NCBI GenBank assembly: GCA_017540505.1
Contig: JAFYAW010000037.1
Location: 17,533-81,532 of the forward strand
Length of the DNA: 64,000 nt
From: Bacteroidales bacterium
GTDB taxonomy: Bacteria > Bacteroidota > Bacteroidia > Bacteroidales > WCHB1-69
Direction: 5' to 3'
Both the position numbers and the translations under genes were made by a program. The notes under the pieces were generated by a model that searched no databases, was not told the DNA's origin, and worked only from the letters and a program-made list of their open reading frames with translations. Of this stretch, positions 1-64,000 are shown in pieces. Position 1 is the first letter of the stretch. Each line of letters opens with the position of its first letter.

Positions 1-1574
1 TAGCCAATGCAGTGAAAGTAACGTTAGGACCCAAAGGTCGTAACGTCATTATTGACAAGAAATTCGGTGCGCCTCAAATCACGAAGGACGGCGTCACCGT
101 GGCCAAAGAAATCGAGTTGAAAGAAGCCATCGAGAACATGGGTGCGCAGATGGTGAAGGAGGTGGCCTCCAAGACCAACGACCAGGCCGGTGACGGCACC
201 ACGACGGCCACCGTGCTGGCGCAGGCCATCTTCAACACAGGATTGAAGAACGTGACCGCCGGTGCCAACCCGATGGAGCTGAAACGCGGTATCGACAAGG
301 CTGTGGCCACCGTGGTGGATAACCTCAAGAGCCAATCGGTGGAGATCAACGACAGCCACGAGAAAATCGAGCAGGTGGCCACCATCTCCGCCAACAACGA
401 CAACGCTGTGGGCAAGGTCATCGCCGAAGCCATGCAGAAAGTGAAGAAAGAGGGCGTGATCACCATCGAGGAAGCCAAGGGCACCGACACCACCGTCAAG
501 ATCGTGGAAGGCATGCAGTTCGACAGAGGCTACATCTCCCCCTACTTCGTTACTGACACCGAGAAGATGGAGGCCGTTTATGACAATCCGTTCATCCTGA
601 TTTACGACAAGAAAATCAGCAACATGAAGGAGTTCCTGCCCATTCTGGAGAAAGTGGTCCAATCCGGCCGTCCGCTGCTCATCATCTCCGAAGATGTTGA
701 CAGTGAGGCTTTAGCCACGCTGGTCGTCAACCGTCTGCGTGGTGGTCTGAAGATCGTGGCCGTCAAGGCTCCGGGCTTCGGCGACAGACGTAAAGAGATG
801 CTGGAAGACATCGCCATCCTGACGGGCGGCACGGTGATTTCTGAGGAGAAGGGCTTCAAGTTGGAAGATGCTGACATTGCCATGCTGGGTACTGCCGAGA
901 AGATCACGGTGGACAAGGAGAACACGACCATCGTGAGCGGCAAGGGCGACAAGAACGCCATCGAAGGCCGTATCGGCATGATCAAGGCCCAGATTGAGAA
1001 GACCACCTCCGACTACGACCGTGAGAAGTTGCAGGAGCGTTTGGCCAAGCTGGCCGGCGGCGTGGCCGTCATCTACGTGGGTGCCGCTTCCGAAGTGGAG
1101 ATGAAGGAGAAGAAGGACCGTTACGACGACGCTTTGCACGCCACCCGTGCCGCCATCGAAGAGGGCATCATCCCGGGCGGTGGTGTGGCCTACATCCGCT
1201 CCATCAGCAGCCTGAAGAACCTCAAGGGCGAGAACGAAGACCAGAAGATTGGTATCGACATCGTGCGCAGAGCATTGGAAGAGCCGTTGCGTCAGATTGC
1301 CGCCAACGCCGGCAAGGAGGGTTCCGTCATCGTGAACGCCATCGCCAAGGGCAAGGGCGACTACGGTTACAACGCCCGCACCGACCAGTTCGTGAACATG
1401 ATCGAGGCTGGTGTCATCGACCCGACCAAAGTGGCACGTGTGGCCTTGGAGAACGCCGCTTCCATCGCCGGCATGTTGCTGACCACCGAATGTGTGCTGG
1501 CCGAAATCAAGGAAGAGACGCCTGCCGTACCTATGGGCGGCGGCATGAACCCGGGCATGGGCGGCATGTACTAG
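1..1574 (+). CDS. groL: GroEL chaperonin (60 kDa), 5' end cut by window edge
   Basis: ATP-driven cytosolic folding chamber subunit. The reading frame is open from base 3 and begins inside the conserved segment [15 protein letters not shown], so about 23 N-terminal residues and the start codon lie outside the window. The nucleotide-binding signature [11 protein letters not shown] and the glycine/methionine-rich tail ending [10 protein letters not shown] are both present, and the stop is at 1572-1574. Length and sequence are ordinary for the family. groES would be expected just upstream, outside the window. A strong terminator follows within 50 bases. The GTG at 12 is an internal valine codon and not a start. 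Confidence 0.98.
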
Positions 1575-1619
1575 AAATTGAGGGGCTAACTCCCCATACT
1601 TGCTTTATTATCATTCGTC

Positions 1620-1658
1620 AGAGAGGCGGCCCGCATGCGGGCCGCCTCTCTCTTTTTT
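1620..1658. terminator. Strong intrinsic terminator after groEL
   Basis: A perfect 32-bp palindrome (1620-1651, GC-rich core GCGGCCCGCATGCGGGCCGC) is followed by six T at 1653-1658. It ends groEL transcription on the plus strand. It sits between convergent genes, but the minus-strand side has no matching T-tract. Confidence 0.93.
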
Positions 1659-1700
1659 GCGGAAAGTAAAAAACGTCATTCTCCGTTTCCCAGCACTCCC

Positions 1701-4511
1701 CTATCTCTTCAACAAGCGGAGTACCGCACGCCGGCCATCTATGGTTTCGAGGCGGAGCACATACACGCCGGCAGCCTGATCCGAAAGGTCAATCAGGTCC
1801 GTATCCGCATTGAGTGTCTGCTGCTGGCGCATACGGCCCAACACGTCGTACACGCGCACAGTGGCACCTGCAAGTGCCTCCCCGCGCACACGACAAATCC
1901 CATCCGTAGGATTCGGATAAACCTGAAAGACAAGGGACTCGAATATAGGATCCACCCCGACCGTCAATGTGAGATGCAACGTCACCACACTGTCACAGCC
2001 GTTTCCAGCGGTATAATGGTGCGTATAGTCGCCGCTGGCGGTCAGCAAATCCCCATCCCACTCATACTCCGACAGCTCCACCAACTCAAACTCCGTGTGG
2101 AAAGTAGGCAACACCGACAAGTTCAACTGTCTTATCAATATTGTATCATAATAAGTGGAATAGACCGTATCAACATACAGGCCGGCAACACTCAAAGCAG
2201 AACCGTACCAGTTATACGGCAGCTGGTTGGCGCAGACGGAATCCTCCTGATATGCAACTAAGGTAACCACTTCGGGAACCACGACCGAGTCCGTTACAGA
2301 AGCCTCACACTGGTTTCCGTAAACCGCCGTCAGCGTGTACTGGTGCTGTCCAGGCGTTATAACAACCGAGGAATAGTCCGTAGCCGTAGCCGGCAAAACA
2401 GTTATCAAACTATTATCATACAACAATTTATAATAAGATACCGGACTTGGAATTTCTGTCAGATGGGCTTTCACCAAAAAATTCCTCGAACTGCCGAACA
2501 GCTTCCAAGTCACAGACCCGGAAGAATAGTGCCGGCCCACCACGTCACCCTTTTCAGGCACATAACGGGCGATGGTACCCGTAGGCATGGCATAGTACCC
2601 GCTGTCAACCGAAATCTTATACCCTATCCACAACTCCTGCGCCGCATCCACCAAAACAGGCGTATTCAATGCCACAGTACACCACTGGTTGTGGGTAAGG
2701 GCGGACAACGGAATGGATTGATTCACCACCATCTGGCCAGGTATAGGGATCCCGTTTTCAAACGAACCACCCTGATACACCACCACATGGCAATCGTTGA
2801 TACCGTTTTTCGCATAAAAAGAGACTCCCGTCAACCACTGGCCATGCTTGGCCACCAGATCCGTATCGCAGTATCGGTGCAACATGGTGACGGTATAGTT
2901 GGGGCTATAACGGTACGAGGTGGAAGATATGGAATCCCACGACATCGTTGCGTGAGATGAAGAGGAGCCTGCCTGCGGAGCATCCCAATGCAAATCCACC
3001 ACAGGCCGATGGTAGGTGACCGTCATATTGCGCGGAGGATTGCAAGTCTGCACATACGACATGCCCGTCAATGAAAGCACATCCACAGCGGAATCCGCCA
3101 TCACCGAAAGCGTGCCATGCTCCACCTGTTGGGTACCCGATGACAAAAAGCGCACATAAAGAACGCCTCCTGCAGATGGCATGGTGGTAACGCTCTGGAA
3201 GTTCACCGAATCGGTGCTGACCTGGAAATTGCCTGTGGTCTGCACCTGCAGGGGATTTGAAACATTGGCCGTGCGGATGCGCATCGACTGCGCCTCACTG
3301 ACCGTGCCCGCCTCCGTGAGGAAAGAGAAGTGCTTTTTATTCTCATAAAGTCTCTCCTTATTGGCATACAATCCGAAAATAGCTCCGTGACTGGAGTTGA
3401 AATCGTGGGTGCCGGGGAGCAGGCTGCTGAGCAGATAATAGCCATTATAACTGCCACTCCATCCCCAATTGAAATGGAAATAGTCCATATCGTCATACCC
3501 GTCGCACACGAATGCATGACCACCCGAGCCGGAACCTCTATAAGGGATGGGGCGCAGTTGGTCCAACTCCTGCTTCAGACGCTGTACCCATGTGCTGCTG
3601 TAATTGTTGCGCGAGAGGTACTGGCTGGCTGAATAGCGGAAATACTGCTGCATGACGGTTGGCACGTATGAGGTGTGGGCACTGCTGCCGTCGGCGCCGT
3701 AGGACATGTTCACGGCCACGCCGCAATGCAGCAGCAGCGTGGTCACGGCGTTCTTCTCGGCGGTGGAAGAGGATGATGTCAACTTCTCCGGCATCAGTCT
3801 ATAGTCGTACACGGCGGCCCCGAAATTGGCATACATCGTATCCGGGCACAGTGTGTCGTTGTTGACGTAGGTGTTCGAACCAACCCCCTGTGTGGGATAT
3901 TCCCAGTAGCGCATAACCTGTCCCATCATGGTGGCCACACATCCGGCGTAGGCATGTCCTCCCGGACCACCGGACACCGCCGGACAAAGGGCATTGTAGG
4001 GCGAGTTCTGGTCCCAACGGGTGGAGAGCAGCGGCCCGACGACCGCCTGGTTACGGGATATTGGATGATATGTGCCGCGGACCATCGACTGCCATTTCTC
4101 CGCCATACGGACATCCTGCGTATAATTTGTCCGCACAGCATATTGCAACTCTTCCGCATAGCCCTCCAAAAAGGCACGCATATTGTCGGGAACATTCGCC
4201 GCATCATAATCACCCTCTACGGAATAGCCTAAGACAGGCTCCATCCGGTCGTCGGCACTCACGATGACAAAGCCCGGGTGGAAATCATACACATAGAAGA
4301 CAGCCAGCGGGTGGGTAGAAGCATTCCCATGGCGTGTCTCCACGTGACGCAACTCGGCGGTCGGATGCTGTCCGGCTCGGGACGGGTTTCGGAGCCCGAA
4401 GAAATGACAAGCCACGCTTCGGGCCACCGACGTGTCCACTGGCGCGGCATTGAGAGCAGTCAACCCGCACATCATCCAAATAAAAGAGAAAAACAGCAGT
4501 CTCTTCTTCAT
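1701..4511 (-). CDS. Secreted C10-family cysteine peptidase with T9SS sorting domain
   Basis: A 936-residue secreted protease of the streptopain (SpeB) family. An N-terminal signal peptide starts MKKRLLFFSF. The proposed start, ATG at 4511, lies 13 bases after the upstream stop; the longer frame up to 4553 would overlap the upstream gene. A propeptide precedes the catalytic Cys at about residue 191 (AYAGCVATMMGQ). The catalytic His is at about 332 (GSGGHAFVCDGYD), followed by the family's FNWGWSGSYNGYY region. Beta-sandwich domains follow, and the last 80 or so residues (FQVYPNPTDG ... VLRLLKR) are a type A sorting domain for type IX secretion. It is last in a run after lepA and a nuclease gene. 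Function by family; substrate unknown. Confidence 0.92.
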   Translation of the reverse strand: MKKRLLFFSFIWMMCGLTALNAAPVDTSVARSVACHFFGLRNPSRAGQHPTAELRHVETRHGNASTHPLAVFYVYDFHPGFVIVSADDRMEPVLGYSVEGDYDAANVPDNMRAFLEGYAEELQYAVRTNYTQDVRMAEKWQSMVRGTYHPISRNQAVVGPLLSTRWDQNSPYNALCPAVSGGPGGHAYAGCVATMMGQVMRYWEYPTQGVGSNTYVNNDTLCPDTMYANFGAAVYDYRLMPEKLTSSSSTAEKNAVTTLLLHCGVAVNMSYGADGSSAHTSYVPTVMQQYFRYSASQYLSRNNYSSTWVQRLKQELDQLRPIPYRGSGSGGHAFVCDGYDDMDYFHFNWGWSGSYNGYYLLSSLLPGTHDFNSSHGAIFGLYANKERLYENKKHFSFLTEAGTVSEAQSMRIRTANVSNPLQVQTTGNFQVSTDSVNFQSVTTMPSAGGVLYVRFLSSGTQQVEHGTLSVMADSAVDVLSLTGMSYVQTCNPPRNMTVTYHRPVVDLHWDAPQAGSSSSHATMSWDSISSTSYRYSPNYTVTMLHRYCDTDLVAKHGQWLTGVSFYAKNGINDCHVVVYQGGSFENGIPIPGQMVVNQSIPLSALTHNQWCTVALNTPVLVDAAQELWIGYKISVDSGYYAMPTGTIARYVPEKGDVVGRHYSSGSVTWKLFGSSRNFLVKAHLTEIPSPVSYYKLLYDNSLITVLPATATDYSSVVITPGQHQYTLTAVYGNQCEASVTDSVVVPEVVTLVAYQEDSVCANQLPYNWYGSALSVAGLYVDTVYSTYYDTILIRQLNLSVLPTFHTEFELVELSEYEWDGDLLTASGDYTHHYTAGNGCDSVVTLHLTLTVGVDPIFESLVFQVYPNPTDGICRVRGEALAGATVRVYDVLGRMRQQQTLNADTDLIDLSDQAAGVYVLRLETIDGRRAVLRLLKR

Positions 4512-4524
4512 ATCCATTACTATA

Positions 4525-7392
4525 TTATCTATTACAAATATGCTTATAATCACAATAAAGGCACCGTTTCGGATCCGAAGCCTGCGTAAAAGGCTGCTTG
4601 GAATCCATTACCTTGGCCAACACCGCCGTCAAGGCCGTTTCTAGCTGCTGCAAGGTGTCTTCCGTCAGCAAAGGATCCAAAGCTACAAGCTTTTTCCCAT
4701 CCCGCGTGGCACACACCTCCGCTTTATGCAGACAATCCTCATGCCGGTTCGCATCGCGGATGCTGATGATGCCACACTGCAGACGATTCCTGTCGGGAAC
4801 TTTATTCAAAACCTCATGATCCGAATGGCGGCACAACATCGCATAAAATGCCAACTGCACAAACTGCGCATAGTCCGGATTTTTGAAATCATCCTCCAGC
4901 TCATTCAACGCCACCTTCAACTTGTCCTCATGCACCTTGCCCGTTTTATAATCCAAAATCACCAATTGTCCATCCTCCATCTGCAGGCGGTCAATCGTGC
5001 CTTTCAATATCAAAGAGGGACCTTCGGGAGCCAATGGCAGCGAAAATGAGAGTTTCAACTCATTACCCAGAATGGATATCTTCGTTTTCGTCCATTGCTC
5101 TTTGGCCATCTTCAGATAATTGACCACATCATTACGAATCATCTGAGCAGCCAGATACACCCGTCCATGCTCCAAATCTTTTTCCTTGAAACGAAGCTTG
5201 TACATATTCCTGAACTTCTCATCCTCCACCAGCAGATGCCGTATCTGCACATCCACCTCCTGTATAGCCTTGTCAAAAAACTCCGAAGCATGTTCAGGCT
5301 CGTCTTTTATTTTATTGAAAACATCCTCAAACAGCCTATGGACCACCGATCCGATAAGATTGCTCTCCATCCGGTTGGTAAAGATATCCGTACGCTGGAT
5401 ATTGCACAAGTGCTTAAGATAAAACTGCAACGGGCAGTTAATGAACACATTCAAGGCGGATGCTGAAAATTGGAATTGAGCCAATGTGTCCATGATCGGC
5501 TTATCCTTCTGCACCACGATGGTTTCCGGCTCCGACAGATGGAGGGGCAACGCCACGGACGGGTATTCCAACTGGATGTTGTCAAGATGCTGTTCGCGCA
5601 CCTCAAACTCCAACTGGCTAATAAAACGGCTCTTCTCCGACAGGCTGTCTCCATTCTGATCGTACACCAGCACCACATTCTCCGCCCGTTGGAGCAGCCT
5701 GAAAAAGTGGTAAGCGTACACCTGATCCTTGTACAGATAATTCTCCAGCGATTCACCGGCAAATTTGAAATCAAAGGGTATCAGCGAGTTGAAACTGATG
5801 CCCGCCGGCAGCACACCCTCATTGACGGAGAGCATGATGACGTTTTTGAAATCCAGCGTTCGTGTTTCCAGAAGCCCCATCACCTGCAGACCTTTGGTGG
5901 CATCGCCGCGAAGAGCCAACGTGAGGGCCTCCGCCTGCTGGTGGATGGCGAAGCGTACAAGGTGGAACGGCAAGGGCGCAACACCGGCCAATGGAGCCAG
6001 CAAACTCCCCACCTGTCGCAGACAGTCCAACAGCAAACCGGTCATAGCGCGGTCACGAGGATGGTCGGTTCTATAAAGTATCCATTCAAAATAGTCAATC
6101 AGTGCGGGCAGCACCCCCGACTCGTCCGCCGTGAACGACGGAAGCAGCCCCTCGCGGAACTCCCCGACAGGATACAACGCCGTATGCTGATAATTCTCCA
6201 AATTCTCCATCATCTGCTGGTATTCCGTCTCATCATCAAACAGATAACGCTGCACACAGACATTCCGGAACACGGCGGCCACATCCGCATAATGCCATAC
6301 CATCTGCCCGCCGTTCTGCATCATATAGCGCCTGCTGGTCTGGTACGCGACCAGCAGGTTCTCCATGAGCGCGTACACCGGTGTGGCCGATAGCGGGTAA
6401 CCCATCGTCACGTTGGCCTCCGACATATCGTATGTTGTCAACAGAGGAAGCAGCAGGGATTCATCGGCCAACACCAAAGCCGTGTTGTCCAGATTTCCCT
6501 GTTCCGCTTTGATCTGCTCCAAAAACTCCACCGCACAATACAACTGGTTCATGGTCTGGTCGGCCCCCACAATGCGGACACGTTTCGGCTGGTCGGCAAA
6601 ATGGCTATGCGTGAACAGGATTTTCTCTTTGGGCAAATCCAGCTTCTCACATATCTTGCTTAAAAAATGGGCCGTAGTGAAACGGGATTCCCTATTGAAA
6701 TCACAATAGAATGAGTCCACATCGAAATAGAAGCGGGTATCGAAATGCTCTTTCACATAGTGCACAATCTTCAATTCGGAAGGGGTAAGCACATGGAACC
6801 CGGCAAAGACATAGTGTTTATGTGTCAGTCGCTCCCTATACGCATCCATTTTCTCGGCGCAGTTGCGGTAGATAAGGCCGTCGTAGCCAACGCCCTCCCC
6901 TACCAGCTGCTGCCGGAATTGTACGTAGAGGTCGGCAAGCATATTGTACAGGTCCATCTTTTCCTGTTGCCCGGCACTCACATCATCCTGTCCGAAAGGA
7001 ATCTCAAAGGTCTTGGCCGCGGCCAGATCGCGGAACAGGCTCTGCCCGTCCTCCATCTGCATGTCAATCTCGGAGATGTCCTTCAGGAACGAGGGGGCCC
7101 ACGTCTGGATATCGTCAAAGTCCACCGGCACCTCGGGGCGCATCTGCCGATAGCAGACAAACAGCTTCACCCACAGCTCCATCTTACTGATTTTCTGCAG
7201 GGGGCTCAACTCGCCGACAAATTCGTCGATGGAACAGACCTTGGGAGAGAAAACCGGATGACCAGCCTCTTCGGCCAGCGTCTTCAACAGCATACGCTGG
7301 GCACGCCGATTGGGCAGCACAAAGAGAGTGTCCTCCAACGGAATGCCGAAAGCCAGGACATGTTGCGACAGCTCAGTGAGAAAACTAATCAT
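4525..7392 (-). CDS. PD-(D/E)XK nuclease, AddB-like helicase/nuclease subunit
   Basis: A 955-residue protein resembling the AddB half of AddAB-type recombination nucleases. The N terminus has a degenerate P-loop region (LFVLPNRRAQRMLLKTL), the middle is an inactive helicase-like core, and the C terminus carries a RecB-type nuclease (GTIDRLQ then VILDYKTGK). A late cysteine pair (CLYCDYKHIC) suggests the iron-sulfur cluster typical of AddB-like nucleases. It presumably works in double-strand-break processing with a UvrD-type AddA partner, which is not in this window. It follows lepA by 48 bases. The family is well recognised in Bacteroidota, usually unnamed. Confidence 0.88.
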   Translation of the reverse strand: MISFLTELSQHVLAFGIPLEDTLFVLPNRRAQRMLLKTLAEEAGHPVFSPKVCSIDEFVGELSPLQKISKMELWVKLFVCYRQMRPEVPVDFDDIQTWAPSFLKDISEIDMQMEDGQSLFRDLAAAKTFEIPFGQDDVSAGQQEKMDLYNMLADLYVQFRQQLVGEGVGYDGLIYRNCAEKMDAYRERLTHKHYVFAGFHVLTPSELKIVHYVKEHFDTRFYFDVDSFYCDFNRESRFTTAHFLSKICEKLDLPKEKILFTHSHFADQPKRVRIVGADQTMNQLYCAVEFLEQIKAEQGNLDNTALVLADESLLLPLLTTYDMSEANVTMGYPLSATPVYALMENLLVAYQTSRRYMMQNGGQMVWHYADVAAVFRNVCVQRYLFDDETEYQQMMENLENYQHTALYPVGEFREGLLPSFTADESGVLPALIDYFEWILYRTDHPRDRAMTGLLLDCLRQVGSLLAPLAGVAPLPFHLVRFAIHQQAEALTLALRGDATKGLQVMGLLETRTLDFKNVIMLSVNEGVLPAGISFNSLIPFDFKFAGESLENYLYKDQVYAYHFFRLLQRAENVVLVYDQNGDSLSEKSRFISQLEFEVREQHLDNIQLEYPSVALPLHLSEPETIVVQKDKPIMDTLAQFQFSASALNVFINCPLQFYLKHLCNIQRTDIFTNRMESNLIGSVVHRLFEDVFNKIKDEPEHASEFFDKAIQEVDVQIRHLLVEDEKFRNMYKLRFKEKDLEHGRVYLAAQMIRNDVVNYLKMAKEQWTKTKISILGNELKLSFSLPLAPEGPSLILKGTIDRLQMEDGQLVILDYKTGKVHEDKLKVALNELEDDFKNPDYAQFVQLAFYAMLCRHSDHEVLNKVPDRNRLQCGIISIRDANRHEDCLHKAEVCATRDGKKLVALDPLLTEDTLQQLETALTAVLAKVMDSKQPFTQASDPKRCLYCDYKHICNR

Positions 7393-7440
7393 CGTGCAAA
7401 GGAGTTTGAATCGGTGCGTACGACATTCCCGGAGGTATCG

Positions 7441-9228
7441 TTAATCCAGTTTCAGGACGGCGAGGAATGCCGACTGCGGCACCTGCACATTTCCAATCTG
7501 ACGCATACGCTTCTTACCGCGCTTCTGTTTTTCAAGCAGCTTGCGCTTACGGGTGATATCGCCACCGTAGCACTTGGCCGTCACGTCCTTACGGACGGCC
7601 TTCACCGTCTCGCGGGCAATGATCTTAGAGCCGATGGCCGCCTGGATGGCTATGTCGAACTGCTGGCGCGGGATGAGCTCCTTCAGCTTCTCGCAGATGC
7701 GACGGCCGAACGAATACGCGTTATCGGAGTGGATGAGGGCAGAGAGCGCATCCACGGAGTCGCCGTTCAGCAGAATGTCAAGTTTCACCAGACTAGCCGG
7801 CTTGAAGTCCGTGATATGATAGTCGAAAGAGGCATAACCTTTGGAAATGCTCTTCAGTTTGTCGTAAAAGTCGAAAACGATTTCACCCAACGGCATATCG
7901 AAGGTGAGCTCTATACGGTTGGCGGCCACATACATCTGGTTGACGAGCGAGCCGCGCTTGTCGATACAGAGCTTCATGATGGAGCCGATGTAATCATCCT
8001 TGGAGATGATCTGGGCACGGATGTAGGGTTCCTCCACATGGTCAATCTCCGTGGGGGCCGGCATTCCCGACGGGTTGTAAACATCGAGCCACTGTTTCTT
8101 GGTGGTCAGCACCTTGTAGGAGACGTTCGGCACGGTGGCGATCACGTCCTGGTCGAACTCGCGGTCGAGGCGTTCCTCCACAATCTCCATGTGGAGCAGG
8201 CCGAGGAATCCGCAGCGGAAGCCGAAGCCGAGGGCGGCTGACGATTCCGGCTCGAAAGTCAGGGAGGCATCGTTGAGTTTCAGTTTCTCCAACGAGGCGC
8301 GCAGCTCCTCATACTGGTCAGCCTCTGTGGGGTAGATGCCGGCGAAGAGCATCGGCTTCACCTCCTGGAACCCCTCGATGGCCGTCTCGCATGGGCGCGC
8401 CACATGGGTGATGGTGTCGCCCACCTTCACCTCCGAGGATGTCTTGATGCCCGTGATCAGATAACCCACGTCGCCGGCGGAGAGTACGTCCTTCGGCACA
8501 CGGTCCATCTTCAGAATGCCGATCTCATCCGCATCATACTCTTTCTTGGTGGCGAAGAACTTCACCATATCATGCGCATGAACCGTGCCGTTGAAGATAC
8601 GGAAATAGGCGATGATGCCGCGGAAGGAGTTGAACACAGAGTCGAAGATGAGGGCTTGCAGCGGCGCATCGGGGTCGCCTTTCGGGGCGGGAATGCGCTC
8701 AATGATGGCCTGCAGGATCTCCTCCACGCCCTGGCCGGTCTTGCCCGAGGCTTCAATGATGTCGGACTCGTCGCAGCCGAGCAGGTCCATAATCTGATCC
8801 TTCACCTCTAAGGGCATGGCGGCGGGCATATCCATCTTGTTGAGTACGGGAATGATTTCCAAGTCGTTATCAATAGCCTGGTAGAGGTTGGAAATGGTCT
8901 GTGCCTGTACGCCCTGGGTGGCGTCCACCAGCAGCAGCGCGCCCTCGCACGCGGCGATGGAGCGCGACACCTCGTAGGAGAAGTCCACGTGACCCGGCGT
9001 GTCGATGAGGTTCAGAATATATTTCTCCCCGTTATACACATATTCCATCTGGATAGCGTGGCTCTTGATGGTGATACCGCGCTCGCGCTCCAGATCCATG
9101 TCGTCGAGCACCTGATTCTGGAACTCGCGGTCGTTGACGGTCTTAGTATATTGGAGAAGCCTGTCGGCCAACGTGCTCTTGCCGTGGTCGATATGGGCGA
9201 TAATGCAGAAATTTCGGATATGTTTCAT
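7441..9228 (-). CDS. lepA: Elongation factor 4 (LepA), ribosome back-translocase GTPase
   Basis: A translational GTPase that acts on stalled or improperly translocated ribosomes and in 30S biogenesis. It is 595 residues, normal for LepA. The start is set at ATG 9228 ([19 protein letters not shown]), which keeps the G1 motif AHIDHGKST at the usual distance; six upstream codons in frame would read into the promoter. G3 (DTPGHVDF), G4 (NKMD) and the LepA C-terminal domain ([21 protein letters not shown]) are visible. A -7 box lies 8-15 bases upstream of the start. It shares a divergent promoter region with the DUF456 gene. Confidence 0.98.
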
Positions 9229-9235
9229 AAGGCGG

Positions 9236-9243
9236 CAAAGATA
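9236..9243 (-). promoter_or_regulatory. -7 box for lepA
   Basis: TATCTTTG on the minus strand matches the Bacteroidota consensus TAnnTTTG. It lies just upstream of lepA and back-to-back with the DUF456 box. Confidence 0.75.
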
Positions 9244-9255
9244 CAAAAAAAAGAA

Positions 9256-9263
9256 TATTTTTG
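9256..9263 (+). promoter_or_regulatory. -7 box for DUF456 gene
   Basis: TATTTTTG (TAnnTTTG consensus) lies 48 bases before the ATG at 9311. It is divergent from the lepA box with 12 bases between them. Confidence 0.7.
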
Positions 9264-9310
9264 CAGCGGTTATTGATTGTAACCCTTGTTTTCATGCGAA
9301 ATATACTGAA

Positions 9311-9799
9311 ATGGACATCTTTCTGATCATCACGGGAGCTCTTTGTCTGCTGGCAGGCCTGGTGGGATGCATTCTGCCCATACTGCCCGGGGTGCCGCTG
9401 GCATACGTCGGGATATGGCTTCTCCACGCCACCGGCAAGGTCCAGTTCAGCTGGAAATTCCTTATTATCTGGGGCATTGTGACCGCCGTGGTACAAATCC
9501 TCGATGCGGTGGTCCCGGTATGGGGTACGAAGGTGATGGGTGGCTCGAAAGCGGGCGTATGGGGCAGCACCATCGGGTTGGTGGCCGGGCTCTTCTTCGG
9601 GCCCTGGGGCATTGTGCTCGGTCCATTTGTCGGTGCCGTCGCGGGAGAGATGCTGGCCCACTGGACCGAAGAGGGCATGTCGCTGGGCCAGGCCCTGAAA
9701 GCCGGCTCGGGGGCTTTTGTCGGCCTGATGACCGGCACCGTCCTGAAGCTGGTCTGCGTGGGGCTGATGGCCTACTATTTCGTGGCGGCCATCGTGTGA
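9311..9799 (+). CDS. DUF456 family membrane protein
   Basis: A 162-residue hydrophobic protein with about four to five membrane segments and glycine-rich helices (GCILPILPGVPLAYVG, GLFFGPWGIVLGPFVGAVAGE), the pattern of the DUF456 family. Function is unknown. The start is ATG 9311, because the frame upstream is only the lepA promoter region. It converges on gatD, with 17 bases between the stops; a hairpin spanning both stops (9796-9828) could slow readthrough but lacks a clear T-tract. Confidence 0.85.
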   Translation: MDIFLIITGALCLLAGLVGCILPILPGVPLAYVGIWLLHATGKVQFSWKFLIIWGIVTAVVQILDAVVPVWGTKVMGGSKAGVWGSTIGLVAGLFFGPWGIVLGPFVGAVAGEMLAHWTEEGMSLGQALKAGSGAFVGLMTGTVLKLVCVGLMAYYFVAAIV

Positions 9800-9816
9800 G
9801 GGAAAGGGAGGAAAAA

Positions 9817-11292
9817 TTATTTCCTCACCTTCTTCACGAACTCCTCCACTTCCGGCACGCCGCCTTGATAGACGAGGTAGCCGTCGTAGGGCTCGCGTTT
9901 GGTGATTTCGTCGTTGATGGGAGTGAGCATCAGCTTCTTCACATCCTCTCGTTTTTGACCGCTGTCCTTGGTAAGGCCCAAAGCCCAACCGAGCTTGATG
10001 TAAGAACTTTCCGCCAGCATGTTGTCGGCGGGGATGATGCCGCGCGCCATCATGTCGCGGCCGGTGTCATAGACGAACATGTGGGTGTAGCCCCAGATGG
10101 TCTGCACGCTCATGTACTGGTGCACACCCGCGTCAGTGGCCCGCTGGATGGCATCGAACATGTGCTTGTTGACGTGCCCGAGGCCGGTGCCGTCCCACAC
10201 AATGCCCTTGTAACCGTTGTCGATCAAGGCATCCAACACATCGGGTTTCATGCCCGGATAGTAGTAAAGGATGGCCACACGATCGTCAAAGGTGGGCACA
10301 ATGCGCGTGACGTTGGGGTCGTTCTTGGCGATGCTGCGCTTGTAGTCCTCGTAGTTGGTGATGACCTCCACCTGACGGTGCTGCTCGCCCCGGCGGCGGT
10401 GGTTATAAACCTCCTTGATGGGTTGCACGCCGTCCTTGCGGTTCACAGTGGCTAACGGCGTGTCGCCGATGGTACGGAACGTGGAACGGTACGAGCTGTG
10501 CATCTTGCGCACGCGCGTGCCACGGTGCAGGAAGCCGTAGTCATCGGAGGTGGGTCCGAACATGCAGACCATTACCTCAGCGATGTCGCCGTGACCGGCA
10601 GCCGTCATCGCGTGCATCAGGTTCAATGCGGCATCAGAACTCGGACGGTCGGAGCTGCGCTGCGAACCGACCAGCACCACCGGCATGGGCAGGTTTTGGC
10701 ACATGTATGTCAAGGCGGTGGCGGTGTGCGCCAACGTGTCGGTACCATGACCGATCACGATGCCCTCAATGCCAGCTTTGATCTCGTCGCCAATCTTTTG
10801 GGCCAGAGCCTTGTATTCCACAGGCGACATGTTCTCGGAGAAGACGGCGAAGACCTTCTCGGTCTCCAGATTGCAGATGTCGGCCAGCTCGGGCACAGCG
10901 CCGTACAACTCGCCAGGCGAGAAAGCGGGAATCACCGCACCGGTACGATAGTCGAGGCGCGAGGCGATGGTGCCGCCTGTACCTAATAGCTTCACGTGCG
11001 GAAGCCCGGGCGTGTAGGGGAACTCCTTCTCCGGAATCTTGAACACGGGCTGCGGGTCGCGCTCGCCCTTCATGTCGGTCACCGTCTCGATGTCGATGCC
11101 GATGTTGTAGCCCGTGGCCACTTTCATCACGATGTGGATGTCGTCGGTGTTCTCGGCGCGGGGAAGGATCTTGCCCGAGAAGTGTCCGCGCGTGGTCTCA
11201 ACCTCGGCCTTGTCCCACACGTGAACGTCATATTTTTTGAGCATCTCCAATGCTCTTCCTTTATATCCTTGGAATGTGGTTTTGTCGTCCAT
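9817..11292 (-). CDS. gatD: Archaeal-type Glu-tRNA(Gln) amidotransferase subunit D
   Basis: The glutaminase (asparaginase-like) subunit of GatDE, which releases ammonia to convert Glu-tRNA(Gln) to Gln-tRNA(Gln). It is 491 residues. The N-terminal ~90 residues form the small beta domain found in GatD but not in plain asparaginases (DKAEVETTRGHFSGKILPRAE). The amidohydrolase core follows: TGGTIAS at 105-111, GHGTDT at 181-186 and Lys 263 (RVRKMHSS), the Thr/Thr/Asp/Lys set of this family. The gatE gene lies 61 bases upstream on the same strand, which supports GatD over a simple L-asparaginase. It is somewhat longer than archaeal GatD because of a basic insert near residue 310. GatDE is best known from Archaea, so transfer is likely. 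Confidence 0.93.
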   Translation of the reverse strand: MDDKTTFQGYKGRALEMLKKYDVHVWDKAEVETTRGHFSGKILPRAENTDDIHIVMKVATGYNIGIDIETVTDMKGERDPQPVFKIPEKEFPYTPGLPHVKLLGTGGTIASRLDYRTGAVIPAFSPGELYGAVPELADICNLETEKVFAVFSENMSPVEYKALAQKIGDEIKAGIEGIVIGHGTDTLAHTATALTYMCQNLPMPVVLVGSQRSSDRPSSDAALNLMHAMTAAGHGDIAEVMVCMFGPTSDDYGFLHRGTRVRKMHSSYRSTFRTIGDTPLATVNRKDGVQPIKEVYNHRRRGEQHRQVEVITNYEDYKRSIAKNDPNVTRIVPTFDDRVAILYYYPGMKPDVLDALIDNGYKGIVWDGTGLGHVNKHMFDAIQRATDAGVHQYMSVQTIWGYTHMFVYDTGRDMMARGIIPADNMLAESSYIKLGWALGLTKDSGQKREDVKKLMLTPINDEITKREPYDGYLVYQGGVPEVEEFVKKVRK

Positions 11293-11307
11293 ATATAATA
11301 TTGTTTG

Positions 11308-11339
11308 TTGTAGAGACGCAATGCATTGCGTCTCTACAA
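11308..11339. repeat. Perfect 32-bp palindrome between gatE and gatD
   Basis: The sequence from 11308 to 11339 is its own reverse complement, centred on ATGCAT, with arms TTGTAGAGACGCAATG. It lies in the 61-base spacer between gatE and gatD. Related sequences occur at 58833-58860 and, as one half, at 63841-63860, so it is a dispersed repeat and not a gat-specific site. It could form a strong hairpin in the gatED transcript. Confidence 0.9.
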
Positions 11340-11353
11340 ATTTATTATTCAGT

Positions 11354-13321
11354 TTATAATGTTGTTATCGCATTGGCCAGTTCAGAAAACGAGACATTAC
11401 CTACGGCCAACGGACGTATGGTGCCAAGCATCGTGTTCCTAAGGTCGGCGCCATCTTCTATCTTACGATTGCGACGCTGTTTGAACGTGTCGGCAACCTG
11501 GAACATGCGCTCCATAAGATCCTGCTTTGAAGCTTTGGCGTAGCCCGTAAGTTTCAGCAGTTCCTCAAAGGATGCCGTCGGGCGCTCAAACATCAGCTTC
11601 AGCATATCCAACGCGATGCCCTTGTCGAGGTTCTCTTTCTTCAGGAAGGCGAACAGGTCGTAGAGCTTACATGTACAAAATGGGATACTGCCATGCTGGC
11701 CGTGCTCGTGTTTCAGGCGCTGGCCGAAGAAGGTGCCCAGATATTTGGGACAATAGCCGAGCTCGTCGGCGATCTTCTTGATAATCGGGAAGAGATTGTG
11801 GGTGAAGATGTACTTGAAGCAGTCTTGCGGCACACCCCAAGCCACCATCTGTGCGTAACGGTCGGCGACGGCATCGGGGATGTTCTTGCGAAGCTCTTCG
11901 ATATAATCGTTGGTGAGCGGGATAGGAGCCGAGTCGGTATCAGGGTACATACGGTCGGCGCCGGGCAGCACGCGCTCGAAGATGGTAGTGCCGTCGGTCA
12001 GAGCCTTACGGGTCTCCTGCGGCACACCGTCAAAGGCCATCAGGGCACGCTCCTCGATAGTCTCAAGAGCAGTCTTCACATCGTCTTCGGCAGCCCAGAA
12101 TATGATCTGCGCGTCATTGTCGCCAGCGTTCATGGCCTTGGCGGCCTTCTCGAAGACGCTGCGGCTCACCACATCCTCCAAATCCTCGCTGGTGGCCATA
12201 TTGGGACGCTCTAAGCAAGCGATGACCTTCAGACGGTCGGCAAACTCGCTATAGAAGGGATGGCCGGGTTGGGTGAAATGAGAGAGCAGACCTGCAAATT
12301 GCGGCAGATTCACGGCATACACCTTAGCACCACTCTTGATGGCGTCGGTGATGGGGTCGAAGTAGAAATGGAACTCCTTGGGATCCAATTCCGTATAGCT
12401 CATTTTCCAATCCTCTTTCTTGATGCGGCTCTTGAGTTGCTCGCGGATGGCAAGCAGGGCCCATTGGCGGAAGCACTCCACGTGGGTGACCTCCGGAATC
12501 CACTTTGTGTGGGCCACACCCTTGACCTCGATACGAGTGCCGCCAGTGCAGCTCACGTTCACGTCCTCACGGCCCGCGCCGATACCTGTACGCACACGGC
12601 CCGTGCTGCGGTTCAGGAAGCGGATGTAGTTGCAGGCTTCCTCCACCTCGTCGGGGTTCACCATCTCGGGGTAGGTCACCGTCTCAATCAGCGGCATACC
12701 CAAACGGTCGGTGCGATAGACGCGCGTATGGCCGATGTCGGACACTTCGCGGCAGGCATCCTCCTCCACACTGAGCTGGATGAGGCGCACTTTCTTGTTC
12801 TTCAGCTGTATCTCGCCGTCAATACCCAAGATAGCGGTCCGCTGGAATCCCGTCGGGATGGAGCCGTCGAGGTACTGTTTGCGGGTGATGTGCACCTCGC
12901 CCACGATTTTAAGCTTAGAGGCAAGGGCTATCTCAAGGGCGTATTGCAGGGCCTCGGGGTTGATGGGGAACGGAGGCGTGTCATCGACCTCATACGTGCA
13001 CGCAGTGCGGTGCGCGATGCGATAGACGATATTCTTACGGGTTTTGAACTCCATGAGCGCCGTGCCGTCATACTCGCCCATCTCAGAGAGCGTGGGACGC
13101 ATGTGACGCAACAGTTCCGCGTCGAATTCGTCGGGTTTCTGGAAGATGCCGGCAGGGCAGCGGCAGAAGAGTTTCTCTTTGGTGGCCAGTTGCTGGTGCA
13201 CCTCCAGCCCGGACATGAAGCCGATGCGGTCGTAGTCGGCCTGCGTGGCCTCCTTGCGGTCCACATAGCCGATGGCATTGCGGCTTTTCTCGTAATTTTC
13301 TTGAGGATTGATAGTTTGCAT
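11354..13321 (-). CDS. gatE: Archaeal-type Glu-tRNA(Gln) amidotransferase subunit E
   Basis: The tRNA-binding and transamidating subunit of GatDE, 655 residues, close to archaeal GatE. The GatB/GatE cradle motif is clear near the N terminus (GLEVHQQLATKEKLFCRCP), followed by the FKTRKNIVYR and GIDGEIQLKNKKVRL regions. A long internal insert (about residues 280-420, DYIEEL... and PDTDSAPIPL regions following) fits the AspRS-like GAD insert that separates GatE from GatB. A helical and YqeY-like tail ends the protein. Start ATG 13321; a -7 box lies at 13385-13392. gatD follows in the same direction. No gatA, gatB, gatC or glnS is in the window. Confidence 0.95.
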   Translation of the reverse strand: MQTINPQENYEKSRNAIGYVDRKEATQADYDRIGFMSGLEVHQQLATKEKLFCRCPAGIFQKPDEFDAELLRHMRPTLSEMGEYDGTALMEFKTRKNIVYRIAHRTACTYEVDDTPPFPINPEALQYALEIALASKLKIVGEVHITRKQYLDGSIPTGFQRTAILGIDGEIQLKNKKVRLIQLSVEEDACREVSDIGHTRVYRTDRLGMPLIETVTYPEMVNPDEVEEACNYIRFLNRSTGRVRTGIGAGREDVNVSCTGGTRIEVKGVAHTKWIPEVTHVECFRQWALLAIREQLKSRIKKEDWKMSYTELDPKEFHFYFDPITDAIKSGAKVYAVNLPQFAGLLSHFTQPGHPFYSEFADRLKVIACLERPNMATSEDLEDVVSRSVFEKAAKAMNAGDNDAQIIFWAAEDDVKTALETIEERALMAFDGVPQETRKALTDGTTIFERVLPGADRMYPDTDSAPIPLTNDYIEELRKNIPDAVADRYAQMVAWGVPQDCFKYIFTHNLFPIIKKIADELGYCPKYLGTFFGQRLKHEHGQHGSIPFCTCKLYDLFAFLKKENLDKGIALDMLKLMFERPTASFEELLKLTGYAKASKQDLMERMFQVADTFKQRRNRKIEDGADLRNTMLGTIRPLAVGNVSFSELANAITTL

Positions 13322-13384
13322 ATATCGGTTTTTTAGTAATAATGCGGGTTAAACGGGATAAAACCCCTAAAAATTTTGAAGCTG

Positions 13385-13392
13385 CAAATATA
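13385..13392 (-). promoter_or_regulatory. -7 box for gatE-gatD
   Basis: TATATTTG on the minus strand matches TAnnTTTG, 63 bases before the gatE ATG. It leaves an AT-rich leader. Confidence 0.7.
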
Positions 13393-13430
13393 AGAAAATC
13401 GTTTGAAATTTTACATATTCTCATTTTTTG

Positions 13431-13438
13431 TATTTTTG
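13431..13438 (+). promoter_or_regulatory. -7 box for small lipoprotein gene
   Basis: TATTTTTG, followed by a leader of about 105 bases that carries the hairpins described at 13445-13509. Confidence 0.75.
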
Positions 13439-13444
13439 CCGCAT

Positions 13445-13509
13445 CAAATCTTTCCACAAAAGATGGAAAGCACTATTTGAAAGGCTGTGCGGGCTCGCCA
13501 ATCAAATAG
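13445..13509 (+). promoter_or_regulatory. Structured leader with mutually exclusive hairpins
   Basis: CAAATCTTTCCA (13445-13456) can pair with TGGAAAG (13464-13470) and ATTTG (13475-13479). The same CTATTTGA (13473-13480) is also perfectly complementary to TCAAATAG (13502-13509). The two foldings compete for one strand, as in an attenuator. No T-tract or known riboswitch core was recognised, so a regulatory role is inference. Confidence 0.4.
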
Positions 13510-13548
13510 GAAACAAAACAATATGAGTCCGAAAAAAAATGTGAAAAA

Positions 13549-13776
13549 ATGAAGAAAGTTCTTTTACTGGTTGCTGTTGCCAGCGCCTTTATGTTCGCCG
13601 GATGCAAGAAAACTTGCAACTGCACTTCCACGCAACAATTCCCAGATGAACCCGCCTATGTGACTCACACGACCTTAACCATTGAAAAAGGCAAATGTTC
13701 GGATATGAATGCCGAACAGACCACCACGATCGATGGGGAAACGATTTCACAAAAAGTAGAATGCGTGCAAGAGTAA
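13549..13776 (+). CDS. Small predicted lipoprotein
   Basis: A 75-residue protein with a lipoprotein signal peptide: MKKVLLLVAVASAFMFAGC, lipobox Cys at residue 19. The mature part is short and polar with three further cysteines (KKTCNCTST, GKCSDMN, KVECVQE), which could form disulfides in the periplasm. I do not recognise a family. It has its own promoter at 13431 and terminator at 13801, so it is a single-gene unit. A long leader with alternative hairpins suggests regulated expression. Confidence 0.75.
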   Translation: MKKVLLLVAVASAFMFAGCKKTCNCTSTQQFPDEPAYVTHTTLTIEKGKCSDMNAEQTTTIDGETISQKVECVQE

Positions 13777-13795
13777 CCAACGCACCACGTATGAC

Positions 13796-13828
13796 AAAAA
13801 AGGACCGATTCTTTCGGTCCTTTTTTTT
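13796..13828 (+). terminator. Intrinsic terminator after lipoprotein gene
   Basis: AGGACCGA (13801-13808) pairs with TCGGTCCT (13814-13821) and is followed by a run of T to 13828. The upstream A-run extends the stem. Confidence 0.92.
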
Positions 13829-13880
13829 GTAAATACAATTTTTTCCATCTGGTCTCTCTTCTAAAAGCATTCTTTTTTTG

Positions 13881-13888
13881 TACCTTTG
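13881..13888 (+). promoter_or_regulatory. -7 box for Y-family polymerase operon
   Basis: TACCTTTG (TAnnTTTG) lies 50 bases before the ATG at 13938. Confidence 0.72.
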
Positions 13889-13937
13889 CATCCCATTCGT
13901 ACCATTAAACTTATTTTCATAATCCTTTGAAACAAAG

Positions 13938-15449
13938 ATGGAAGAGCGGCAGCGGACCTATATCGCCATCGACCTGAAGTCGTTTTACGCCTCGGTGGAG
14001 TGCGTGGAGCGCGGCTTGGACCCGCTGACCACCAATCTGGTAGTGGCCGACAGGAGCCGCACGGAGAAGACCATCTGCCTGGCCGTGTCGCCCTCGCTGA
14101 AGCAGTACGGCATCGGCGGACGGGCGCGCCTCTTCGAGGTGGTGCAACGGCTACGCCAGGTGAACGCCGAACGCCGCATGCAGGCCCACAACCGCCGCCT
14201 CACCGGCAAGTCTGTCTCCGACCTCGACCTGCGGGCACATCCCGACTGGGAGGTGGACTACATCACCGCCCCACCCCGCATGGCCCACTACATGCACTTC
14301 AGCGCGAAAATCTATGAGACTTATCTCCAATACGTTGCCCCTGATGACATCCACGTCTATTCCATCGATGAAGTCTTCATCGACGTGACTGATTATCTCA
14401 AGAACTATCGCATGACAGCCCACGAGCTGGCCATGACGATGATCCGCGATGTGCTGCGCCAGACGGGCATCACCGCCACGGCGGGCATCGGCAGCAACCT
14501 CTATCTTTGCAAGGTGGCCATGGATATTATGGCCAAGAAGCAGCCCGCCGACAGCGACGGCGTGCGCATCGCCGAACTCGACGAGATGAGCTACCGCCGC
14601 CAACTCTGGGACCACCGTCCGCTGACGGACTTCTGGCGTGTGGGACGCGGCACCGTGAACCGGCTGGCACAATACGGCATTGACACCATGGGCAAAATAG
14701 CCCGATGCTCCGTCCGGGACGAGGAGCTGCTGTACCGCCTTTTCGGCGTGAATGCCGAGCTGCTCATCGACCACGCCTGGGGCTGGGAGCCCTGCACCCT
14801 CGACCTGGTGAAGGCCTACCGCCCCGAAAGCAACTCATTCAGCAACGGGCAGGTGCTGAGCACCCCCTACCCCGTCAAGAAAGCCCGCGTGGTCATGCTG
14901 GAGATGGCCGATGCCATGTCCCTGAAGCTGGTGGACAAACGGCTCGTCACCGACCAGCTGATGCTAAGCATTAGCTATGACGCTGAAAACCTGACCAACC
15001 CATCCATCCGAGAGAAATACCAGGGGCCTGTCACGACGGACCATTACGGGCGGCAGGTACCCAAGCACGCCCACGGGACCGCCCGACTAGACAAAGCCAC
15101 CTCTTCTTCCAAGATTATCCTGGACGAAACGGCCAAACTCTTTGACCGAATCGCAAACCCCGACCTGCTGGTCCGCTACCTGAACATCACCGTTGGCCAT
15201 GTAATGGACGAACAACTGGCTAACACACAAGAGGATGCCCTTCAATTGGACCTTTTCGCTGATTACGAGGCGTTGGAACGGCAGAAACAGGAGCAGGCGG
15301 CGGCTCTGCAAAAGGAACGCAAGATTCAGGAGGCGCAGCTGGCCATCAAACGGAAGTTCGGGAAAAACGCCATCCTGAGAGGTTTGAATTTCGAGGATGG
15401 GGCCACGGCCCGCGACCGCAACCAACAGATAGGAGGACACAAAGCATGA
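13938..15449 (+). CDS. Y-family (UvrX/UmuC-like) translesion DNA polymerase
   Basis: A 503-residue error-prone polymerase predicted to bypass DNA lesions. The palm residues are visible: Asp 12 in YIAIDLKSFYASVE and Asp 144/Glu 145 in VYSIDEVFID. The fingers region (residues 35-70) lacks the short DinB spacing and resembles the UvrX/YqjW group. Helix-hairpin-helix and little-finger domains follow. The C terminus is a charged helix (ERQKQEQAAALQKERKIQEAQ). The stop overlaps the start of a YolD-like gene (ATGA), an arrangement known for UvrX-YolD pairs of Firmicutes. No LexA box was identified. Confidence 0.9.
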   Translation: MEERQRTYIAIDLKSFYASVECVERGLDPLTTNLVVADRSRTEKTICLAVSPSLKQYGIGGRARLFEVVQRLRQVNAERRMQAHNRRLTGKSVSDLDLRAHPDWEVDYITAPPRMAHYMHFSAKIYETYLQYVAPDDIHVYSIDEVFIDVTDYLKNYRMTAHELAMTMIRDVLRQTGITATAGIGSNLYLCKVAMDIMAKKQPADSDGVRIAELDEMSYRRQLWDHRPLTDFWRVGRGTVNRLAQYGIDTMGKIARCSVRDEELLYRLFGVNAELLIDHAWGWEPCTLDLVKAYRPESNSFSNGQVLSTPYPVKKARVVMLEMADAMSLKLVDKRLVTDQLMLSISYDAENLTNPSIREKYQGPVTTDHYGRQVPKHAHGTARLDKATSSSKIILDETAKLFDRIANPDLLVRYLNITVGHVMDEQLANTQEDALQLDLFADYEALERQKQEQAAALQKERKIQEAQLAIKRKFGKNAILRGLNFEDGATARDRNQQIGGHKA

Positions 15450-15652
15450 CTACAAATTACGACGATATCATCAACCTTCCGCACCACGTGTCGAAAAAGC
15501 ATCCACAGATGCCAATGATAGCGCGTGCCGCCCAGTTCGCTCCATTCTCGGCCCTTACCGGCTACGGCGAAGAGATCCGGAAGTCGGCTAAGAATGTGGA
15601 AGAAACGTATGAGGAAGAGGATTATTTCTCACAGTTCGACAATGAGCTGTAA
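15446..15652 (+). CDS. YolD-like small protein paired with Y-family polymerase
   Basis: A 68-residue protein with the signature DIINLPHHVSKKHPQMPMIARAAQFAPFSALTGY, typical of the small YolD-type proteins found next to UvrX-like polymerases. The start ATG overlaps the polymerase stop by four bases, so the two are translationally coupled. Its function is not settled; the family is thought to be an accessory or antagonist of the polymerase. An acidic tail (EETYEEEDYF) ends the protein. Confidence 0.85.
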   Translation: MTTNYDDIINLPHHVSKKHPQMPMIARAAQFAPFSALTGYGEEIRKSAKNVEETYEEEDYFSQFDNEL

Positions 15653-15687
15653 AAAAAAACTGAAAACCACAATTCTGTGATTTTCAG
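15651..15687 (-). terminator. Intrinsic terminator of tRNA-Glu
   Basis: On the minus strand CTGAAAA...TTTTCAG (15660-15687, 11 of 14 pairs) is followed by nine T (complement of A 15651-15659), six bases after the tRNA CCA. Confidence 0.85.
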
Positions 15688-15693
15688 CGTTTC

Positions 15694-15771
15694 TGGTAGC
15701 GAGTAGGAGATTCGAACTCCTGATCTTCAGGATGAAAACCTGACGTCCTGGGCCAACTAGACGAACTCGCC
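15694..15771 (-). tRNA. tRNA-Glu (anticodon UUC)
   Basis: A complete cloverleaf on the minus strand: acceptor GGCGAGT/ACTCGCT (first pair G-U), anticodon stem TCAGG/CCTGA with loop TTTTCAT giving anticodon TTC, T-loop TTCGAAT, discriminator A and an encoded CCA (15694-15696). A -7 box lies at 15795 and a terminator directly follows. In an organism using GatDE, tRNA(Gln) and not this tRNA would be the amidation substrate. Confidence 0.96.
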
Positions 15772-15794
15772 ATCAACGTCGTTTTTTGACGGTG

Positions 15795-15802
15795 CAAAAA
15801 TA
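15795..15802 (-). promoter_or_regulatory. -7 box for tRNA-Glu
   Basis: TATTTTTG on the minus strand, 23 bases before the tRNA 5' end. Confidence 0.75.
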
Positions 15803-15849
15803 CACTTTTTTTCGTTTGCTCAACTAATCTGTTGAAAAAAAGCAGAAAG

Positions 15850-16521
15850 CTACTCCGTCTTATCCTGTTCAAACCTGAATCCCAGACGTTTACCAGTCTT
15901 TATAAGATTCTGGTCCTCAATCTGCAACATGTCGTCCACCGTAATAATCTTGGTTTCCTCGTAATCCGGGACCAACAAATCGAAATTAATCGTGTAAGTC
16001 AACGCAGAACGCAGAATTTCATCCACCGCCTCCTTGCTAATCTGATTCGTACTGAAATTGTTCAGCACACGCGAAAGCTCACGCTTGCCTTCAATATAAT
16101 AATGCCCCTCCTTATTAATCAGAATACGACCGATCATATACCCCAAGTCATTCACACGATTATACTTGAAGGAATCACTCAAGAAGTTGAAGATCTGAAT
16201 CATACCACAATAGGAACGGGTTTTGTCCTCCTTGATATAGGTGGAGCGCATCACCTCGTGCTCGCGCGAAAACTCAAAGATGTTACTATGCATCAGGAAA
16301 ACCAGCACATCGCCGGCAAATTTCAACTGAAACTGGTACTGGTTCTTATTCGTATATAAAACCGGCACATCTTCATGGTCATCCGCATAATTGTTGCGGT
16401 AGAAATCCTCGAATCCTTTGGCACAATCCTTAAACATCTGCATGGCGTCAAGCGTGACAGCAAAAACATCCTGCTTCAATTGTCCTTTGGAAATCAATAA
16501 GTTACATAAGGAATCATCCAT
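15850..16521 (-). CDS. Conserved hypothetical protein, 223 residues
   Basis: A soluble, charged protein with no signal peptide or membrane segment. It begins MDDSLCNLLISKGQLKQDVF and contains aromatic-rich stretches (YTNKNQYQFQLKFAGDVLVF, FNFLSDSFKYNRVNDLGYMIG). I recognise no catalytic motif; the style is that of a conserved Bacteroidales cytosolic protein of unknown function. It has its own -7 box at 16548-16555, 27 bases upstream, and lies between tRNA-Glu and the GH89 gene. Confidence 0.85.
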   Translation of the reverse strand: MDDSLCNLLISKGQLKQDVFAVTLDAMQMFKDCAKGFEDFYRNNYADDHEDVPVLYTNKNQYQFQLKFAGDVLVFLMHSNIFEFSREHEVMRSTYIKEDKTRSYCGMIQIFNFLSDSFKYNRVNDLGYMIGRILINKEGHYYIEGKRELSRVLNNFSTNQISKEAVDEILRSALTYTINFDLLVPDYEETKIITVDDMLQIEDQNLIKTGKRLGFRFEQDKTE

Positions 16522-16547
16522 ATTTTACATATATTGGTTTAATGCGG

Positions 16548-16555
16548 CAAAGATA
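16548..16555 (-). promoter_or_regulatory. -7 box for 223-residue hypothetical
   Basis: TATCTTTG on the minus strand, 26 bases before the start codon. Confidence 0.75.
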
Positions 16556-16576
16556 CAAAATTATAGCATGTGCGTC

Positions 16577-18739
16577 TCACCTGACCTCACCATAAAATTG
16601 GCTCATATAACAGCTATATATTTTAAGAGCCTCATCCCTGGTGTTTTTGCGCGGGGAAACGGCATAATGCGTGTGGCGGCGAGTCCAGTCCTGCTCAAAA
16701 GCCGAAAGTTTCTCATCAAAGGCTTTTTCATCAAAGGATTTCCCCTGGCGGGCACATCGCATCACCTCGCGGAAGAACATATCCCATCGCTTGGTATAAT
16801 AGTCCTTCACCAGTCCACCCCACATGCGGTTGGCATAGTCATTCAGGACGGGACCACCCCATATTGTAAGGATTGTCCGGGCCTGCTGCTCGAAATAGTC
16901 CTTCTCCGCCGGCGTTGAGCCCCACGCACGAGCATCCTCAATCCACGGTCCGAGCATAAAGGAGGGGTGCGTGGAGAGCAGTCTGTCAACATCCCGGAAC
17001 AGCCTGTCAGCCAGCTTCTTCTGTTGAGCCATCCCCTTTAAATCCCCGTTTTTATAGGCTACCGTGAAACTGTCGCGCACCGTCATAAAATAGTTGCCCA
17101 TCCATTGAGACATCAAGTTCACGATATCATATTGAAGCGCATCTTTCATACGCACATCCAAAACCGAACTAAGCAGTTGCCTGCATATCCGGCCGAGCGT
17201 GTCATTGGAATAGGAATATGCCGGCTTCGTGTAGTAGGTGCCATGTCCCTCCAGCGACGGTCGGGCCACCAGCTGCGTACCAAGGCCGTAAAACGATTTG
17301 TCCTTATACACACTGTCATTCAACAACTTCCACTCCTCATTGAAAAGCGCATGTCCGCAACGGAGTTGAGCCCAATCGGCCATCCAGGCATCCACATCGG
17401 GATGGGATTCCCAAGCACGGCTGAAAAGGTATTCGTAGATTTGCGGGCTCACGTCAAAGGCCTCCAAGGTGGAACCGATGCCCGTCATGTTGGGTCCAGC
17501 CTCGCGCAAGGCAGCCGACAGCCGTTCTTCCAGATCGTGAATATTGCCCACCAGCATCGTATTACCTCCGAAATTGCCCAAATAGCACCATATAAAAGGC
17601 TGTCCGAAAAAGGATTCCGTGGTGCGCCACACCTCAGTTTTCTCGCAGAAATAGTCCAGCAGGATCAGTCTCTTGCGGGGCACCGCCGACAGATAGGCCC
17701 GCAGGCGTTCCGTGGTCCATGACTTGCGCTTGTAGTAGAACACCCACGTCATCTGCAGCCATCGGGCATCGGGATCAGCCTTCCGCAAAGAGTAGTAGAT
17801 GTTTTCCGACACATCCGAAAGATACTCCGGCTGCCATTTCGGCGGGTCCATTTCATTGAACGGGTCCACCCCATAGATATGGTCGGTACCGAACAAGGCT
17901 ATCTCCTTCTCCATAAAACGTTTCTGGATCTCCGAGAAGAGCGGATCGGAGGAGTTCAGGAAATGGGTAGGGGCAAAGCCGCACCAGGCACTCAACGGTT
18001 TGATGTCCGCCTCCGGATGCATTTCGGCGAAACGGACGGGCACATGCCCTGCGAAGGCGGGCAGCACCGGAGTCATGCCCAACTCGCGCTCCCTTTCTAA
18101 AATCCGTTTCTGAAGCTCCTTCTGGCCCTCTATCCACGACATCGGCAGCGGGCCGCCGAAACCATCGAGATTGGCCATGCGGTGCCAGGGAAGATGCGCC
18201 GGACCGGAGAAGTAGCCACGGATCTCCTCGTCACTCAAGCCGTATTCTTTCCACACATCGTACCAGACAGCCTCCTGCCCGGTGATCGCTAACGGCATCG
18301 TGATGCCATGCAACGCCATCCAGTCAATGAAACGCTCCCACTGCTCCCATTTCCACCATGGCATCGTGTACCCGAAAGTACAGTAATTGAGGAAGAAACG
18401 TTCCTTCACAAGGGCTTCTCTGCGCACCGGCTCCGTAACCAGCGGGTAAGAGCTTGGAAGCTCCACCGGCTCGTGCGCGTGCCACGACACATACACATGC
18501 GCATAATGCTGCAGGTAATAATTGAGCCCCATCGCTAACGAGTTGTCATTGTTGCCGACAATCCGTATTTTACCGTCCACAGACTCCAACTGGAAATAAT
18601 CCAAGGTGTCGGGCTGGCATACGAACACAAAATTCGTGTCATCGGCCCCCAAAATCCGATGGGCAAGACGCTCTATCGGGCGGGCAGATGCCGCCTCCAA
18701 GCCGCACATTATGGCAAGACAAATGAAAACCTGTTTCAT
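16577..18739 (-). CDS. Alpha-N-acetylglucosaminidase, glycoside hydrolase family 89
   Basis: A 720-residue secreted enzyme predicted to remove terminal alpha-linked GlcNAc, as in mucin caps or heparan-type glycans. A signal peptide (MKQVFICLAIMCGLEAASA) precedes the N-terminal domain. The TIM barrel carries NYCTFGYTMPWWKWEQWERF, typical of NAGLU, with a probable acid/base Glu near residue 296 (GVDPFNEMDPP) and probable nucleophile Glu near 426 (STLEAFDVSPQIYEY). A helical C-terminal domain follows. It is the last gene of the run nadB-mtaB-M16-beta-helix-GH89, 32 bases after the beta-helix stop. No SusC/SusD pair is adjacent. Confidence 0.94.
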   Translation of the reverse strand: MKQVFICLAIMCGLEAASARPIERLAHRILGADDTNFVFVCQPDTLDYFQLESVDGKIRIVGNNDNSLAMGLNYYLQHYAHVYVSWHAHEPVELPSSYPLVTEPVRREALVKERFFLNYCTFGYTMPWWKWEQWERFIDWMALHGITMPLAITGQEAVWYDVWKEYGLSDEEIRGYFSGPAHLPWHRMANLDGFGGPLPMSWIEGQKELQKRILERERELGMTPVLPAFAGHVPVRFAEMHPEADIKPLSAWCGFAPTHFLNSSDPLFSEIQKRFMEKEIALFGTDHIYGVDPFNEMDPPKWQPEYLSDVSENIYYSLRKADPDARWLQMTWVFYYKRKSWTTERLRAYLSAVPRKRLILLDYFCEKTEVWRTTESFFGQPFIWCYLGNFGGNTMLVGNIHDLEERLSAALREAGPNMTGIGSTLEAFDVSPQIYEYLFSRAWESHPDVDAWMADWAQLRCGHALFNEEWKLLNDSVYKDKSFYGLGTQLVARPSLEGHGTYYTKPAYSYSNDTLGRICRQLLSSVLDVRMKDALQYDIVNLMSQWMGNYFMTVRDSFTVAYKNGDLKGMAQQKKLADRLFRDVDRLLSTHPSFMLGPWIEDARAWGSTPAEKDYFEQQARTILTIWGGPVLNDYANRMWGGLVKDYYTKRWDMFFREVMRCARQGKSFDEKAFDEKLSAFEQDWTRRHTHYAVSPRKNTRDEALKIYSCYMSQFYGEVR

Positions 18740-18771
18740 ACAATAATATTTATTTCATTAAAAGCCCCACC

Positions 18772-20721
18772 CTACTTGCGGGCACCTTTCAACACAAAGC
18801 CCTTCAATTCCTGGTTGTTGAGCTGTCCCTTGAAAAACAGCGGACCGCTTTTGTCTGTCTTGCATTGGGAGATGACCACATCATTATTGGTACCGGTAAA
18901 ATCGATCTGCCGATACGGATCACATGGGATGAAACGGCAATTCGTGTAGGTTGCGTGGTTGTCGATATAATAGCGGCGATCGTCGTTGCAGTTCAGATAA
19001 ATCTTACAGTTCTTATAATAACGCCTTGCCGTTGAGGATTTCGGGGTAAAACGGACAAATCCTAATGTACATTCCGTATAATGAATGGTATAGGAGGCAT
19101 TTATATTCACATTATAATTCAGACGGGAATTGGAAACCGTATAGCTGTTCTGCGCCTTATTGGAATAGATGTTGAAGCCCAAACTCGCCGGATACTGGTA
19201 CTTTGTCGTGCTCTGCTCGATCTTCTGATCCTGAACAGGAAGCAGATTCAGTTTGTTGATGGAGCAAGAGAAGCCTTTTTCCGTCGTAACCTTCAAATTT
19301 GAAAGAATGAAATCCGCCGCATGACCGGAGCCGGAATAATGGAAATCCAAACCATCGATTTTCACCTGAGCAATATGGCGGACAGAATATTTTGTAGAGA
19401 CAGGGCTTTTGACATTAAACAGATAAACTTTTTCGACGTTGTCGGGCACATTCACCGTCATATTCCGGATAACCACATTCGGCCAGCATTTCAGATTCAG
19501 CTCCGGACGGCTGTTCATCCGATCGTCCAAATAACCCGCACTGATCAAATAGTTGTGCGTGCGGGTAACATCAAACACGCAATTCTGGAAAACCAGCTCG
19601 AAACCGGTATAGGCATTATAGGAAGGTTCAAAGAGAGCAGGCACAAAATCCTTGAAGCGGCATCCATCGAATTTCACTGTTCCATAGATAGAAGAAAACT
19701 GGTTGTACAGCTTACTGAACTTACAGTTTGTCAGGGTGATATCTTTCCCATAGCAATGCACATCGAAACGGTTGATGTCGCAATCCTTCAACGACACCTT
19801 GTTCAGATTGTTGGTCCCGAAGATGCCCCAGTTGGCCTGTGCGTTCAGGCGTATGAACTGCGAGTTCCACACATTATTCATCTCAATCCCATAGCCATAA
19901 TAATCCTTACGGGAATACGTGCCCTTGATGGTCACATCCTTCATGGTGATATTGGCACAATCGTGAATCTGGATAGCCGCATCCGCCGTCATGGTACTGG
20001 AGGGCGTGTGGATGGCAATATTCTCCAGCAACACATTGTTTTGATATTGGATTTTCAGCAACTTGGTCTTGTAGGTGGAGCCCGTGTCGCGCACGAATGT
20101 CAAATTGCGGATGTATTGCACCGTGTCCGTCACGGAGCAGACATAGCATTTGGGACTGGACGAGGCCGTCAGATAGGAGGCCACCGGCGTATTCTTCGCC
20201 CGGCCGTTCCGCAGGAAGAGCACATCCTTACGGGTGGCACCGTAATCGCGTCCGGCACGACGCTCCACCCAGAGGTTCTCATCCTCAATGAGCAAGAGTT
20301 TGGTGCCCTCCGCCAGCGTTTCCACCGAGGTAAAATCATTGCCTCCCAATAAGTCCTTCTCAACATCGATGGGCGATGCTGTCCCCACCAATTCGAAAAG
20401 GAACAGCGTTTTATACGTGTTGCGGACTGTCAGCACCAGGCCAGAGAAGTCCGTGTAAGGGGTCAGCGGGATGGGACGCGCATTCGTGGGGACTTCAATT
20501 TTAAGAGAATCAATGCCCGTATAATCTACGCCGACACTGTCTTTCAGTGCAGCCGTGTGGGTGCGATACAGCACGTCATAGCGGTCGATGTCGGAAGTGG
20601 CCTCCGCCAAACCAAACGAATACGGGGAGTACAACGTGTCGGATGGCTCCTGTATAATTTCTTGACCAATAACAACCTGACCCATAATCACATATAATAG
20701 TAACAAGCAAATTTTCTTCAT
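18772..20721 (-). CDS. Secreted right-handed beta-helix protein
   Basis: A 649-residue protein with a signal peptide (MKKICLLLLYVIMGQVVIG). The middle has many short repeated strands with Asn and Cys ladders (NNVLLENIAIHT, CANITMKDVTIKG, GKDITLTNCKFSKL, GTVKFDGCRFKDF), the pattern of parallel beta-helix folds found in polysaccharide lyases and surface adhesins. No catalytic motif or sorting domain could be assigned. It starts 9 bases after the M16 peptidase stop and ends 32 bases before the GH89 start, so it is probably cotranscribed. Role unknown; glycan binding is a guess. Confidence 0.8.
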   Translation of the reverse strand: MKKICLLLLYVIMGQVVIGQEIIQEPSDTLYSPYSFGLAEATSDIDRYDVLYRTHTAALKDSVGVDYTGIDSLKIEVPTNARPIPLTPYTDFSGLVLTVRNTYKTLFLFELVGTASPIDVEKDLLGGNDFTSVETLAEGTKLLLIEDENLWVERRAGRDYGATRKDVLFLRNGRAKNTPVASYLTASSSPKCYVCSVTDTVQYIRNLTFVRDTGSTYKTKLLKIQYQNNVLLENIAIHTPSSTMTADAAIQIHDCANITMKDVTIKGTYSRKDYYGYGIEMNNVWNSQFIRLNAQANWGIFGTNNLNKVSLKDCDINRFDVHCYGKDITLTNCKFSKLYNQFSSIYGTVKFDGCRFKDFVPALFEPSYNAYTGFELVFQNCVFDVTRTHNYLISAGYLDDRMNSRPELNLKCWPNVVIRNMTVNVPDNVEKVYLFNVKSPVSTKYSVRHIAQVKIDGLDFHYSGSGHAADFILSNLKVTTEKGFSCSINKLNLLPVQDQKIEQSTTKYQYPASLGFNIYSNKAQNSYTVSNSRLNYNVNINASYTIHYTECTLGFVRFTPKSSTARRYYKNCKIYLNCNDDRRYYIDNHATYTNCRFIPCDPYRQIDFTGTNNDVVISQCKTDKSGPLFFKGQLNNQELKGFVLKGARK

Positions 20722-20730
20722 AACAAAAAA

Positions 20731-21966
20731 TTACGCACCGCGTGCGGGATCAAAAACAAGAACGGAAAAATCATCCCGTTGGAATATCTCATTGGCCACC
20801 CGGCATATTTCATCCGAGGTGATTTCCCTGATTTCCGCGATACTCTCCTCCAGCGTGTCCACCTCGTCGAAAAAGAGGGCGGTATGGCCGAGGGCAAGCA
20901 TCTCATTAAGTTTGGTTTCATTGGATAGGGCCATCTGCCCGATCAGCTGCTTTTGGGCATAATAGAGCTGCATGGTGCCCAGTTTCTGCTGCCGCACCTT
21001 GCGCAACTCCCGATCCACCAGCTCCATGCAGTGGTCACGGTTGTGCGGGTCACAGCCGAAGAAGATGGAAAAGAGGCCCGTATCGGAGAAGGGAGTGTAG
21101 TTGGCCTCCACGGTATAGGCGAGCCCCTGTTTTTCACGCAGGCTCATATTGAGACGCGTGTTCATGCCCTGACCGCCCAACAGATTGGTCAGCAGGAGGA
21201 ATGGCACACGCCGGTCATCCCAGATGGAATAGGCCACATTGCCCATCATAACATGCGTCTGCGCCGTATTCTTGCGCACCATGCGCGTCTGTGGGCGGTA
21301 CTGACCGAACGGCGTGCGCACACGCGTGCTCTCCACCATCGGACGGGAACCGAAGTAACGCTCGCAAAGGTTCACCAAACGCTTGGTCGGTATCCGTCCC
21401 ACGGACGACAACACCACATTGTCCAAGGTATAATTCTGGGCTATAAAAGACAAAAGGCTCTCCCGTTTCATCCGCTTCACACTCTGCCGGGTGCCCAATA
21501 TGTTCTTTCCCAACGGATGCCCGGAGAAGACCAGATCCTCAAAATCATCGAAAATCAGCTCCGACGGAGAATCTTTATAATAGTTGATTTCCTCCAAAAT
21601 AACGGTCTTCTCCTTCTCCAACTCCCTTTCCGGGAAGGTGGCGTTAAAGAAGATGTCGGAAAGTAGCTCCACCGCACGAGGATAGTCCTGCGACTGGAAC
21701 GAGGTATGGAAATAGGTCTCTTCCTTGGAGGTACTGGCATTCATGTCACCGCCCACCGCCTCCATACGGCTGATGACACGGAACGCATTCCGCTTGGTGG
21801 TGCCTTTGAAAATCGTATGCTCAACAAAATGCGCCATGCCCATCTGTGCTTCCGACTCATCACGGGTGCCCGCATTCACCAGCACCCCGAAATGCGAAAT
21901 CGGGGCATCCAACTCCTTATGGACCAGCCGCAAACCGTTTTGCAGCCTTATAATATCGTGCGGCAT
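20731..21966 (-). CDS. M16 family zinc metallopeptidase (PqqL/MPP-like)
   Basis: A 411-residue protein with the inverted zinc motif HFVEH (His 46, Glu 49, His 50) and the distal Glu region EKEKTVILEEINYYKDSP. The second half is the inactive M16 C-terminal domain with an R/Y pair region (GMNTRLNMSLREKQGLAYTVEANY). It has no signal peptide, so it is probably a cytosolic processing peptidase like the YmxG/MPP-beta group. Its start overlaps the mtaB 3' end by 19 bases, showing coupling. Confidence 0.93.
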   Translation of the reverse strand: MPHDIIRLQNGLRLVHKELDAPISHFGVLVNAGTRDESEAQMGMAHFVEHTIFKGTTKRNAFRVISRMEAVGGDMNASTSKEETYFHTSFQSQDYPRAVELLSDIFFNATFPERELEKEKTVILEEINYYKDSPSELIFDDFEDLVFSGHPLGKNILGTRQSVKRMKRESLLSFIAQNYTLDNVVLSSVGRIPTKRLVNLCERYFGSRPMVESTRVRTPFGQYRPQTRMVRKNTAQTHVMMGNVAYSIWDDRRVPFLLLTNLLGGQGMNTRLNMSLREKQGLAYTVEANYTPFSDTGLFSIFFGCDPHNRDHCMELVDRELRKVRQQKLGTMQLYYAQKQLIGQMALSNETKLNEMLALGHTALFFDEVDTLEESIAEIREITSDEICRVANEIFQRDDFSVLVFDPARGA

Positions 21967-23174
21967 TGCTCTATGGTTACCTTTTGAATGGTATTCACAA
22001 GGCTCTCATCATTCGGCAGGGTGACACGGATGTAGTTGTCGGTGAAACCGGTCAGCTGGTCATCCACCACCTCCGACTCCACGAGAACGGGCCGCGTCTG
22101 GCCCTCACATTGCGCATAAAAGGCCATTTTCTTGGCGTGCGAGAGCTCCAGCAGACGTTCCGTGCGCTCATGCTTGATATCCTCCGGCACCTGGTTCTCC
22201 ATCATGTTAGCATGGGTGCGCGGACGGCGGGAATAGGTGAACACGTGCATATAGCTGACGGGCAGCTCTTCCAGGAAACGATAGGTCTCCTCAAACTCCT
22301 CATCCGTCTCCCCAGGGAATCCGGTGATCACATCGCAAGCCACACAGGCATCCGGCATCAGTTTCTTGATGAAATGGACCTTGTCGGCATACTCCTGCGC
22401 TGTGTAACGCCGACGCATGTCGGACAGGATGCGGTCGCAGCCCGACTGCAAGGGTATATGGAAATGTGGCATCAGAATCGGCGATTTGGCCACCAGTTTG
22501 ATGATGTCCTCCGACAAAGCCTCCGGTTCAATGGAGGAAATGCGCACACGCTCCAAGGCATTCTGCTTGACAATTGCCTTGAGCAGTTTCAGCAAGTTAT
22601 CATTCGTGCCGCGTCCAAAATCGCCTACGTTCACACCGGTCAGGTTCACCTCGTGCACACCGGCATCAGCGATATTCTTGATGTTCTTCAGCACATTGTC
22701 AATGCTGTCGCTGCGACTTTTCCCACGCGCAATCCAAACCGTGCAGAAAGTGCAATGGTTGTTACAGCCGTCTTGAATCTTCAAGAATGATCGAGTCCTG
22801 TCGTGCACGGAATAGGCGTCGAAGAATGTCGGTGTCGGCTTGGCCTCCTGCTGGAGGATGAAGTCCACCGCACTCATCTTGTTCGAGCTGCCGAACACCT
22901 TGATCACGCCGGACCATCTTTCCAAAAGGTCCGGTTTCAGGGCACTGTAGCAGCCCACCACCACCAGCGAGGCCAGCGGATTGTCACGATGGAGCTTCGA
23001 GGCGAGGTTGCGGGTCTTCTTCTCCGCCGCCGACGTGACGGCGCAGGTGTTGACAATGATGATCTCAGGGATTCCGCCCTGATGCCATCCATTCGCCTCC
23101 AACCGGGCGGCGATGGCCGCCGATTCGCTGAAGTTCAATTTACAGCCTAACGTGTGAATTTCAAAATTCTTCAT
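21948..23174 (-). CDS. mtaB: tRNA threonylcarbamoyladenosine methylthiotransferase MtaB
   Basis: A 408-residue radical-SAM enzyme that adds a methylthio group to t6A37 of tRNAs. The N-terminal UPF0004 domain has Cys 11, Cys 44 and Cys 75 for the second iron-sulfur cluster. The radical SAM triad is Cys 137/141/144 (CNNHCTFC). A C-terminal TRAM-like region ends the protein. The short GCKLNFSESAA start and overall length fit MtaB and not MiaB or RimO. It follows nadB by 6 bases. Confidence 0.94.
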   Translation of the reverse strand: MKNFEIHTLGCKLNFSESAAIAARLEANGWHQGGIPEIIIVNTCAVTSAAEKKTRNLASKLHRDNPLASLVVVGCYSALKPDLLERWSGVIKVFGSSNKMSAVDFILQQEAKPTPTFFDAYSVHDRTRSFLKIQDGCNNHCTFCTVWIARGKSRSDSIDNVLKNIKNIADAGVHEVNLTGVNVGDFGRGTNDNLLKLLKAIVKQNALERVRISSIEPEALSEDIIKLVAKSPILMPHFHIPLQSGCDRILSDMRRRYTAQEYADKVHFIKKLMPDACVACDVITGFPGETDEEFEETYRFLEELPVSYMHVFTYSRRPRTHANMMENQVPEDIKHERTERLLELSHAKKMAFYAQCEGQTRPVLVESEVVDDQLTGFTDNYIRVTLPNDESLVNTIQKVTIEQCRTIL

Positions 23175-23180
23175 AAGCGA

Positions 23181-24749
23181 TTATTTATGATGCGGTGGAT
23201 AATCTAAGGAATAGTGCAGCCCACGGCTCTCCTTGCGGTCCATGGCATGTTTGATGATGAGGTACCCCACATTGATCATGTTGCGCAACTCGCAAATCTC
23301 CGGGATGAGAACGGATTTCTTATACAGATCCTCCGTTTCACGATAGAGGATGTCGAGACGGTCGAAGGCCCGCTGCAGACGCAGGTTGGAGCGCACAATG
23401 CCCACATAACTGCTCATGATGGTCTGCAACTCCTTCCGCGACTGCGTGATGAGCACCATCTCCTCATTCAGGACAGTGCCATCGCTGTTCCAGTCAGGCA
23501 CATCATGGCAGAAAGATATGCCGGGAATTGTCTGCATAGCTTTGATACAGGCACGGTGAGAGAACACCAGAGCTTCTAGCAAAGAATTGGAAGCCAAACG
23601 GTTGGCCCCATGCAAACCCGTAGAGGCGCATTCGCCCGAAGCGTACAGATTGCGGATGGAGGTGGCCCCCCACTCGTCCGTCTGGATGCCGCCGCAAGAA
23701 TAATGGGCCACCGGCACCACCGGAATCATCTCCTTGGTGATGTCAATGCCGATACTCAGGCACTTGGCATAAATATTCGGGAAATGTTCAAAAATCTCCT
23801 TCTTGGGAATCAGCGTGGTGTCCAGAAACACATGGTCCACGCCTTGACGTTTCATCTCCGTGTCGATGGCGCGTGCCACAATATCACGGGGAGCCAGCGA
23901 GCCGCGCTCGTCGTATTTTTCAACAAAAGTAGCGCCATTCGCGTCCTTCAGAATGGCACCGGCACCGCGCATAGCCTCCGTGATGAGGAATGAGGGCGAC
24001 TCCTTGGGATTGTAGAGAGACGTGGGGTGGAACTGCACGAACTCCATGCCGCGCACGGCACCCTTGGCCCGATAGACCATCGCCACTCCATCGCCCGTGG
24101 CGACAAGCGGGTTGGTGGTATGCTCGTAAACCATGCCCAGACCGCCCGTGGCCATCATCGTAATCTTCGCCAACACCGTATCCACGCAGTTGGTCTCCGG
24201 ATTGAAAATATAGGCCCCATAGCAGGTGATGTCGGACGAACGGCGCGTAACCTCTACACCAAGATGATGTTGCGTGATGATTTCCAAGGCGATGCGGTTC
24301 TCGATAATCTCGATGTTCTTGTGCCGTTTGGCCGCCTGGATGAGCTTCTCCTCAATCTCGTAGCCGGTCATATCCTTATGGTGCAGCACGCGGAACTCGG
24401 AATGCCCGCCCTCCTTGGCCAGAGCAAAACTGCCGTCCTTGTTCTTGTCGAAGTCCACCCCCCACTCCACCAGTTCCATGACGCGTTCGGTGGACTCGCG
24501 GATGGTGAGTTCCACAATGTGGCGGTCGGACAGCTCGTCGCCAGCCACCATCGTGTCCTCGATATGTTTTTCGTACGTGTCGGGCTGGTATATCACCGAC
24601 GCAATGCCACCTTGGGCATAGCGGGTGGAGCCGTCGTCCATCTTGGCCTTTGTGACCATACAGACTTTTCCATAGTTCGCCGCCTTCAGTGCGAAGCACA
24701 AGCCGGCAACGCCCGAACCAATCACCAGAAAATCAACTTCTTTGCGCAT
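23181..24749 (-). CDS. nadB: L-aspartate oxidase (NAD biosynthesis)
   Basis: A flavoenzyme that oxidises L-aspartate to iminoaspartate, the first step of de novo NAD synthesis. It is 522 residues. The FAD-binding motif VIGSGVAGLCFALKAA is at the N terminus; the active-site loops GGIASV, HHKDMTGYEIEEKL and EGASTGLHGANRLASNSLLE-like region (ECASTGLHGANRLASNSL) are present. ATG 24749 is chosen because it puts the Rossmann motif at residue 7-10; upstream codons run into the promoter. nadA and nadC are not adjacent. It heads a run of five closely spaced genes. Confidence 0.96.
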   Translation of the reverse strand: MRKEVDFLVIGSGVAGLCFALKAANYGKVCMVTKAKMDDGSTRYAQGGIASVIYQPDTYEKHIEDTMVAGDELSDRHIVELTIRESTERVMELVEWGVDFDKNKDGSFALAKEGGHSEFRVLHHKDMTGYEIEEKLIQAAKRHKNIEIIENRIALEIITQHHLGVEVTRRSSDITCYGAYIFNPETNCVDTVLAKITMMATGGLGMVYEHTTNPLVATGDGVAMVYRAKGAVRGMEFVQFHPTSLYNPKESPSFLITEAMRGAGAILKDANGATFVEKYDERGSLAPRDIVARAIDTEMKRQGVDHVFLDTTLIPKKEIFEHFPNIYAKCLSIGIDITKEMIPVVPVAHYSCGGIQTDEWGATSIRNLYASGECASTGLHGANRLASNSLLEALVFSHRACIKAMQTIPGISFCHDVPDWNSDGTVLNEEMVLITQSRKELQTIMSSYVGIVRSNLRLQRAFDRLDILYRETEDLYKKSVLIPEICELRNMINVGYLIIKHAMDRKESRGLHYSLDYPPHHK

Positions 24750-24774
24750 TTTAGAGAATATATTTAGAGCGTTG

Positions 24775-24782
24775 CAAAGATA
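24775..24782 (-). promoter_or_regulatory. -7 box for nadB operon
   Basis: TATCTTTG on the minus strand, 25 bases before the nadB ATG. No other such box was seen between the five genes down to 16577. Confidence 0.75.
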
Positions 24783-24845
24783 CAAAAAACTATTGAAATA
24801 AAAAAATCAGAATTTTTCGGTTCCGACACGGGTATTTTTCCATGC

Positions 24846-24885
24846 AAAAAAAAAAAAGCAGGCCATCCGAAGAAGGCCTGCTTTT
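24846..24885 (-). terminator. Intrinsic terminator after tsf
   Basis: AAAAGCAGGCC (24875-24885 complement) pairs with GGCCTGCTTTT (24854-24864 complement) and is followed by a T-run (A 24846-24857 on plus). It closes rplM-rpsI-rpsB-tsf. Confidence 0.93.
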
Positions 24886-24912
24886 AATTTGGCAAACTCT
24901 TAAAGAAGAGTG

Positions 24913-25920
24913 TTATTCACCAATCTGTCTGCGGACGAAGCCAGTGCACTCCAGACCTTTGTCGTTGGCGTGGATATAGTCGCGCACGTTCTGCTTGCCG
25001 TCGCCACCCATGACGAGGATTTGATACATCAGGGTGCTTTCCTTGAAGAATTTCACCAGACGGCCTTGGGCGATTTGCTGGATCTGGGCCTCATTGAGGT
25101 TGGCGGCTTTCTTGGCGGCTTCCTCTTCCTTGATCTTACGGGCGAGGTTGGCCTGTTCTTCCGTGATCCAACCCTTGGCCATATTGGAGTTGATGTGGTC
25201 TTCGCTGTCCACGTGGGCGGGATTGATGCCAGCTTTGTTCAAAGCGGCGTCCACAGCCTTGCCGATCAGCTCAAGACGGGTCTTCTCAACACCCACGGCA
25301 AGCTCTCTGTCCTTAACCTCCTGCGGGATGGCGTTCTCGTCCAGTGCCAGCGGGCTCATGGCGGTGATGTGAAGGGCCACATTGTGAGCGGCAGCCTTGG
25401 CGTTGTCGTCGTTCTTATTGAAGCCGACGAGCGTGGCCTTGTGGTTACCCATGTGGTTGTAAGCCTCCACATAAGCGGCTTCCAACGTGTCGAAATGCGG
25501 GAGCTCGAGTTTCTCACCCGTCTTGCCGGTAAGCTCGGTGAGCTTGTCGGCAACCTTCATGCCATTGAATTCCATTTCAAGAAGTTCCTCGCGGGTGTTG
25601 ATACCAGCTTCCATAGCCTTGTCAAGGAGACCGTCCACAAAGTTGACGAACTCCTCGCCCTTAGCTACGAAATCGGTTTCGCAGGCCACTAAGAGCATGT
25701 AACCCTTGGTGTGGTCGGCGTTGGTCTTCGCAACGAGGCGGCCCTCATTGGATTCGCGGTCAGCACGTTTGGCGGCCACTTTCTGGCCTTTCTTACGGAG
25801 GATATCGATAGCTTTCTCGAAATCGCCTTCGGCTTCAACCAAAGCCTTCTTGCAATCCATCATACCGATACCGGTCTGTTGTCTCAGTTTATTAACATCA
25901 GCAGCTGTAATTGTTGCCAT
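24913..25920 (-). CDS. tsf: Translation elongation factor Ts
   Basis: The nucleotide exchange factor of EF-Tu, 335 residues. The N-terminal UBA-like domain ITAADVNKLRQQTGIGMMDCKKAL and the TDFVA motif (CETDFVAKGEEF) are diagnostic. It is longer than the ~280-residue proteobacterial form, as is common in Bacteroidota. It follows rpsB by 26 bases and ends at a strong terminator. Confidence 0.97.
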   Translation of the reverse strand: MATITAADVNKLRQQTGIGMMDCKKALVEAEGDFEKAIDILRKKGQKVAAKRADRESNEGRLVAKTNADHTKGYMLLVACETDFVAKGEEFVNFVDGLLDKAMEAGINTREELLEMEFNGMKVADKLTELTGKTGEKLELPHFDTLEAAYVEAYNHMGNHKATLVGFNKNDDNAKAAAHNVALHITAMSPLALDENAIPQEVKDRELAVGVEKTRLELIGKAVDAALNKAGINPAHVDSEDHINSNMAKGWITEEQANLARKIKEEEAAKKAANLNEAQIQQIAQGRLVKFFKESTLMYQILVMGGDGKQNVRDYIHANDKGLECTGFVRRQIGE

Positions 25921-25946
25921 AATTTCAATCGTTTTAAAGTTAATGA

Positions 25947-26750
25947 TTAATTTCTTGCGGAGTTGCGCGTGATGCGACGGCGTCTGCCGTTGTTCTCCTC
26001 GGCATTCTCCTCAACCTGTTCCTCCACTTCGGGTTCAACCTCCTCCTGGGCGTCCTTGTTGGCTTCGCGCTCGGCGAGACCTTCCTTGACGGCTTCGCAG
26101 ATGGCCTTCAGGATCACGGCAATGGATTTGGATGCGTCATCATTTGCCGGGATCGGGAAATCGACCATTCTGGGGTCGGAGTTCGTGTCCACGATGGCGA
26201 ACGTCGGGATGGCGAGCTTGCGGGCTTCGGCCAGGGCGATGTGCTCCTTCATAACGTCGATGATGAAGACTGCAGCAGGCAGGCGGTTCAAATCGGCGAT
26301 GGAACCGAGGTTCTTGTCCAATTTGGCGCGCTCACGTTGGATCTGGAGCCGTTCGCGTTTGGAGATGTTGTTGAATTGGGGACTTTCAATCAGGCGGTCA
26401 ATGTCGCTCATCTTCTTCACGGCCTTGCGGATGGTCATGAAGTTCGTCAGCATACCACCAGGCCAACGCTCGGTCACGTACGGCATACCGATTTCCTGCA
26501 CCATGCTGGAGACGGTCTCCTTGGCCTGCTTCTTAGTGGCAACGAATAAGATCTTGCGTCCGGAACGGGCAATCTGCTTGGCGGCAGCGGCGGCCTCGTC
26601 CACTTTCTCTATCGTGCGATAGAGGTCGATGATGTGGATACCGTTCTTCTCCATGAAGATGTAGGGGGCCATGGCCGGGTTCCATTTTCTCTTGAGGTGT
26701 CCGAAATGACAACCTGCGTCCAATAATTCTTCGAATTGTAATCTTGACAT
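25947..26750 (-). CDS. rpsB: 30S ribosomal protein S2
   Basis: A 267-residue small-subunit protein. LLDAGCHFGHLKRKWNP and the region ERWPGGMLTNF are typical of S2. A glutamate-rich tail followed by NGRRRRITRN ends the protein. It lies 118 bases downstream of rpsI, and that spacer holds a hairpin that could regulate it. Confidence 0.97.
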   Translation of the reverse strand: MSRLQFEELLDAGCHFGHLKRKWNPAMAPYIFMEKNGIHIIDLYRTIEKVDEAAAAAKQIARSGRKILFVATKKQAKETVSSMVQEIGMPYVTERWPGGMLTNFMTIRKAVKKMSDIDRLIESPQFNNISKRERLQIQRERAKLDKNLGSIADLNRLPAAVFIIDVMKEHIALAEARKLAIPTFAIVDTNSDPRMVDFPIPANDDASKSIAVILKAICEAVKEGLAEREANKDAQEEVEPEVEEQVEENAEENNGRRRRITRNSARN

Positions 26751-26786
26751 GTTTTGATTTTTTTAATTGTTTACATTCTTAAAAAC

Positions 26787-26821
26787 AACTGTGAAGTAGT
26801 TCGTCGGAAATCTCCACAGTT
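26787..26821 (-). promoter_or_regulatory. Hairpin in rpsI-rpsB spacer (possible rpsB leader)
   Basis: AACTGTG (26787-26793) and CACAGTT (26815-26821) form a 7-bp stem around a 21-base loop, 37 bases upstream of rpsB. On the minus strand it is followed by a T-rich stretch, so it could be an attenuator or a partial terminator. No known leader consensus was recognised. Confidence 0.4.
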
Positions 26822-26868
26822 TCGATACTAAACAAGCTTCCGTCAGATAATATATAAATATTGTAAGA

Positions 26869-27255
26869 CTAACGTTTGCTGAACTGGAATCTCTTACGAG
26901 CCTTCGGTTGGCCGGGTTTCTTACGCTCAACCATACGCGGGTCACGACGGAGGAATCCCTGCACCTTCATCTCGTGGCGGATCTCAGGGTTGATCTCGAC
27001 GAGAGCCTTGGCGATAGCCATACGGAGAGCCTCCGCCTGGCCGGTGACGCCACCGCCGTCGAGGTTGGCCTTGATGTCATACTGTCCCATGACCTGGGCC
27101 AGCTGGAGTGGCTGCTCCACCTTGTACTGCAGCGTGGGGACGCAGAAATACTCCTTGTAATCGCGATTGTTGACCAGAATTTGGCCGCTTCCGCTCTTCA
27201 TATAGAGACGTGCGACAGCTGTTTTTCTTCTGCCTAATGTATTGATGACTTCCAT
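26869..27255 (-). CDS. rpsI: 30S ribosomal protein S9
   Basis: A 128-residue protein with LGRRKTAVARLYMKSGSGQI at the N terminus and the invariant basic end ERKKPGQPKARKRFQFSKR, whose last Lys-Arg contacts P-site tRNA. It begins 2 bases after the rplM stop. Confidence 0.97.
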   Translation of the reverse strand: MEVINTLGRRKTAVARLYMKSGSGQILVNNRDYKEYFCVPTLQYKVEQPLQLAQVMGQYDIKANLDGGGVTGQAEALRMAIAKALVEINPEIRHEMKVQGFLRRDPRMVERKKPGQPKARKRFQFSKR

Positions 27256-27257
27256 TT

Positions 27258-27713
27258 CTATTTGATGTCTTTAATGTTAATTAACTTGGGTTGCTGTGCT
27301 TCATGCGGATGGTTGGGGCCCACATAGACATGCAGGTTCCGGAAAAGCTGGGATCCGAGACGGTTCTTCGGAAGCATGCCCTTGATGGCGTGCTCGAGAA
27401 TGCGCTCCGGATATTTGCGCATCACCTCTCTGGGCGTGGCAAAACGCTGGCCGCCAGGATACGTGGTGTGGTGGACATACTGCTTGTCGTTCCACTTGTG
27501 ACCCGTAAAACGGACCTTCTCCGCGTTGATGATAATAACATTGTCACCACAGTCGAAATGCGGTGTGTAGTAGGGTTTGTTCTTGCCCTTCAGTATGCGA
27601 GCCACGACGGTAGCCAAACGACCGACGACCTCTTCCTGGGCATCAATCAGAACCCATTCCTTCTTGACGATTTTCTCATTCGCCGAAATTGTTTTGTAAC
27701 TTACTGCATCCAT
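27258..27713 (-). CDS. rplM: 50S ribosomal protein L13
   Basis: A 151-residue protein. The start is put at ATG 27713 (MDAVSYKTISANEKIV), giving the usual L13 length; an in-frame upstream extension of 14 codons has no family match. WVLIDAQEEVVGRLATVVARIL and the HHTTYPGG motif are diagnostic. It is first in rplM-rpsI-rpsB-tsf with about 107 bases of leader after the -7 box. Confidence 0.96.
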   Translation of the reverse strand: MDAVSYKTISANEKIVKKEWVLIDAQEEVVGRLATVVARILKGKNKPYYTPHFDCGDNVIIINAEKVRFTGHKWNDKQYVHHTTYPGGQRFATPREVMRKYPERILEHAIKGMLPKNRLGSQLFRNLHVYVGPNHPHEAQQPKLINIKDIK

Positions 27714-27820
27714 TTCAGTTTGTTTGTTTTTTAATGGGGATACGTCTTCACCCACGCACCCCGATGTTTTTAATTTCCTTTTACTAACATTAAGGACAAT
27801 AATCGGTTTTTTTAAGCGTG

Positions 27821-27828
27821 CAAAGATA
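27821..27828 (-). promoter_or_regulatory. -7 box for rplM-rpsI-rpsB-tsf
   Basis: TATCTTTG on the minus strand. A small inverted repeat ACTATC/GATAGT (27839-27855) lies just upstream, near where an operator would be, with no proven function. Confidence 0.72.
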
Positions 27829-27976
27829 CACTTTTTTTACTATCTGAATGATAGTGAATTAAATTTCTACTGAATTTTAATCTATTGATTTTCAGATTTA
27901 TAATAAAACAACCTGCGGCAAACCTCTTTAAAACCCCGTTCCTTTTCGAAGAAAACAGCCTCTATTTTGTCAAGAA

Positions 27977-29152
27977 TCAAACGGTTATGAGGCCCTGCTC
28001 CGACAACTTCCTCCACAAGGTTCCCCACGACTTTTCCATGCAGGCCACGTCATCCAGCTGCACGTCTCGCCCGAAGAGCAGAAACGCCATCGCCAACCGG
28101 TGGTCGCCAAGGGTCATGAGCTCATACGGCACAGGAGGCCACTGCGAACGCGGCTTCCCCTTCACACTCAAAGTGTCCGCCTGCCGCGTGATGTCGGCAA
28201 AGGGGGCCAGCTGCGTGGCCAATGCCCCCACCCTGTCCGACTCCTTGTGCGCGAGATTTCGCACTCCCTCAAAGCGGAACTCCGCCGGCAGCAGGCAGGC
28301 CAGCGCGGCCATGACCGGCACCACATCGGGATGGTCGGCTACGGGAAACACACGCCGCAAAGGAGCACCAACAGGCTCTGCCACAATCTCTACGCCCTGA
28401 TCATCTTCCCAGCTTCTCACCCCAATCGCACGGAACCATTCATCAATGATGGAATCACCCTGAATGGACCTGAGCGTAAGTCCCGGCATCCGAGCACAAG
28501 CGCCTGGATGCAGCATGGCCCACGCATAGACGAAGAGTGCGGAGCTCCAGTCGGCCAAGCCTCCCAGCGGCATACGCTGAAACGGCAGCTCCGGAACATC
28601 CACCGTCCAGGACATCATCTGGCGTGTCATCTGAATATAGGAAGCCGACGGCACCTCCGCCGGCAGCAGATGCAGGCATTGCAGGCCGGTGAGCGGCGCG
28701 GTGAGCAACAGCGCGGAGGCATACTGCCCGGTACGGGTGCAATCCACCGTCAGTGTGTCGGCGTGCAGCTTGCGGCCCACAATCAGCCATCCGTCCGGTT
28801 CCTTCCGAATTTGCGCACCCATTTCTCGAAGCGCAGCAACCAACTCTTCGATAGGACGTTGCAACAGGCGTGGCGTGCCGGTGAGCAGCCATTTGCCGGG
28901 GGCGGCCGCCAGCAGGGCCATCAGGAAACGGAAGGCCGCCCCGCAGTCGCGCACATCCACACGGGTGGCGCAATCGTCCTCACTTCCCGCACGCGCCGCG
29001 TCGCGAATCGTCCGCAACGCCGAGGCCGTGACGCGCACATCCGAAGGCGCATCTTTCCCCACGGGCGAAACATCGCCCGTCAAGACATAGTGTATCAGCA
29101 GATTACGAATCCGCATACTTTTGCATTCGGGAAGAACAACCGTATATTTCAC
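27977..29152 (-). CDS. aroA: 3-phosphoshikimate 1-carboxyvinyltransferase (EPSP synthase)
   Basis: Transfers enolpyruvate from PEP to shikimate-3-phosphate in the shikimate pathway. I place the start at GTG 29152 (VKYTVVLPECKSMRIRN). The first ATG, at 29116, falls after the Lys-Ser of the substrate-binding motif KSxxxR and would remove it. Seen further on are RDCGAAFRF, HKESDR and DHRLAMAF, the active-site set of the family, and VADHPDVVP with the catalytic Asp region. At 391 residues it is short for AroA. The N-terminal inverse-alpha-beta barrel looks compressed, but all key motifs remain. It is transcribed divergently from the rhomboid gene. Confidence 0.93.
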   Translation of the reverse strand: MKYTVVLPECKSMRIRNLLIHYVLTGDVSPVGKDAPSDVRVTASALRTIRDAARAGSEDDCATRVDVRDCGAAFRFLMALLAAAPGKWLLTGTPRLLQRPIEELVAALREMGAQIRKEPDGWLIVGRKLHADTLTVDCTRTGQYASALLLTAPLTGLQCLHLLPAEVPSASYIQMTRQMMSWTVDVPELPFQRMPLGGLADWSSALFVYAWAMLHPGACARMPGLTLRSIQGDSIIDEWFRAIGVRSWEDDQGVEIVAEPVGAPLRRVFPVADHPDVVPVMAALACLLPAEFRFEGVRNLAHKESDRVGALATQLAPFADITRQADTLSVKGKPRSQWPPVPYELMTLGDHRLAMAFLLFGRDVQLDDVACMEKSWGTLWRKLSEQGLITV

Positions 29153-29157
29153 GGCGG

Positions 29158-29165
29158 CAAAGATA
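29158..29165 (-). promoter_or_regulatory. -7 box for aroA
   Basis: TATCTTTG on the minus strand ends only five bases before the proposed GTG start, so the transcript may have almost no leader. Confidence 0.65.
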
Positions 29166-29178
29166 TTCAATTTAATTG

Positions 29179-29186
29179 TATTTTTG
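29179..29186 (+). promoter_or_regulatory. -7 box for rhomboid gene
   Basis: TATTTTTG, 48 bases before the rhomboid ATG, divergent from the aroA box. Confidence 0.75.
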
Positions 29187-29233
29187 CAGCCGCTTCGGCA
29201 AACAGTCTTTGCCGGCACAAATTTTCCCGAATA

Positions 29234-30265
29234 ATGGACAACGAAATCAAAATGGGCGGCTTCAACATACTGCCGCCGGGCATAAAAAACCTGCTTATCA
29301 TCAACGTATTGGTCTTCCTGGCCACTATTGTATTCGCCAAGACCGGCACCTGCGACTTGGACAAGTGGCTGGGCCTGCACTTCATCGGTGCCACCGACTT
29401 CCATCCCTGGCAGTTCATCACCTACATGTTCATGCACGCCAACTTCGAGCACATCTTCTTCAACATGTTCGCACTGTGGATGTTCGGAGCCGCCGTAGAG
29501 AACCTGTGGGGCACGAAGCGCTTCCTAATCTACTACTTCATCACGGGCATCGGGGCTGCCATTGTCCACTATACGGTCATCTTCTTCCAGATCCATCCCA
29601 CCATGGCCCTGCTCAACCAGTTCCTCAATGACCCAACGATGGCCACCTTCCAGACCCTCGTCAACGAGAACCCGGGCAAGTACCTGAACTCCCAAGCCCT
29701 CCAACAGATGTCGGCCATGCTGCAGGCGAACATCGGTACTCTGTCCGACTGCGTGGTGGCAGCAGAGACAGCCAAGATTAACATCCTCAACAGCTTCAAC
29801 ATCATCGGTGCCTCCGGGGCCGTTTACGGCATCCTGTTAGCCTTCGGTATGTTGTTCCCCAACGCCCAGATATTCATCTACTTCCTGGTTCCCATCAAGG
29901 CAAAATGGTTAGTCATCATCTATGGTGCCCTGGAACTCATCACCGGCCTGACGACGACCGACGGCGTGGCACACTTCGCCCACCTGGGCGGCATGATCTT
30001 CGGCATCATCCTGATCCTGCTGTGGCACAAGATGGACCAACAGCCTACGGCCTACCAGCCTGACAGATCCTATTTCCGAAAACGGAAAGAGAAATACTAT
30101 GTCTCGGAGGAGAGTCGCCGTCCAATGAGCGACGAAGAGTACAATGCGCGCCGCGCCGCCGAGAAACAGCATGTGGACGCCATCCTAGACAAGATCTCCG
30201 AAAAAGGTTATGATGCTCTGAGTCAAGAGGAAAAGGATTTCTTATTCAAACATTCCCAGAAATAA
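29234..30265 (+). CDS. Rhomboid-family intramembrane serine protease
   Basis: A 343-residue membrane protease. The start is ATG 29234 (MDNEIKMGGFNILPPGIKNL); the frame is open far upstream but only as the antisense of aroA. Motifs are HANFEHIFFNMFALWMFG, the catalytic Ser 194 in GASGAVYG and His 250 in HFAHLGG. Residues 120-185 form an unusually long non-membrane insert between membrane segments (MALLNQFLNDPTMATFQ onward). A charged cytoplasmic tail of about 75 residues ends the protein. Its stop shares one base with the next start (TAATG). Confidence 0.95.
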   Translation: MDNEIKMGGFNILPPGIKNLLIINVLVFLATIVFAKTGTCDLDKWLGLHFIGATDFHPWQFITYMFMHANFEHIFFNMFALWMFGAAVENLWGTKRFLIYYFITGIGAAIVHYTVIFFQIHPTMALLNQFLNDPTMATFQTLVNENPGKYLNSQALQQMSAMLQANIGTLSDCVVAAETAKINILNSFNIIGASGAVYGILLAFGMLFPNAQIFIYFLVPIKAKWLVIIYGALELITGLTTTDGVAHFAHLGGMIFGIILILLWHKMDQQPTAYQPDRSYFRKRKEKYYVSEESRRPMSDEEYNARRAAEKQHVDAILDKISEKGYDALSQEEKDFLFKHSQK

Positions 30266-31416
30266 TGGCTTCAAAAAAAATATTCTTCCTGTTACGTTTG
30301 GGAAAAGGGCTTCTGATCCTTTTCACCGTCATTGCCGCGGGCATGCTCCTGTTTTCCTATTTAGCGAAGATCATCCACCCCACCTTCTCGCACGCCATCG
30401 CCTACTGCGGATTGCTGTTCCCCTACATCCTCCTCGTCAATGCGGTGTGCGTGGTCCTGTGGCTGATTATCGACTACAAGTGGGCATTGCTCCCCGTCAT
30501 CTGCATCCTGATAAACGTCAACAACATCGACAAACATTTCCAGCTCCGCGCTCAAGACAAGCCTGAGACGTGCGCCAACTGCCTCAAAGTGATGAGCTTC
30601 AACGCCCGCTCGTTCAACATCTACGAGCCTAACAGCCGCACTCTGAACGACTCGGTCATCCGTTTCCTGCGTCAGGAGTCACCCGACATCCTCTGCATCC
30701 AGGAGTACAGTTTAGACAAGAGCCGCAAGACGGGCTTCCATTCCACAGAGGAAATCCTCAAAGCCCTCGGCATCTCTGACAACAACAAGACCTACCGGCT
30801 CTATCTGCCCAACAAGAATTTCAAGGACTACCAGTTCGGCATGGCCATCTTCAGCAAATACCGGATTGTCAATTTCGGCATCGTGAATACGGGCGACAGT
30901 TCCAGCAACAAGTCGATGTACGTGGACATCCGCTACAACCGCGACACGCTGCGCATCTACAATGTGCATCTTTCGTCCATGCGGCTTGCGAGCGAGGATT
31001 ATGAGACGGGGAAGGCCGTGATGCACAATGACCATAGCGACCCCGAGTTTGACAGCAAGGCCAAGAGGCTCACATACAAGATCTCGCGTGCCTTCGACCA
31101 GCGGCAACACCAGGCCATCGCCGTGCGCGCCGACATCGACTCGTGCCGCTTTCCAGTGATCATCTGCGGCGACTTCAACGATTCGCCCGCCGCCTACAGC
31201 GTGCACAAGATCGGACACGGCTTCAAAGACAGCTTCCGCAGCAGCGGAAAAGGCATCGGCAGCACCTACCATGGCGAGTCGTTCCCCGCCTACCGCATCG
31301 ACTACATCTTCCACAGCAACCGCTACAACGACTTCGGGCACACCGTCTGCACCAACCTCCAAGCCTCCGACCATTACCCCATTTACACCTATATTTCCAT
31401 TATAGACAAAAAATAA
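30265..31416 (+). CDS. Membrane-anchored endonuclease/exonuclease/phosphatase (EEP) protein
   Basis: A 383-residue protein with three N-terminal membrane segments (residues 10-95) and an EEP catalytic domain. Motifs are VMSFNARSFN, ILCIQEYS (metal-binding Glu), VIICGDFNDSP and the final SDHYPIYTYI (catalytic His). Its substrate, nucleic acid or phosphoester lipid, cannot be told from the sequence. It is translationally coupled to the rhomboid gene by a TAATG overlap, a pairing that hints at a shared membrane function. Confidence 0.92.
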   Translation: MASKKIFFLLRLGKGLLILFTVIAAGMLLFSYLAKIIHPTFSHAIAYCGLLFPYILLVNAVCVVLWLIIDYKWALLPVICILINVNNIDKHFQLRAQDKPETCANCLKVMSFNARSFNIYEPNSRTLNDSVIRFLRQESPDILCIQEYSLDKSRKTGFHSTEEILKALGISDNNKTYRLYLPNKNFKDYQFGMAIFSKYRIVNFGIVNTGDSSSNKSMYVDIRYNRDTLRIYNVHLSSMRLASEDYETGKAVMHNDHSDPEFDSKAKRLTYKISRAFDQRQHQAIAVRADIDSCRFPVIICGDFNDSPAAYSVHKIGHGFKDSFRSSGKGIGSTYHGESFPAYRIDYIFHSNRYNDFGHTVCTNLQASDHYPIYTYISIIDKK

Positions 31417-31443
31417 GCCATCCTGATTTCGGCATTTTATACT

Positions 31444-32559
31444 ATGAAAAAGAAAATCCTTTCCCGTCTCTTAACGCATATTGTAATCCCCGTATGCGCA
31501 TTAGCCGTCATTTTCCAACTCACGACCGGATGCGGCAATCCCCAAACCACCACTTCCGAATCGGTGGACACACTGAACGAGGAACATGTCAGCGCACTCG
31601 CCGCACGGATTGTCTGGGCCGTCCACAACGGCGATGCCGAGACCTTCAACAAAGCCATCAACAAAGCCCACATCCGCGAACGGGTGTCCGAAAACTCCAT
31701 CGTCAACAGCGGTTTTGATGTGGAGGGCGGCGAAGCATTCTTCGACAAGTGCCTGCAGGTGGGCGAACAGGCCGTGCATGCGGTCAACAACGGCGGCGAC
31801 TTCACCTTCGTGCATTATTACCAGCAAGACGGGGAGCATCATGTGGTGTTCCGCACCTACGACAATTTCACGCTCAACTTTTCGGATTACACTGTGGACA
31901 CGGTGGGCGGAAAGCTCATGCTGCAGGACGGGTTCATCTATAACTTGGGGTGTATGCTTTCAACCAGCGTGCAATATAGCATGTTGTACAACCTGATGCT
32001 GCAAACCAACCCCGAGTCGGATGTCAAGTGGCTGCAACAGGCAGAAGAACAGACCATCAAGCACAAGAACAAAGCTGCCTTGAAGACCCTTACGGAACAC
32101 AAAGACGCACTCAAGGAGTATCCGTTGTTTTATCAGCTCTACATCGCCAACCTCTACCAGACCAATGCCAAGAACTTCATCGCCCGTATCGACGAGCTGC
32201 AGCAGGAAGACGTGGACGAACGCTATCTGATGCTACACAAGTTGCTGTTCCACGTCAACAACGGTCATTTGGCAGAAACGGAAAACACCATCAACCAGCT
32301 GATTCCCCACACCGGCGACGATCCCATCTATCTGTTATTTTACGGGAAAGCCAATATGGAGGCCAAGAAATACCAGGATGCGCTTACCGTTTTCCAGATG
32401 GCGGAGGATGGCCTTCCTCTGATTTGGGACCTGTGGTACAGCGAGCTGCAATGTTATGCAAGACTGAAAGACAAAGCTGGATATGAAAAATGCCTCGCGA
32501 AAGGGAAGGAGGCATACGGTATGTCGGAAGAAGAGCTTCGGAATCTGAAAGTCCGCTAA
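31444..32559 (+). CDS. TPR-like lipoprotein
   Basis: A 371-residue predicted lipoprotein with lipobox LTTGC (Cys 30). The first half resembles an NTF2-like or secreted globular domain (HVSALAARIVWAVHNGDAETF ... GGKLMLQDGF). The second half is helical with tetratricopeptide-type pairs (LYIANLYQTNAKNF, YLLFYGKANMEAKKYQDALTVFQMAEDG). It follows the EEP gene by 27 bases and is probably cotranscribed. Its stop overlaps by four bases the stop of the convergent gene. Confidence 0.82.
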   Translation: MKKKILSRLLTHIVIPVCALAVIFQLTTGCGNPQTTTSESVDTLNEEHVSALAARIVWAVHNGDAETFNKAINKAHIRERVSENSIVNSGFDVEGGEAFFDKCLQVGEQAVHAVNNGGDFTFVHYYQQDGEHHVVFRTYDNFTLNFSDYTVDTVGGKLMLQDGFIYNLGCMLSTSVQYSMLYNLMLQTNPESDVKWLQQAEEQTIKHKNKAALKTLTEHKDALKEYPLFYQLYIANLYQTNAKNFIARIDELQQEDVDERYLMLHKLLFHVNNGHLAETENTINQLIPHTGDDPIYLLFYGKANMEAKKYQDALTVFQMAEDGLPLIWDLWYSELQCYARLKDKAGYEKCLAKGKEAYGMSEEELRNLKVR

Positions 32560-33074
32560 TAGAGGTTGCTGTTCCCGTTCTGCAGCTCCTCGTCGGTGGG
32601 TTCCATACGGGTGATGGTATCCACGATGATGCGAACAGGCTCCAAACGCGGGTTGTTTGTCGGCGGGACAGGTTTCTGCTCCGTATTTTCAACAGATTGT
32701 TCTTTGGAAGCCTCATACTCCGCTTCCAAATCAAACCCTTCTTGCAGAATCGTCGGGGTTGTAACCACAACCTGGAGCGGTTTCTCCTCTGCCAGAGGTT
32801 CAACGGCATCCGCCACATCTGCCGGTATGGTATCCACGCACACGGCAATGGGTTCCGTTTCAGGAAGCGTTGGCTGCTCCTGCGGTTGCGGGCGGAGCAG
32901 GAAGTACGTGCTGACCGCCACTACGGAGACGGCCACGGCGGCAGCCGCCACCCATATCAGGAGCGTGCTTGTCTTCGCGCCGGAATAAACCAAAAAGCTT
33001 TTCCAAGCGGAAGGCTTGTAAGAATATTGGGCCTCTTCAGCCTTGTTTTTAATCAATTGGTCAAACTCTGTCAT
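32556..33074 (-). CDS. Membrane protein partner of ECF sigma factor (putative anti-sigma)
   Basis: A 172-residue protein with one membrane segment at about residues 37-60 (STLLIWVAAAAVAVSVVAVS), a short cytosolic N terminus and a proline/glutamate-rich outer part. Its start overlaps the sigma factor stop (ATGA), the usual layout of sigma/anti-sigma pairs. No zinc-binding anti-sigma motif or FecR domain is visible, so the anti-sigma role rests on position and topology only. Confidence 0.72.
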   Translation of the reverse strand: MTEFDQLIKNKAEEAQYSYKPSAWKSFLVYSGAKTSTLLIWVAAAAVAVSVVAVSTYFLLRPQPQEQPTLPETEPIAVCVDTIPADVADAVEPLAEEKPLQVVVTTPTILQEGFDLEAEYEASKEQSVENTEQKPVPPTNNPRLEPVRIIVDTITRMEPTDEELQNGNSNLY

Positions 33075-33634
33075 AATTCATTCCACTTTTCAATTTCATT
33101 TTTCAAACGGGTGCGGGCCGCATTGACATGCCACGCGGAGGTGCCTTCCGTGATGCCCATCTGCTGCGCGATTTCGGCGTGGGAGCAGTTCTCAAATACA
33201 AAGAGGTTGAAAACCGTCCGCGTCATCGGGGGCAGCTTCTGGATCATCGCGACCAGCTCGTCGGCGGACATCTTGCCCACGGCCACGTTCACATCGTAAC
33301 CGATGGCACCCGACTCCGACCAGTCGGCCAGGTCGGCCATATCCACCTTGGGGTCGTACTTGCGCCGGTAGTCTATCGCCGCATGGACCATCACCCGTTT
33401 CATCCACGATTCAAAAGAACCTGCGTCTTCTTTGTATTTATCGAGGTTGGAAAACACTTTCAAGAAACCCTCGTTGAGCATATCATCCGCTTCGTCGGTG
33501 CTGCTGGCGTACCGCATACACAACCGGTACATCACCGGGTAGAAATGCCGGAACAACTTGTGTTGTGCCCGACGGTTGCCCTTCCGACAGCCTTCTACCC
33601 ACTGCAGCACTTCCGAATCTTTTGGTGCACTCAT
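33071..33634 (-). CDS. ECF-type RNA polymerase sigma factor
   Basis: A 187-residue sigma-70 family protein with region 2 (LCMRYASSTDEADDMLNEGFLKVF then SWMKRVMVHAAIDYRR) and region 4 (MIQKLPPMTRTVFNLFVFENCSHAEIAQQMGITEGTSAWHVNAAR). It probably drives a cell-envelope response together with the membrane protein encoded just downstream. The -7 box 5 bases upstream of the ATG fits the housekeeping consensus. Confidence 0.94.
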   Translation of the reverse strand: MSAPKDSEVLQWVEGCRKGNRRAQHKLFRHFYPVMYRLCMRYASSTDEADDMLNEGFLKVFSNLDKYKEDAGSFESWMKRVMVHAAIDYRRKYDPKVDMADLADWSESGAIGYDVNVAVGKMSADELVAMIQKLPPMTRTVFNLFVFENCSHAEIAQQMGITEGTSAWHVNAARTRLKNEIEKWNEL

Positions 33635-33639
33635 AAATA

Positions 33640-33647
33640 CAAACGTA
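33640..33647 (-). promoter_or_regulatory. -7 box for ECF sigma gene
   Basis: TACGTTTG on the minus strand ends 5 bases before the ATG at 33634, implying a leaderless or nearly leaderless transcript if real. Confidence 0.55.
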
Positions 33648-33694
33648 ATTTCAATGAAGAATCTTGGGTATAAAACTGATTTTTTTCAAAAAAA

Positions 33695-34726
33695 TTATAT
33701 GTGGGTGATCAATTCCACAATCAGACGGTCATGGTCGCAGGGTGTGCCCTTGTGGAAGAAGTTCTTTTCATAATTAAAACGGATGCCCGCCCAGAGGGGT
33801 GATTCCACGAACATGAGGGTCACTCCGGCCGTGATTCTCTGACGGAACGGTTCCAACGCATACACGCCATCGTCCGTCAGCTTTCCGTTGCAATTGGGCG
33901 TGATGGCATCGTAGCGCACGCCCAACGCCACATGGTTCAACAACTTTTTCTCTATCGGAATCTTATAAAAGGTAAAACCGTAAAACGCATGCGTCGGAGA
34001 GAAGAGTCCGCCATTATACCATTTATATATATACTCCGCCTCCAAATGCAGGCCGTTCCAATCATACGCCAGCTCGAAATCGGTGTTGTGCATGCGGAGC
34101 GCCTCGGGCTTCACCGCCGCATAATTGAACGAAAGGCGCAGGCCCTTCACAAATTCAAAAGCGCCGCGCACCACATAGTTCATATTCTTCTGGAACTGCA
34201 TCTGCTTATGGAATCCACCGCTGTTGAAAACGCCAGCCTTGATCTCAAACGGCACCACCTTGTCCCAACGGTACGCCACCACTGCCCCCACATCGCTCCA
34301 CGCCGTAATCTTCTGCGTCAGGAACGACTTGTCGGAAAAATAATACTGGTACGGCGACAGCAGATTCTCGCTGCTGAAGGGCATCTTGTCGTAGCCGATG
34401 AGCATAGAGAGCCCTTTGACGGGCTTGAACTGGGCGAAAATGGCCACCGGCGAAAAGGCCCCGCCGTATGTCAGGTCCACCAGTGCCATATAGGAAAACA
34501 TGGGATGGACGCTGCCGCTCACCCCGATGCGGGTGTGTCGCAACTCGAAATGGTGTTTGTTCAGGTTGGTGTTGTATTCGTAGCGGCCAAGGATCGTGGC
34601 CGTGAACTTCGGGATGTAGTCACGCCCGCCGAAACGCGTTGACGGGGACAATAACGTGTCGCCTCCCTCGGCCTGAAGCGAGGTGATCAGGAATAACAGT
34701 ATCGGAAGCAGAAGCAGTTTTTTCAT
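33695..34726 (-). CDS. Outer-membrane porin-like beta-barrel protein
   Basis: A 343-residue protein with a signal peptide (MKKLLLLPILLFLITSLQA) and alternating amphipathic strands throughout, resembling phosphate-selective porin O/P proteins (FELRHTRIGVSGSVHPMFSYMALVDLTYGG, LRLSFNYAAV). The C-terminal strand RLIVELITHI fits a BAM-type signal. It follows the sugar transferase by 15 bases. A TTG two codons upstream is a less likely start than ATG 34726. Confidence 0.84.
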   Translation of the reverse strand: MKKLLLLPILLFLITSLQAEGGDTLLSPSTRFGGRDYIPKFTATILGRYEYNTNLNKHHFELRHTRIGVSGSVHPMFSYMALVDLTYGGAFSPVAIFAQFKPVKGLSMLIGYDKMPFSSENLLSPYQYYFSDKSFLTQKITAWSDVGAVVAYRWDKVVPFEIKAGVFNSGGFHKQMQFQKNMNYVVRGAFEFVKGLRLSFNYAAVKPEALRMHNTDFELAYDWNGLHLEAEYIYKWYNGGLFSPTHAFYGFTFYKIPIEKKLLNHVALGVRYDAITPNCNGKLTDDGVYALEPFRQRITAGVTLMFVESPLWAGIRFNYEKNFFHKGTPCDHDRLIVELITHI

Positions 34727-34741
34727 AAGCAATGGGTAAAA

Positions 34742-35338
34742 TCAACGGACGATGGCGGCAAAAGTTTGGAATATCAGTTTGAAATCCTCTTTTAACGACT
34801 GGTGTTGGATATATTCCAGGTTCAAGGCGAGTTTGGCAGGCATCACCTCGTCAATGTAGGTCTGTTCGGGATTGTCAGAGTGGGCAAGAATTTCGCTCTC
34901 ATGCACGTAGCGGATAGAGGCGTAGTCGGTGAGGCCGGGCCGCACGGTGAGCACCTGACGTTGTTCGGGCGTGTAGAGATCGACATATTTGCGCACCTCC
35001 GGCCGCGGACCCACGATGCTCATGTCGCCTTTGATGATGTTGATGAGCTGCGGGAACTCGTCCAACTTGTATTTACGCAAGAAATAGCCCACCTTGGTCA
35101 CACGGCTGTCGCGATCGCCCACGGTGAGCAGCCCTTTCTTGTCGGAGCCGGTCCGCATGGTGCGGAACTTATAGAGGGTGAAATCGCGGCCATTGCGCCC
35201 CACCCTGCTCTGCCGGTACAGCACGCCGCCCCGTGACTCAAGCACAATCGCCAAGGCGATGAGCAGCCAAAGCGGGGCGAGTACGATGAGAGCCAAAAGC
35301 GAACAGGAAAAATCCAGGAACCGTTTCACAGCCGTCAA
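34742..35338 (-). CDS. Bacterial sugar transferase (polyprenyl-phosphate sugar phosphotransferase)
   Basis: A 198-residue enzyme of the small PglC/WcaJ-core type that starts glycan assembly by moving a sugar phosphate to undecaprenyl phosphate on the inner membrane. It has an N-terminal re-entrant membrane helix (SCSLLALIVLAPLWLLIALAIVLE), the KFRTM motif, the catalytic KLDEFPQLINIIKGDMSIVGPRP stretch and a final RPGLTDYASIRY. It begins 2 bases after the GWxTD gene stop. No other glycosyltransferase is adjacent, so the glycan is unknown. Confidence 0.94.
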   Translation of the reverse strand: MTAVKRFLDFSCSLLALIVLAPLWLLIALAIVLESRGGVLYRQSRVGRNGRDFTLYKFRTMRTGSDKKGLLTVGDRDSRVTKVGYFLRKYKLDEFPQLINIIKGDMSIVGPRPEVRKYVDLYTPEQRQVLTVRPGLTDYASIRYVHESEILAHSDNPEQTYIDEVMPAKLALNLEYIQHQSLKEDFKLIFQTFAAIVR

Positions 35339-35340
35339 TT

Positions 35341-36804
35341 TCAGTGATAACGCCAGTTTTCTTCAATCTCACCCCCGTAATAGCTGTCAGGATTCGTCTC
35401 GTAAATATCCGTCTGTGGCTGTATCTTCTTGACGAGACGCATCTTCCAGTTGGTGTCGTGCACCTCGCCATACTTGTTGGAGTGCAACAGTTCGTAGTCG
35501 TTGCCCACTAACGACGGGTCGTAAAACACGAACTTGACATTCGTCTGGTCATCCAGATAATAATAATGCCACACCTCATACGGGAAGGTGACGGGGTCGG
35601 ACGGCACCTCCTTAATATCGTTCGGCTGACCGTATTGCAGATAGACGCGCCCACGGTCAGTACGGTAGCCCTTCACCTGCTTGCTGCCGAAACGTTCCTG
35701 CACGTATGACACCATCTTCTCATATTTCTTCCATTCAGCCTCCGGATTGTTCGGATTGCGTGACAGCCAAAAAGCATAGAAGAATCGCTGCAGCTGGGGT
35801 GTCTCCACAAGCTTCATGCGCTGCTCGAAGAACTCACGTTCCATGGCGTTGCTGATGGGATACAGGCAGCGCACGTTTTCTTCCAGTTTCTTGCGGTCCG
35901 TCATGTCGGCCACAAACGAGTTGTCAATCACCACATCGTCATATTGGTGGATATCCAGCTTCATGGAAGGATTGCTGCGCTGGAAGAACACCTTGTTGAC
36001 CAGACAGAGGCTGTCGTGCTCATCGTAAAGCTCCACCACCACATTGTAATTCCCCGACGGCAGTTTGAACACGTTGAACTGGTCTATGATGAGGACCACA
36101 GGATCGGTATGCAGCTTTTTGGTTATCACATTGTTGGGCATTGCCACCAGATGGTTGTCCGCAAATTCCACAAAGCATTTCGCCGTCAGCGGACGATTGT
36201 CGCCCAGCTGCTTTTGCGTGCCATACACCTCTACGGCAAAGGGCAGCGTGTATTGGGATTCGGGTACGAAATTATAGTACAACGGCGGCAGGTTGAAGCC
36301 GTATTTGACATACAAGCCCGGTGACACCGGCGCACTCATATCCTCAAACAAAGAAATTCTCGAAGATGAAATCTTGTCGGGCGGAAAGTTCAGGACAATG
36401 CGGTCGATGTATTTCAACGTAGAGGAATCCTTATGTTTGTCTGTGAGGTAGAAATGCAGGAAATAATCGCCGTTGGGCACGGGCAGGTTCTGGATGTCGG
36501 CAAAGTCAGGCTTGTCCACGCCAGCGGTATCGGCCAGCTGCTCGCTGGAGAGGATGTAGTGCAGGGTTTTCACCAGCGTGTCCTGGCGCATCACATCCAC
36601 ACGGATATCCACATCGGCCTCAAAAAGGCCCTTGTCGTTACGAACATACTGGACGGAATTGCCGCCCACGATGAATGTGAACTCAATGTAAGGCTGCCCT
36701 TTGTCGGTGCAGTAGGCCTTGTGGCTGATGAAGGCCTTCATGTTCTGGGCAGGCAAGGAAAATGCAACCCACAAAAAAAGCCACAGAATTATATGCTTTT
36801 TCAT
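35341..36804 (-). CDS. GWxTD domain-containing secreted protein
   Basis: A 487-residue protein with a signal peptide (MKKHIILWLFLWVAFSLPAQ). The C-terminal third matches the GWxTD family: EWKKYEKMVSYVQERFG then GYRTDRGRVYLQYGQP. The name-giving Trp is Tyr here (GYRTD). The N-terminal part is beta-rich. Function is unknown in the family. ATG 36804 starts the signal peptide; an upstream ATG at 36834 would fall inside the promoter. It heads GWxTD-sugar transferase-porin. Confidence 0.9.
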   Translation of the reverse strand: MKKHIILWLFLWVAFSLPAQNMKAFISHKAYCTDKGQPYIEFTFIVGGNSVQYVRNDKGLFEADVDIRVDVMRQDTLVKTLHYILSSEQLADTAGVDKPDFADIQNLPVPNGDYFLHFYLTDKHKDSSTLKYIDRIVLNFPPDKISSSRISLFEDMSAPVSPGLYVKYGFNLPPLYYNFVPESQYTLPFAVEVYGTQKQLGDNRPLTAKCFVEFADNHLVAMPNNVITKKLHTDPVVLIIDQFNVFKLPSGNYNVVVELYDEHDSLCLVNKVFFQRSNPSMKLDIHQYDDVVIDNSFVADMTDRKKLEENVRCLYPISNAMEREFFEQRMKLVETPQLQRFFYAFWLSRNPNNPEAEWKKYEKMVSYVQERFGSKQVKGYRTDRGRVYLQYGQPNDIKEVPSDPVTFPYEVWHYYYLDDQTNVKFVFYDPSLVGNDYELLHSNKYGEVHDTNWKMRLVKKIQPQTDIYETNPDSYYGGEIEENWRYH

Positions 36805-36824
36805 TATAATATGTTTTTTTGTTA

Positions 36825-36860
36825 GAGTGTGCAAAGATAGAGAAAAAACGGGACAGCGTT
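36825..36860. repeat. 36-bp direct repeat, copy A (promoter of GWxTD gene)
   Basis: Matches 40236-40271 with one mismatch (position 36841 A versus 40252 T) in the same orientation. It contains the -7 box of the GWxTD gene and ends one base from the stop codon of the FISUMP gene. Confidence 0.9.
36832..36839 (-). promoter_or_regulatory. -7 box for GWxTD-sugar transferase-porin
   Basis: TATCTTTG on the minus strand, 27 bases before the ATG at 36804, inside the 36-bp repeat. Confidence 0.75.
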
Positions 36861-36861
36861 A

Positions 36862-39800
36862 CTAATCACGAAGACATCGAACATAATGAAACGTTGTAAA
36901 TAAACTCGAGTTTATTTTTTTTATAGGATTACGAAAATAGTTAGGATAATAATAAAAGTCTCTGTTTGAAGCCCAAAATTCTATTGTCAAATTATATTCT
37001 TCAATTCCACTCTGATAATTAAAATTGGGTGCTGGGACAGCGGAAAAACTTGTGGTTGTGAGGTCAAGGGATCCATCCGTCGTATAGGCACACTGCGTAC
37101 GAAGATAGTTATCCAATTGCTGCCACTCGGTCACATTAGGCACATGCCAGCCTTGCGGACACACCCCTTGGACGGGTACATTCGGATTTGGAATCCCTGA
37201 AGAATGCACAGCGGAATTCCATAAATATGACAAGCCTATGGTATCTGCGCTATAATTAGATGACCGATGATAATATCCATAGTTCACGTCCAGTGAGGAA
37301 TTCCAATTAAATGGAATGGTATCCACATTAAGCAGAGCAGTACCATCAGAATAGTGTGTACTACGGAGGTTTTCCTTCATCCAGCACTGGCTACCGATTT
37401 GCACAGTATTGTAAACATTGCCGTCAAAGTCTGTTGCAGTTGCTGCACCCACACAAGGTTGTCCGTCATTGGGATTACGTTCGATAGCATAATCCCGAAT
37501 GCAGCGCACCGGGCATTTTGCATAAAAAAACGTGTACCAATCTAAGTCCGAACTGCCAGAATAGGATATGTATGCCATCAAGGCTGACGGAGTACGTTGG
37601 GGATTGTCGATAAATTGGGTTGAGGACCAGAATGTGCCGGCATCACCTCTTGGTTCTGAAGTGGACAAAAGTGAGAATCCGGTAGCGTTATTGGAAATCA
37701 TATCATTACCCGATGTACAATTCGTTGGTGAATAACTCCATCCTGCGGGTGCGGACAATGCTTTTTCATAATTGCTCCCGCAAAGCCATTCTGGGGTCAT
37801 CATCACACAGGTGCGAAGTTGATGGTACTCTCCGTAGGTGGGCACATGCCAGCCTTCTGGACAAATGCCCCGCCGATAGCCGTCCACACACATGTGCACA
37901 AATGCGGCAGTGTCAGTGGAGGTTGACAACTCCCCGTATGCGACGTTGAAAGTGTCAAGAGCGGCGTTCCAGTTGTAGTACAGGCCATAGCCATTAGCCG
38001 CACTGGTGGTATCATCTTGATAATAGAAAGCCTTTTTCCCGGAATAGGAAAATGAAGAATACGGCAGTTCCACGATATTCGTACCGGTGCTGGGCGAAGT
38101 GGTGGCCCGCATATTCTCTTTCAACCAGCACTGGCTTCCGATTTGCACCACCTGATAACTGTTGTTCTGATGGTCTTTCACGGCAGTGATACGGGTACCA
38201 TTCTGGGTCTCATTGGCATGAGCCGATGTCACCACGCAGGACGTGAGGTTCTTCTCCGCATCCGTGCTGGCAGCACGCCATTGCGCATACAGAGTCATAT
38301 TCTGCGTCAAGGCTATGGAATCCCCATTTGCGTACGACATTCCTGTTCCGGCAGCATTTGTATTCCATCCGTCAAACACATACAGTGTCCTGTTGAAATT
38401 ATTCGGGGAGATAGGCTGTGAATTGGACAGCCCACTCACAAAAAATTGCGGGTTCATGCTTCCAGTACCTCCATTAGCATCAAAAGAAAGCGTGTAACAG
38501 GTGCCCCATTGCGCGTACAACGTCAAGTCAGAAGTCAGTGTCACTAATTCGTCAAGTGCGTAACTGGTGCCGCTACCATCAGCCATAGTGTTCCAACCCT
38601 TACATCCGTACTGGCTGCGCGTGAATCCACATTCGAAAATGTAATCCGCAATCCCCTCAAGGAAGATCTCATCATCCATCACACCGGCTCCACCATTGGC
38701 TTCAAAGTGCAAAGTGTAAGTCTCCCCGTCCCGGATACAGCGTAAAGCCTCTCCAAAATAAGAGCTTGCAGTACGTGCTTGCAAACCTGAAAAATACAAA
38801 CCAATATAATAATAACCCGTCACAGAATTAAAACTGTTGAACACGACCGATGAAGACCAAAATTCGCAAGTACCATATTTTCCATAAAAACTTGAACCAG
38901 AGTTATATCCAGCCGGAAGACCTGTAAAACCGCTGGCATTATTGGATGCGAGGTCATCAGCAAGACCGCAACCAGTGGAATTCGCATTCGCCTGCCATCC
39001 CACATTCGCCGCCAAAGCCCTGCCATATCCGGAAGTGGTATAACCCGTACTGTTTGTACATGTGTCCATGTAATAATCCGACATATAATCCTGCAAAATG
39101 CTCCATTCTTCTTTTTTCGGCACATGCCACCCTTCCGGACAAATACCACGCCGGACCCCTCGAATCATCGGAGAATTCTCCGAATCCATCACTGCATTCC
39201 AATTGTACAAAAGTCCATAACCGTTACTGGCATTATTGACATCATTATTATAATAATAGGCGCGTCGTTCGACCGTCGTGGAGTACGAAGCCGGATTCTC
39301 CACCATACTGTGTCCCGTGCTGGGCGACGTGGTGGCCCTCATGTTCTCCTTCATCCAGCACTGGCTACCGATTTGCACCACCGAGTAGCTGTTTCCTTCA
39401 TGATCGCGAACCTCCGTTATACGGCTGCCACTACCTGTTTCATTCTGCAACACCATCGACACACCACATGAGTTAAGATTCGGCAGGTTGATATTGTCAA
39501 ACTCCAATGCAATCTCTTCATCCGTCGATTGGTTTCTCGTTTCCGGAACGCTCAACAAAAAATTACCCAGATATAAAGTGTATCCCTGATAGCGCATCTC
39601 ATCCCCTAATTCAAATCCATGGGATGAAGTACTTTTTATGCTGAACTGCATATTTTGAGCTCCAACCCCAATATGATTTATCCTGTTCGCACCCGAGCGT
39701 CCGGTGTTCACCATCTTCACACTATGACTTCCCTCGCCAGTCTGCACGGAAAGGACGTACGTCTGCGGCGTAGAGAGTTGTATCTCGAAATAGTTGTCAC

Positions 39801-40170
39801 CTGCCGAAAGATATCCGCTGTATTCGGCACATATCTTGCCGCTGACATCCATCACAATCATTTTCACAAATTCCCCTTGGAGAGAATACACATTCACTTG
39901 AGTTTTACCGTCAAAAGGATTGGGCATCACCTGCATCCCGTCGGCACCGGCATAGTTGTCAATGCCAACACCCACCCTCAAAGTATATACCGTATCCGGA
40001 AACACAATGGTTTCTGACCAGTTGCGAGTCAGATTGTCGATCCTCACACTGTCAAGCCGCACATAGGCATTATTTTGGTTGCGACCAGTGAAAGTCAGCG
40101 TAACGGCTTGCTGTGCGACAGTTGTCAACAGACTTATCAGAGCAAATGAAACACATAAAATCTTTTTCAT
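36862..40170 (-). CDS. Large secreted protein with three FISUMP domains and InlB-type repeats
   Basis: A 1102-residue surface or secreted protein of unknown role. A signal peptide (MKKILCVSFALISLLTTVAQ) leads into a segment at about residues 79-155 that resembles a type IX sorting domain (MQVMPNPFDGKTQVNVYSLQG ... VLSVQTG) but sits near the N terminus. FISUMP domains begin at about 252, 662 and 916; each carries a Val-Gln-Ile-Gly-Ser-Gln-Cys-Trp core (VQIGSQCWMKENMRAT and variants). Between the first two are two Listeria-Bacteroides (InlB B) repeats starting FEANGG and FDANGG and ending LYAQW. No C-terminal sorting domain is seen. The gene is flanked by 36-bp direct repeats. Confidence 0.88.
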   Translation of the reverse strand: MKKILCVSFALISLLTTVAQQAVTLTFTGRNQNNAYVRLDSVRIDNLTRNWSETIVFPDTVYTLRVGVGIDNYAGADGMQVMPNPFDGKTQVNVYSLQGEFVKMIVMDVSGKICAEYSGYLSAGDNYFEIQLSTPQTYVLSVQTGEGSHSVKMVNTGRSGANRINHIGVGAQNMQFSIKSTSSHGFELGDEMRYQGYTLYLGNFLLSVPETRNQSTDEEIALEFDNINLPNLNSCGVSMVLQNETGSGSRITEVRDHEGNSYSVVQIGSQCWMKENMRATTSPSTGHSMVENPASYSTTVERRAYYYNNDVNNASNGYGLLYNWNAVMDSENSPMIRGVRRGICPEGWHVPKKEEWSILQDYMSDYYMDTCTNSTGYTTSGYGRALAANVGWQANANSTGCGLADDLASNNASGFTGLPAGYNSGSSFYGKYGTCEFWSSSVVFNSFNSVTGYYYIGLYFSGLQARTASSYFGEALRCIRDGETYTLHFEANGGAGVMDDEIFLEGIADYIFECGFTRSQYGCKGWNTMADGSGTSYALDELVTLTSDLTLYAQWGTCYTLSFDANGGTGSMNPQFFVSGLSNSQPISPNNFNRTLYVFDGWNTNAAGTGMSYANGDSIALTQNMTLYAQWRAASTDAEKNLTSCVVTSAHANETQNGTRITAVKDHQNNSYQVVQIGSQCWLKENMRATTSPSTGTNIVELPYSSFSYSGKKAFYYQDDTTSAANGYGLYYNWNAALDTFNVAYGELSTSTDTAAFVHMCVDGYRRGICPEGWHVPTYGEYHQLRTCVMMTPEWLCGSNYEKALSAPAGWSYSPTNCTSGNDMISNNATGFSLLSTSEPRGDAGTFWSSTQFIDNPQRTPSALMAYISYSGSSDLDWYTFFYAKCPVRCIRDYAIERNPNDGQPCVGAATATDFDGNVYNTVQIGSQCWMKENLRSTHYSDGTALLNVDTIPFNWNSSLDVNYGYYHRSSNYSADTIGLSYLWNSAVHSSGIPNPNVPVQGVCPQGWHVPNVTEWQQLDNYLRTQCAYTTDGSLDLTTTSFSAVPAPNFNYQSGIEEYNLTIEFWASNRDFYYYPNYFRNPIKKINSSLFTTFHYVRCLRD

Positions 40171-40235
40171 AATAAATATCTTTTTTATTCCATTCAGTTA
40201 AAACACTTCCTAGATGAATCACATTATAAATATTG

Positions 40236-40271
40236 GAGTGTGCAAAGATAGTGAAAAAACGGGACAGCGTT
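40236..40271. repeat. 36-bp direct repeat, copy B (promoter of FISUMP gene)
   Basis: Second copy of the repeat at 36825-36860, 35 of 36 bases identical. It holds the -7 box of the FISUMP gene and lies 18 bases from the stop of the upstream activase gene. Confidence 0.9.
40243..40250 (-). promoter_or_regulatory. -7 box for FISUMP gene
   Basis: TATCTTTG on the minus strand within repeat copy B, 72 bases before the ATG. Confidence 0.72.
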
Positions 40272-40289
40272 GCACAACCACATAAATTC

Positions 40290-43200
40290 TTACAACTCAT
40301 TCTCAATCATAAAATGCAACCGGTTGAAGACGTTGGCCTCACTGGTGCCGCCGTCGAAATCTAAGAACAGCATGTTCAGATCGGGATAAAACTGGCGTAT
40401 TTTCTTCTCTATACCTTTGGCTATGATGTGGTTAGAGATGCACGCAAAGGGTTGCAAGCTGATGATATTCTTCACACCGCTTTCCGCCAACGCCGACATT
40501 TCGGCTGGAATGAGCCATCCCTCCCCGAAATTGGCCGCCATATTGATGATGCGCGAGGCCAGCTCCGCATCGTGGAACATGTCGGCAAACGGACGGTAAT
40601 ACGGGAACGGGGCACAAATCTTGTCAAAAACTTTGGCATAATGGAAGATGAGCCTGTAAATGGCATCCGACACTAACAGCGGCTGGTTCACCTCCTTGAT
40701 ATTCAGCTTTTTGTTTATATGCCGATTGACAAAGCTGTTCATAAAGAAGTTGTAAATGGAGGGGGCTACGACCTCCACGCCCTGGTCGGCGAGCCAATCC
40801 AGCACATTCAGATGCCCGAATTCGTTGTACTTGATGAAAATCTCGCCCACCACGCCAATCTGCGGCAGCGGCTTGTGGCAGTCCGTGTTGGCCATATACT
40901 CCTTCACCGCCTCGGCCAGGAGCTTGCGCAGGCCCTTGTAATTCCGGGCCTCAATGAGCGGCAAGGATTTCCCAATGTATTTGAACTGGATCTTCTTGGC
41001 GATGCCGCGCTCCCGCTCCCGCGGACGTGCCGCGTAGTACATACGCGACAGGCAGTCGGCAAACAAGAGAGTGAACAACGCCGGCACGGCTAACTTTTTG
41101 GCATCCACCACAAATCCGGGCTGCTCGTTGGCCAACGTATTGCCCAACGCCAGCGACAGCACCGGCACCTGCTCGAAGCCAGCGGCCACCAACGCTTTTT
41201 TTATTAACATGATATAATTCGTGGCACGGCACTGGCCACCCGTTTGGGTGATGATAACTGCCACATCGTTCAGATCATATTCCCCGCTGCGCAACGCCTT
41301 CAACAGACTGCCCACCACAATGGTGGCAGGATAGCACACCTCGTTGTTGGCGTACTGCAAGCCCAAATCCACACACTCCTTGTCGCCCATCGGCAACACC
41401 ACAAGCTTGTAACCGGCCATCTTGAAGAAGGTGGGGAAGAACTCCGTGTAGCCGGACGCGAACGTGGGCGCGAGGATGGTGCGCCGGCGGTCGGCATCCC
41501 GGAAGGCCGGCGTGGTGACAAACGGCTTGTTCACCTCCATCTTGCGACTGAACTTCAAACTCTCCACCATGGAGCGCACGCGCAGGCGCAACGAGCCGAT
41601 ATTGTTCACATCATCCACCTTCAACAGCGTGAAACTCTTGCCCTTACGATCCAGAATATCATGGGTTTCATCTATAATAAACGCGTCCGGGCCGCAGCCG
41701 AAGGAGGTGATCATCATAAAATGCACATTATCCGGACTGTTAGCCACAAAGTGCGCCGCCTTGAAGATCCGGTTTGGATAGGTCCACTGCGTCACCGCGA
41801 CCAGCTCCTTATAGACATCCGTATTCTTCTCATCGGCCACAAATTCCGTCACCACGTCAATGCCCATATCGGACAAGACATCGGAGATCTTGTGCTGGAT
41901 CAGCGGGTCGGCATGGTACGGGCGACCGGCCAGCACCACCACCATACGGTCGTGGCGTTGGGCCTCCCGCACAATCTCCTGCGCCCGCTGGTGCTGCTGC
42001 GCGATGAACGACTGCTGCGCCCTCACGGCCGCTGAAATGGCCTGGTCGGCGGTCTTCTTGTCCACACCCAACGAGCGCAGATAGGACTGGCAGCCCTTCC
42101 GCAAAAGTTCCTCGTTGTTGAGCGACACCACCGGCGCATCAAACGGGATATTGAAACGCTCCACCGTATCGATGGCGTTCTTCATCACATCGGAATAACC
42201 CGCCACAATGGGACAGTTGTAGCTATTACGCACCTGATTGTCAGCCTTTTGTTCCATAACAACATACGGATAAAAGATGCGGTCCACGCCCTTCTGCGCC
42301 AGATCATACACATGACCGTGCATCAGTTTGGCCGGGAAACAGATATTCTCCGACATCACCGTATGGATACCCTGTTCGTACAACGGGTTTGTTGATTTAC
42401 CCGACAGCACCACACGGAACCCACATTCCGAGAGCAGCGCGTGCCAGAAGGGATACAGCTCGAACATACCCAACGCACGCGGAATGCCAATCGTGAACTT
42501 AGCCTCTTTCTGGGGTATTATCGGACGCTGGAACAGCATTTTAAGCCGCTCGTGGTGCTGATTCGTGCCTTTGCGCACCACCTCCGACTCGTTGGCAAAA
42601 ATCTTTTCACAATTGTTGCCGGAATAATAACAACGGTTATTGGAGAATTTGTACTGGATAACGGTACAGTGGTTGGCGCAGCCCGGACATGTCTGCTGTT
42701 CCGTTTCAAACTCGCGGATAGCCAACAGCTCATCCAATGTCAGCGCCTGCGTCACCGGCTGTTCCTTGGCAAAAAGAGCGCAGCCGTAGGCCCCCATCAG
42801 CTCCGGAATGTCGGAGAAGCGTACATCGCGGCCCGTGAGCAGCTCCAACGCACGCACCACCGCCAAGTTCTTGAAGGTGCCGCCCTGCACCACAATATGG
42901 TCGCCAAGTTCTTCTATCTTTCTTAACTTAAGAACCTTAAACAAACAGTTTTTAATCACGGAATAGGCAAATCCGGCGGAAATGTCCTCCGGCGTCGTCC
43001 CTTCCCGCATGGCCTGTTTCACCTTGGAATTCATGAATACAGTGCAGCGCGTGCCCAGATCGTATGGGTGTTGCGCCTCGCAGGCAATCCGCGCGAAATC
43101 CGCCACAGGATAGCCCAGCATCTTGGCAAACGTCTCTATGAAGGAGCCACATCCCGACGAGCAGGCCTCGTTGATCTCCAACCGGCGTATAGCCTGGTTT

Positions 43201-44522
43201 TCCACAAAAATGGCCTTCATATCCTGACCGCCGATGTCGAGGATGAACGACACGTCCGGCGACACGCTTTTCGCCCCCAAGTAGTGGGCCATGGTCTCCA
43301 CCACGCCGTGGTGCAACCCGAAAGCGGTCTTGAGCAGATTCTCGCCGTAGCCCGTCACCGCACTGTTCACGATACGCGGGGCGAAACCATGCTCGTCGCA
43401 CGTCTGCTTGAAGGTTTTCAGTGCCTGCAGAAACGCATCGAAGCTGTTGCCGTTGTTAGGACGGTAATCACGATAGAGCAAGCGTCCCTCCTCGTCAAGC
43501 ACCACCAATTTGGTCGTAGTGGAGCCGGAGTCCACGCCCATGAAGACGTTAGGGCTTTTCACATCCTCCCACGTCACGCGAGGAACGAAGAAGTTCTGTT
43601 TCTGCTGCTTCCATTTTGCAAAAACTTCAGCATCCTCAAACAAGGGAGCCATACGGTTTTGCAACAGCACATCACTATCAATAGACAGATTTTCAATATC
43701 ATACAGAAAATCACGCATTGGGATTGTCTCGGGGCACTGTGTTTCGGCCATCAGGGCGGTGCCGTGTGCGGGCACCACGCGGGCGTCGGGTACGGCCACA
43801 CAATCCGCATCCGTGATATGGAGGTTTTCCTGGAAGGTCTTTCTAAGCATAGGCAGAAATGCGAACGGCCCACCGCAAAAGAAGACCGGCGGCTTCACGT
43901 CGAGCCCGCGCGAGAGGGTGCCGATGACCTGCAAGGCCACGGCGTGAAACACCGAGAGGGCCACATCCGCCTTGCTGACGTGCCGGGCCAGCAGGTTCTG
44001 GATGTCGGTCTTGGAGAAGACACCGCAACGGGAAGCGATAGGATATACGGTCTGCGCCTGTTCCGCCAGAGCGTTCAGCTCCGAGGGCTCCACATTCAAA
44101 AGGCTGGCAGTCTGGTCGATGAAGGCACCCGTGCCGCCGGCGCAGTTGCCGTTCATGCGGATGTCGGGCACCCTACCCTCCTCGAAGAAGATCATCTTGC
44201 TGTCCTCGCCGCCGATGTCGATGAAGGTGCGGGTTTGCGGGAACTGCCGTTTCACCAGCGTGGCGGCGGCGATCACCTCCTGCACGAAGGGCAGATGCCA
44301 GCACTCGGCATAACCCATGCCCACGGAGCCGGTGACGGCCACCTTGAGCCGCGCGTCCGGGTATTTCTCGGCCACCGGAAGCAGCGCCTCGCGCACTGTG
44401 GAGCGTATGTTCATGTTGTGCCGACGGTAATCGGCGTACAAGACCGTGTCGTTTGCATCGATCACCACAACCTTGACCGTTGTGGAACCTATGTCTATTC
44501 CTACTTTGTAAATATTATCCAT
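40290..44522 (-). CDS. Double acyl-CoA dehydratase activase / HgdB-like fusion protein
   Basis: A 1410-residue multidomain protein of the 2-hydroxyacyl-CoA dehydratase activase family. The first ASKHA ATPase starts at GIDIGSTTVKVVV (residue 8) with its cluster Cys in GNCAGGTGAF. The second starts near residue 326 (GVDSGSTTTKLVVLD) with CSSGCGSF. A DUF2229-type domain begins near 678 (GIPRALGMFELYPFWHALLSE), and the C-terminal part resembles the dehydratase subunits. A cysteine-rich linker (CPGCANHCTVIQYKFSNNRC) may bind a cluster. Substrate unknown. Such fusions are widespread in anaerobes, which fits an anaerobic host. Confidence 0.9.
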   Translation of the reverse strand: MDNIYKVGIDIGSTTVKVVVIDANDTVLYADYRRHNMNIRSTVREALLPVAEKYPDARLKVAVTGSVGMGYAECWHLPFVQEVIAAATLVKRQFPQTRTFIDIGGEDSKMIFFEEGRVPDIRMNGNCAGGTGAFIDQTASLLNVEPSELNALAEQAQTVYPIASRCGVFSKTDIQNLLARHVSKADVALSVFHAVALQVIGTLSRGLDVKPPVFFCGGPFAFLPMLRKTFQENLHITDADCVAVPDARVVPAHGTALMAETQCPETIPMRDFLYDIENLSIDSDVLLQNRMAPLFEDAEVFAKWKQQKQNFFVPRVTWEDVKSPNVFMGVDSGSTTTKLVVLDEEGRLLYRDYRPNNGNSFDAFLQALKTFKQTCDEHGFAPRIVNSAVTGYGENLLKTAFGLHHGVVETMAHYLGAKSVSPDVSFILDIGGQDMKAIFVENQAIRRLEINEACSSGCGSFIETFAKMLGYPVADFARIACEAQHPYDLGTRCTVFMNSKVKQAMREGTTPEDISAGFAYSVIKNCLFKVLKLRKIEELGDHIVVQGGTFKNLAVVRALELLTGRDVRFSDIPELMGAYGCALFAKEQPVTQALTLDELLAIREFETEQQTCPGCANHCTVIQYKFSNNRCYYSGNNCEKIFANESEVVRKGTNQHHERLKMLFQRPIIPQKEAKFTIGIPRALGMFELYPFWHALLSECGFRVVLSGKSTNPLYEQGIHTVMSENICFPAKLMHGHVYDLAQKGVDRIFYPYVVMEQKADNQVRNSYNCPIVAGYSDVMKNAIDTVERFNIPFDAPVVSLNNEELLRKGCQSYLRSLGVDKKTADQAISAAVRAQQSFIAQQHQRAQEIVREAQRHDRMVVVLAGRPYHADPLIQHKISDVLSDMGIDVVTEFVADEKNTDVYKELVAVTQWTYPNRIFKAAHFVANSPDNVHFMMITSFGCGPDAFIIDETHDILDRKGKSFTLLKVDDVNNIGSLRLRVRSMVESLKFSRKMEVNKPFVTTPAFRDADRRRTILAPTFASGYTEFFPTFFKMAGYKLVVLPMGDKECVDLGLQYANNEVCYPATIVVGSLLKALRSGEYDLNDVAVIITQTGGQCRATNYIMLIKKALVAAGFEQVPVLSLALGNTLANEQPGFVVDAKKLAVPALFTLLFADCLSRMYYAARPRERERGIAKKIQFKYIGKSLPLIEARNYKGLRKLLAEAVKEYMANTDCHKPLPQIGVVGEIFIKYNEFGHLNVLDWLADQGVEVVAPSIYNFFMNSFVNRHINKKLNIKEVNQPLLVSDAIYRLIFHYAKVFDKICAPFPYYRPFADMFHDAELASRIINMAANFGEGWLIPAEMSALAESGVKNIISLQPFACISNHIIAKGIEKKIRQFYPDLNMLFLDFDGGTSEANVFNRLHFMIENEL

Positions 44523-44561
44523 CTATTATTTTTAAGCCCGCGAAAGTACAAAAAATAAAAG

Positions 44562-44591
44562 AACAGACGCCCCGCACTGGTCTCGTCTGTT
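44562..44591 (-). promoter_or_regulatory. Hairpin in leader of activase gene
   Basis: AACAGACG (44562-44569) and CGTCTGTT (44584-44591) form an 8-bp stem between the -7 box at 44602 and the ATG at 44522. On the minus strand it is followed by TCTTTTATTTTTTG, so it may act as an attenuator or RNA-stability hairpin. Function not shown. Confidence 0.4.
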
Positions 44592-44601
44592 TTTAGGTGT
44601 G

Positions 44602-44609
44602 CAAAGATA
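44602..44609 (-). promoter_or_regulatory. -7 box for activase gene
   Basis: TATCTTTG on the minus strand, leaving a leader of about 75 bases with the hairpin at 44562-44591. Confidence 0.65.
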
Positions 44610-44667
44610 AGATATCTTCACACTCGCACAGTGTTTTTCCAATGGTCGCCATATTATTACAATTTTG

Positions 44668-44675
44668 TACATTTG
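44668..44675 (+). promoter_or_regulatory. -7 box for deaminase gene
   Basis: TACATTTG (TAnnTTTG), 22 bases before the ATG at 44698. Confidence 0.7.
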
Positions 44676-44697
44676 CACCCGAAAAACATCAAGCCAC

Positions 44698-45168
44698 ATG
44701 TACAACACTGAATTCATGAAAGAGGCCATCCGTCTGGCCAACGAGTGCTTTGAAACGGGCACGGGCGGACCGTTCGGAGCGGTGGTGGTGAAGGACGGCG
44801 AGATTGTGGGCCGTGGGCGCAACATGGTGACCGCACACAACGACCCCACCGCGCACGCGGAGGTGCAGGCCATCCGCGACGCGTGCCACAACCTGAACAC
44901 CTTCCAGCTCGACGGCTGCGAGCTCTACGCCAGCAGCGAGCCGTGCCCCATGTGCCTCGGAGCCATCTACTGGGCCCGACCCGACCGCATCTACTACGGA
45001 GCCCCCTGCGAATCGGCCGCCAAAGCCGGCTTCGACGACTCCTACATCTATGAACAACTCGGCAAGCCCATCTCGGAATACGACATCCCCGCCGAACAAC
45101 ACGACGCCGATCTGGCCGCCGCAACCTTCGAGCGGTGGAAGAATTTCGAGGGACGGGTGGAGTACTGA
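44698..45168 (+). CDS. Nucleoside/guanine deaminase of the CDA fold
   Basis: A 156-residue zinc deaminase. The motifs are HAEV (His 53, Glu 55) and PCPMC (Cys 83, Cys 86). The tail ISEYDIPAEQHDADLAAATFERWKNF resembles Bacillus GuaD guanine deaminase more than TadA, so conversion of guanine to xanthine is the best guess; a tRNA role is less likely. ATG 44698 is chosen because the upstream in-frame ATG falls within the promoter. The rsmI-like gene follows after 72 bases. Confidence 0.9.
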   Translation: MYNTEFMKEAIRLANECFETGTGGPFGAVVVKDGEIVGRGRNMVTAHNDPTAHAEVQAIRDACHNLNTFQLDGCELYASSEPCPMCLGAIYWARPDRIYYGAPCESAAKAGFDDSYIYEQLGKPISEYDIPAEQHDADLAAATFERWKNFEGRVEY

Positions 45169-45181
45169 AGCGAAAGTTAGC

Positions 45182-45230
45182 GATTTTCGCAATCCGAAAA
45201 CCGTAAATCGTAAAACGCAAATCGAAAATC
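45182..45230. repeat. AT-rich inverted repeat spacer
   Basis: GATTTTCG (45182-45189) and CGAAAATC (45223-45230) flank a stretch of short CGTAAA/ATCG units. The segment CGTAAAACGCAAATC (45209-45223) matches, in inverted orientation with one change, 62999-63013. Confidence 0.55.
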
Positions 45231-45240
45231 TTAAACCCCA

Positions 45241-45957
45241 ATGAACGGAAAACTATACCTCATTCCCACCCCTATTGCGGAAGGCTCTTTCGGGCACTTC
45301 TTCCCGGCTTTCAACGCGGAAATCATCAACCAGATTGACTATTACATTGTTGAGGAGCTGCGCACGGCGCGTCGGTTCCTGCGCTATGCAGGCATCCAAA
45401 AGAGGATTGACGAGCTGCAATTCTTCGAGCTCAACGAGCACACGCAGGGCGTGGAACTGAACGAATACCTGCAGCCTTGCTTAGAGGGTTACAACGTGGG
45501 TCTGATGTCGGAGGCGGGCGTGCCCTGCGTGGCCGACCCCGGCAACCTGGCCGTGGCCAAGGCGCACCAGTTGGGCATTGAGGTGGTGCCACTTATCGGG
45601 CCCAGCTCGCTCATCCTCGCCCTCATGGGCAGCGGACTCAACGGACAGAATTTCACCTTCCACGGTTATCTGCCAGTGGAACAATACGATAGGGAGAAAA
45701 AACTAAAGTACCTCGAATCGATTGTGATCAAGACCGGGCAGACACAGATATTCATTGAGACGCCCTACCGCAACCGTCGCATGGCGGCCTCCATCTGCAG
45801 CGTGTGCCAGCCTGCCACGCGCCTCTGCATCGCCGCCGGCCTCACCTCCGAAAACGCCCTGTTGAAAACACAGTCCGTGTCCAAATGGAACAAATACTTC
45901 GAGGACGAGCACAACCTGCTGGACAAGCGGCCGTGTATTTTTCTGATCGGACGGTAG
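45241..45957 (+). CDS. RsmI-like SAM-dependent rRNA methyltransferase
   Basis: A 238-residue tetrapyrrole-methylase-fold protein. It has LYLIPTPIAEG at the N terminus, LMSEAGVPCVADPGN (the RsmI-type SAM loop) and the PLIGPSSLILALMGSGLNGQNFTFHGYLP stretch typical of 16S rRNA C1402 ribose methyltransferases. It is shorter than E. coli RsmI (about 286), lacking the C-terminal extension, which is common in Bacteroidota paralogues. So RsmI itself or a paralogue is possible. Confidence 0.88.
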   Translation: MNGKLYLIPTPIAEGSFGHFFPAFNAEIINQIDYYIVEELRTARRFLRYAGIQKRIDELQFFELNEHTQGVELNEYLQPCLEGYNVGLMSEAGVPCVADPGNLAVAKAHQLGIEVVPLIGPSSLILALMGSGLNGQNFTFHGYLPVEQYDREKKLKYLESIVIKTGQTQIFIETPYRNRRMAASICSVCQPATRLCIAAGLTSENALLKTQSVSKWNKYFEDEHNLLDKRPCIFLIGR

Positions 45958-45975
45958 GGATTTCATTTTTTTTTG

Positions 45976-45983
45976 TATTTTTG
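45976..45983 (+). promoter_or_regulatory. -7 box for tRNA-Leu
   Basis: TATTTTTG, 33 bases before the tRNA 5' end. Confidence 0.75.
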
Positions 45984-46016
45984 CGGCCTCAAAAAAATGA
46001 AACGTTCATTGAACGC

Positions 46017-46100
46017 GCCGAAGTGGTGGAATGGTAGACACGAGGGACTTAAAATCCCTTGCCCATTGCGGGCGTGTGGGTTCAAGTCCCACCTTCGGTA
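46017..46100 (+). tRNA. tRNA-Leu (anticodon UAA)
   Basis: A class II tRNA with acceptor GCCGAAG/CTTCGGT, anticodon stem GAGGGA/TCCCTT around loop CTTAAAA (anticodon TAA), a long variable arm (GCCCATTGCGGGC) and T-loop TTCAAGT. Discriminator A is at 46100; the 3' CCA is not encoded (ACTA follows). Confidence 0.96.
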
Positions 46101-46218
46101 CTAAAAAATGGAGAAGTTCGGTTAAAAGAGCTCACCAATCCCCAAAACATTCCAAACAACAAGCATAATTTCCCCAAGACATTATTTTATTTGGGCTGAT
46201 TATGTATTTCATTTATCA

Positions 46219-49200
46219 TCACTTACTTCCCACCTGTATTCTGGTGCCGGCAGATTGCGCCCTGTACTCCGGAGCATACATGCACTCCACTATGGTGGCA
46301 CCAAGAGAAAAGTCGCCGGTCTGCGTGGCGAAGACATCATACTCCAGCACGACCGTACCCTGCGGAAAACGGCTGAAGAAGAAGTTGGTGGAGGCATCGC
46401 GGGGGCTCTCCACCCACCACACGCCATCCTGCCGCCCGCTGCGCTCGTGGATGTTGACCGGCTCGAAGGCCGACGCCCGCGGATCCTTAACCTGCACATA
46501 CTCCAAGTCGCGGTCGGAGGTGACAACCACCCGCACGGTGATGCGCTCGCCCAAATGGACGGGGTTGTCTCCGGTCACTAGCTCGGCAGTACGACCGTCG
46601 CCGGCCGCCGGCTGGTGATACAAGGTGCGCCGGACCGTAAGCCCGCTGCCGGCGGCCTCCACCTGATCCGGAACTTCCAAATACTGCCAATAGCAAGCCC
46701 CGAAAGCGGGATGCACACTGTCGGTGCGTACGCGGATGTCCGCCAGCGCAGGAGTCATTTCCTTCGGACGCCAAACACGCTGCAGATAACCCGTGCCTGC
46801 CTCGGCGCAATTATCCTCCGCAGGTTTCAACGTTTCACTGCCCACCGTAACTACCGTGGCGGATGGCCGCAACAGATCTGCCGGAGCATTGAGTAGTAAG
46901 GCATATACGGCCTCTGAAGTGGCTTTGGTGCTGGGCCAGCTGTTGCCTTTCTTCTGACATAACAGCCAATGCTTCATCGCGGTCTGCTCGTCCGCCCGCG
47001 GCGCAATCTCCGTAAAAGCCTCTATCAGCAAGGCCTGCCGCTCAATGGGTGCCTCATACCAACGATAGAAGCTCCCGCTGAACTCTTTGCGCCAATACAT
47101 GCCCTTCTCACGATCCATAACCGCCTGCTGGCGAATGTATTCCATAATCTCCTTCGCCTCCGCCTGACGGCCCGTGCGGTACAGAATCAACGCCACCTCC
47201 GCCTGACGGGTGAAGGATGTTTTCCTCAAATCTTTTGTCATTAACGCCATTAAATTCTTCACGAATGGCCTTGACAGCCAAGCCGCATCATACGGAGCAA
47301 AGGAGCGTGCGTACAGATAATGCACGTCCTCCTCGGAAAAGAAGAATTGCGCCTTGGAATCTTTCTCTTTTCGTTTAAGATAAGCCTGGTAACGATCCTC
47401 CTGTTCCACGTCGGATCTGTGAATGGCTTTTCCCAACATCTTGTCTGCCTGTGGAATTTCCACGCCCAAACGTCGGAGTTTATAGAAGCCCGACACAATA
47501 TGGTTGGTGATGTACCGGGAATAATAGCTTTTCCCGTACCAATCCCAACCGCCATTCACCAACTGGTTATGCAACAGTTTGTTGATATTCTTTTCCAACT
47601 GCCGTTGGAGATTCTCGTCGGCGAAGAGTTTGGCGGTCTCCTGCCGCTGATGCGATTCACTTTGCGCGTCATGAAGCCAGGGAGTCTCTTCCAGAAGTAT
47701 ACTCTGCAACGACACATTCTTGAGCAACGGGGAGGCTAACGCCTCGTTCACCGTGTCATTCAGCCAGCTGTCGAACACATCACGAAGAGTTGGAGTTTGC
47801 ACCATCATATGCTGCACGGTAGCGGCAGCGAATATTTTGGAGAATATCTGCTCGTTGCATTCGTACGGATAACGCATCAGGTAGGGCAATGCGCGGATGG
47901 CCAGCCACGCGGGATTGGTGGTCACCTCAAAGGTATAGCTCAGCGGCTGCATCGTAGGCGTGATGTGCGTGCGGTAGCGCTGGAACGTGAAGGCGGCATC
48001 CTGGTCCGCGGGCACCGTGAAGGAGCGAGCCTCCGTCACCAACATCTTGTTGGGCAGCACCGGCAGGATATTCTCCTCGCCGTCGCCGTAGTTGCCGGCA
48101 CGAGCCACCATCCGGTAGGAGACTGCCGGCACGCCCTCCGGCACGCGAATCCGGAATTGGACCACCCCGGATGTGCCGGCGGCCACATGGAATGTTACGG
48201 TTCCTTTCGCCGAAACATCCCCAGCATCAAATATCATTTCAACCGGATGGTTATCCTCTGCATTGAAAAACTCCAGCGTCACATTCCCCTGTCGGTTTTC
48301 CTCACCATAGTTGGTAATCTTGGCACGTAAGGTGAGCGTGTCGCTCTCGCGGAGGAAGCGCGGCGCATTGGTCTGCAGCATCAGCGTGCGGCGGCTCTGC
48401 AACAGCGCACGCATACGGCTTGTGCGCATGTCTTTACTATGGCCGAACGCACAGAACTCCCATCCGGTATATTGGTCCGGAAGGGTGAAGCGTATGTGCA
48501 CACGCCCGCTGTCATTGGGATGCAGCGACGGATAGAAAAAGGCCGTTTCCACGAAATGGCTGCGCACTTTCACCTCGGGCGCAAGCGACGGTTCCGGAAC
48601 AGCCGGTTCCTCCACCTCCGATTGCGGAAGAGCCACTCTCGGACTGTCGTCCCGCACCCTCACACCATCCACGATAACCCTTGTGCCTTCGCTGCGATTA
48701 CCCCGCACGGGAGCCATTGTCCCATCCACCGAGCTAACACCCGCCATATTCGCCAACACCCTTGCCACACTTGACTCGCTGGCGGTATTATCAGAATCAA
48801 ACATAGGTGGCTCATATTTAATAACGACCGACTGCGATTCAACCGAATGGAATGAGTTATATAAGTAATAGAAGTCCTGCATGGGCCGAATCACACTTTC
48901 GTAAAAAAGTTTGGACTTGGGAGCATGAGGGTTTTCGTAAGAATAATAATATGTATAAGCATTGGAAATATCACGACACTCTATCTGAGCGCCTTTGACA
49001 ATCAAATAATCCGGAATCCTGACACGTCTTGGATAAAAGTATGGGCCATAATCCGTTTTCCGCATTCCCAGTTCGTGCAGACTGCCGTCAATCATCCATG
49101 CCAACAATTCCGCCTGCCGCATAGTTTTCCCTTTTGCGTCAGTAAGTGTCATTTCCCAATGCTCGTTGCTGCCAGGTTCAGACACATTCCGGTAGTGTGT

Positions 49201-52200
49201 CAGCTCGGCATTCATCACCAGCTTATTATATCGTCGGAGCAGTTTCCGTTGTGTGCTGTTGTCCATCTCAACGAACGTATCGCGGACCACACTGTGCAGT
49301 TGTCCGTCCTGCACGATGCGTGCGCAGAGGCTAAGCTCACGGTTCCCGGAACTGTGCGTCCGCACCTTCACGGTTTTCTGCTCCCGACTGAGCGGGATGC
49401 GCCACGTTTTGAGCCGCCGCTTGCCCTGATACACATCGCATAACATCATAGCCTTCTCAAGGCTGCTTCCTACACTGATTTTCAGCGGTTGCCCTTTCTT
49501 TTGGGGAATAGAAACAAATTCAGCACGGATGGGCTGGAAAGCCTGGAAATCCGTTCGGGCCGAGTTGTTGATTGTAAAAAACAGCGTCTTTGAAACAGCA
49601 TTCCCTGCTTTATCCGTTGCATCCACCAGCATTTTATAGTTTCCCACATTCCAATTTTTTACAACAATTTTCAACAAAGAATCCGAAGATGATGTTGTCA
49701 CACCTCGGAAGCAGGTATCCAACGCGGGCCAGTAGGCGGCATCGTTCGCATGAAGATTGAAGGTGAGGTGCGGAAATTCCCGCGCATACTCCTCCTCGCT
49801 GTGCAAGGGTCGCCAGTAGGCCGGTGTTTTATCGAAGGCGGGAATACGATACTCTTTCGGGGCATCCAGCCGCACGACGGTGATGCGCAGCGGCACATTC
49901 TGGACAATGTCGCAATAGTTGACCGCCGTCACCCGCCAACGAGCCGTATCGTCCAAAGCCAAATCCACGTCCTTGTCGTCCGACAGATGGATGGTCAACA
50001 GGTCTTGGGAAATCATCACCATGCTATTGTCGCTATGCGTTTCGCCATTGAGATCCGTCACGGTGGCCTCCACAACCAAGTGATACGTGCTCCGAGCCAC
50101 GGGATAGCGGTACGCAAAACGTCCGTCCCGCTCCGTAACGACCTCAAAACGCTCTTGTTTTCCGATGAGATTTGTCCTCACATCCAACACCACCGCAGCA
50201 TTCCCGATGGGCACCCCGTTGAGCGCCGTGACCTTGCCACAGATGGTGAACGTGTCGCCGGCGGCCACCTGCTGCGAATCCGACTCCAGACGGACCTTGA
50301 AGGTGGGCAGTTTGTACTCGGCCACCTCTATGGTTTTTATTCCTCCTGCATAGGCATAGGAGAAGTACCGCCTTTGGTTTTTCTTTTTTTTGTTCGATAC
50401 TGGGAACACTTCCAATCTGTATTTACCTACTACTTTCGGCAATTGGAACTCACCGGAAACACTCCCATACTGCGAAGTGGTAAGACGTAACGTATCCGGT
50501 GTAGTGGATTTGTCTCCAAATAAGATGGCCATCACTGGCACATTTTTTAACGCCCTACCCTTTTTTGACAATATGTATTTAAAATAAACAGTCTGCCCTG
50601 GGCGGTATAAGGTCCGATCGGTGAACAATTGTGCCCGTGAAGAATATCCATGATGATGAAAAAATGAGAACATGTCAACTCGCTCCCAGTCAAGAGTGCT
50701 ATAGGACACCTTCTTATCGTAAACAGAACAAAGTTCCCGATAACCGAGACTTCTCGCGTAGCGTATTTCTCCAAACCGGTTGGAAAGACGTGGAAACAGG
50801 AACATACTCCCGCCACAGCCCCATTTTCCCGGCAGCGGTTCGCCAGTGCGACGGTCATTCACAGAGATGTATCCCCTCTTATTCATCACAGACCAAGTGG
50901 AAAGTTTGAGTCGGGTCACACGGAAATCGGCCTCCATCAGCACGCCCTCCTCATCCAATTCGGGCTTAGTATGAAAGAAGAAACGGTAATTTCCTACCGG
51001 CAGGGAATCCATCCACAGTTCCGTGGTGGCAAAGTGACCGGTGGCATCCAGATCGAAACGCTGGGTGCAAATCTTTTTATCCAGCCATTTATTCCATTCA
51101 AACCAGTTTGAAAAAGATGCGATCTCCCTTTTTACAACTTTTTTTTCGTAACTCCTATAGGGAATAATATCGTCAGAAACAGGGTAAACGCTGACATACA
51201 GCGTTTCCAAATTGCTGTATTGTATTGGAATGCGCAGCTTGTGGCCGAGTGGAAGATCGATATGTGCATCCCCGAGTGCCAGACGTGGACGGGTGAGCAC
51301 ATCCAGATAGTAAGCGGCATTCCTCTCATAATGAGCTAGCAAGGGATTACCGCTTTCATCCGTTCCGCACTGCCTGAGCACCTTGTCGAAGTATTCGATA
51401 GCGCGAGTCCTGTAGTCCGTCTCCTGCTCCATAAGCTGGTACGCTACAGCGAGTTGCAATCCGCGCTCGTAGTCGAAGGCAACGTCCGCCCCGTATTTCT
51501 GTTCCAGCGAGTCGAGTTTCCGCCAGCTCGCGGAGGAGTCCACGTTCTCCTGCACGTGCGGAAAAATGAAGTGCAGGCGTTGTATTTCATAATCAACAAG
51601 GATGTTGCGTTCCGTGTGGGCAGCCATAGCCTCATCCACCAAAGCGCCGGCAAACTCAGGATCATCCTCGCCAAACAACGAAATACAACTCTGGTATAGA
51701 ACGTCGTTGAGGGTTGGGCGCAGCGGACGGGTTTCCGGAATGGTGACCAGCAAAAAATCCCAGCGGCTCGTGTTCAAGGGGATGCCTTTGGGCAGACCGG
51801 CAAAGCAGGAGGCATATTGTTTTTTCGCCTCTTCATTAAAATTCTCCTTCGACCACTCCTCCATATTCCAGAAACTGGCCGGATGAATAGTTGTTGTCTG
51901 GGTTTCATACGGGTATGCCGTGGCCAGAAGCAATCCGGTAAGATAGTGATAGAGGGAGTGGTAGATGGCGCTGTCGGGATCCCCCCAGCGGGCGGCGACA
52001 TTGTCGCGCCGCAGCGAGTCAAGCCATAGCGCGGCCTCCTGCACGGTCAGATCCTGCTGTCGGCGGCCGAGCATCAGCCGTTTGTGGTTCACGACGAAAA
52101 GCTGGTAGGCATTGCGTTCCGCCACCGCCTTCCATGCAATGGTATCGAGCATCTGCCGCTGCTCGCGCACATGACCTTGCCGGATGCCATCATACATCGT

Positions 52201-52314
52201 CCACAGATGCCCGAAGGAGCGGCTGTCAACTCGCGGCTGTGCAAGCGACACCATCGTCACGCAAAGGCACACGCATAGGAAAAGGAGTCGAATTGTTCGG
52301 GTATGGAAGGCCAT
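46219..52314 (-). CDS. Alpha-2-macroglobulin family protein with thioester and plug-like segment
   Basis: A 2031-residue secreted protein with a signal peptide (RLLFLCVCLCVTMVSLAQ) and no lipobox. ATG 52314 is preferred to the TTG/ATG frame extending to 52371, which crosses the -7 box. Macroglobulin MG domains are recognised from YRPGQTVYFKYILSKKGRALKNVPV onwards. The thioester motif is CNEQ (Cys 1486, in YPYECNEQIFSK), so covalent trapping of proteases or other targets is plausible. Residues ~1178-1215 (VARVLANMAGVSSVDG ... GTRVIVDGVRV) resemble a TonB-receptor plug. The typical partner penicillin-binding protein PbpC is not adjacent. Probably a periplasmic or surface defence protein. Confidence 0.92.
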   Translation of the reverse strand: MAFHTRTIRLLFLCVCLCVTMVSLAQPRVDSRSFGHLWTMYDGIRQGHVREQRQMLDTIAWKAVAERNAYQLFVVNHKRLMLGRRQQDLTVQEAALWLDSLRRDNVAARWGDPDSAIYHSLYHYLTGLLLATAYPYETQTTTIHPASFWNMEEWSKENFNEEAKKQYASCFAGLPKGIPLNTSRWDFLLVTIPETRPLRPTLNDVLYQSCISLFGEDDPEFAGALVDEAMAAHTERNILVDYEIQRLHFIFPHVQENVDSSASWRKLDSLEQKYGADVAFDYERGLQLAVAYQLMEQETDYRTRAIEYFDKVLRQCGTDESGNPLLAHYERNAAYYLDVLTRPRLALGDAHIDLPLGHKLRIPIQYSNLETLYVSVYPVSDDIIPYRSYEKKVVKREIASFSNWFEWNKWLDKKICTQRFDLDATGHFATTELWMDSLPVGNYRFFFHTKPELDEEGVLMEADFRVTRLKLSTWSVMNKRGYISVNDRRTGEPLPGKWGCGGSMFLFPRLSNRFGEIRYARSLGYRELCSVYDKKVSYSTLDWERVDMFSFFHHHGYSSRAQLFTDRTLYRPGQTVYFKYILSKKGRALKNVPVMAILFGDKSTTPDTLRLTTSQYGSVSGEFQLPKVVGKYRLEVFPVSNKKKKNQRRYFSYAYAGGIKTIEVAEYKLPTFKVRLESDSQQVAAGDTFTICGKVTALNGVPIGNAAVVLDVRTNLIGKQERFEVVTERDGRFAYRYPVARSTYHLVVEATVTDLNGETHSDNSMVMISQDLLTIHLSDDKDVDLALDDTARWRVTAVNYCDIVQNVPLRITVVRLDAPKEYRIPAFDKTPAYWRPLHSEEEYAREFPHLTFNLHANDAAYWPALDTCFRGVTTSSSDSLLKIVVKNWNVGNYKMLVDATDKAGNAVSKTLFFTINNSARTDFQAFQPIRAEFVSIPQKKGQPLKISVGSSLEKAMMLCDVYQGKRRLKTWRIPLSREQKTVKVRTHSSGNRELSLCARIVQDGQLHSVVRDTFVEMDNSTQRKLLRRYNKLVMNAELTHYRNVSEPGSNEHWEMTLTDAKGKTMRQAELLAWMIDGSLHELGMRKTDYGPYFYPRRVRIPDYLIVKGAQIECRDISNAYTYYYSYENPHAPKSKLFYESVIRPMQDFYYLYNSFHSVESQSVVIKYEPPMFDSDNTASESSVARVLANMAGVSSVDGTMAPVRGNRSEGTRVIVDGVRVRDDSPRVALPQSEVEEPAVPEPSLAPEVKVRSHFVETAFFYPSLHPNDSGRVHIRFTLPDQYTGWEFCAFGHSKDMRTSRMRALLQSRRTLMLQTNAPRFLRESDTLTLRAKITNYGEENRQGNVTLEFFNAEDNHPVEMIFDAGDVSAKGTVTFHVAAGTSGVVQFRIRVPEGVPAVSYRMVARAGNYGDGEENILPVLPNKMLVTEARSFTVPADQDAAFTFQRYRTHITPTMQPLSYTFEVTTNPAWLAIRALPYLMRYPYECNEQIFSKIFAAATVQHMMVQTPTLRDVFDSWLNDTVNEALASPLLKNVSLQSILLEETPWLHDAQSESHQRQETAKLFADENLQRQLEKNINKLLHNQLVNGGWDWYGKSYYSRYITNHIVSGFYKLRRLGVEIPQADKMLGKAIHRSDVEQEDRYQAYLKRKEKDSKAQFFFSEEDVHYLYARSFAPYDAAWLSRPFVKNLMALMTKDLRKTSFTRQAEVALILYRTGRQAEAKEIMEYIRQQAVMDREKGMYWRKEFSGSFYRWYEAPIERQALLIEAFTEIAPRADEQTAMKHWLLCQKKGNSWPSTKATSEAVYALLLNAPADLLRPSATVVTVGSETLKPAEDNCAEAGTGYLQRVWRPKEMTPALADIRVRTDSVHPAFGACYWQYLEVPDQVEAAGSGLTVRRTLYHQPAAGDGRTAELVTGDNPVHLGERITVRVVVTSDRDLEYVQVKDPRASAFEPVNIHERSGRQDGVWWVESPRDASTNFFFSRFPQGTVVLEYDVFATQTGDFSLGATIVECMYAPEYRAQSAGTRIQVGSK

Positions 52315-52341
52315 ATTTTGTACAATAATATAATAAGGGTG

Positions 52342-52349
52342 CAAAAATA
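52342..52349 (-). promoter_or_regulatory. -7 box for macroglobulin gene
   Basis: TATTTTTG on the minus strand, 27 bases before the ATG at 52314. Confidence 0.72.
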
Positions 52350-52382
52350 CTAAAAATACGATTCTGGACATCCGGCCTATTT

Positions 52383-53330
52383 TTATTCGGGCATTCGGAG
52401 TTGTGTGATTTTCGTAACTTCCAACTCCATACGATTGAATGCAAACAGTTTCTTTCCTAGATCTTTAAGTGATGCTCCAAGGTGGTATACCGTATTGTCG
52501 ATAATAAGAAATCGATCGTGGAAGCGGTCGGATTCTGTGATAGAGATAGGCGGGTATTGCTGACTGTACCGATTGATATCCAAAGATTGCAAGGCTTTCG
52601 CATTGCTATGGCTGCCTCGTGTAATAATTTCAGCTGTAACATCCTTATTCCGTTTTGACAGTATCAGCAGGACTGATTCGTCGATATAATTGTCAATGAG
52701 GATGATACGTTTATGTGCCGAGCGGATCAGATTGGATGCAAAGGCGTAGGCGTCAAAGATTTGACCATTGTAGAATATGCCTTCCTTCGGGAAATTATTC
52801 GCAACTTCCATTTGTTGAAAAACTTCTTCCAAACGTCGTTCGTTTGTCGCTTGACGGGAAAACAATTCTAATTGATTGTGCTCAAGATCTTCAACTCTTT
52901 GAAACAAAGATATATGATTGGCAAAAAATCGTCTCATTGCCACAAAGGCCTCCATAATACGAATGCTAACCTGTATAGCTGTCTGTCCGTGCAAAACGGC
53001 TGAAAGCATAGCAACACCTTGTTCAGTGAAAACAAATGGTAAAGAACTTGAGTGTTTTAATGATTCGAACCGGTCACAAATTGTGACCAGTTTAACAGTT
53101 TCTTCCTCAGATAGTTGAAATCTAAAATGGTTGGGAAAGCGTTCGACATTCCGTTTTACGGCCTGATTCAGCACCTTGGTTTCCACACCATAGAGCACAG
53201 CCAAATCACGATCAAGCAAAACTTGTAGCCCACGAATCTCCATAATCATTGATTCGATTGGTAAGGCAGTCGTTGATATGCTTACTTTTGTGTCTCTCAA
53301 TCCCGACAATTGCAACTTATCCTGTTTCAT
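52383..53330 (-). CDS. ORF6N domain protein with C-terminal PLD-like half-site
   Basis: A 315-residue protein. The ORF6N DNA-binding domain covers residues ~25-115 (IMEIRGLQVLLDRDLAVLYGVETKVLNQAVKRN ... FVFTEQGVAMLSAVL), a family shared by phages and chromosomal Bacteroidota genes. A coiled-coil linker follows (LFQRVEDLEHNQLELFSRQATNERRLEEVFQQ). The C terminus (~190-300) has a PLD-like fold with IILIDNYIDESVL and RFHDRFLIIDNTVYHLGASLKDLG; the HxK motif is HDR here, so nuclease activity is uncertain. No phage gene is nearby. It has its own promoter. Role is unknown; nucleic-acid sensing or defence is a guess. Confidence 0.87.
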   Translation of the reverse strand: MKQDKLQLSGLRDTKVSISTTALPIESMIMEIRGLQVLLDRDLAVLYGVETKVLNQAVKRNVERFPNHFRFQLSEEETVKLVTICDRFESLKHSSSLPFVFTEQGVAMLSAVLHGQTAIQVSIRIMEAFVAMRRFFANHISLFQRVEDLEHNQLELFSRQATNERRLEEVFQQMEVANNFPKEGIFYNGQIFDAYAFASNLIRSAHKRIILIDNYIDESVLLILSKRNKDVTAEIITRGSHSNAKALQSLDINRYSQQYPPISITESDRFHDRFLIIDNTVYHLGASLKDLGKKLFAFNRMELEVTKITQLRMPE

Positions 53331-53373
53331 AACGGTTAATAATTCGTTAATTCATATTATAAATCCGAGAAAA

Positions 53374-53381
53374 CAAAAATA
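53374..53381 (-). promoter_or_regulatory. -7 box for ORF6N gene
   Basis: TATTTTTG on the minus strand, 43 bases before the ATG. Confidence 0.65.
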
Positions 53382-53465
53382 CAACAAAACGAAGCGGTTG
53401 TCAAGAGGGAAATGCTATTTTTTATAAATATTTTTGTGATAGCATATTACATATCAAAAAAAGTG

Positions 53466-53473
53466 TATATTTG
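53466..53473 (+). promoter_or_regulatory. -7 box for rplC-rplD-rplW-rplB-rpsS
   Basis: TATATTTG, about 120 bases before rplC. A promoter directly ahead of rplC shows the block is transcribed without rpsJ. Confidence 0.72.
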
Positions 53474-53487
53474 CAGGCTCATTAAAA

Positions 53488-53548
53488 TAAACCGCAAAGA
53501 GCTGATAACTTCGTCTGTGTCAGAATGTTATCACGAAAGAATGGTTTA
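53488..53548 (+). promoter_or_regulatory. Nested hairpin leader of the rplC block
   Basis: TAAACC (53488-53493) pairs with GGTTTA (53543-53548), and inside it TGATAAC (53503-53509) pairs with GTTATCA (53527-53533). The element sits between the promoter and rplC, where ribosomal-protein autoregulatory leaders occur (L4 in enterobacteria). Autoregulation is inferred. Confidence 0.5.
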
Positions 53549-53593
53549 CGAAAATGCGCTAAAAACATCAATTTATTAACAAACCAACTAAAA

Positions 53594-54223
53594 ATGTCAG
53601 GATTAATAGGAAAAAAAATTGGTATGACTAGCATCTACGATGCCTCCGGCAAGATCGTGCCGTGCACAGTGATAGAGGCTGGTCCTTGCGTGGTCACGCA
53701 AGTCAAGACCATCGAGAACGATGGTTACAGCGCCATCCAATTGGGCTACGACGAAAAGAAAGAGAAAAACACGACGAAACCTTTGAAGGGTCATTTCGCC
53801 AAGGCGGGCACCACGCCGAAAAAGATCTTACATGAGTTCACCCGTTTCGAGGAGGGTCACAAGAAGAGCTTCGGTGAGGTTCTGGACGTCACCGTCTTCG
53901 AGGAAGGCGAGTTCGTGGATGTCAGCGGCACTTCCAAAGGTAAGGGTTTCCAAGGCGTTGTGAAGCGTCACGGATTCGGTGGTGTGGGCGATGCCACGCA
54001 CGGCCAGCACAACCGTCTGAGAGCTCCCGGTTCCATGGGTGCCTCCTCCTACCCTTCCCGCGTGTTCAAGGGCATGCGTATGGCCGGCCACATGGGTAAT
54101 GCAAAGGTCAAGGTCATCAACCTTCAGATTCTGAAGATTGTCAAGGAAAAGAATTTATTAGTAGTTAAAGGTTCTGTACCCGGAGCCAACGGATCTTATT
54201 TAATTATTGAAAGATGGAGCTAA
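53594..54223 (+). CDS. rplC: 50S ribosomal protein L3
   Basis: A 209-residue protein starting [16 protein letters not shown]. The [22 protein letters not shown] and [24 protein letters not shown] regions are diagnostic. It is the first gene of the block here; rpsJ, normally directly upstream in the S10 operon, is missing and an unrelated divergent ORF6N gene lies there instead. The end overlaps rplD by 10 bases. Confidence 0.98.
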
Positions 54224-54843
54224 CAGTATATAAAATAGACGGCAGTTCTACTGCAAGAACGGTTACCCTGAACGATCAGATCTTCAATGTGGAACCCAAC
54301 GATCACGCCATCTGGCTTGACGTGAAGCAATATTTAGCCAACCAAAGACAAGGCACGCATGACACGCTGGAGCGCTCCACCGTATCCGGCAGCACGCGCA
54401 AGCTGAAACGCCAGAAGGGCACGGGCGGCGCACGTGCCGGTAGCATCAAGAGCCCGACTATCCGCGGCGGTGCCACCGTGTTCGGACCGCACCCGAGAGA
54501 CTACTCCTTCAAGCTGAACAAGAAGCTGAAGAGAGTGGCCCGTTTCTCCGCCTTCACCTACAAACAGCAGGAAGGCAAGATCACCGTGGTGGAGGACTTC
54601 ACCTTCGACGCCCCCAAGACCAAGGCTTACAAGGAGATGCTCAAGAACCTCAACCTGGAAGGTCAGAAGACCCTGCTGCTCACGCCGGAGACGAACCGCA
54701 ACGTGGTGCTTTCCGCCCGCAACCTGCAACGCACCCGCGTGATGCGCGCCATCGAGGCCAACACCTACCACGTGCTCAACGCCGGCCACCTCATCATCTG
54801 TGAGAACAGCCTGCCCGAGCTGGAGAAAATGTTAGGCGAATAA
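54214..54843 (+). CDS. rplD: 50S ribosomal protein L4
   Basis: A 209-residue protein with the L4 loop [25 protein letters not shown] and [15 protein letters not shown]. The start at 54214 overlaps rplC. In enterobacteria L4 also represses its own operon through the leader. Confidence 0.98.
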
Positions 54844-54870
54844 TTTTCAAAACCTTAAAAAGAAACAACA

Positions 54871-55161
54871 ATGAGTATCATTATAAAACCCATCATCAGC
54901 GAAAAAATGACGCAGACGGCTGACAAATACAACCGCTACGGTTTCATGGTGACCCGCGAAGCCACCAAACCCGAAATCAAGCGCGAAGTGGAGGCCGTTT
55001 ATGGTGTTAAAGTAGTCCGCGTTAACACTCTGATCCAACGCGGTAAAGTCTCGAACCGTAATACTAAGGCTGGCGTCATTACAGGTCAAAAGAACAACTT
55101 CAAGAAGGCCTACGTGTTCGTGGACAAGGATCAAAAAATCGATTTTTACAGTAACATTTAA
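54871..55161 (+). CDS. rplW: 50S ribosomal protein L23
   Basis: A 96-residue protein ([36 protein letters not shown]) placed at the exit tunnel, where trigger factor and SRP dock. It follows rplD by 27 bases. Confidence 0.97.
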
Positions 55162-55166
55162 GAGAA

Positions 55167-55991
55167 ATGGCATTAAAAAAGTACAAACCAGTAACGCCGG
55201 GTCAGCGCTTCAAAGTGATAAGCGCATTTGATGACATTACCACCAACAGGCCGGAAAAGAGCCTGTTGTGTCCGAAACACCGGACAGGCGGAAGAAACAA
55301 CAGTGGTAAAATGACGGTCCGCTACCGCGGTGGCGGCCACAAGCAGATGTACCGTATCATCGACTTCAAGAGAGAGAAGGACGGTATCCCTGCCACAGTG
55401 AAGACGATTGAATACGACCCCAACCGTTCCGCCCGTATCGCGTTGGTTTTCTACGCGGACGGCGAGAAACGCTACATCGTGGCTCCCCACGGCATGAAGG
55501 TCGGTCAGGTCATCCTCAGCGGTGCAGGCGTCTCCCCCGACTTGGGTAACTGTCTGCCCATCGGTGAGATCCCCTTCGGCTCCATCATCCACAATATTGA
55601 AATGCGTCCGGGTCAGGGTGCCAAGATCGCCCGCAGCGCCGGCTCCTATGCCCAGCTGATGTCCCGCGAAGGCAAATACGCTGTCATCAAGCTGCCTTCC
55701 GGCGAAACCCGCATGATCCTCTGCGCCTGCAAGGCCACCATCGGTATCGTGTCCAACGGTGACCACAGCCTCGAAGTCTCCGGTAAGGCCGGTAGAAGTC
55801 GCTGGTTAGGCAGACGTCCGCGCAACCGTGGTGTCGTCATGAACCCTGTCGATCACCCCATGGGTGGTGGCGAAGGCCGCGCCTCCGGTGGTCATCCTCG
55901 CTCCCGCAAGGGTATGCCTGCTAAGGGTTATAAGACCAGACATCCGAAGAAGAACTCTTCACAATACATCATCGAAAGAAGAAAGAAATAA
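55167..55991 (+). CDS. rplB: 50S ribosomal protein L2
   Basis: A 274-residue protein with [35 protein letters not shown] and the peptidyl-transferase loop [23 protein letters not shown]. It follows rplW by 5 bases. Confidence 0.98.
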
Positions 55992-56008
55992 TCTAAAATC
56001 CTAACATT

Positions 56009-56287
56009 ATGAGTCGTTCATTAAAAAAAGGTCCGTATATACATTACAAACTGGAACAACGTGTGATCGCTGCCCAGGAGTCCGGAAAGAAGAGCACCAT
56101 CAAGACATGGTCCCGCGCTTCCATGATCTCCCCTGACTTCGTCGGCCTCACCATCGCTGTCCACAACGGCAACAAATTCATCCCCGTGTATGTAACCGAG
56201 AACATGGTCGGCCACAAACTCGGCGAATTTGCTCCCACCCGTATCTTCCGCGGACACGCAGGACAAAAAGACAAAGGTTCCAAATAA
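56009..56287 (+). CDS. rpsS: 30S ribosomal protein S19
   Basis: A 92-residue protein ([37 protein letters not shown]). It is the last gene of the block; rplV and rpsC, which normally follow, are absent and a terminator ends transcription about 100 bases downstream. Confidence 0.97.
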
Positions 56288-56351
56288 GAGAATCACCTCT
56301 GAAACCAGAACCGCTTCCTTCCTTCGATATTCAATTATCACTCTATAAAAG

Positions 56352-56386
56352 AAAATCCCTTTCCAATCGGAGAGGGATTTTTTTTA
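56352..56386 (+). terminator. Intrinsic terminator after rpsS
   Basis: AATCCCT (56354-56360) pairs with AGGGATT (56373-56379), followed by a T-run. It closes the truncated S10 block. Confidence 0.9.
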
Positions 56387-56410
56387 TCAAGTAAACACCA
56401 AAATATTCCT

Positions 56411-56418
56411 TATTTTTG
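56411..56418 (+). promoter_or_regulatory. -7 box for MBOAT operon
   Basis: TATTTTTG, 23 bases before the ATG at 56442. Confidence 0.75.
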
Positions 56419-56441
56419 CAACTTCAACAAAAGTACCCACG

Positions 56442-57860
56442 ATGCTGTTCAACTCCATAGAATTCGCCATCTTCCTACCCGTCGTGTTCCTGCTGTACTG
56501 GTTCGTGTTCAACCGCAACGTGAAATGGCAGAACCTTTTCATCGTGGCAGTCTCCTACATCTTCTACGGCTGGTGGGACTGGAGGTTCCTTTTCCTTATC
56601 GCCTTCACATCCTTCTGCAGCTGGGGAAGCGGCCTGCTGATTGCCCGATATCGACAACAACGCATCGCCAAAATCATCCACATCCTGAATATCGCTCTGA
56701 ATTTAAGCATATTAGGACTTTTCAAATACTACGATTTCTTCGCCGACTCGTTTGCCAGACTGTTTCTTCAAGGCAATAGCGACAATCTGTTGCTGCATCT
56801 TATACTGCCTGTCGGCATCAGTTTCTACACATTCCAGGCGTTGAGCTACAGCATCGATGTCTACCGGCAGAAGCTGGAGCCCACCCGCGACATCGTGCAG
56901 TTCTTCGCCTTCGTGAGCTTCTTCCCGCAACTGGTGGCAGGCCCTATCGAGCGGGCCACCAACCTGCTGCCGCAATTCGAAAAACCCCGAACATTCGATT
57001 ACACGCAAGGGGTGGACGGCATGCGGCAGATTCTATGGGGCCTGTTCAAGAAGGTGGCCGTGGCCGACACCTGCGCCCTGTATGTCAACCATGTGTTCGG
57101 CCATTACCAAACCCAAAGCGGACCCACCTTGGTGGTTGCCGCCGTCTTGTTCGCCATCCAAATCTACGGCGATTTCTCCGGCTATTCCGACATCGCCATT
57201 GGCACCGCCAAATTGTTCGGAATCACGCTGATTCGAAACTTCCGGAATCCCTATTTCAGCCGCGACATTGCCGAGTTCTGGCGCCGCTGGCACATCTCGC
57301 TGACCACCTGGTTCCGCGACTACGTCTATATTCCCCTCGGAGGAAGCCGCGTTCCGAAAGGCAAGGTTATTCGGAACACCTTCATTATTTTCCTGCTGAG
57401 CGGCTTCTGGCACGGCGCCAACTGGACGTTCATCGCATGGGGTACTTATCACGCCATTCTGTTCCTGCCTCTCATCCTGCTCGGAAAAAATCGTAAATAC
57501 CTGAATGAGGTCGCGGAAGGCAGGCTGCTGCCCTCACTGAAAGAAACAGCACAAATACTGCTCACCTTCGCACTCGTCACCGTCGGCTGGATTCTGTTCC
57601 GGGCCGATTCCATCTCGCAGGCTTGGGACTACCTCCTCCGGATTCCGCATTGGGGGACCTTATACTCAAAAGGACTTCTCGCCGCCACTTTACTATCCAT
57701 AGGAATGCTTGCAATAGAATGGCTGCAGCGTGCGCGGCAGCACGGCCTTGACCTCCGAAGCACACCACACATATGGCATTACATCCTCTATCTTATCCTA
57801 ATTGCCATCCTTTTCTTCTCGTACTCCAACTCCGAAAGTTTCATTTATTTCCAATTCTGA
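56442..57860 (+). CDS. MBOAT family O-acyltransferase (AlgI-like)
   Basis: A 472-residue polytopic inner-membrane protein. Motifs are FVSFFPQLVAGPIERATNLLPQF, EFWRRWHISLTTWFRDYVYIPLGGSR and the catalytic His near 324 in LLSGFWHGANWTFIAWG. AlgI-like MBOATs pass acetyl groups across the membrane for glycan or peptidoglycan O-acetylation. The SGNH-like partner starts one base after the stop, the usual two-component layout. Confidence 0.94.
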   Translation: MLFNSIEFAIFLPVVFLLYWFVFNRNVKWQNLFIVAVSYIFYGWWDWRFLFLIAFTSFCSWGSGLLIARYRQQRIAKIIHILNIALNLSILGLFKYYDFFADSFARLFLQGNSDNLLLHLILPVGISFYTFQALSYSIDVYRQKLEPTRDIVQFFAFVSFFPQLVAGPIERATNLLPQFEKPRTFDYTQGVDGMRQILWGLFKKVAVADTCALYVNHVFGHYQTQSGPTLVVAAVLFAIQIYGDFSGYSDIAIGTAKLFGITLIRNFRNPYFSRDIAEFWRRWHISLTTWFRDYVYIPLGGSRVPKGKVIRNTFIIFLLSGFWHGANWTFIAWGTYHAILFLPLILLGKNRKYLNEVAEGRLLPSLKETAQILLTFALVTVGWILFRADSISQAWDYLLRIPHWGTLYSKGLLAATLLSIGMLAIEWLQRARQHGLDLRSTPHIWHYILYLILIAILFFSYSNSESFIYFQF

Positions 57861-57861
57861 C

Positions 57862-58812
57862 ATGAAAAAATTCCTTCTGCATATTATCCTGTTCTCCTGT
57901 ATCCTGCTGACTATAGCGTTGCTATTCGATGCGTTCCTGACTCAAAGGGCTATGCGGATCCGGACCTCCCCATTTGCTGCATGGAACGACATATACCATG
58001 ACAGCATACACAGCGATGTACTGGTCATGGGCAGTTCGCGAGCTTACGTGCATTTCAATCCGGCGGTAATAGACACGATTCTGCATGTCAACAGTTACAA
58101 TTTAGGAATGAATGGTCGGCCCGCCGATGCACAAATCATCAGATATCATGTATATAGAAAACATGGTTATCCTAAACCAAAGCTCATCTTATACGAAGTC
58201 AGCCACGGCACCATGCAGAAAAGCAACGGATACGAACGGGATCAGTTTGTGCCATATCTTCCTTTGGATAAAAATCTTTGGAAATCATGCCATAAACTGG
58301 AACATTTCTCGTGGCCGGATCGCTTCATACCCTGTTGGCGCTACCTCGGGCGTCAAGATCTCATGCGGAAACTGATCACATCATCATCCTCTGCATCAAA
58401 GGATTACAATACTAACCTATACAAAGGATTTCACGGGTTTGACAAAAAATGGGATGGCAATGCCCTGAAGAAACAGGCCAGCGTTACGTACACCAAAGAC
58501 AGCACCATACTTCGACAATTTCAGGAGTTCCTGACCGAATGCAGGCAGGAAGATATACCTGTTGTCCTCATTGTGTCGCCATTTTATATCGGCGGTACGG
58601 AAAAAATGTCCGATTACGCCGGAATGCACAACATGTTTGCAGAAATCGCCCACAAGAATGGCATTCCTCTGTTGGATTACACGTATGATGAATTAAGCTA
58701 CGACACCACTTACTTCTACAACACGATGCATTTGAATAAGACCGGAGCGAATCTTTTCTCCGAAAAAGTCGCTCATGCCATCGATTCACTTGGTGTGCTT
58801 AAAATGGACTAA
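57862..58812 (+). CDS. SGNH/GDSL-like protein partner of MBOAT acyltransferase
   Basis: A 316-residue protein with one N-terminal membrane segment (LLHIILFSCILLTIALLFDA), so it is anchored with its body in the periplasm. The block VLVMGSSRAYVHFNP (Ser 58 or 59) and a late TMHLNKTGANLFS with the His suggest an SGNH-type acyl transfer domain. The adjacent MBOAT supports transfer of the acyl group to an extracellular glycan. The glycan is unknown. Confidence 0.82.
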   Translation: MKKFLLHIILFSCILLTIALLFDAFLTQRAMRIRTSPFAAWNDIYHDSIHSDVLVMGSSRAYVHFNPAVIDTILHVNSYNLGMNGRPADAQIIRYHVYRKHGYPKPKLILYEVSHGTMQKSNGYERDQFVPYLPLDKNLWKSCHKLEHFSWPDRFIPCWRYLGRQDLMRKLITSSSSASKDYNTNLYKGFHGFDKKWDGNALKKQASVTYTKDSTILRQFQEFLTECRQEDIPVVLIVSPFYIGGTEKMSDYAGMHNMFAEIAHKNGIPLLDYTYDELSYDTTYFYNTMHLNKTGANLFSEKVAHAIDSLGVLKMD

Positions 58813-58832
58813 AGTATTTTCATCTGTTATTC

Positions 58833-58860
58833 GTAGGGACGCGCCATGGCACGTCTCTAC
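58833..58860. repeat. Imperfect palindrome, second copy of 11308 repeat family
   Basis: GTAGGGACGCGCC...GGCACGTCTCTAC is a 28-bp near-palindrome with one mismatch and one G-T pair, related to the 11308-11339 palindrome (GTAGAGACGC arms). It lies in the short gap between two convergent genes and may help terminate both. Confidence 0.8.
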
Positions 58861-58886
58861 ATACGGCATTTTCTTATTCCTGTGTA

Positions 58887-60095
58887 TTAAAACAACGGCA
58901 ACCCTAACAACGTGGCGAAAATCGAGCCCAAGTAAGTGCCGAGGGCATACCCCACCAAGCCGATGGCAATACCGCTGATCAGCACTTTACGGTTACCGAG
59001 GGCCTCCACAATCGGAGGAACGAACGGCGGTGAACAGAGAAGGCTAATGTGTCCCACCGTGAACAGATCGCCGCTAACCTTGAAGATACGGCAGAAGATC
59101 AGATGCAGCACGATGGAGGTCAGCATCACAAACAGGATAAACCACATGATATTCAGAGAAGAGTGGTCAATTTTGGTGACATCGAACATGGAGGCCACCA
59201 CCACACTGAAGATGAGGATGAAGAACATTCCCAATTCAAAGGTCTTGGGCAAAGAGCGGATTTTCTTGCTGAAAGAGGCGATAATTGCCAAAGTGGTAAT
59301 AGTAAGGATGACAACCAGTTCGTTGATTTTTCCGACAATCAGCAGGGAGAGACCGACTCCCACGCCGAGCATCAGGATGGAGAGCAGCAGGCCGAGCATC
59401 ATCTTGCCGAAGGTCTTGCCTTTCAGCATACCCTGGTAATTCTCGAAGGTACCTTCCGCCAGTTTCAATTGTTCATCCTCCTCGGTGAGAGATGTCTCAT
59501 CCTTGAACGGCAGCAATTTGCGGAAAAGCTTGTATCCGCCTGCCAGGATGAAAATGATGAACGGGAGGGTGATAATCTCCTCAAAAGCCAGCGTGATGCT
59601 GATGGTGTTGGGATCGGCATGGACCATCTCGCCAAGAGCTGCGAAATTCATGGTGCCGCCGGTATAGATGCCGGTCATCATCACTGCCGCCTTCTTGAAC
59701 TCCTCGGCGGAGCCGAAATCGCGAGTCTGGAAGATGAAATAGCCGGCCACCAGCGCGATAGTCACGGAGATGACGCCACCCACGAGCACCGCGAGTGTCT
59801 TGGGCAGGGATTTCGTCCAAAGCTTGAAATCCGAATTGAAGAGCATGAGGGGGATGGCCAGCGGCACACATACGCTCATCAGGTTCTTCTGAACCGTAGT
59901 AAGCAGGGCGGCACCCGCCTCACCCTCCGCAGGGAAGAATCCGAACGCCGTATTCAGCAGGGCTATGATGATACCCGCCGCATACGCTAATATAACGGTG
60001 CCGAATTTCTGGGCCCATTTCTTCTTGTTGAAAAGCAAAATTATCAGGACCGGCAGAATGAAATAGCCGGCAATCATAAGGTAAACACTCACCAT
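58887..60095 (-). CDS. DUF819 family membrane protein (YjcL-like)
   Basis: A 402-residue polytopic membrane protein with about ten segments. It has the DUF819 pattern: NTAFGFFPA, KNLMSVCVPLAIPLMLFNSDFKLW, GIYTGGTMNFAALGEMV and the C-terminal ISLLCSPPFVPPIVEALGNRKVL. It is distantly like sodium-coupled exporters, but no substrate is known. ATG 60095 is preferred to an in-frame TTG two codons upstream. Confidence 0.9.
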   Translation of the reverse strand: MVSVYLMIAGYFILPVLIILLFNKKKWAQKFGTVILAYAAGIIIALLNTAFGFFPAEGEAGAALLTTVQKNLMSVCVPLAIPLMLFNSDFKLWTKSLPKTLAVLVGGVISVTIALVAGYFIFQTRDFGSAEEFKKAAVMMTGIYTGGTMNFAALGEMVHADPNTISITLAFEEIITLPFIIFILAGGYKLFRKLLPFKDETSLTEEDEQLKLAEGTFENYQGMLKGKTFGKMMLGLLLSILMLGVGVGLSLLIVGKINELVVILTITTLAIIASFSKKIRSLPKTFELGMFFILIFSVVVASMFDVTKIDHSSLNIMWFILFVMLTSIVLHLIFCRIFKVSGDLFTVGHISLLCSPPFVPPIVEALGNRKVLISGIAIGLVGYALGTYLGSIFATLLGLPLF

Positions 60096-60150
60096 AAGCA
60101 AAGGATTTTCAATTATTCTATTATTATAAAGTAAACGCTTTTACGAGTTG

Positions 60151-60158
60151 CAAAAATA
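60151..60158 (-). promoter_or_regulatory. -7 box for DUF819 gene
   Basis: TATTTTTG on the minus strand, 55 bases before the ATG. Confidence 0.7.
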
Positions 60159-60214
60159 CAAAAATATTTTTTCAATTTTTTCCCAATCAGCTGGCAGAGT
60201 GAAAGAAAAAACTT

Positions 60215-60222
60215 TATATTTG
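60215..60222 (+). promoter_or_regulatory. -7 box for DUF1846-rlmI
   Basis: TATATTTG, 25 bases before the ATG at 60248. Confidence 0.75.
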
Positions 60223-60247
60223 CACCCCGTTAATAATCAGCACTATT

Positions 60248-61714
60248 ATGAAAATAGGTTTTGACAACGGGAAGTATCTTAAAATCCAATCAGAGCACAT
60301 CAAGGAGCGCATCGCTCAATTCGGCCACAAACTTTATCTGGAATTCGGAGGGAAGTTGTATGACGACTTCCATGCCAGCCGTGTGTTGCCCGGCTTCCAA
60401 CCAGACAGCAAGCTGCGGATGCTGACGCAGCTCCAGAACGATGCGGAAATCATCATCGTGATCAGTGCGGTGGACATCGAGAAGAACAAGATCCGGGGTG
60501 ACCTTGGCATCACCTACGATGAGGATGTGCTGCGTCTGCGCGACATCTTCATGGAGCGGGGCTTCCTGGTCAGCGGCGTGGTCATCACCCACTACAACGG
60601 GCAGGCCAGTGCCATCGCCTACCGCGAGCGGCTGGAGCGCCTCGGCATCAGCGTCTATTACCATTATATTATAGAAGGATACCCCACCAACGTAGATCTC
60701 ATTGACTCTGACGAAGGTTTCGGACGCAACGAATACGTGCAGACCACCCGTCCGCTCGTGGTGGTCACGGCCCCGGGCCCTGGCAGCGGCAAGATGGCCG
60801 TATGCCTGAGCCAGCTCTACCAGGAGAATCAGCGCGGCATCAAGGCCGGCTACGCCAAATTCGAGACCTTCCCCATCTGGAACCTGTCTCTGAAACATCC
60901 CGTCAATATCGCCTACGAAGCCGCCACCGCCGACCTTGACGACGTGAACATGATCGACCCCTTCCATCTGGAAGCCTACGACAAGATGGCGGTCAACTAC
61001 AACCGCGACATCGAAATATTCCCCGTCCTAAATGCCATTTTCGAAGGGATTTACGGAGAAAACCCGTATAAGTCGCCTACCGACATGGGCGTGAATATGG
61101 CCGGATACTGCATCTCCGACGACGAGGTGTGTTGCGAGGCCTCCAAGGATGAGATCATCCGCCGCTACTTCACAGCCTTATGCAATGTGGTGGACGGCAA
61201 GGCCACCGAAAACGAGGTCAACAAGATATCCCTGCTGCTGAAGCGGGCGCAGGTCACCACCGACAACCGCAAGACCATCGTGGCGGCGCGCCAACGCAAG
61301 GAAGAGACGGGCTTGGCCTCCTCCGCCATCGAGCTGGCCGACGGTTCCATCATCACGGCCAAGACCAGCCCGCTATTAGGGCCCAGTGCCGCCCTGCTGC
61401 TCAACGCCACCAAGTATCTGGCCGGCATCGACCACAGCGTGAAACTCATCCCGCAGGAGATGATCGAGCCCATCCAGAAGACCAAGGTCAACCTGCTGCA
61501 CGGGCACAACCCGCGCCTGCACACCGACGAGGTACTAGTAGCCCTCTCCATGCTCAGCCTGCATGACGAGAAGTGCCGCAAGGCGTTAGAATGTCTGCCG
61601 CAACTGCAAGGCTGCCAAGCACATACCACCGTCATGCTGAGCGAGGTGGACCATAAGATATTCAAAAAGTTAGGCATCGGCCTCACCTGCGAACCTGTAA
61701 AGAAAAAGAAATAA
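60248..61714 (+). CDS. DUF1846 (UPF0371) family protein
   Basis: A 488-residue cytosolic protein of a widespread family of unknown function. It has MKIGFDNGKYLKIQSEHI at the N terminus, a P-loop-like stretch (TAPGPGSGKMAVCLSQLY) and the conserved KFETFPIWNLSLKHPVNIAYEAAT. The P-loop suggests nucleotide binding. Length is normal for the family. rlmI follows after 6 bases. Confidence 0.95.
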   Translation: MKIGFDNGKYLKIQSEHIKERIAQFGHKLYLEFGGKLYDDFHASRVLPGFQPDSKLRMLTQLQNDAEIIIVISAVDIEKNKIRGDLGITYDEDVLRLRDIFMERGFLVSGVVITHYNGQASAIAYRERLERLGISVYYHYIIEGYPTNVDLIDSDEGFGRNEYVQTTRPLVVVTAPGPGSGKMAVCLSQLYQENQRGIKAGYAKFETFPIWNLSLKHPVNIAYEAATADLDDVNMIDPFHLEAYDKMAVNYNRDIEIFPVLNAIFEGIYGENPYKSPTDMGVNMAGYCISDDEVCCEASKDEIIRRYFTALCNVVDGKATENEVNKISLLLKRAQVTTDNRKTIVAARQRKEETGLASSAIELADGSIITAKTSPLLGPSAALLLNATKYLAGIDHSVKLIPQEMIEPIQKTKVNLLHGHNPRLHTDEVLVALSMLSLHDEKCRKALECLPQLQGCQAHTTVMLSEVDHKIFKKLGIGLTCEPVKKKK

Positions 61715-61720
61715 CCCTCC

Positions 61721-62905
61721 ATGAAGAAAATCATCCTACAGAAAGGCAAAGAGAAATCCGTCTTACGCTACCATCCCTGGGTATTCTCGGGGGCCATCGC
61801 CAAAGCCGACCGCGACATCGCCAACGGCGAGATTGTCGAGGTGTGCGACCGTGACGGCAACTTCCTCGCCTTAGGCCACTACCACCACAACTCCATCGCC
61901 GTCCGCATCTTCACCTTCGACCACGCCACTCCCGACTACGGCTTCTGGAAATCCAAAGTGGAGAACGCGCTCCGATTCCGCCAACATATCGGACTGGCCG
62001 ACAATCCCGACACCACCATGTTCCGCCTCGTGAACGGGGAAGGCGACGGGCTGCCCGGCCTCATCATCGACTGCTACGACGGCAACGCCGTACTACAGTT
62101 CCACTCCTACGGCATGTATCTGCTACAAGACACCTTCGTTCGCATCCTCCGGGAACTGTTGCCCAACTTGAAATCCATCTACAACAAAAGCGGCCTGACA
62201 CTGACAGAGGACGGAAACGAGCCCATGGAGGAAGGTCTGCTTTCCGGCTCGATGCCCGATGACATTGTAGGCAAGGAGAACGGCATCGGCTTCCATATCG
62301 ACATCCCGGGTGGGCAGAAGACCGGTTTCTTCCTCGACCAGCGCGACAGCCGGGCGATGGTGGGACAGCTGGCCAAGGGCCGCCGCGTGCTCAACATGTT
62401 CTGCTATTCGGGCGGCTTTTCCGCGTATGCACTACGCGGGGGCGCCGCGCACGTGGATTCCGTTGACATTTCCCGCAAAGCCATCGACCTCACCGAACAG
62501 AACATCGCCCTGCTGGGAGAAGAGGCTGTCCGCCGGCACACGGCCTACTGTGAGGATGTGTTCAAATTCCTCGACAACCTTCCCGACCACAGCTACGACC
62601 TGATCGTCCTCGACCCACCCGCCTTCGCCAAGCACCACCGCGTGAAGGAGCAGGGCATCAAAGGATATCGCAACATCAACCGCAAGGCCATGCAGAAGCT
62701 CACGCCGGGCGGCCTGCTCTTCACCTTCTCATGCTCTCAAGCCATCAGCCACGACGACTTCCGCACCATCGTATTCTCCGCCGCCGCCTTAGAGCATAAA
62801 AGTGTCCGGATTGTCCACCACATGCAGCACGCCCTCGACCATCCCGTCAGCATCTACCATCCCGAAGGCGAGTACCTGAAGGGGCTGCTGGTGGAGTGTT
62901 CGTAA
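61721..62905 (+). CDS. rlmI: 23S rRNA (cytosine-C5)-methyltransferase RlmI
   Basis: A 394-residue class I SAM methyltransferase. It has an N-terminal PUA domain (LRYHPWVFSGAIAK ... DRDGNFLALGHYHHNS), the RlmI-like linker and the catalytic domain with VLNMFCYSGGFSAYALRGGA, YDLIVLDPPAFAKHH and FTFSCSQAIS, the last holding the catalytic Cys. It modifies C1962 in 23S rRNA in E. coli. Part of a two-gene unit with the DUF1846 gene. Confidence 0.92.
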   Translation: MKKIILQKGKEKSVLRYHPWVFSGAIAKADRDIANGEIVEVCDRDGNFLALGHYHHNSIAVRIFTFDHATPDYGFWKSKVENALRFRQHIGLADNPDTTMFRLVNGEGDGLPGLIIDCYDGNAVLQFHSYGMYLLQDTFVRILRELLPNLKSIYNKSGLTLTEDGNEPMEEGLLSGSMPDDIVGKENGIGFHIDIPGGQKTGFFLDQRDSRAMVGQLAKGRRVLNMFCYSGGFSAYALRGGAAHVDSVDISRKAIDLTEQNIALLGEEAVRRHTAYCEDVFKFLDNLPDHSYDLIVLDPPAFAKHHRVKEQGIKGYRNINRKAMQKLTPGGLLFTFSCSQAISHDDFRTIVFSAAALEHKSVRIVHHMQHALDHPVSIYHPEGEYLKGLLVECS

Positions 62906-63028
62906 GGTTTGCGGTTGGAGATTGGAATTTGGGACTATAGTTAAGAAGTTAAGGAACTACGGAGTTAAGGCAGTTGGGATTTGGGGATTGGGACTCCCGA
63001 TTTGCGGTTTACGGCATCCCGAATGTTT

Positions 63029-63197
63029 GGAGATTCCGCTTAACGCTATTGCGTTTCGTGGAATGGTGCGTGCCAACTAAGACAAAAATGCGGCGGCACA
63101 AGAATTTGGACTTTAGGAAAAGGCCATCTGCCGCCGCATAGTCCGCAAGTGCGACGTGCACCATTCCGCCAGCGACGACAGGAGCGGCGGAATCTCC
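63029..63197. repeat. 169-bp foldback element with three nested stems
   Basis: GGAGATTCCGC (63029-63039) pairs with 63187-63197, GGAATGGTGC (63060-63069) with 63158-63167, and ATGCGGCGGCA (63088-63098) with 63129-63139. The two inner stems share the same register exactly; the outer is shifted by one base. Such nesting is characteristic of a foldback repeat or a structured RNA. Confidence 0.8.
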
Positions 63198-63300
63198 TTC
63201 ACGTCCCGATCAGATTTTTTCCAACTTTTTGGGTACAGTTTACAAAACATCCCTGTCAGGGGATCCATATCTGTAGCCAGGGAACGCGCCCCTCACGCCA

Positions 63301-63318
63301 CAACGCCATCAGGCGTTG
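63301..63318. repeat. Hairpin, 7-bp perfect stem
   Basis: CAACGCC (63301-63307) and GGCGTTG (63312-63318) with a four-base loop. Confidence 0.6.
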
Positions 63319-63351
63319 CATGTCGGTAGGAAAAATGCCCACGCACACAAT

Positions 63352-63375
63352 ATCGCGGCGCGGCAGACGCGTGCC
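63352..63375. repeat. 24-bp direct repeat, copy 1
   Basis: Identical to 63467-63490 except one base (A at 63367 versus G). GC-rich; 115-bp period. Confidence 0.75.
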
Positions 63376-63381
63376 TGTGCA

Positions 63382-63398
63382 ATGTCTCGAAGAGACAT
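63382..63398. repeat. Hairpin, 7-bp perfect stem
   Basis: ATGTCTC (63382-63388) and GAGACAT (63392-63398) with a GAA loop. Confidence 0.6.
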
Positions 63399-63409
63399 CA
63401 TCTCAATAA

Positions 63410-63445
63410 CCCCGCATAAGCGAGCGTGGCGAGCGCAATGCGGGG
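63410..63445. repeat. Hairpin, 8-bp stem
   Basis: CCCCGCAT (63410-63417) and ATGCGGGG (63438-63445), enclosing 20 bases with two GCGAGCG units. Confidence 0.6.
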
Positions 63446-63466
63446 GCTGGGCGGCGCGCACGCACC

Positions 63467-63490
63467 ATCGCGGCGCGGCAGGCGCGTGCC
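63467..63490. repeat. 24-bp direct repeat, copy 2
   Basis: Second copy of 63352-63375, one mismatch, same orientation. Confidence 0.75.
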
Positions 63491-63673
63491 ACGGAGAAAA
63501 GGTGTGCACGCCGCGAAAGGACGATGTGTACGAAGAGGGGTAAAGGTGTTGGTGTCTATAATTGGATTTTGAAATTTTGGCACTAACTACTGACTACTAT
63601 CCATTAGCCACTTTTATGGCAAATCTCGCCTGAAAAGAGAATGACCAGCCTCCTTGTTTTGAAAATATTTCCT

Positions 63674-63681
63674 TATCTTTG
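63674..63681 (+). promoter_or_regulatory. Orphan -7 box
   Basis: TATCTTTG with no long gene downstream. The following 45 bases can fold (CCCCG/CGGGG 63682-63701; GCCC/GGGC 63701-63712; GTTGC/GCAAC 63686-63726), so a small RNA or leader is possible. Confidence 0.45.
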
Positions 63682-63738
63682 CCCCGTTGCTCGCTCCGGG
63701 GCCCAGACGGGCGGAAGGTGGGCAACAGACATATATAA

Positions 63739-63759
63739 AAGGCGTTGAGTCAACGTCTT
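63739..63759. repeat. 21-base inverted repeat
   Basis: AAGGCGTTGA/TCAACGTCTT around a central G, one G-T pair; downstream of the orphan -7 box. Confidence 0.6.
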
Positions 63760-63811
63760 ATCTGCGGCTACTCTAATCTGGTAAATTCAAATCCAACCGC
63801 TCGGTAAGGCA

Positions 63812-63982
63812 ATGGTCAATGTCCATGGTTTGTATATTCCTGTAGAGACGCAATGCGTTGAACCTGCTGAAGAACTCCCACATTTTCAGACGACAGGCTT
63901 TAAAAGAGCGACCTTTTGGGCGGGACTGACAGGGCTGCGAACGTTTTTTCTGGCTTTGCCTGTCAGGTCACGCCAGCACTGA
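63812..63982 (+). CDS. Short ORF of 56 codons, possibly part of a dispersed repeat
   Basis: An open frame from ATG 63812 to TGA 63980, starting MVNVHGLYIPVETQ and containing FKRATFWAGLTGLRTFFLAL, a possible short membrane segment. It includes the half-palindrome at 63841. No ribosome site or family is recognised. The opposite strand is also partly open (36 codons from MWEFFSRFNALRLYR), which argues for a repeat whose coding status is uncertain. Confidence 0.3.
   Translation: MVNVHGLYIPVETQCVEPAEELPHFQTTGFKRATFWAGLTGLRTFFLALPVRSRQH
63841..63860. repeat. Half copy of the 11308 palindrome
   Basis: 19 of 20 bases match 11309-11328 (TGTAGAGACGCAATGC then RTTG); the right arm is missing. Confidence 0.7.
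63926..63966. repeat. Inverted repeat near right edge
   Basis: CTGACAGG (63926-63933) and CCTGTCAG (63959-63966) enclose a T-rich loop with TTTTTT at 63944-63949. Confidence 0.55.
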
Positions 63983-64000
63983 TACCGTCTCACGAACACA

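Follow-up and report, generated by a model that had tools for sequence, protein, structure and literature searches.

Background

GatDE is described, in a passage of PMC9499178, as the Glu-tRNA(Gln) enzyme, and a passage of a 2022 review places it now only in archaea. According to an excerpt of a 2014 paper, no bacterium was known with both routes to Gln-tRNA(Gln). GlnRS and GatCAB occur together in bacteria (Bdellovibrio and others), and the amidotransferase is there taken to serve Asn-tRNA(Asn), as a passage of PMC4206432 has it. Since GatDE is the Glu-tRNA(Gln) enzyme in the passage cited, this explanation is not open for GatDE. Here we describe a gatE-gatD pair in a bacterium that also encodes GlnRS.

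Results

The gatE-gatD locus

The locus lies in a window (the whole stretch of DNA that was analysed, 64,000 nucleotides) from a rumen-type Bacteroidales genome, assembled in 51 contigs with a completeness of 91%. The genes, their parts and two nearby elements were located as follows.

11354..13321, minus strand: gatE, 655 aa (TIGR00134 gatE_arch, 404.6 bits, cut-off 319.55; PDB 2d6f_C, E 3e-86)
11897..13213, minus strand: GatB/GatE catalytic (cradle) region, residues 37-475 (Pfam PF02934, E 8.6e-47)
12086..12352, minus strand: GatE insert, residues 324-412 (weak GAD match, PF02938, E 0.0016, 19 bits, below the cut-off of 23.4)
11357..11896, minus strand: diverged C-terminal part of GatE with helical and tail regions, residues 476-655 (12-21% identity between the two bacterial clades)
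9817..11292, minus strand: gatD, 491 aa (TIGR02153 gatD_arch, 460.1 bits, cut-off 324; PDB 2d6f_A, E 4.6e-102)
11080..11220, minus strand: GatD_N domain, residues 25-71 (PF18195, E 3.2e-10)
9949..10995, minus strand: asparaginase-like glutaminase domains, residues 100-448, with T108, T184, D185 and K263 (PF00710 and PF17763)
13385..13392, minus strand: TAnnTTTG box (TATATTTG), 64 nt ahead of the gatE start and a possible -7 element
11308..11339, no strand: perfect 14-bp palindrome with a loop of 4, in the gatE-gatD gap (dispersed repeat)

An earlier note on this DNA had reported adjacent gatE and gatD on one strand, and both were found as full-length ORFs, in the order gatE then gatD and 61 nt apart. 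It had also given the pair its own promoter, of which only a part stood: the TAnnTTTG box, a possible -7 element of the Bacteroidota type, precedes gatE, but a pattern search for the full Bacteroidota-type promoter pair gave 0 matches in the whole window. Sigma-70-like promoters gave 4 matches against a shuffle mean of 2.8, about chance level. The flanks looked bacterial, as had been noted, with a LepA-like gene at 7441-9246 and a Y-family-polymerase-like gene at 13938-15449 (both on visual inspection of the listed ORFs). The G + C contents of gatE (56.4%) and gatD (58.6%) were within the range of two neighbours (56.4% and 59.9%), which gives no indication of recent acquisition.

The pairing was widely kept. 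In 85 of 90 fetched loci with gatE and gatD found, both genes were on one strand and at most 300 nt apart, and no other neighbour was kept as widely across the 90 fetched loci, the next cluster being present in 9. At three loci (L050, L052 and L068) gatD was not found in the approximately 8 kb fetched downstream of gatE.

The number of contigs and the completeness of the assembly could point to an artefact of assembly or binning, as could the eight relatives listed, none of which shares the stretch past 9.8 kb. However, gatE loci with 95% identity were present in other assemblies, and the contigs of L005 and L031 carry, with gatE, sequence of the type at 13428-17281, with approximately 3.5 kb more between. 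Similar gatE-gatD pairs in many separate assemblies mean that a chimeric contig, the error that the earlier note had considered, cannot explain GatDE here. With GatE also found widely in the order (see below), an artefact is hardly credible.

Family membership and phylogeny

GatE scored only 110.8 bits against TIGR00133 (gatB, cut-off 314.8), and 454.1 bits against a second GatE model, NF003107, slightly below its cut-off of 456. GatD scored 458.4 bits against NF003217 (cut-off 310), and it also passed the type I asparaginase model TIGR00519 (339 bits, cut-off 260.5), as expected of a homologue. For both proteins the best solved structures were the archaeal GatDE complexes 2d6f and 1zq1.

The domain features that had been read from the letters were borne out. 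In the GatE cradle, which matches PF02934, H42, E186 and E213 align with H15, E157 and E184 of 2d6f and are invariant in 43 GatE rows; we take this His/Glu/Glu set to be the metal/ATP site. The long internal insert aligned with that of archaeal GatE, and PF02938 (the AspRS-like GAD domain) was matched at E 0.01 by 21 of the 43 rows, the match in the window GatE being weak and below cut-off. In GatD the extra N-terminal domain, GatD_N, stands ahead of the asparaginase domains, and the Thr/Thr/Asp/Lys glutaminase set is invariant in 41 bacterial rows. Median dN/dS against close relatives was 0.079 in 34 comparisons of gatE (0.041-0.15 overall) and 0.034 in 31 of gatD (0.014-0.096 overall). The two genes are thus full-length GatE and GatD family members under strong purifying selection.

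In trees that included three archaeal GatE rows and two archaeal GatD rows, GatE split from six GatB rows (SH-aLRT 100) and formed one clade with archaeal GatE, in line with the archaeal type proposed before. Horizontal gain from archaea, as the earlier note had it, is a possible origin of the pair. The Bacteroidales-type GatE clade had a stem of 1.6-1.8 changes per column; the value for GatD was 0.5.

Two other identities were discarded. A misnamed GatB was ruled out for GatE by the family scores and the tree split, and a plain asparaginase for GatD by the GatD_N domain and the higher gatD_arch score.

Gln-tRNA machinery in the same genome

The earlier note had proposed that tRNA-Gln amidation in this lineage is done by GatDE. 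In the sense that GatDE replaces the other routes, this found no support in a search of the genome for glnS, gatA, gatB and GluRS. A complete GlnRS was present (543 aa, 733 bits to E. coli GlnRS, aligned end to end), GluRS was encoded alongside it, and there were two tRNA-Gln genes, tRNA-Gln(UUG) and tRNA-Gln(CUG). In the 91% complete genome no PF01425 match to a GatA-type amidase was obtained (control positive in 12 of 14), and the only PF02934 match was the gatE of the window, leaving no second GatB/GatE. With GlnRS in the genome, there is a route to Gln-tRNA other than GatDE, which would be an added activity, not a replacement. The GatDE hosts known so far have no GlnRS. This property belongs to the organism and not to the protein, so the GlnRS of the present genome weakens the case for an unchanged role and leaves that for GatDE membership as it was.

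Distribution

GatE exceeded the family cut-off in 84 of the 198 genomes sampled from the order and in 30 of the 395 sampled from the phylum. Among the genomes of the order with GatE, 69 had a completeness of at least 90%, and 67 of these also had GlnRS, as did 27 of the 30 in the phylum sample. A replacement of both GlnRS and GatCAB by GatDE would agree with the two near-complete exceptions without a GlnRS match (G478 and G518) and with the undetected GatA-type amidase and second GatB/GatE in our genome. Yet a complete GlnRS is present in that genome, the genome G620, of the same genus as G518, carries both GatE and GlnRS, and within the order GlnRS was equally frequent in genomes with GatE (79/86) and without it (102/112; Fisher p = 1). 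A replacement is therefore very improbable. As the sole Gln-tRNA route, GatDE was ruled out by the presence of GlnRS.

GatDE is patchy and is missing from G445, a same-genus genome rated 99% complete, which indicates that it is dispensable. When GatE presence was mapped on a GluRS tree (70 genomes), it changed 19 times, of which the starred branches force at least 6, and the neighbours of gatED were not conserved between loci. A vestigial or selfish gene pair, with no present use and spread by transfer, would leave such a pattern. It would not be expected to keep dN/dS at 0.03-0.08 and invariant active sites, no linked mobile-element gene was seen, and in viral contigs 14 stretches fitted a pattern, 0 of them encoding a relative; we therefore regard such a pair as improbable. 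Of the 24 plasmid records, one was an archaeal GatE judging by its score (Natrinema); the other matches among the 20 listed were weak, several being annotated gatB.

The GatE tail

The tRNA-binding tail is the most diverged part of GatE. Between the two bacterial GatE clades its identity was 12-21%, versus about 63% in the cradle, and within each clade it was 27-45%. The YqeY-like tail domain PF02637 had no match in the window GatE at E 0.01, whereas 27 of the 43 rows did match, and the alignment of the window GatE to TIGR00134 reached position 570 of 622. Most GatE of the Bacteroidales order align nearly to the end of the archaeal profile.

This divergence may point to a retooled enzyme, in which cradle and glutaminase were kept and the substrate shifted away from the Glu-tRNA(Gln) of bulk translation, perhaps to another tRNA or to another glutamate-bearing molecule. 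The missing PF02637 match and the long GatE stem are consistent with it, and GlnRS leaves the old job unneeded. However, the tail varies inside each clade as well, most relatives in the order retain nearly the whole profile length, and the whole set of cradle catalytic residues is kept. We consider such a shift unlikely, if less so than the other alternatives.

GluRS and tRNA-Gln

For the GluRS comparison 80 genomes were searched and 70 GluRS compared (37 GatE-positive, 33 GatE-negative); G450, G452, G466, G469 and G555 were left out though above the cut-off, and G460, G474, G480, G493 and G543 had no full match. The largest column difference was 0.53; across 200 shuffles of the labels, which ignore kinship, it reached at most 0.50. 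The GatE labels themselves lean to clustering on the GluRS tree (19 changes, with a shuffled mean of 23.6; 20 of 500 shuffles as low as observed), and the two enriched residues are missing from the GluRS of the window's own genome. As the excess is slight, the shuffles ignore kinship, the labels are clustered and the own GluRS lacks the enriched residues, we take it that GluRS sequences carry no clear adaptation to GatDE. The equivalent of Arg358 of Thermus GluRS, a residue tied to discrimination, was Arg in 70 of 70 GluRS, GatE-positive and GatE-negative. It was also Arg in the control GluRS of Borrelia (4gri), which is not known to have a GlnRS, and the position is therefore uninformative on discrimination.

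Of the 33 tRNA-Gln listed, 10 belonged to genomes with GatE and 23 to genomes without it, a biased sample since the tRNA pattern was matched in only 68 of 198 genomes. Their ends were read by eye, because the number of trailing bases in ARAGORN output varies. U1-A72 was present in 32 of the 33, one end being unreadable (L195); position 73 was A in 31 and G in one (L206). The archaeal state, A1-U72, was not seen in these tRNA-Gln. An adaptation of tRNA-Gln to GatDE was rejected on this sample: U1-A72 was found in GatE-positive and GatE-negative genomes alike, and no difference was seen.

Discussion

The reading that we prefer, with a probability of roughly 55%, is that gatED encodes a working GatDE-type amidotransferase beside GlnRS, serving as an added activity, for repair or as a second route. 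GatD would free ammonia from glutamine (or asparagine), and GatE would activate the glutamate side chain on Glu-tRNA(Gln) with ATP and then amidate it. GluRS may make Glu-tRNA(Gln), either mistakenly or as a minor product, which GatDE would convert to Gln-tRNA(Gln). A second route may gain importance where GlnRS or free glutamine is in short supply. More tentatively, many Bacteroidales and some other bacteria may have both routes, with GatDE repairing misacylated Glu-tRNA(Gln) by amidation. GatDE activity, Glu-tRNA(Gln) as substrate and a repair or back-up role are what we infer from the genes and genomes.

On the other side of the balance we counted that there is no sign of GluRS making Glu-tRNA(Gln), that tRNA-Gln has U1-A72, and that the GatE tail is diverged. 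The patchiness of GatDE and the three gatE loci without gatD found nearby were counted likewise.

GatDE beside GlnRS, in an order where 84 of the 198 genomes sampled have GatE, contradicts the archaea-only statement in the passage of the 2022 review, although proteins of this kind already have names in NCBI models. The statement on both routes in the 2014 excerpt becomes testable. The locus also bears on the argument that tight co-evolution of GatDE and archaeal tRNA-Gln barred exchange between domains, as GatDE here occurs alongside bacterial tRNA-Gln. Should the repair reading hold, this would be a new step in translation fidelity in gut and sediment bacteria, one not described for bacteria.

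Compared with archaeal GatDE (Methanothermobacter, 2d6f; Pyrococcus abyssi, 1zq1), the pair has both subunits, GatD_N, the glutaminase and cradle residues, and the GatE insert at the same place. It differs in its bacterial host with GlnRS, the U1-A72 tRNA-Gln, the diverged GatE tail and, in the Bacteroidales-type clade, an N-terminal stretch of approximately 28 residues ahead of the cradle. Type I/II asparaginase has the fold of GatD, whose TIGR00519 score reflects this, but GatD adds GatD_N, the higher gatD_arch score and an adjoining gatE. GatB of bacterial GatCAB belongs to the same cradle fold family as GatE (PF02934) and has the same catalysis, whereas the window GatE lies far below the gatB cut-off and outside the GatB clade, in a genome where no GatA-type amidase was found. 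The Bdellovibrio-type combination of GlnRS and GatCAB, as given in the passage of PMC4206432, likewise brings a direct and an indirect system together within a single genome.

Identification of the gatE-gatD pair

The GatDE pair claimed by the earlier note was borne out by the family models. The two genes are adjacent, with a gap of 61 nt.

9817-11292, minus strand: gatD, 491 aa
11354-13321, minus strand: gatE, 655 aa
15694-15771: tRNA-Glu(UUC), separated from gatE by 2.4 kb that includes other genes

Window GatE scored 404.6 bits with TIGR00134 (gatE_arch; cut-off 319.55), slightly missed the cut-off of NF003107 (454.1; cut-off 456) and stayed well below that of the gatB model TIGR00133 (110.8; cut-off 314.8). 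GatD exceeded the cut-offs of TIGR02153 (460.1; cut-off 324) and NF003217 (458.4; cut-off 310), and also that of the broader asparaginase model TIGR00519 (339; cut-off 260.5). Pfam assigned GatB_N to GatE; for GatD it identified GatD_N, Asparaginase and Asparaginase_C. The nearest solved structures of both proteins are archaeal GatDE. Membership of the pair in the GatDE family is near certain.

The Thr/Thr/Asp/Lys glutaminase set described previously for GatD was recovered as T108, T184, D185 and K263, all four invariant across 41 bacterial GatD rows. In the alignment with 2d6f these residues match T101, T177, D178 and K254, the glutaminase set of that structure. GatE residues H42, E186 and E213, invariant across 43 GatE rows, align with H15, E157 and E184 of 2d6f, presumably its metal/ATP site.

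The gatE-gatD gap holds a perfect palindrome, TTGTAGAGACGCAA-TGCA-TTGCGTCTCTACAA (11308-11339), that recurs as a dispersed repeat. The window has one further copy, at 58833-58860, which differs by 2 mismatches, and exact cores were found on another contig of the same genome (L148) and in the relatives' loci L004, L009, L012, L017, L022, L029 and L030; in 3 of the 30 close loci with both genes (L004, L022 and L030) the palindrome occupies the same gap. By eye, a small plus-strand lipoprotein-like ORF followed by a terminator-like hairpin (approximately 13549-13823) sits between gatE and a polymerase-like gene. Loci L005 and L031 carry this stretch, with about 3.5 kb extra before gatE.

Distribution and phylogeny

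The locus search gave 126 relatives, and 80 loci were kept. Judged by title, nearly all derive from Bacteroidales or Bacteroidetes MAGs (rumen, sediment, digester and termite-type), the exceptions by name being Neomarinimicrobiota (n = 3) and Aminicenantes (n = 1). In even samples, GatE was above the cut-off in 84 of the 198 genomes drawn from the order; the corresponding figure for the phylum was 30 of 395, the window's own genome included. Its presence is patchy even within the genus, where of two further genomes G562 is positive and G445 (rated 99% complete) negative. Mapped onto a 70-genome GluRS tree, GatE status switches 19 times, and well-supported branches force at least 6 of these switches.

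Where both genes were detected, they lie on the same strand and at most 300 nt apart in 85 of 90 loci, the other five having an intervening gene or a longer gap. Most of the 15 loci lacking a gatD match end close by; in L050, L052 and L068 no gatD was found in approximately 8 kb downstream of gatE. The most widely shared other neighbour is present in at most 9 loci.

When six GatB rows were added to the tree, the 46 GatE rows, of which 43 are bacterial and 3 archaeal, all fell on one side of a branch (100 SH-aLRT), setting GatE apart from GatB as the earlier note would have it. GatE rows comprise the archaea, two bacterial clades and the lone row L174, which fall in no firm order. The GatD tree has the same split between archaea (two rows) and bacteria; both are quick trees without bootstrap, with long branches flagged. 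Neomarinimicrobiota rows nest within the Bacteroidota clade, a placement that speaks for a putative transfer between bacterial phyla, or for misbinning. Against close relatives the median dN/dS was 0.079 for gatE (n = 34) and 0.034 for gatD (n = 31), rough values as dS was often about 0.5 or higher (up to 1.6 among the rows listed).

The Bacteroidales-type clade has a conserved stretch of about 28 residues ahead of the cradle (13321 to approximately 13236), absent in the matched part of archaeal GatE. An unannotated GatE-like reading frame in a Natrinema thermotolerans record (CP031304.1, L176, 4914-6344) departs from the GatE frame after approximately 355 codons.

GlnRS alongside GatDE

The genome from which the window comes, 2.5 Mb in 51 contigs with a completeness rating of 91%, was searched for the bacterial routes to Gln-tRNA(Gln). 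Its single GatB/GatE match is the window gatE, and no GatA-family amidase was detected (control positive in 12 of 14 genomes). It has two class Ic synthetases: a GlnRS of 543 aa, of which residues 2-542 align with E. coli GlnRS (733 bits), and a GluRS of 509 aa with Elizabethkingia GluRS as top match (595 bits). ARAGORN read all 38 tRNA matches; two are tRNA-Gln (UUG and CUG), both with U1-A72 and A73.

GlnRS counts are given in the table.

Table. GlnRS in genomes with and without GatE
Sample; GatE-positive; GatE-negative; p
Order (GatE, E < 1e-80; GlnRS, E < 1e-70); 79/86; 102/112; 1 (Fisher)
Phylum (GlnRS above cut-off; same-family genomes non-independent); 27/30; 169/365; 1.8e-6

The 86 positives of the order are the 84 above the cut-off plus two truncated by contig ends, and 177 of the 181 GlnRS matches exceed the curated cut-off; the phylum figure is 26/29 plus the window's own genome. 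At a completeness of at least 90%, GlnRS was present in 67 of 69 GatE-positive genomes of the order, the exceptions being G478 and G518. These two near-complete genomes have same-genus partners with GlnRS, G590 (without GatE) and G620 (with GatE), respectively. In the phylum, G251, G287 and G314 are GatE-positive without GlnRS above the cut-off; G287 and G314, rated 99% complete, carry GatE plus a GatB-like gene and no GlnRS, and possibly have two amidotransferases with the direct route absent. By score and frame length, of 50 genomes among those behind the 80 loci, which partly overlap the order sample, 40 have a GlnRS-type match; the others have GluRS only (4), a fragment (1) or neither (5). 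On these counts, GatDE accompanies GlnRS in these bacteria.

Proposed role

GatDE is known to convert Glu-tRNA(Gln) to Gln-tRNA(Gln), according to the review PMC9499178. Since GlnRS already gives Gln-tRNA(Gln) directly, we infer that GluRS would form Glu-tRNA(Gln) and that GatDE would amidate it, as repair or as a second route. What the analysis established is family membership, active-site conservation, gene pairing, selection and coexistence with GlnRS. Comparison of 70 GluRS gave no independent sign of an enzyme forming Glu-tRNA(Gln): the place of Thermus GluRS 358 is Arg in 70 of 70, in a test that fails its own control, and column differences by GatE status were marginal.

A retooled substrate is the main rival, suggested by the diverged tail of GatE. 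When the two bacterial clades are compared, the cradle is approximately 63% identical, whereas identity drops to 12-21% from residue 475 onward. A YqeY-like tail domain was detected in 27 of 43 GatE rows, and the same profile search did not find it in window GatE. The insert (residues 324-412) gave a sub-threshold GAD match (E 0.0016), and 21 of the 43 rows match GAD at E 0.01.

Relation to known systems

NCBI's own models already name such proteins GatD and GatE, and therefore the genes of these bacteria have probably been annotated already. The finding was set against PMC9499178, PMC8007984, PMC9976931, PMC4206432 and PMC8001834; a literature search, with most subscription papers outside its reach, found no paper on GatDE in Bacteroidota. 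The GatDE-type amidotransferase of GlnRS-keeping bacteria is a real and widespread variant: archaeal GatDE substitutes for GlnRS, whereas that of these bacteria coexists with it.
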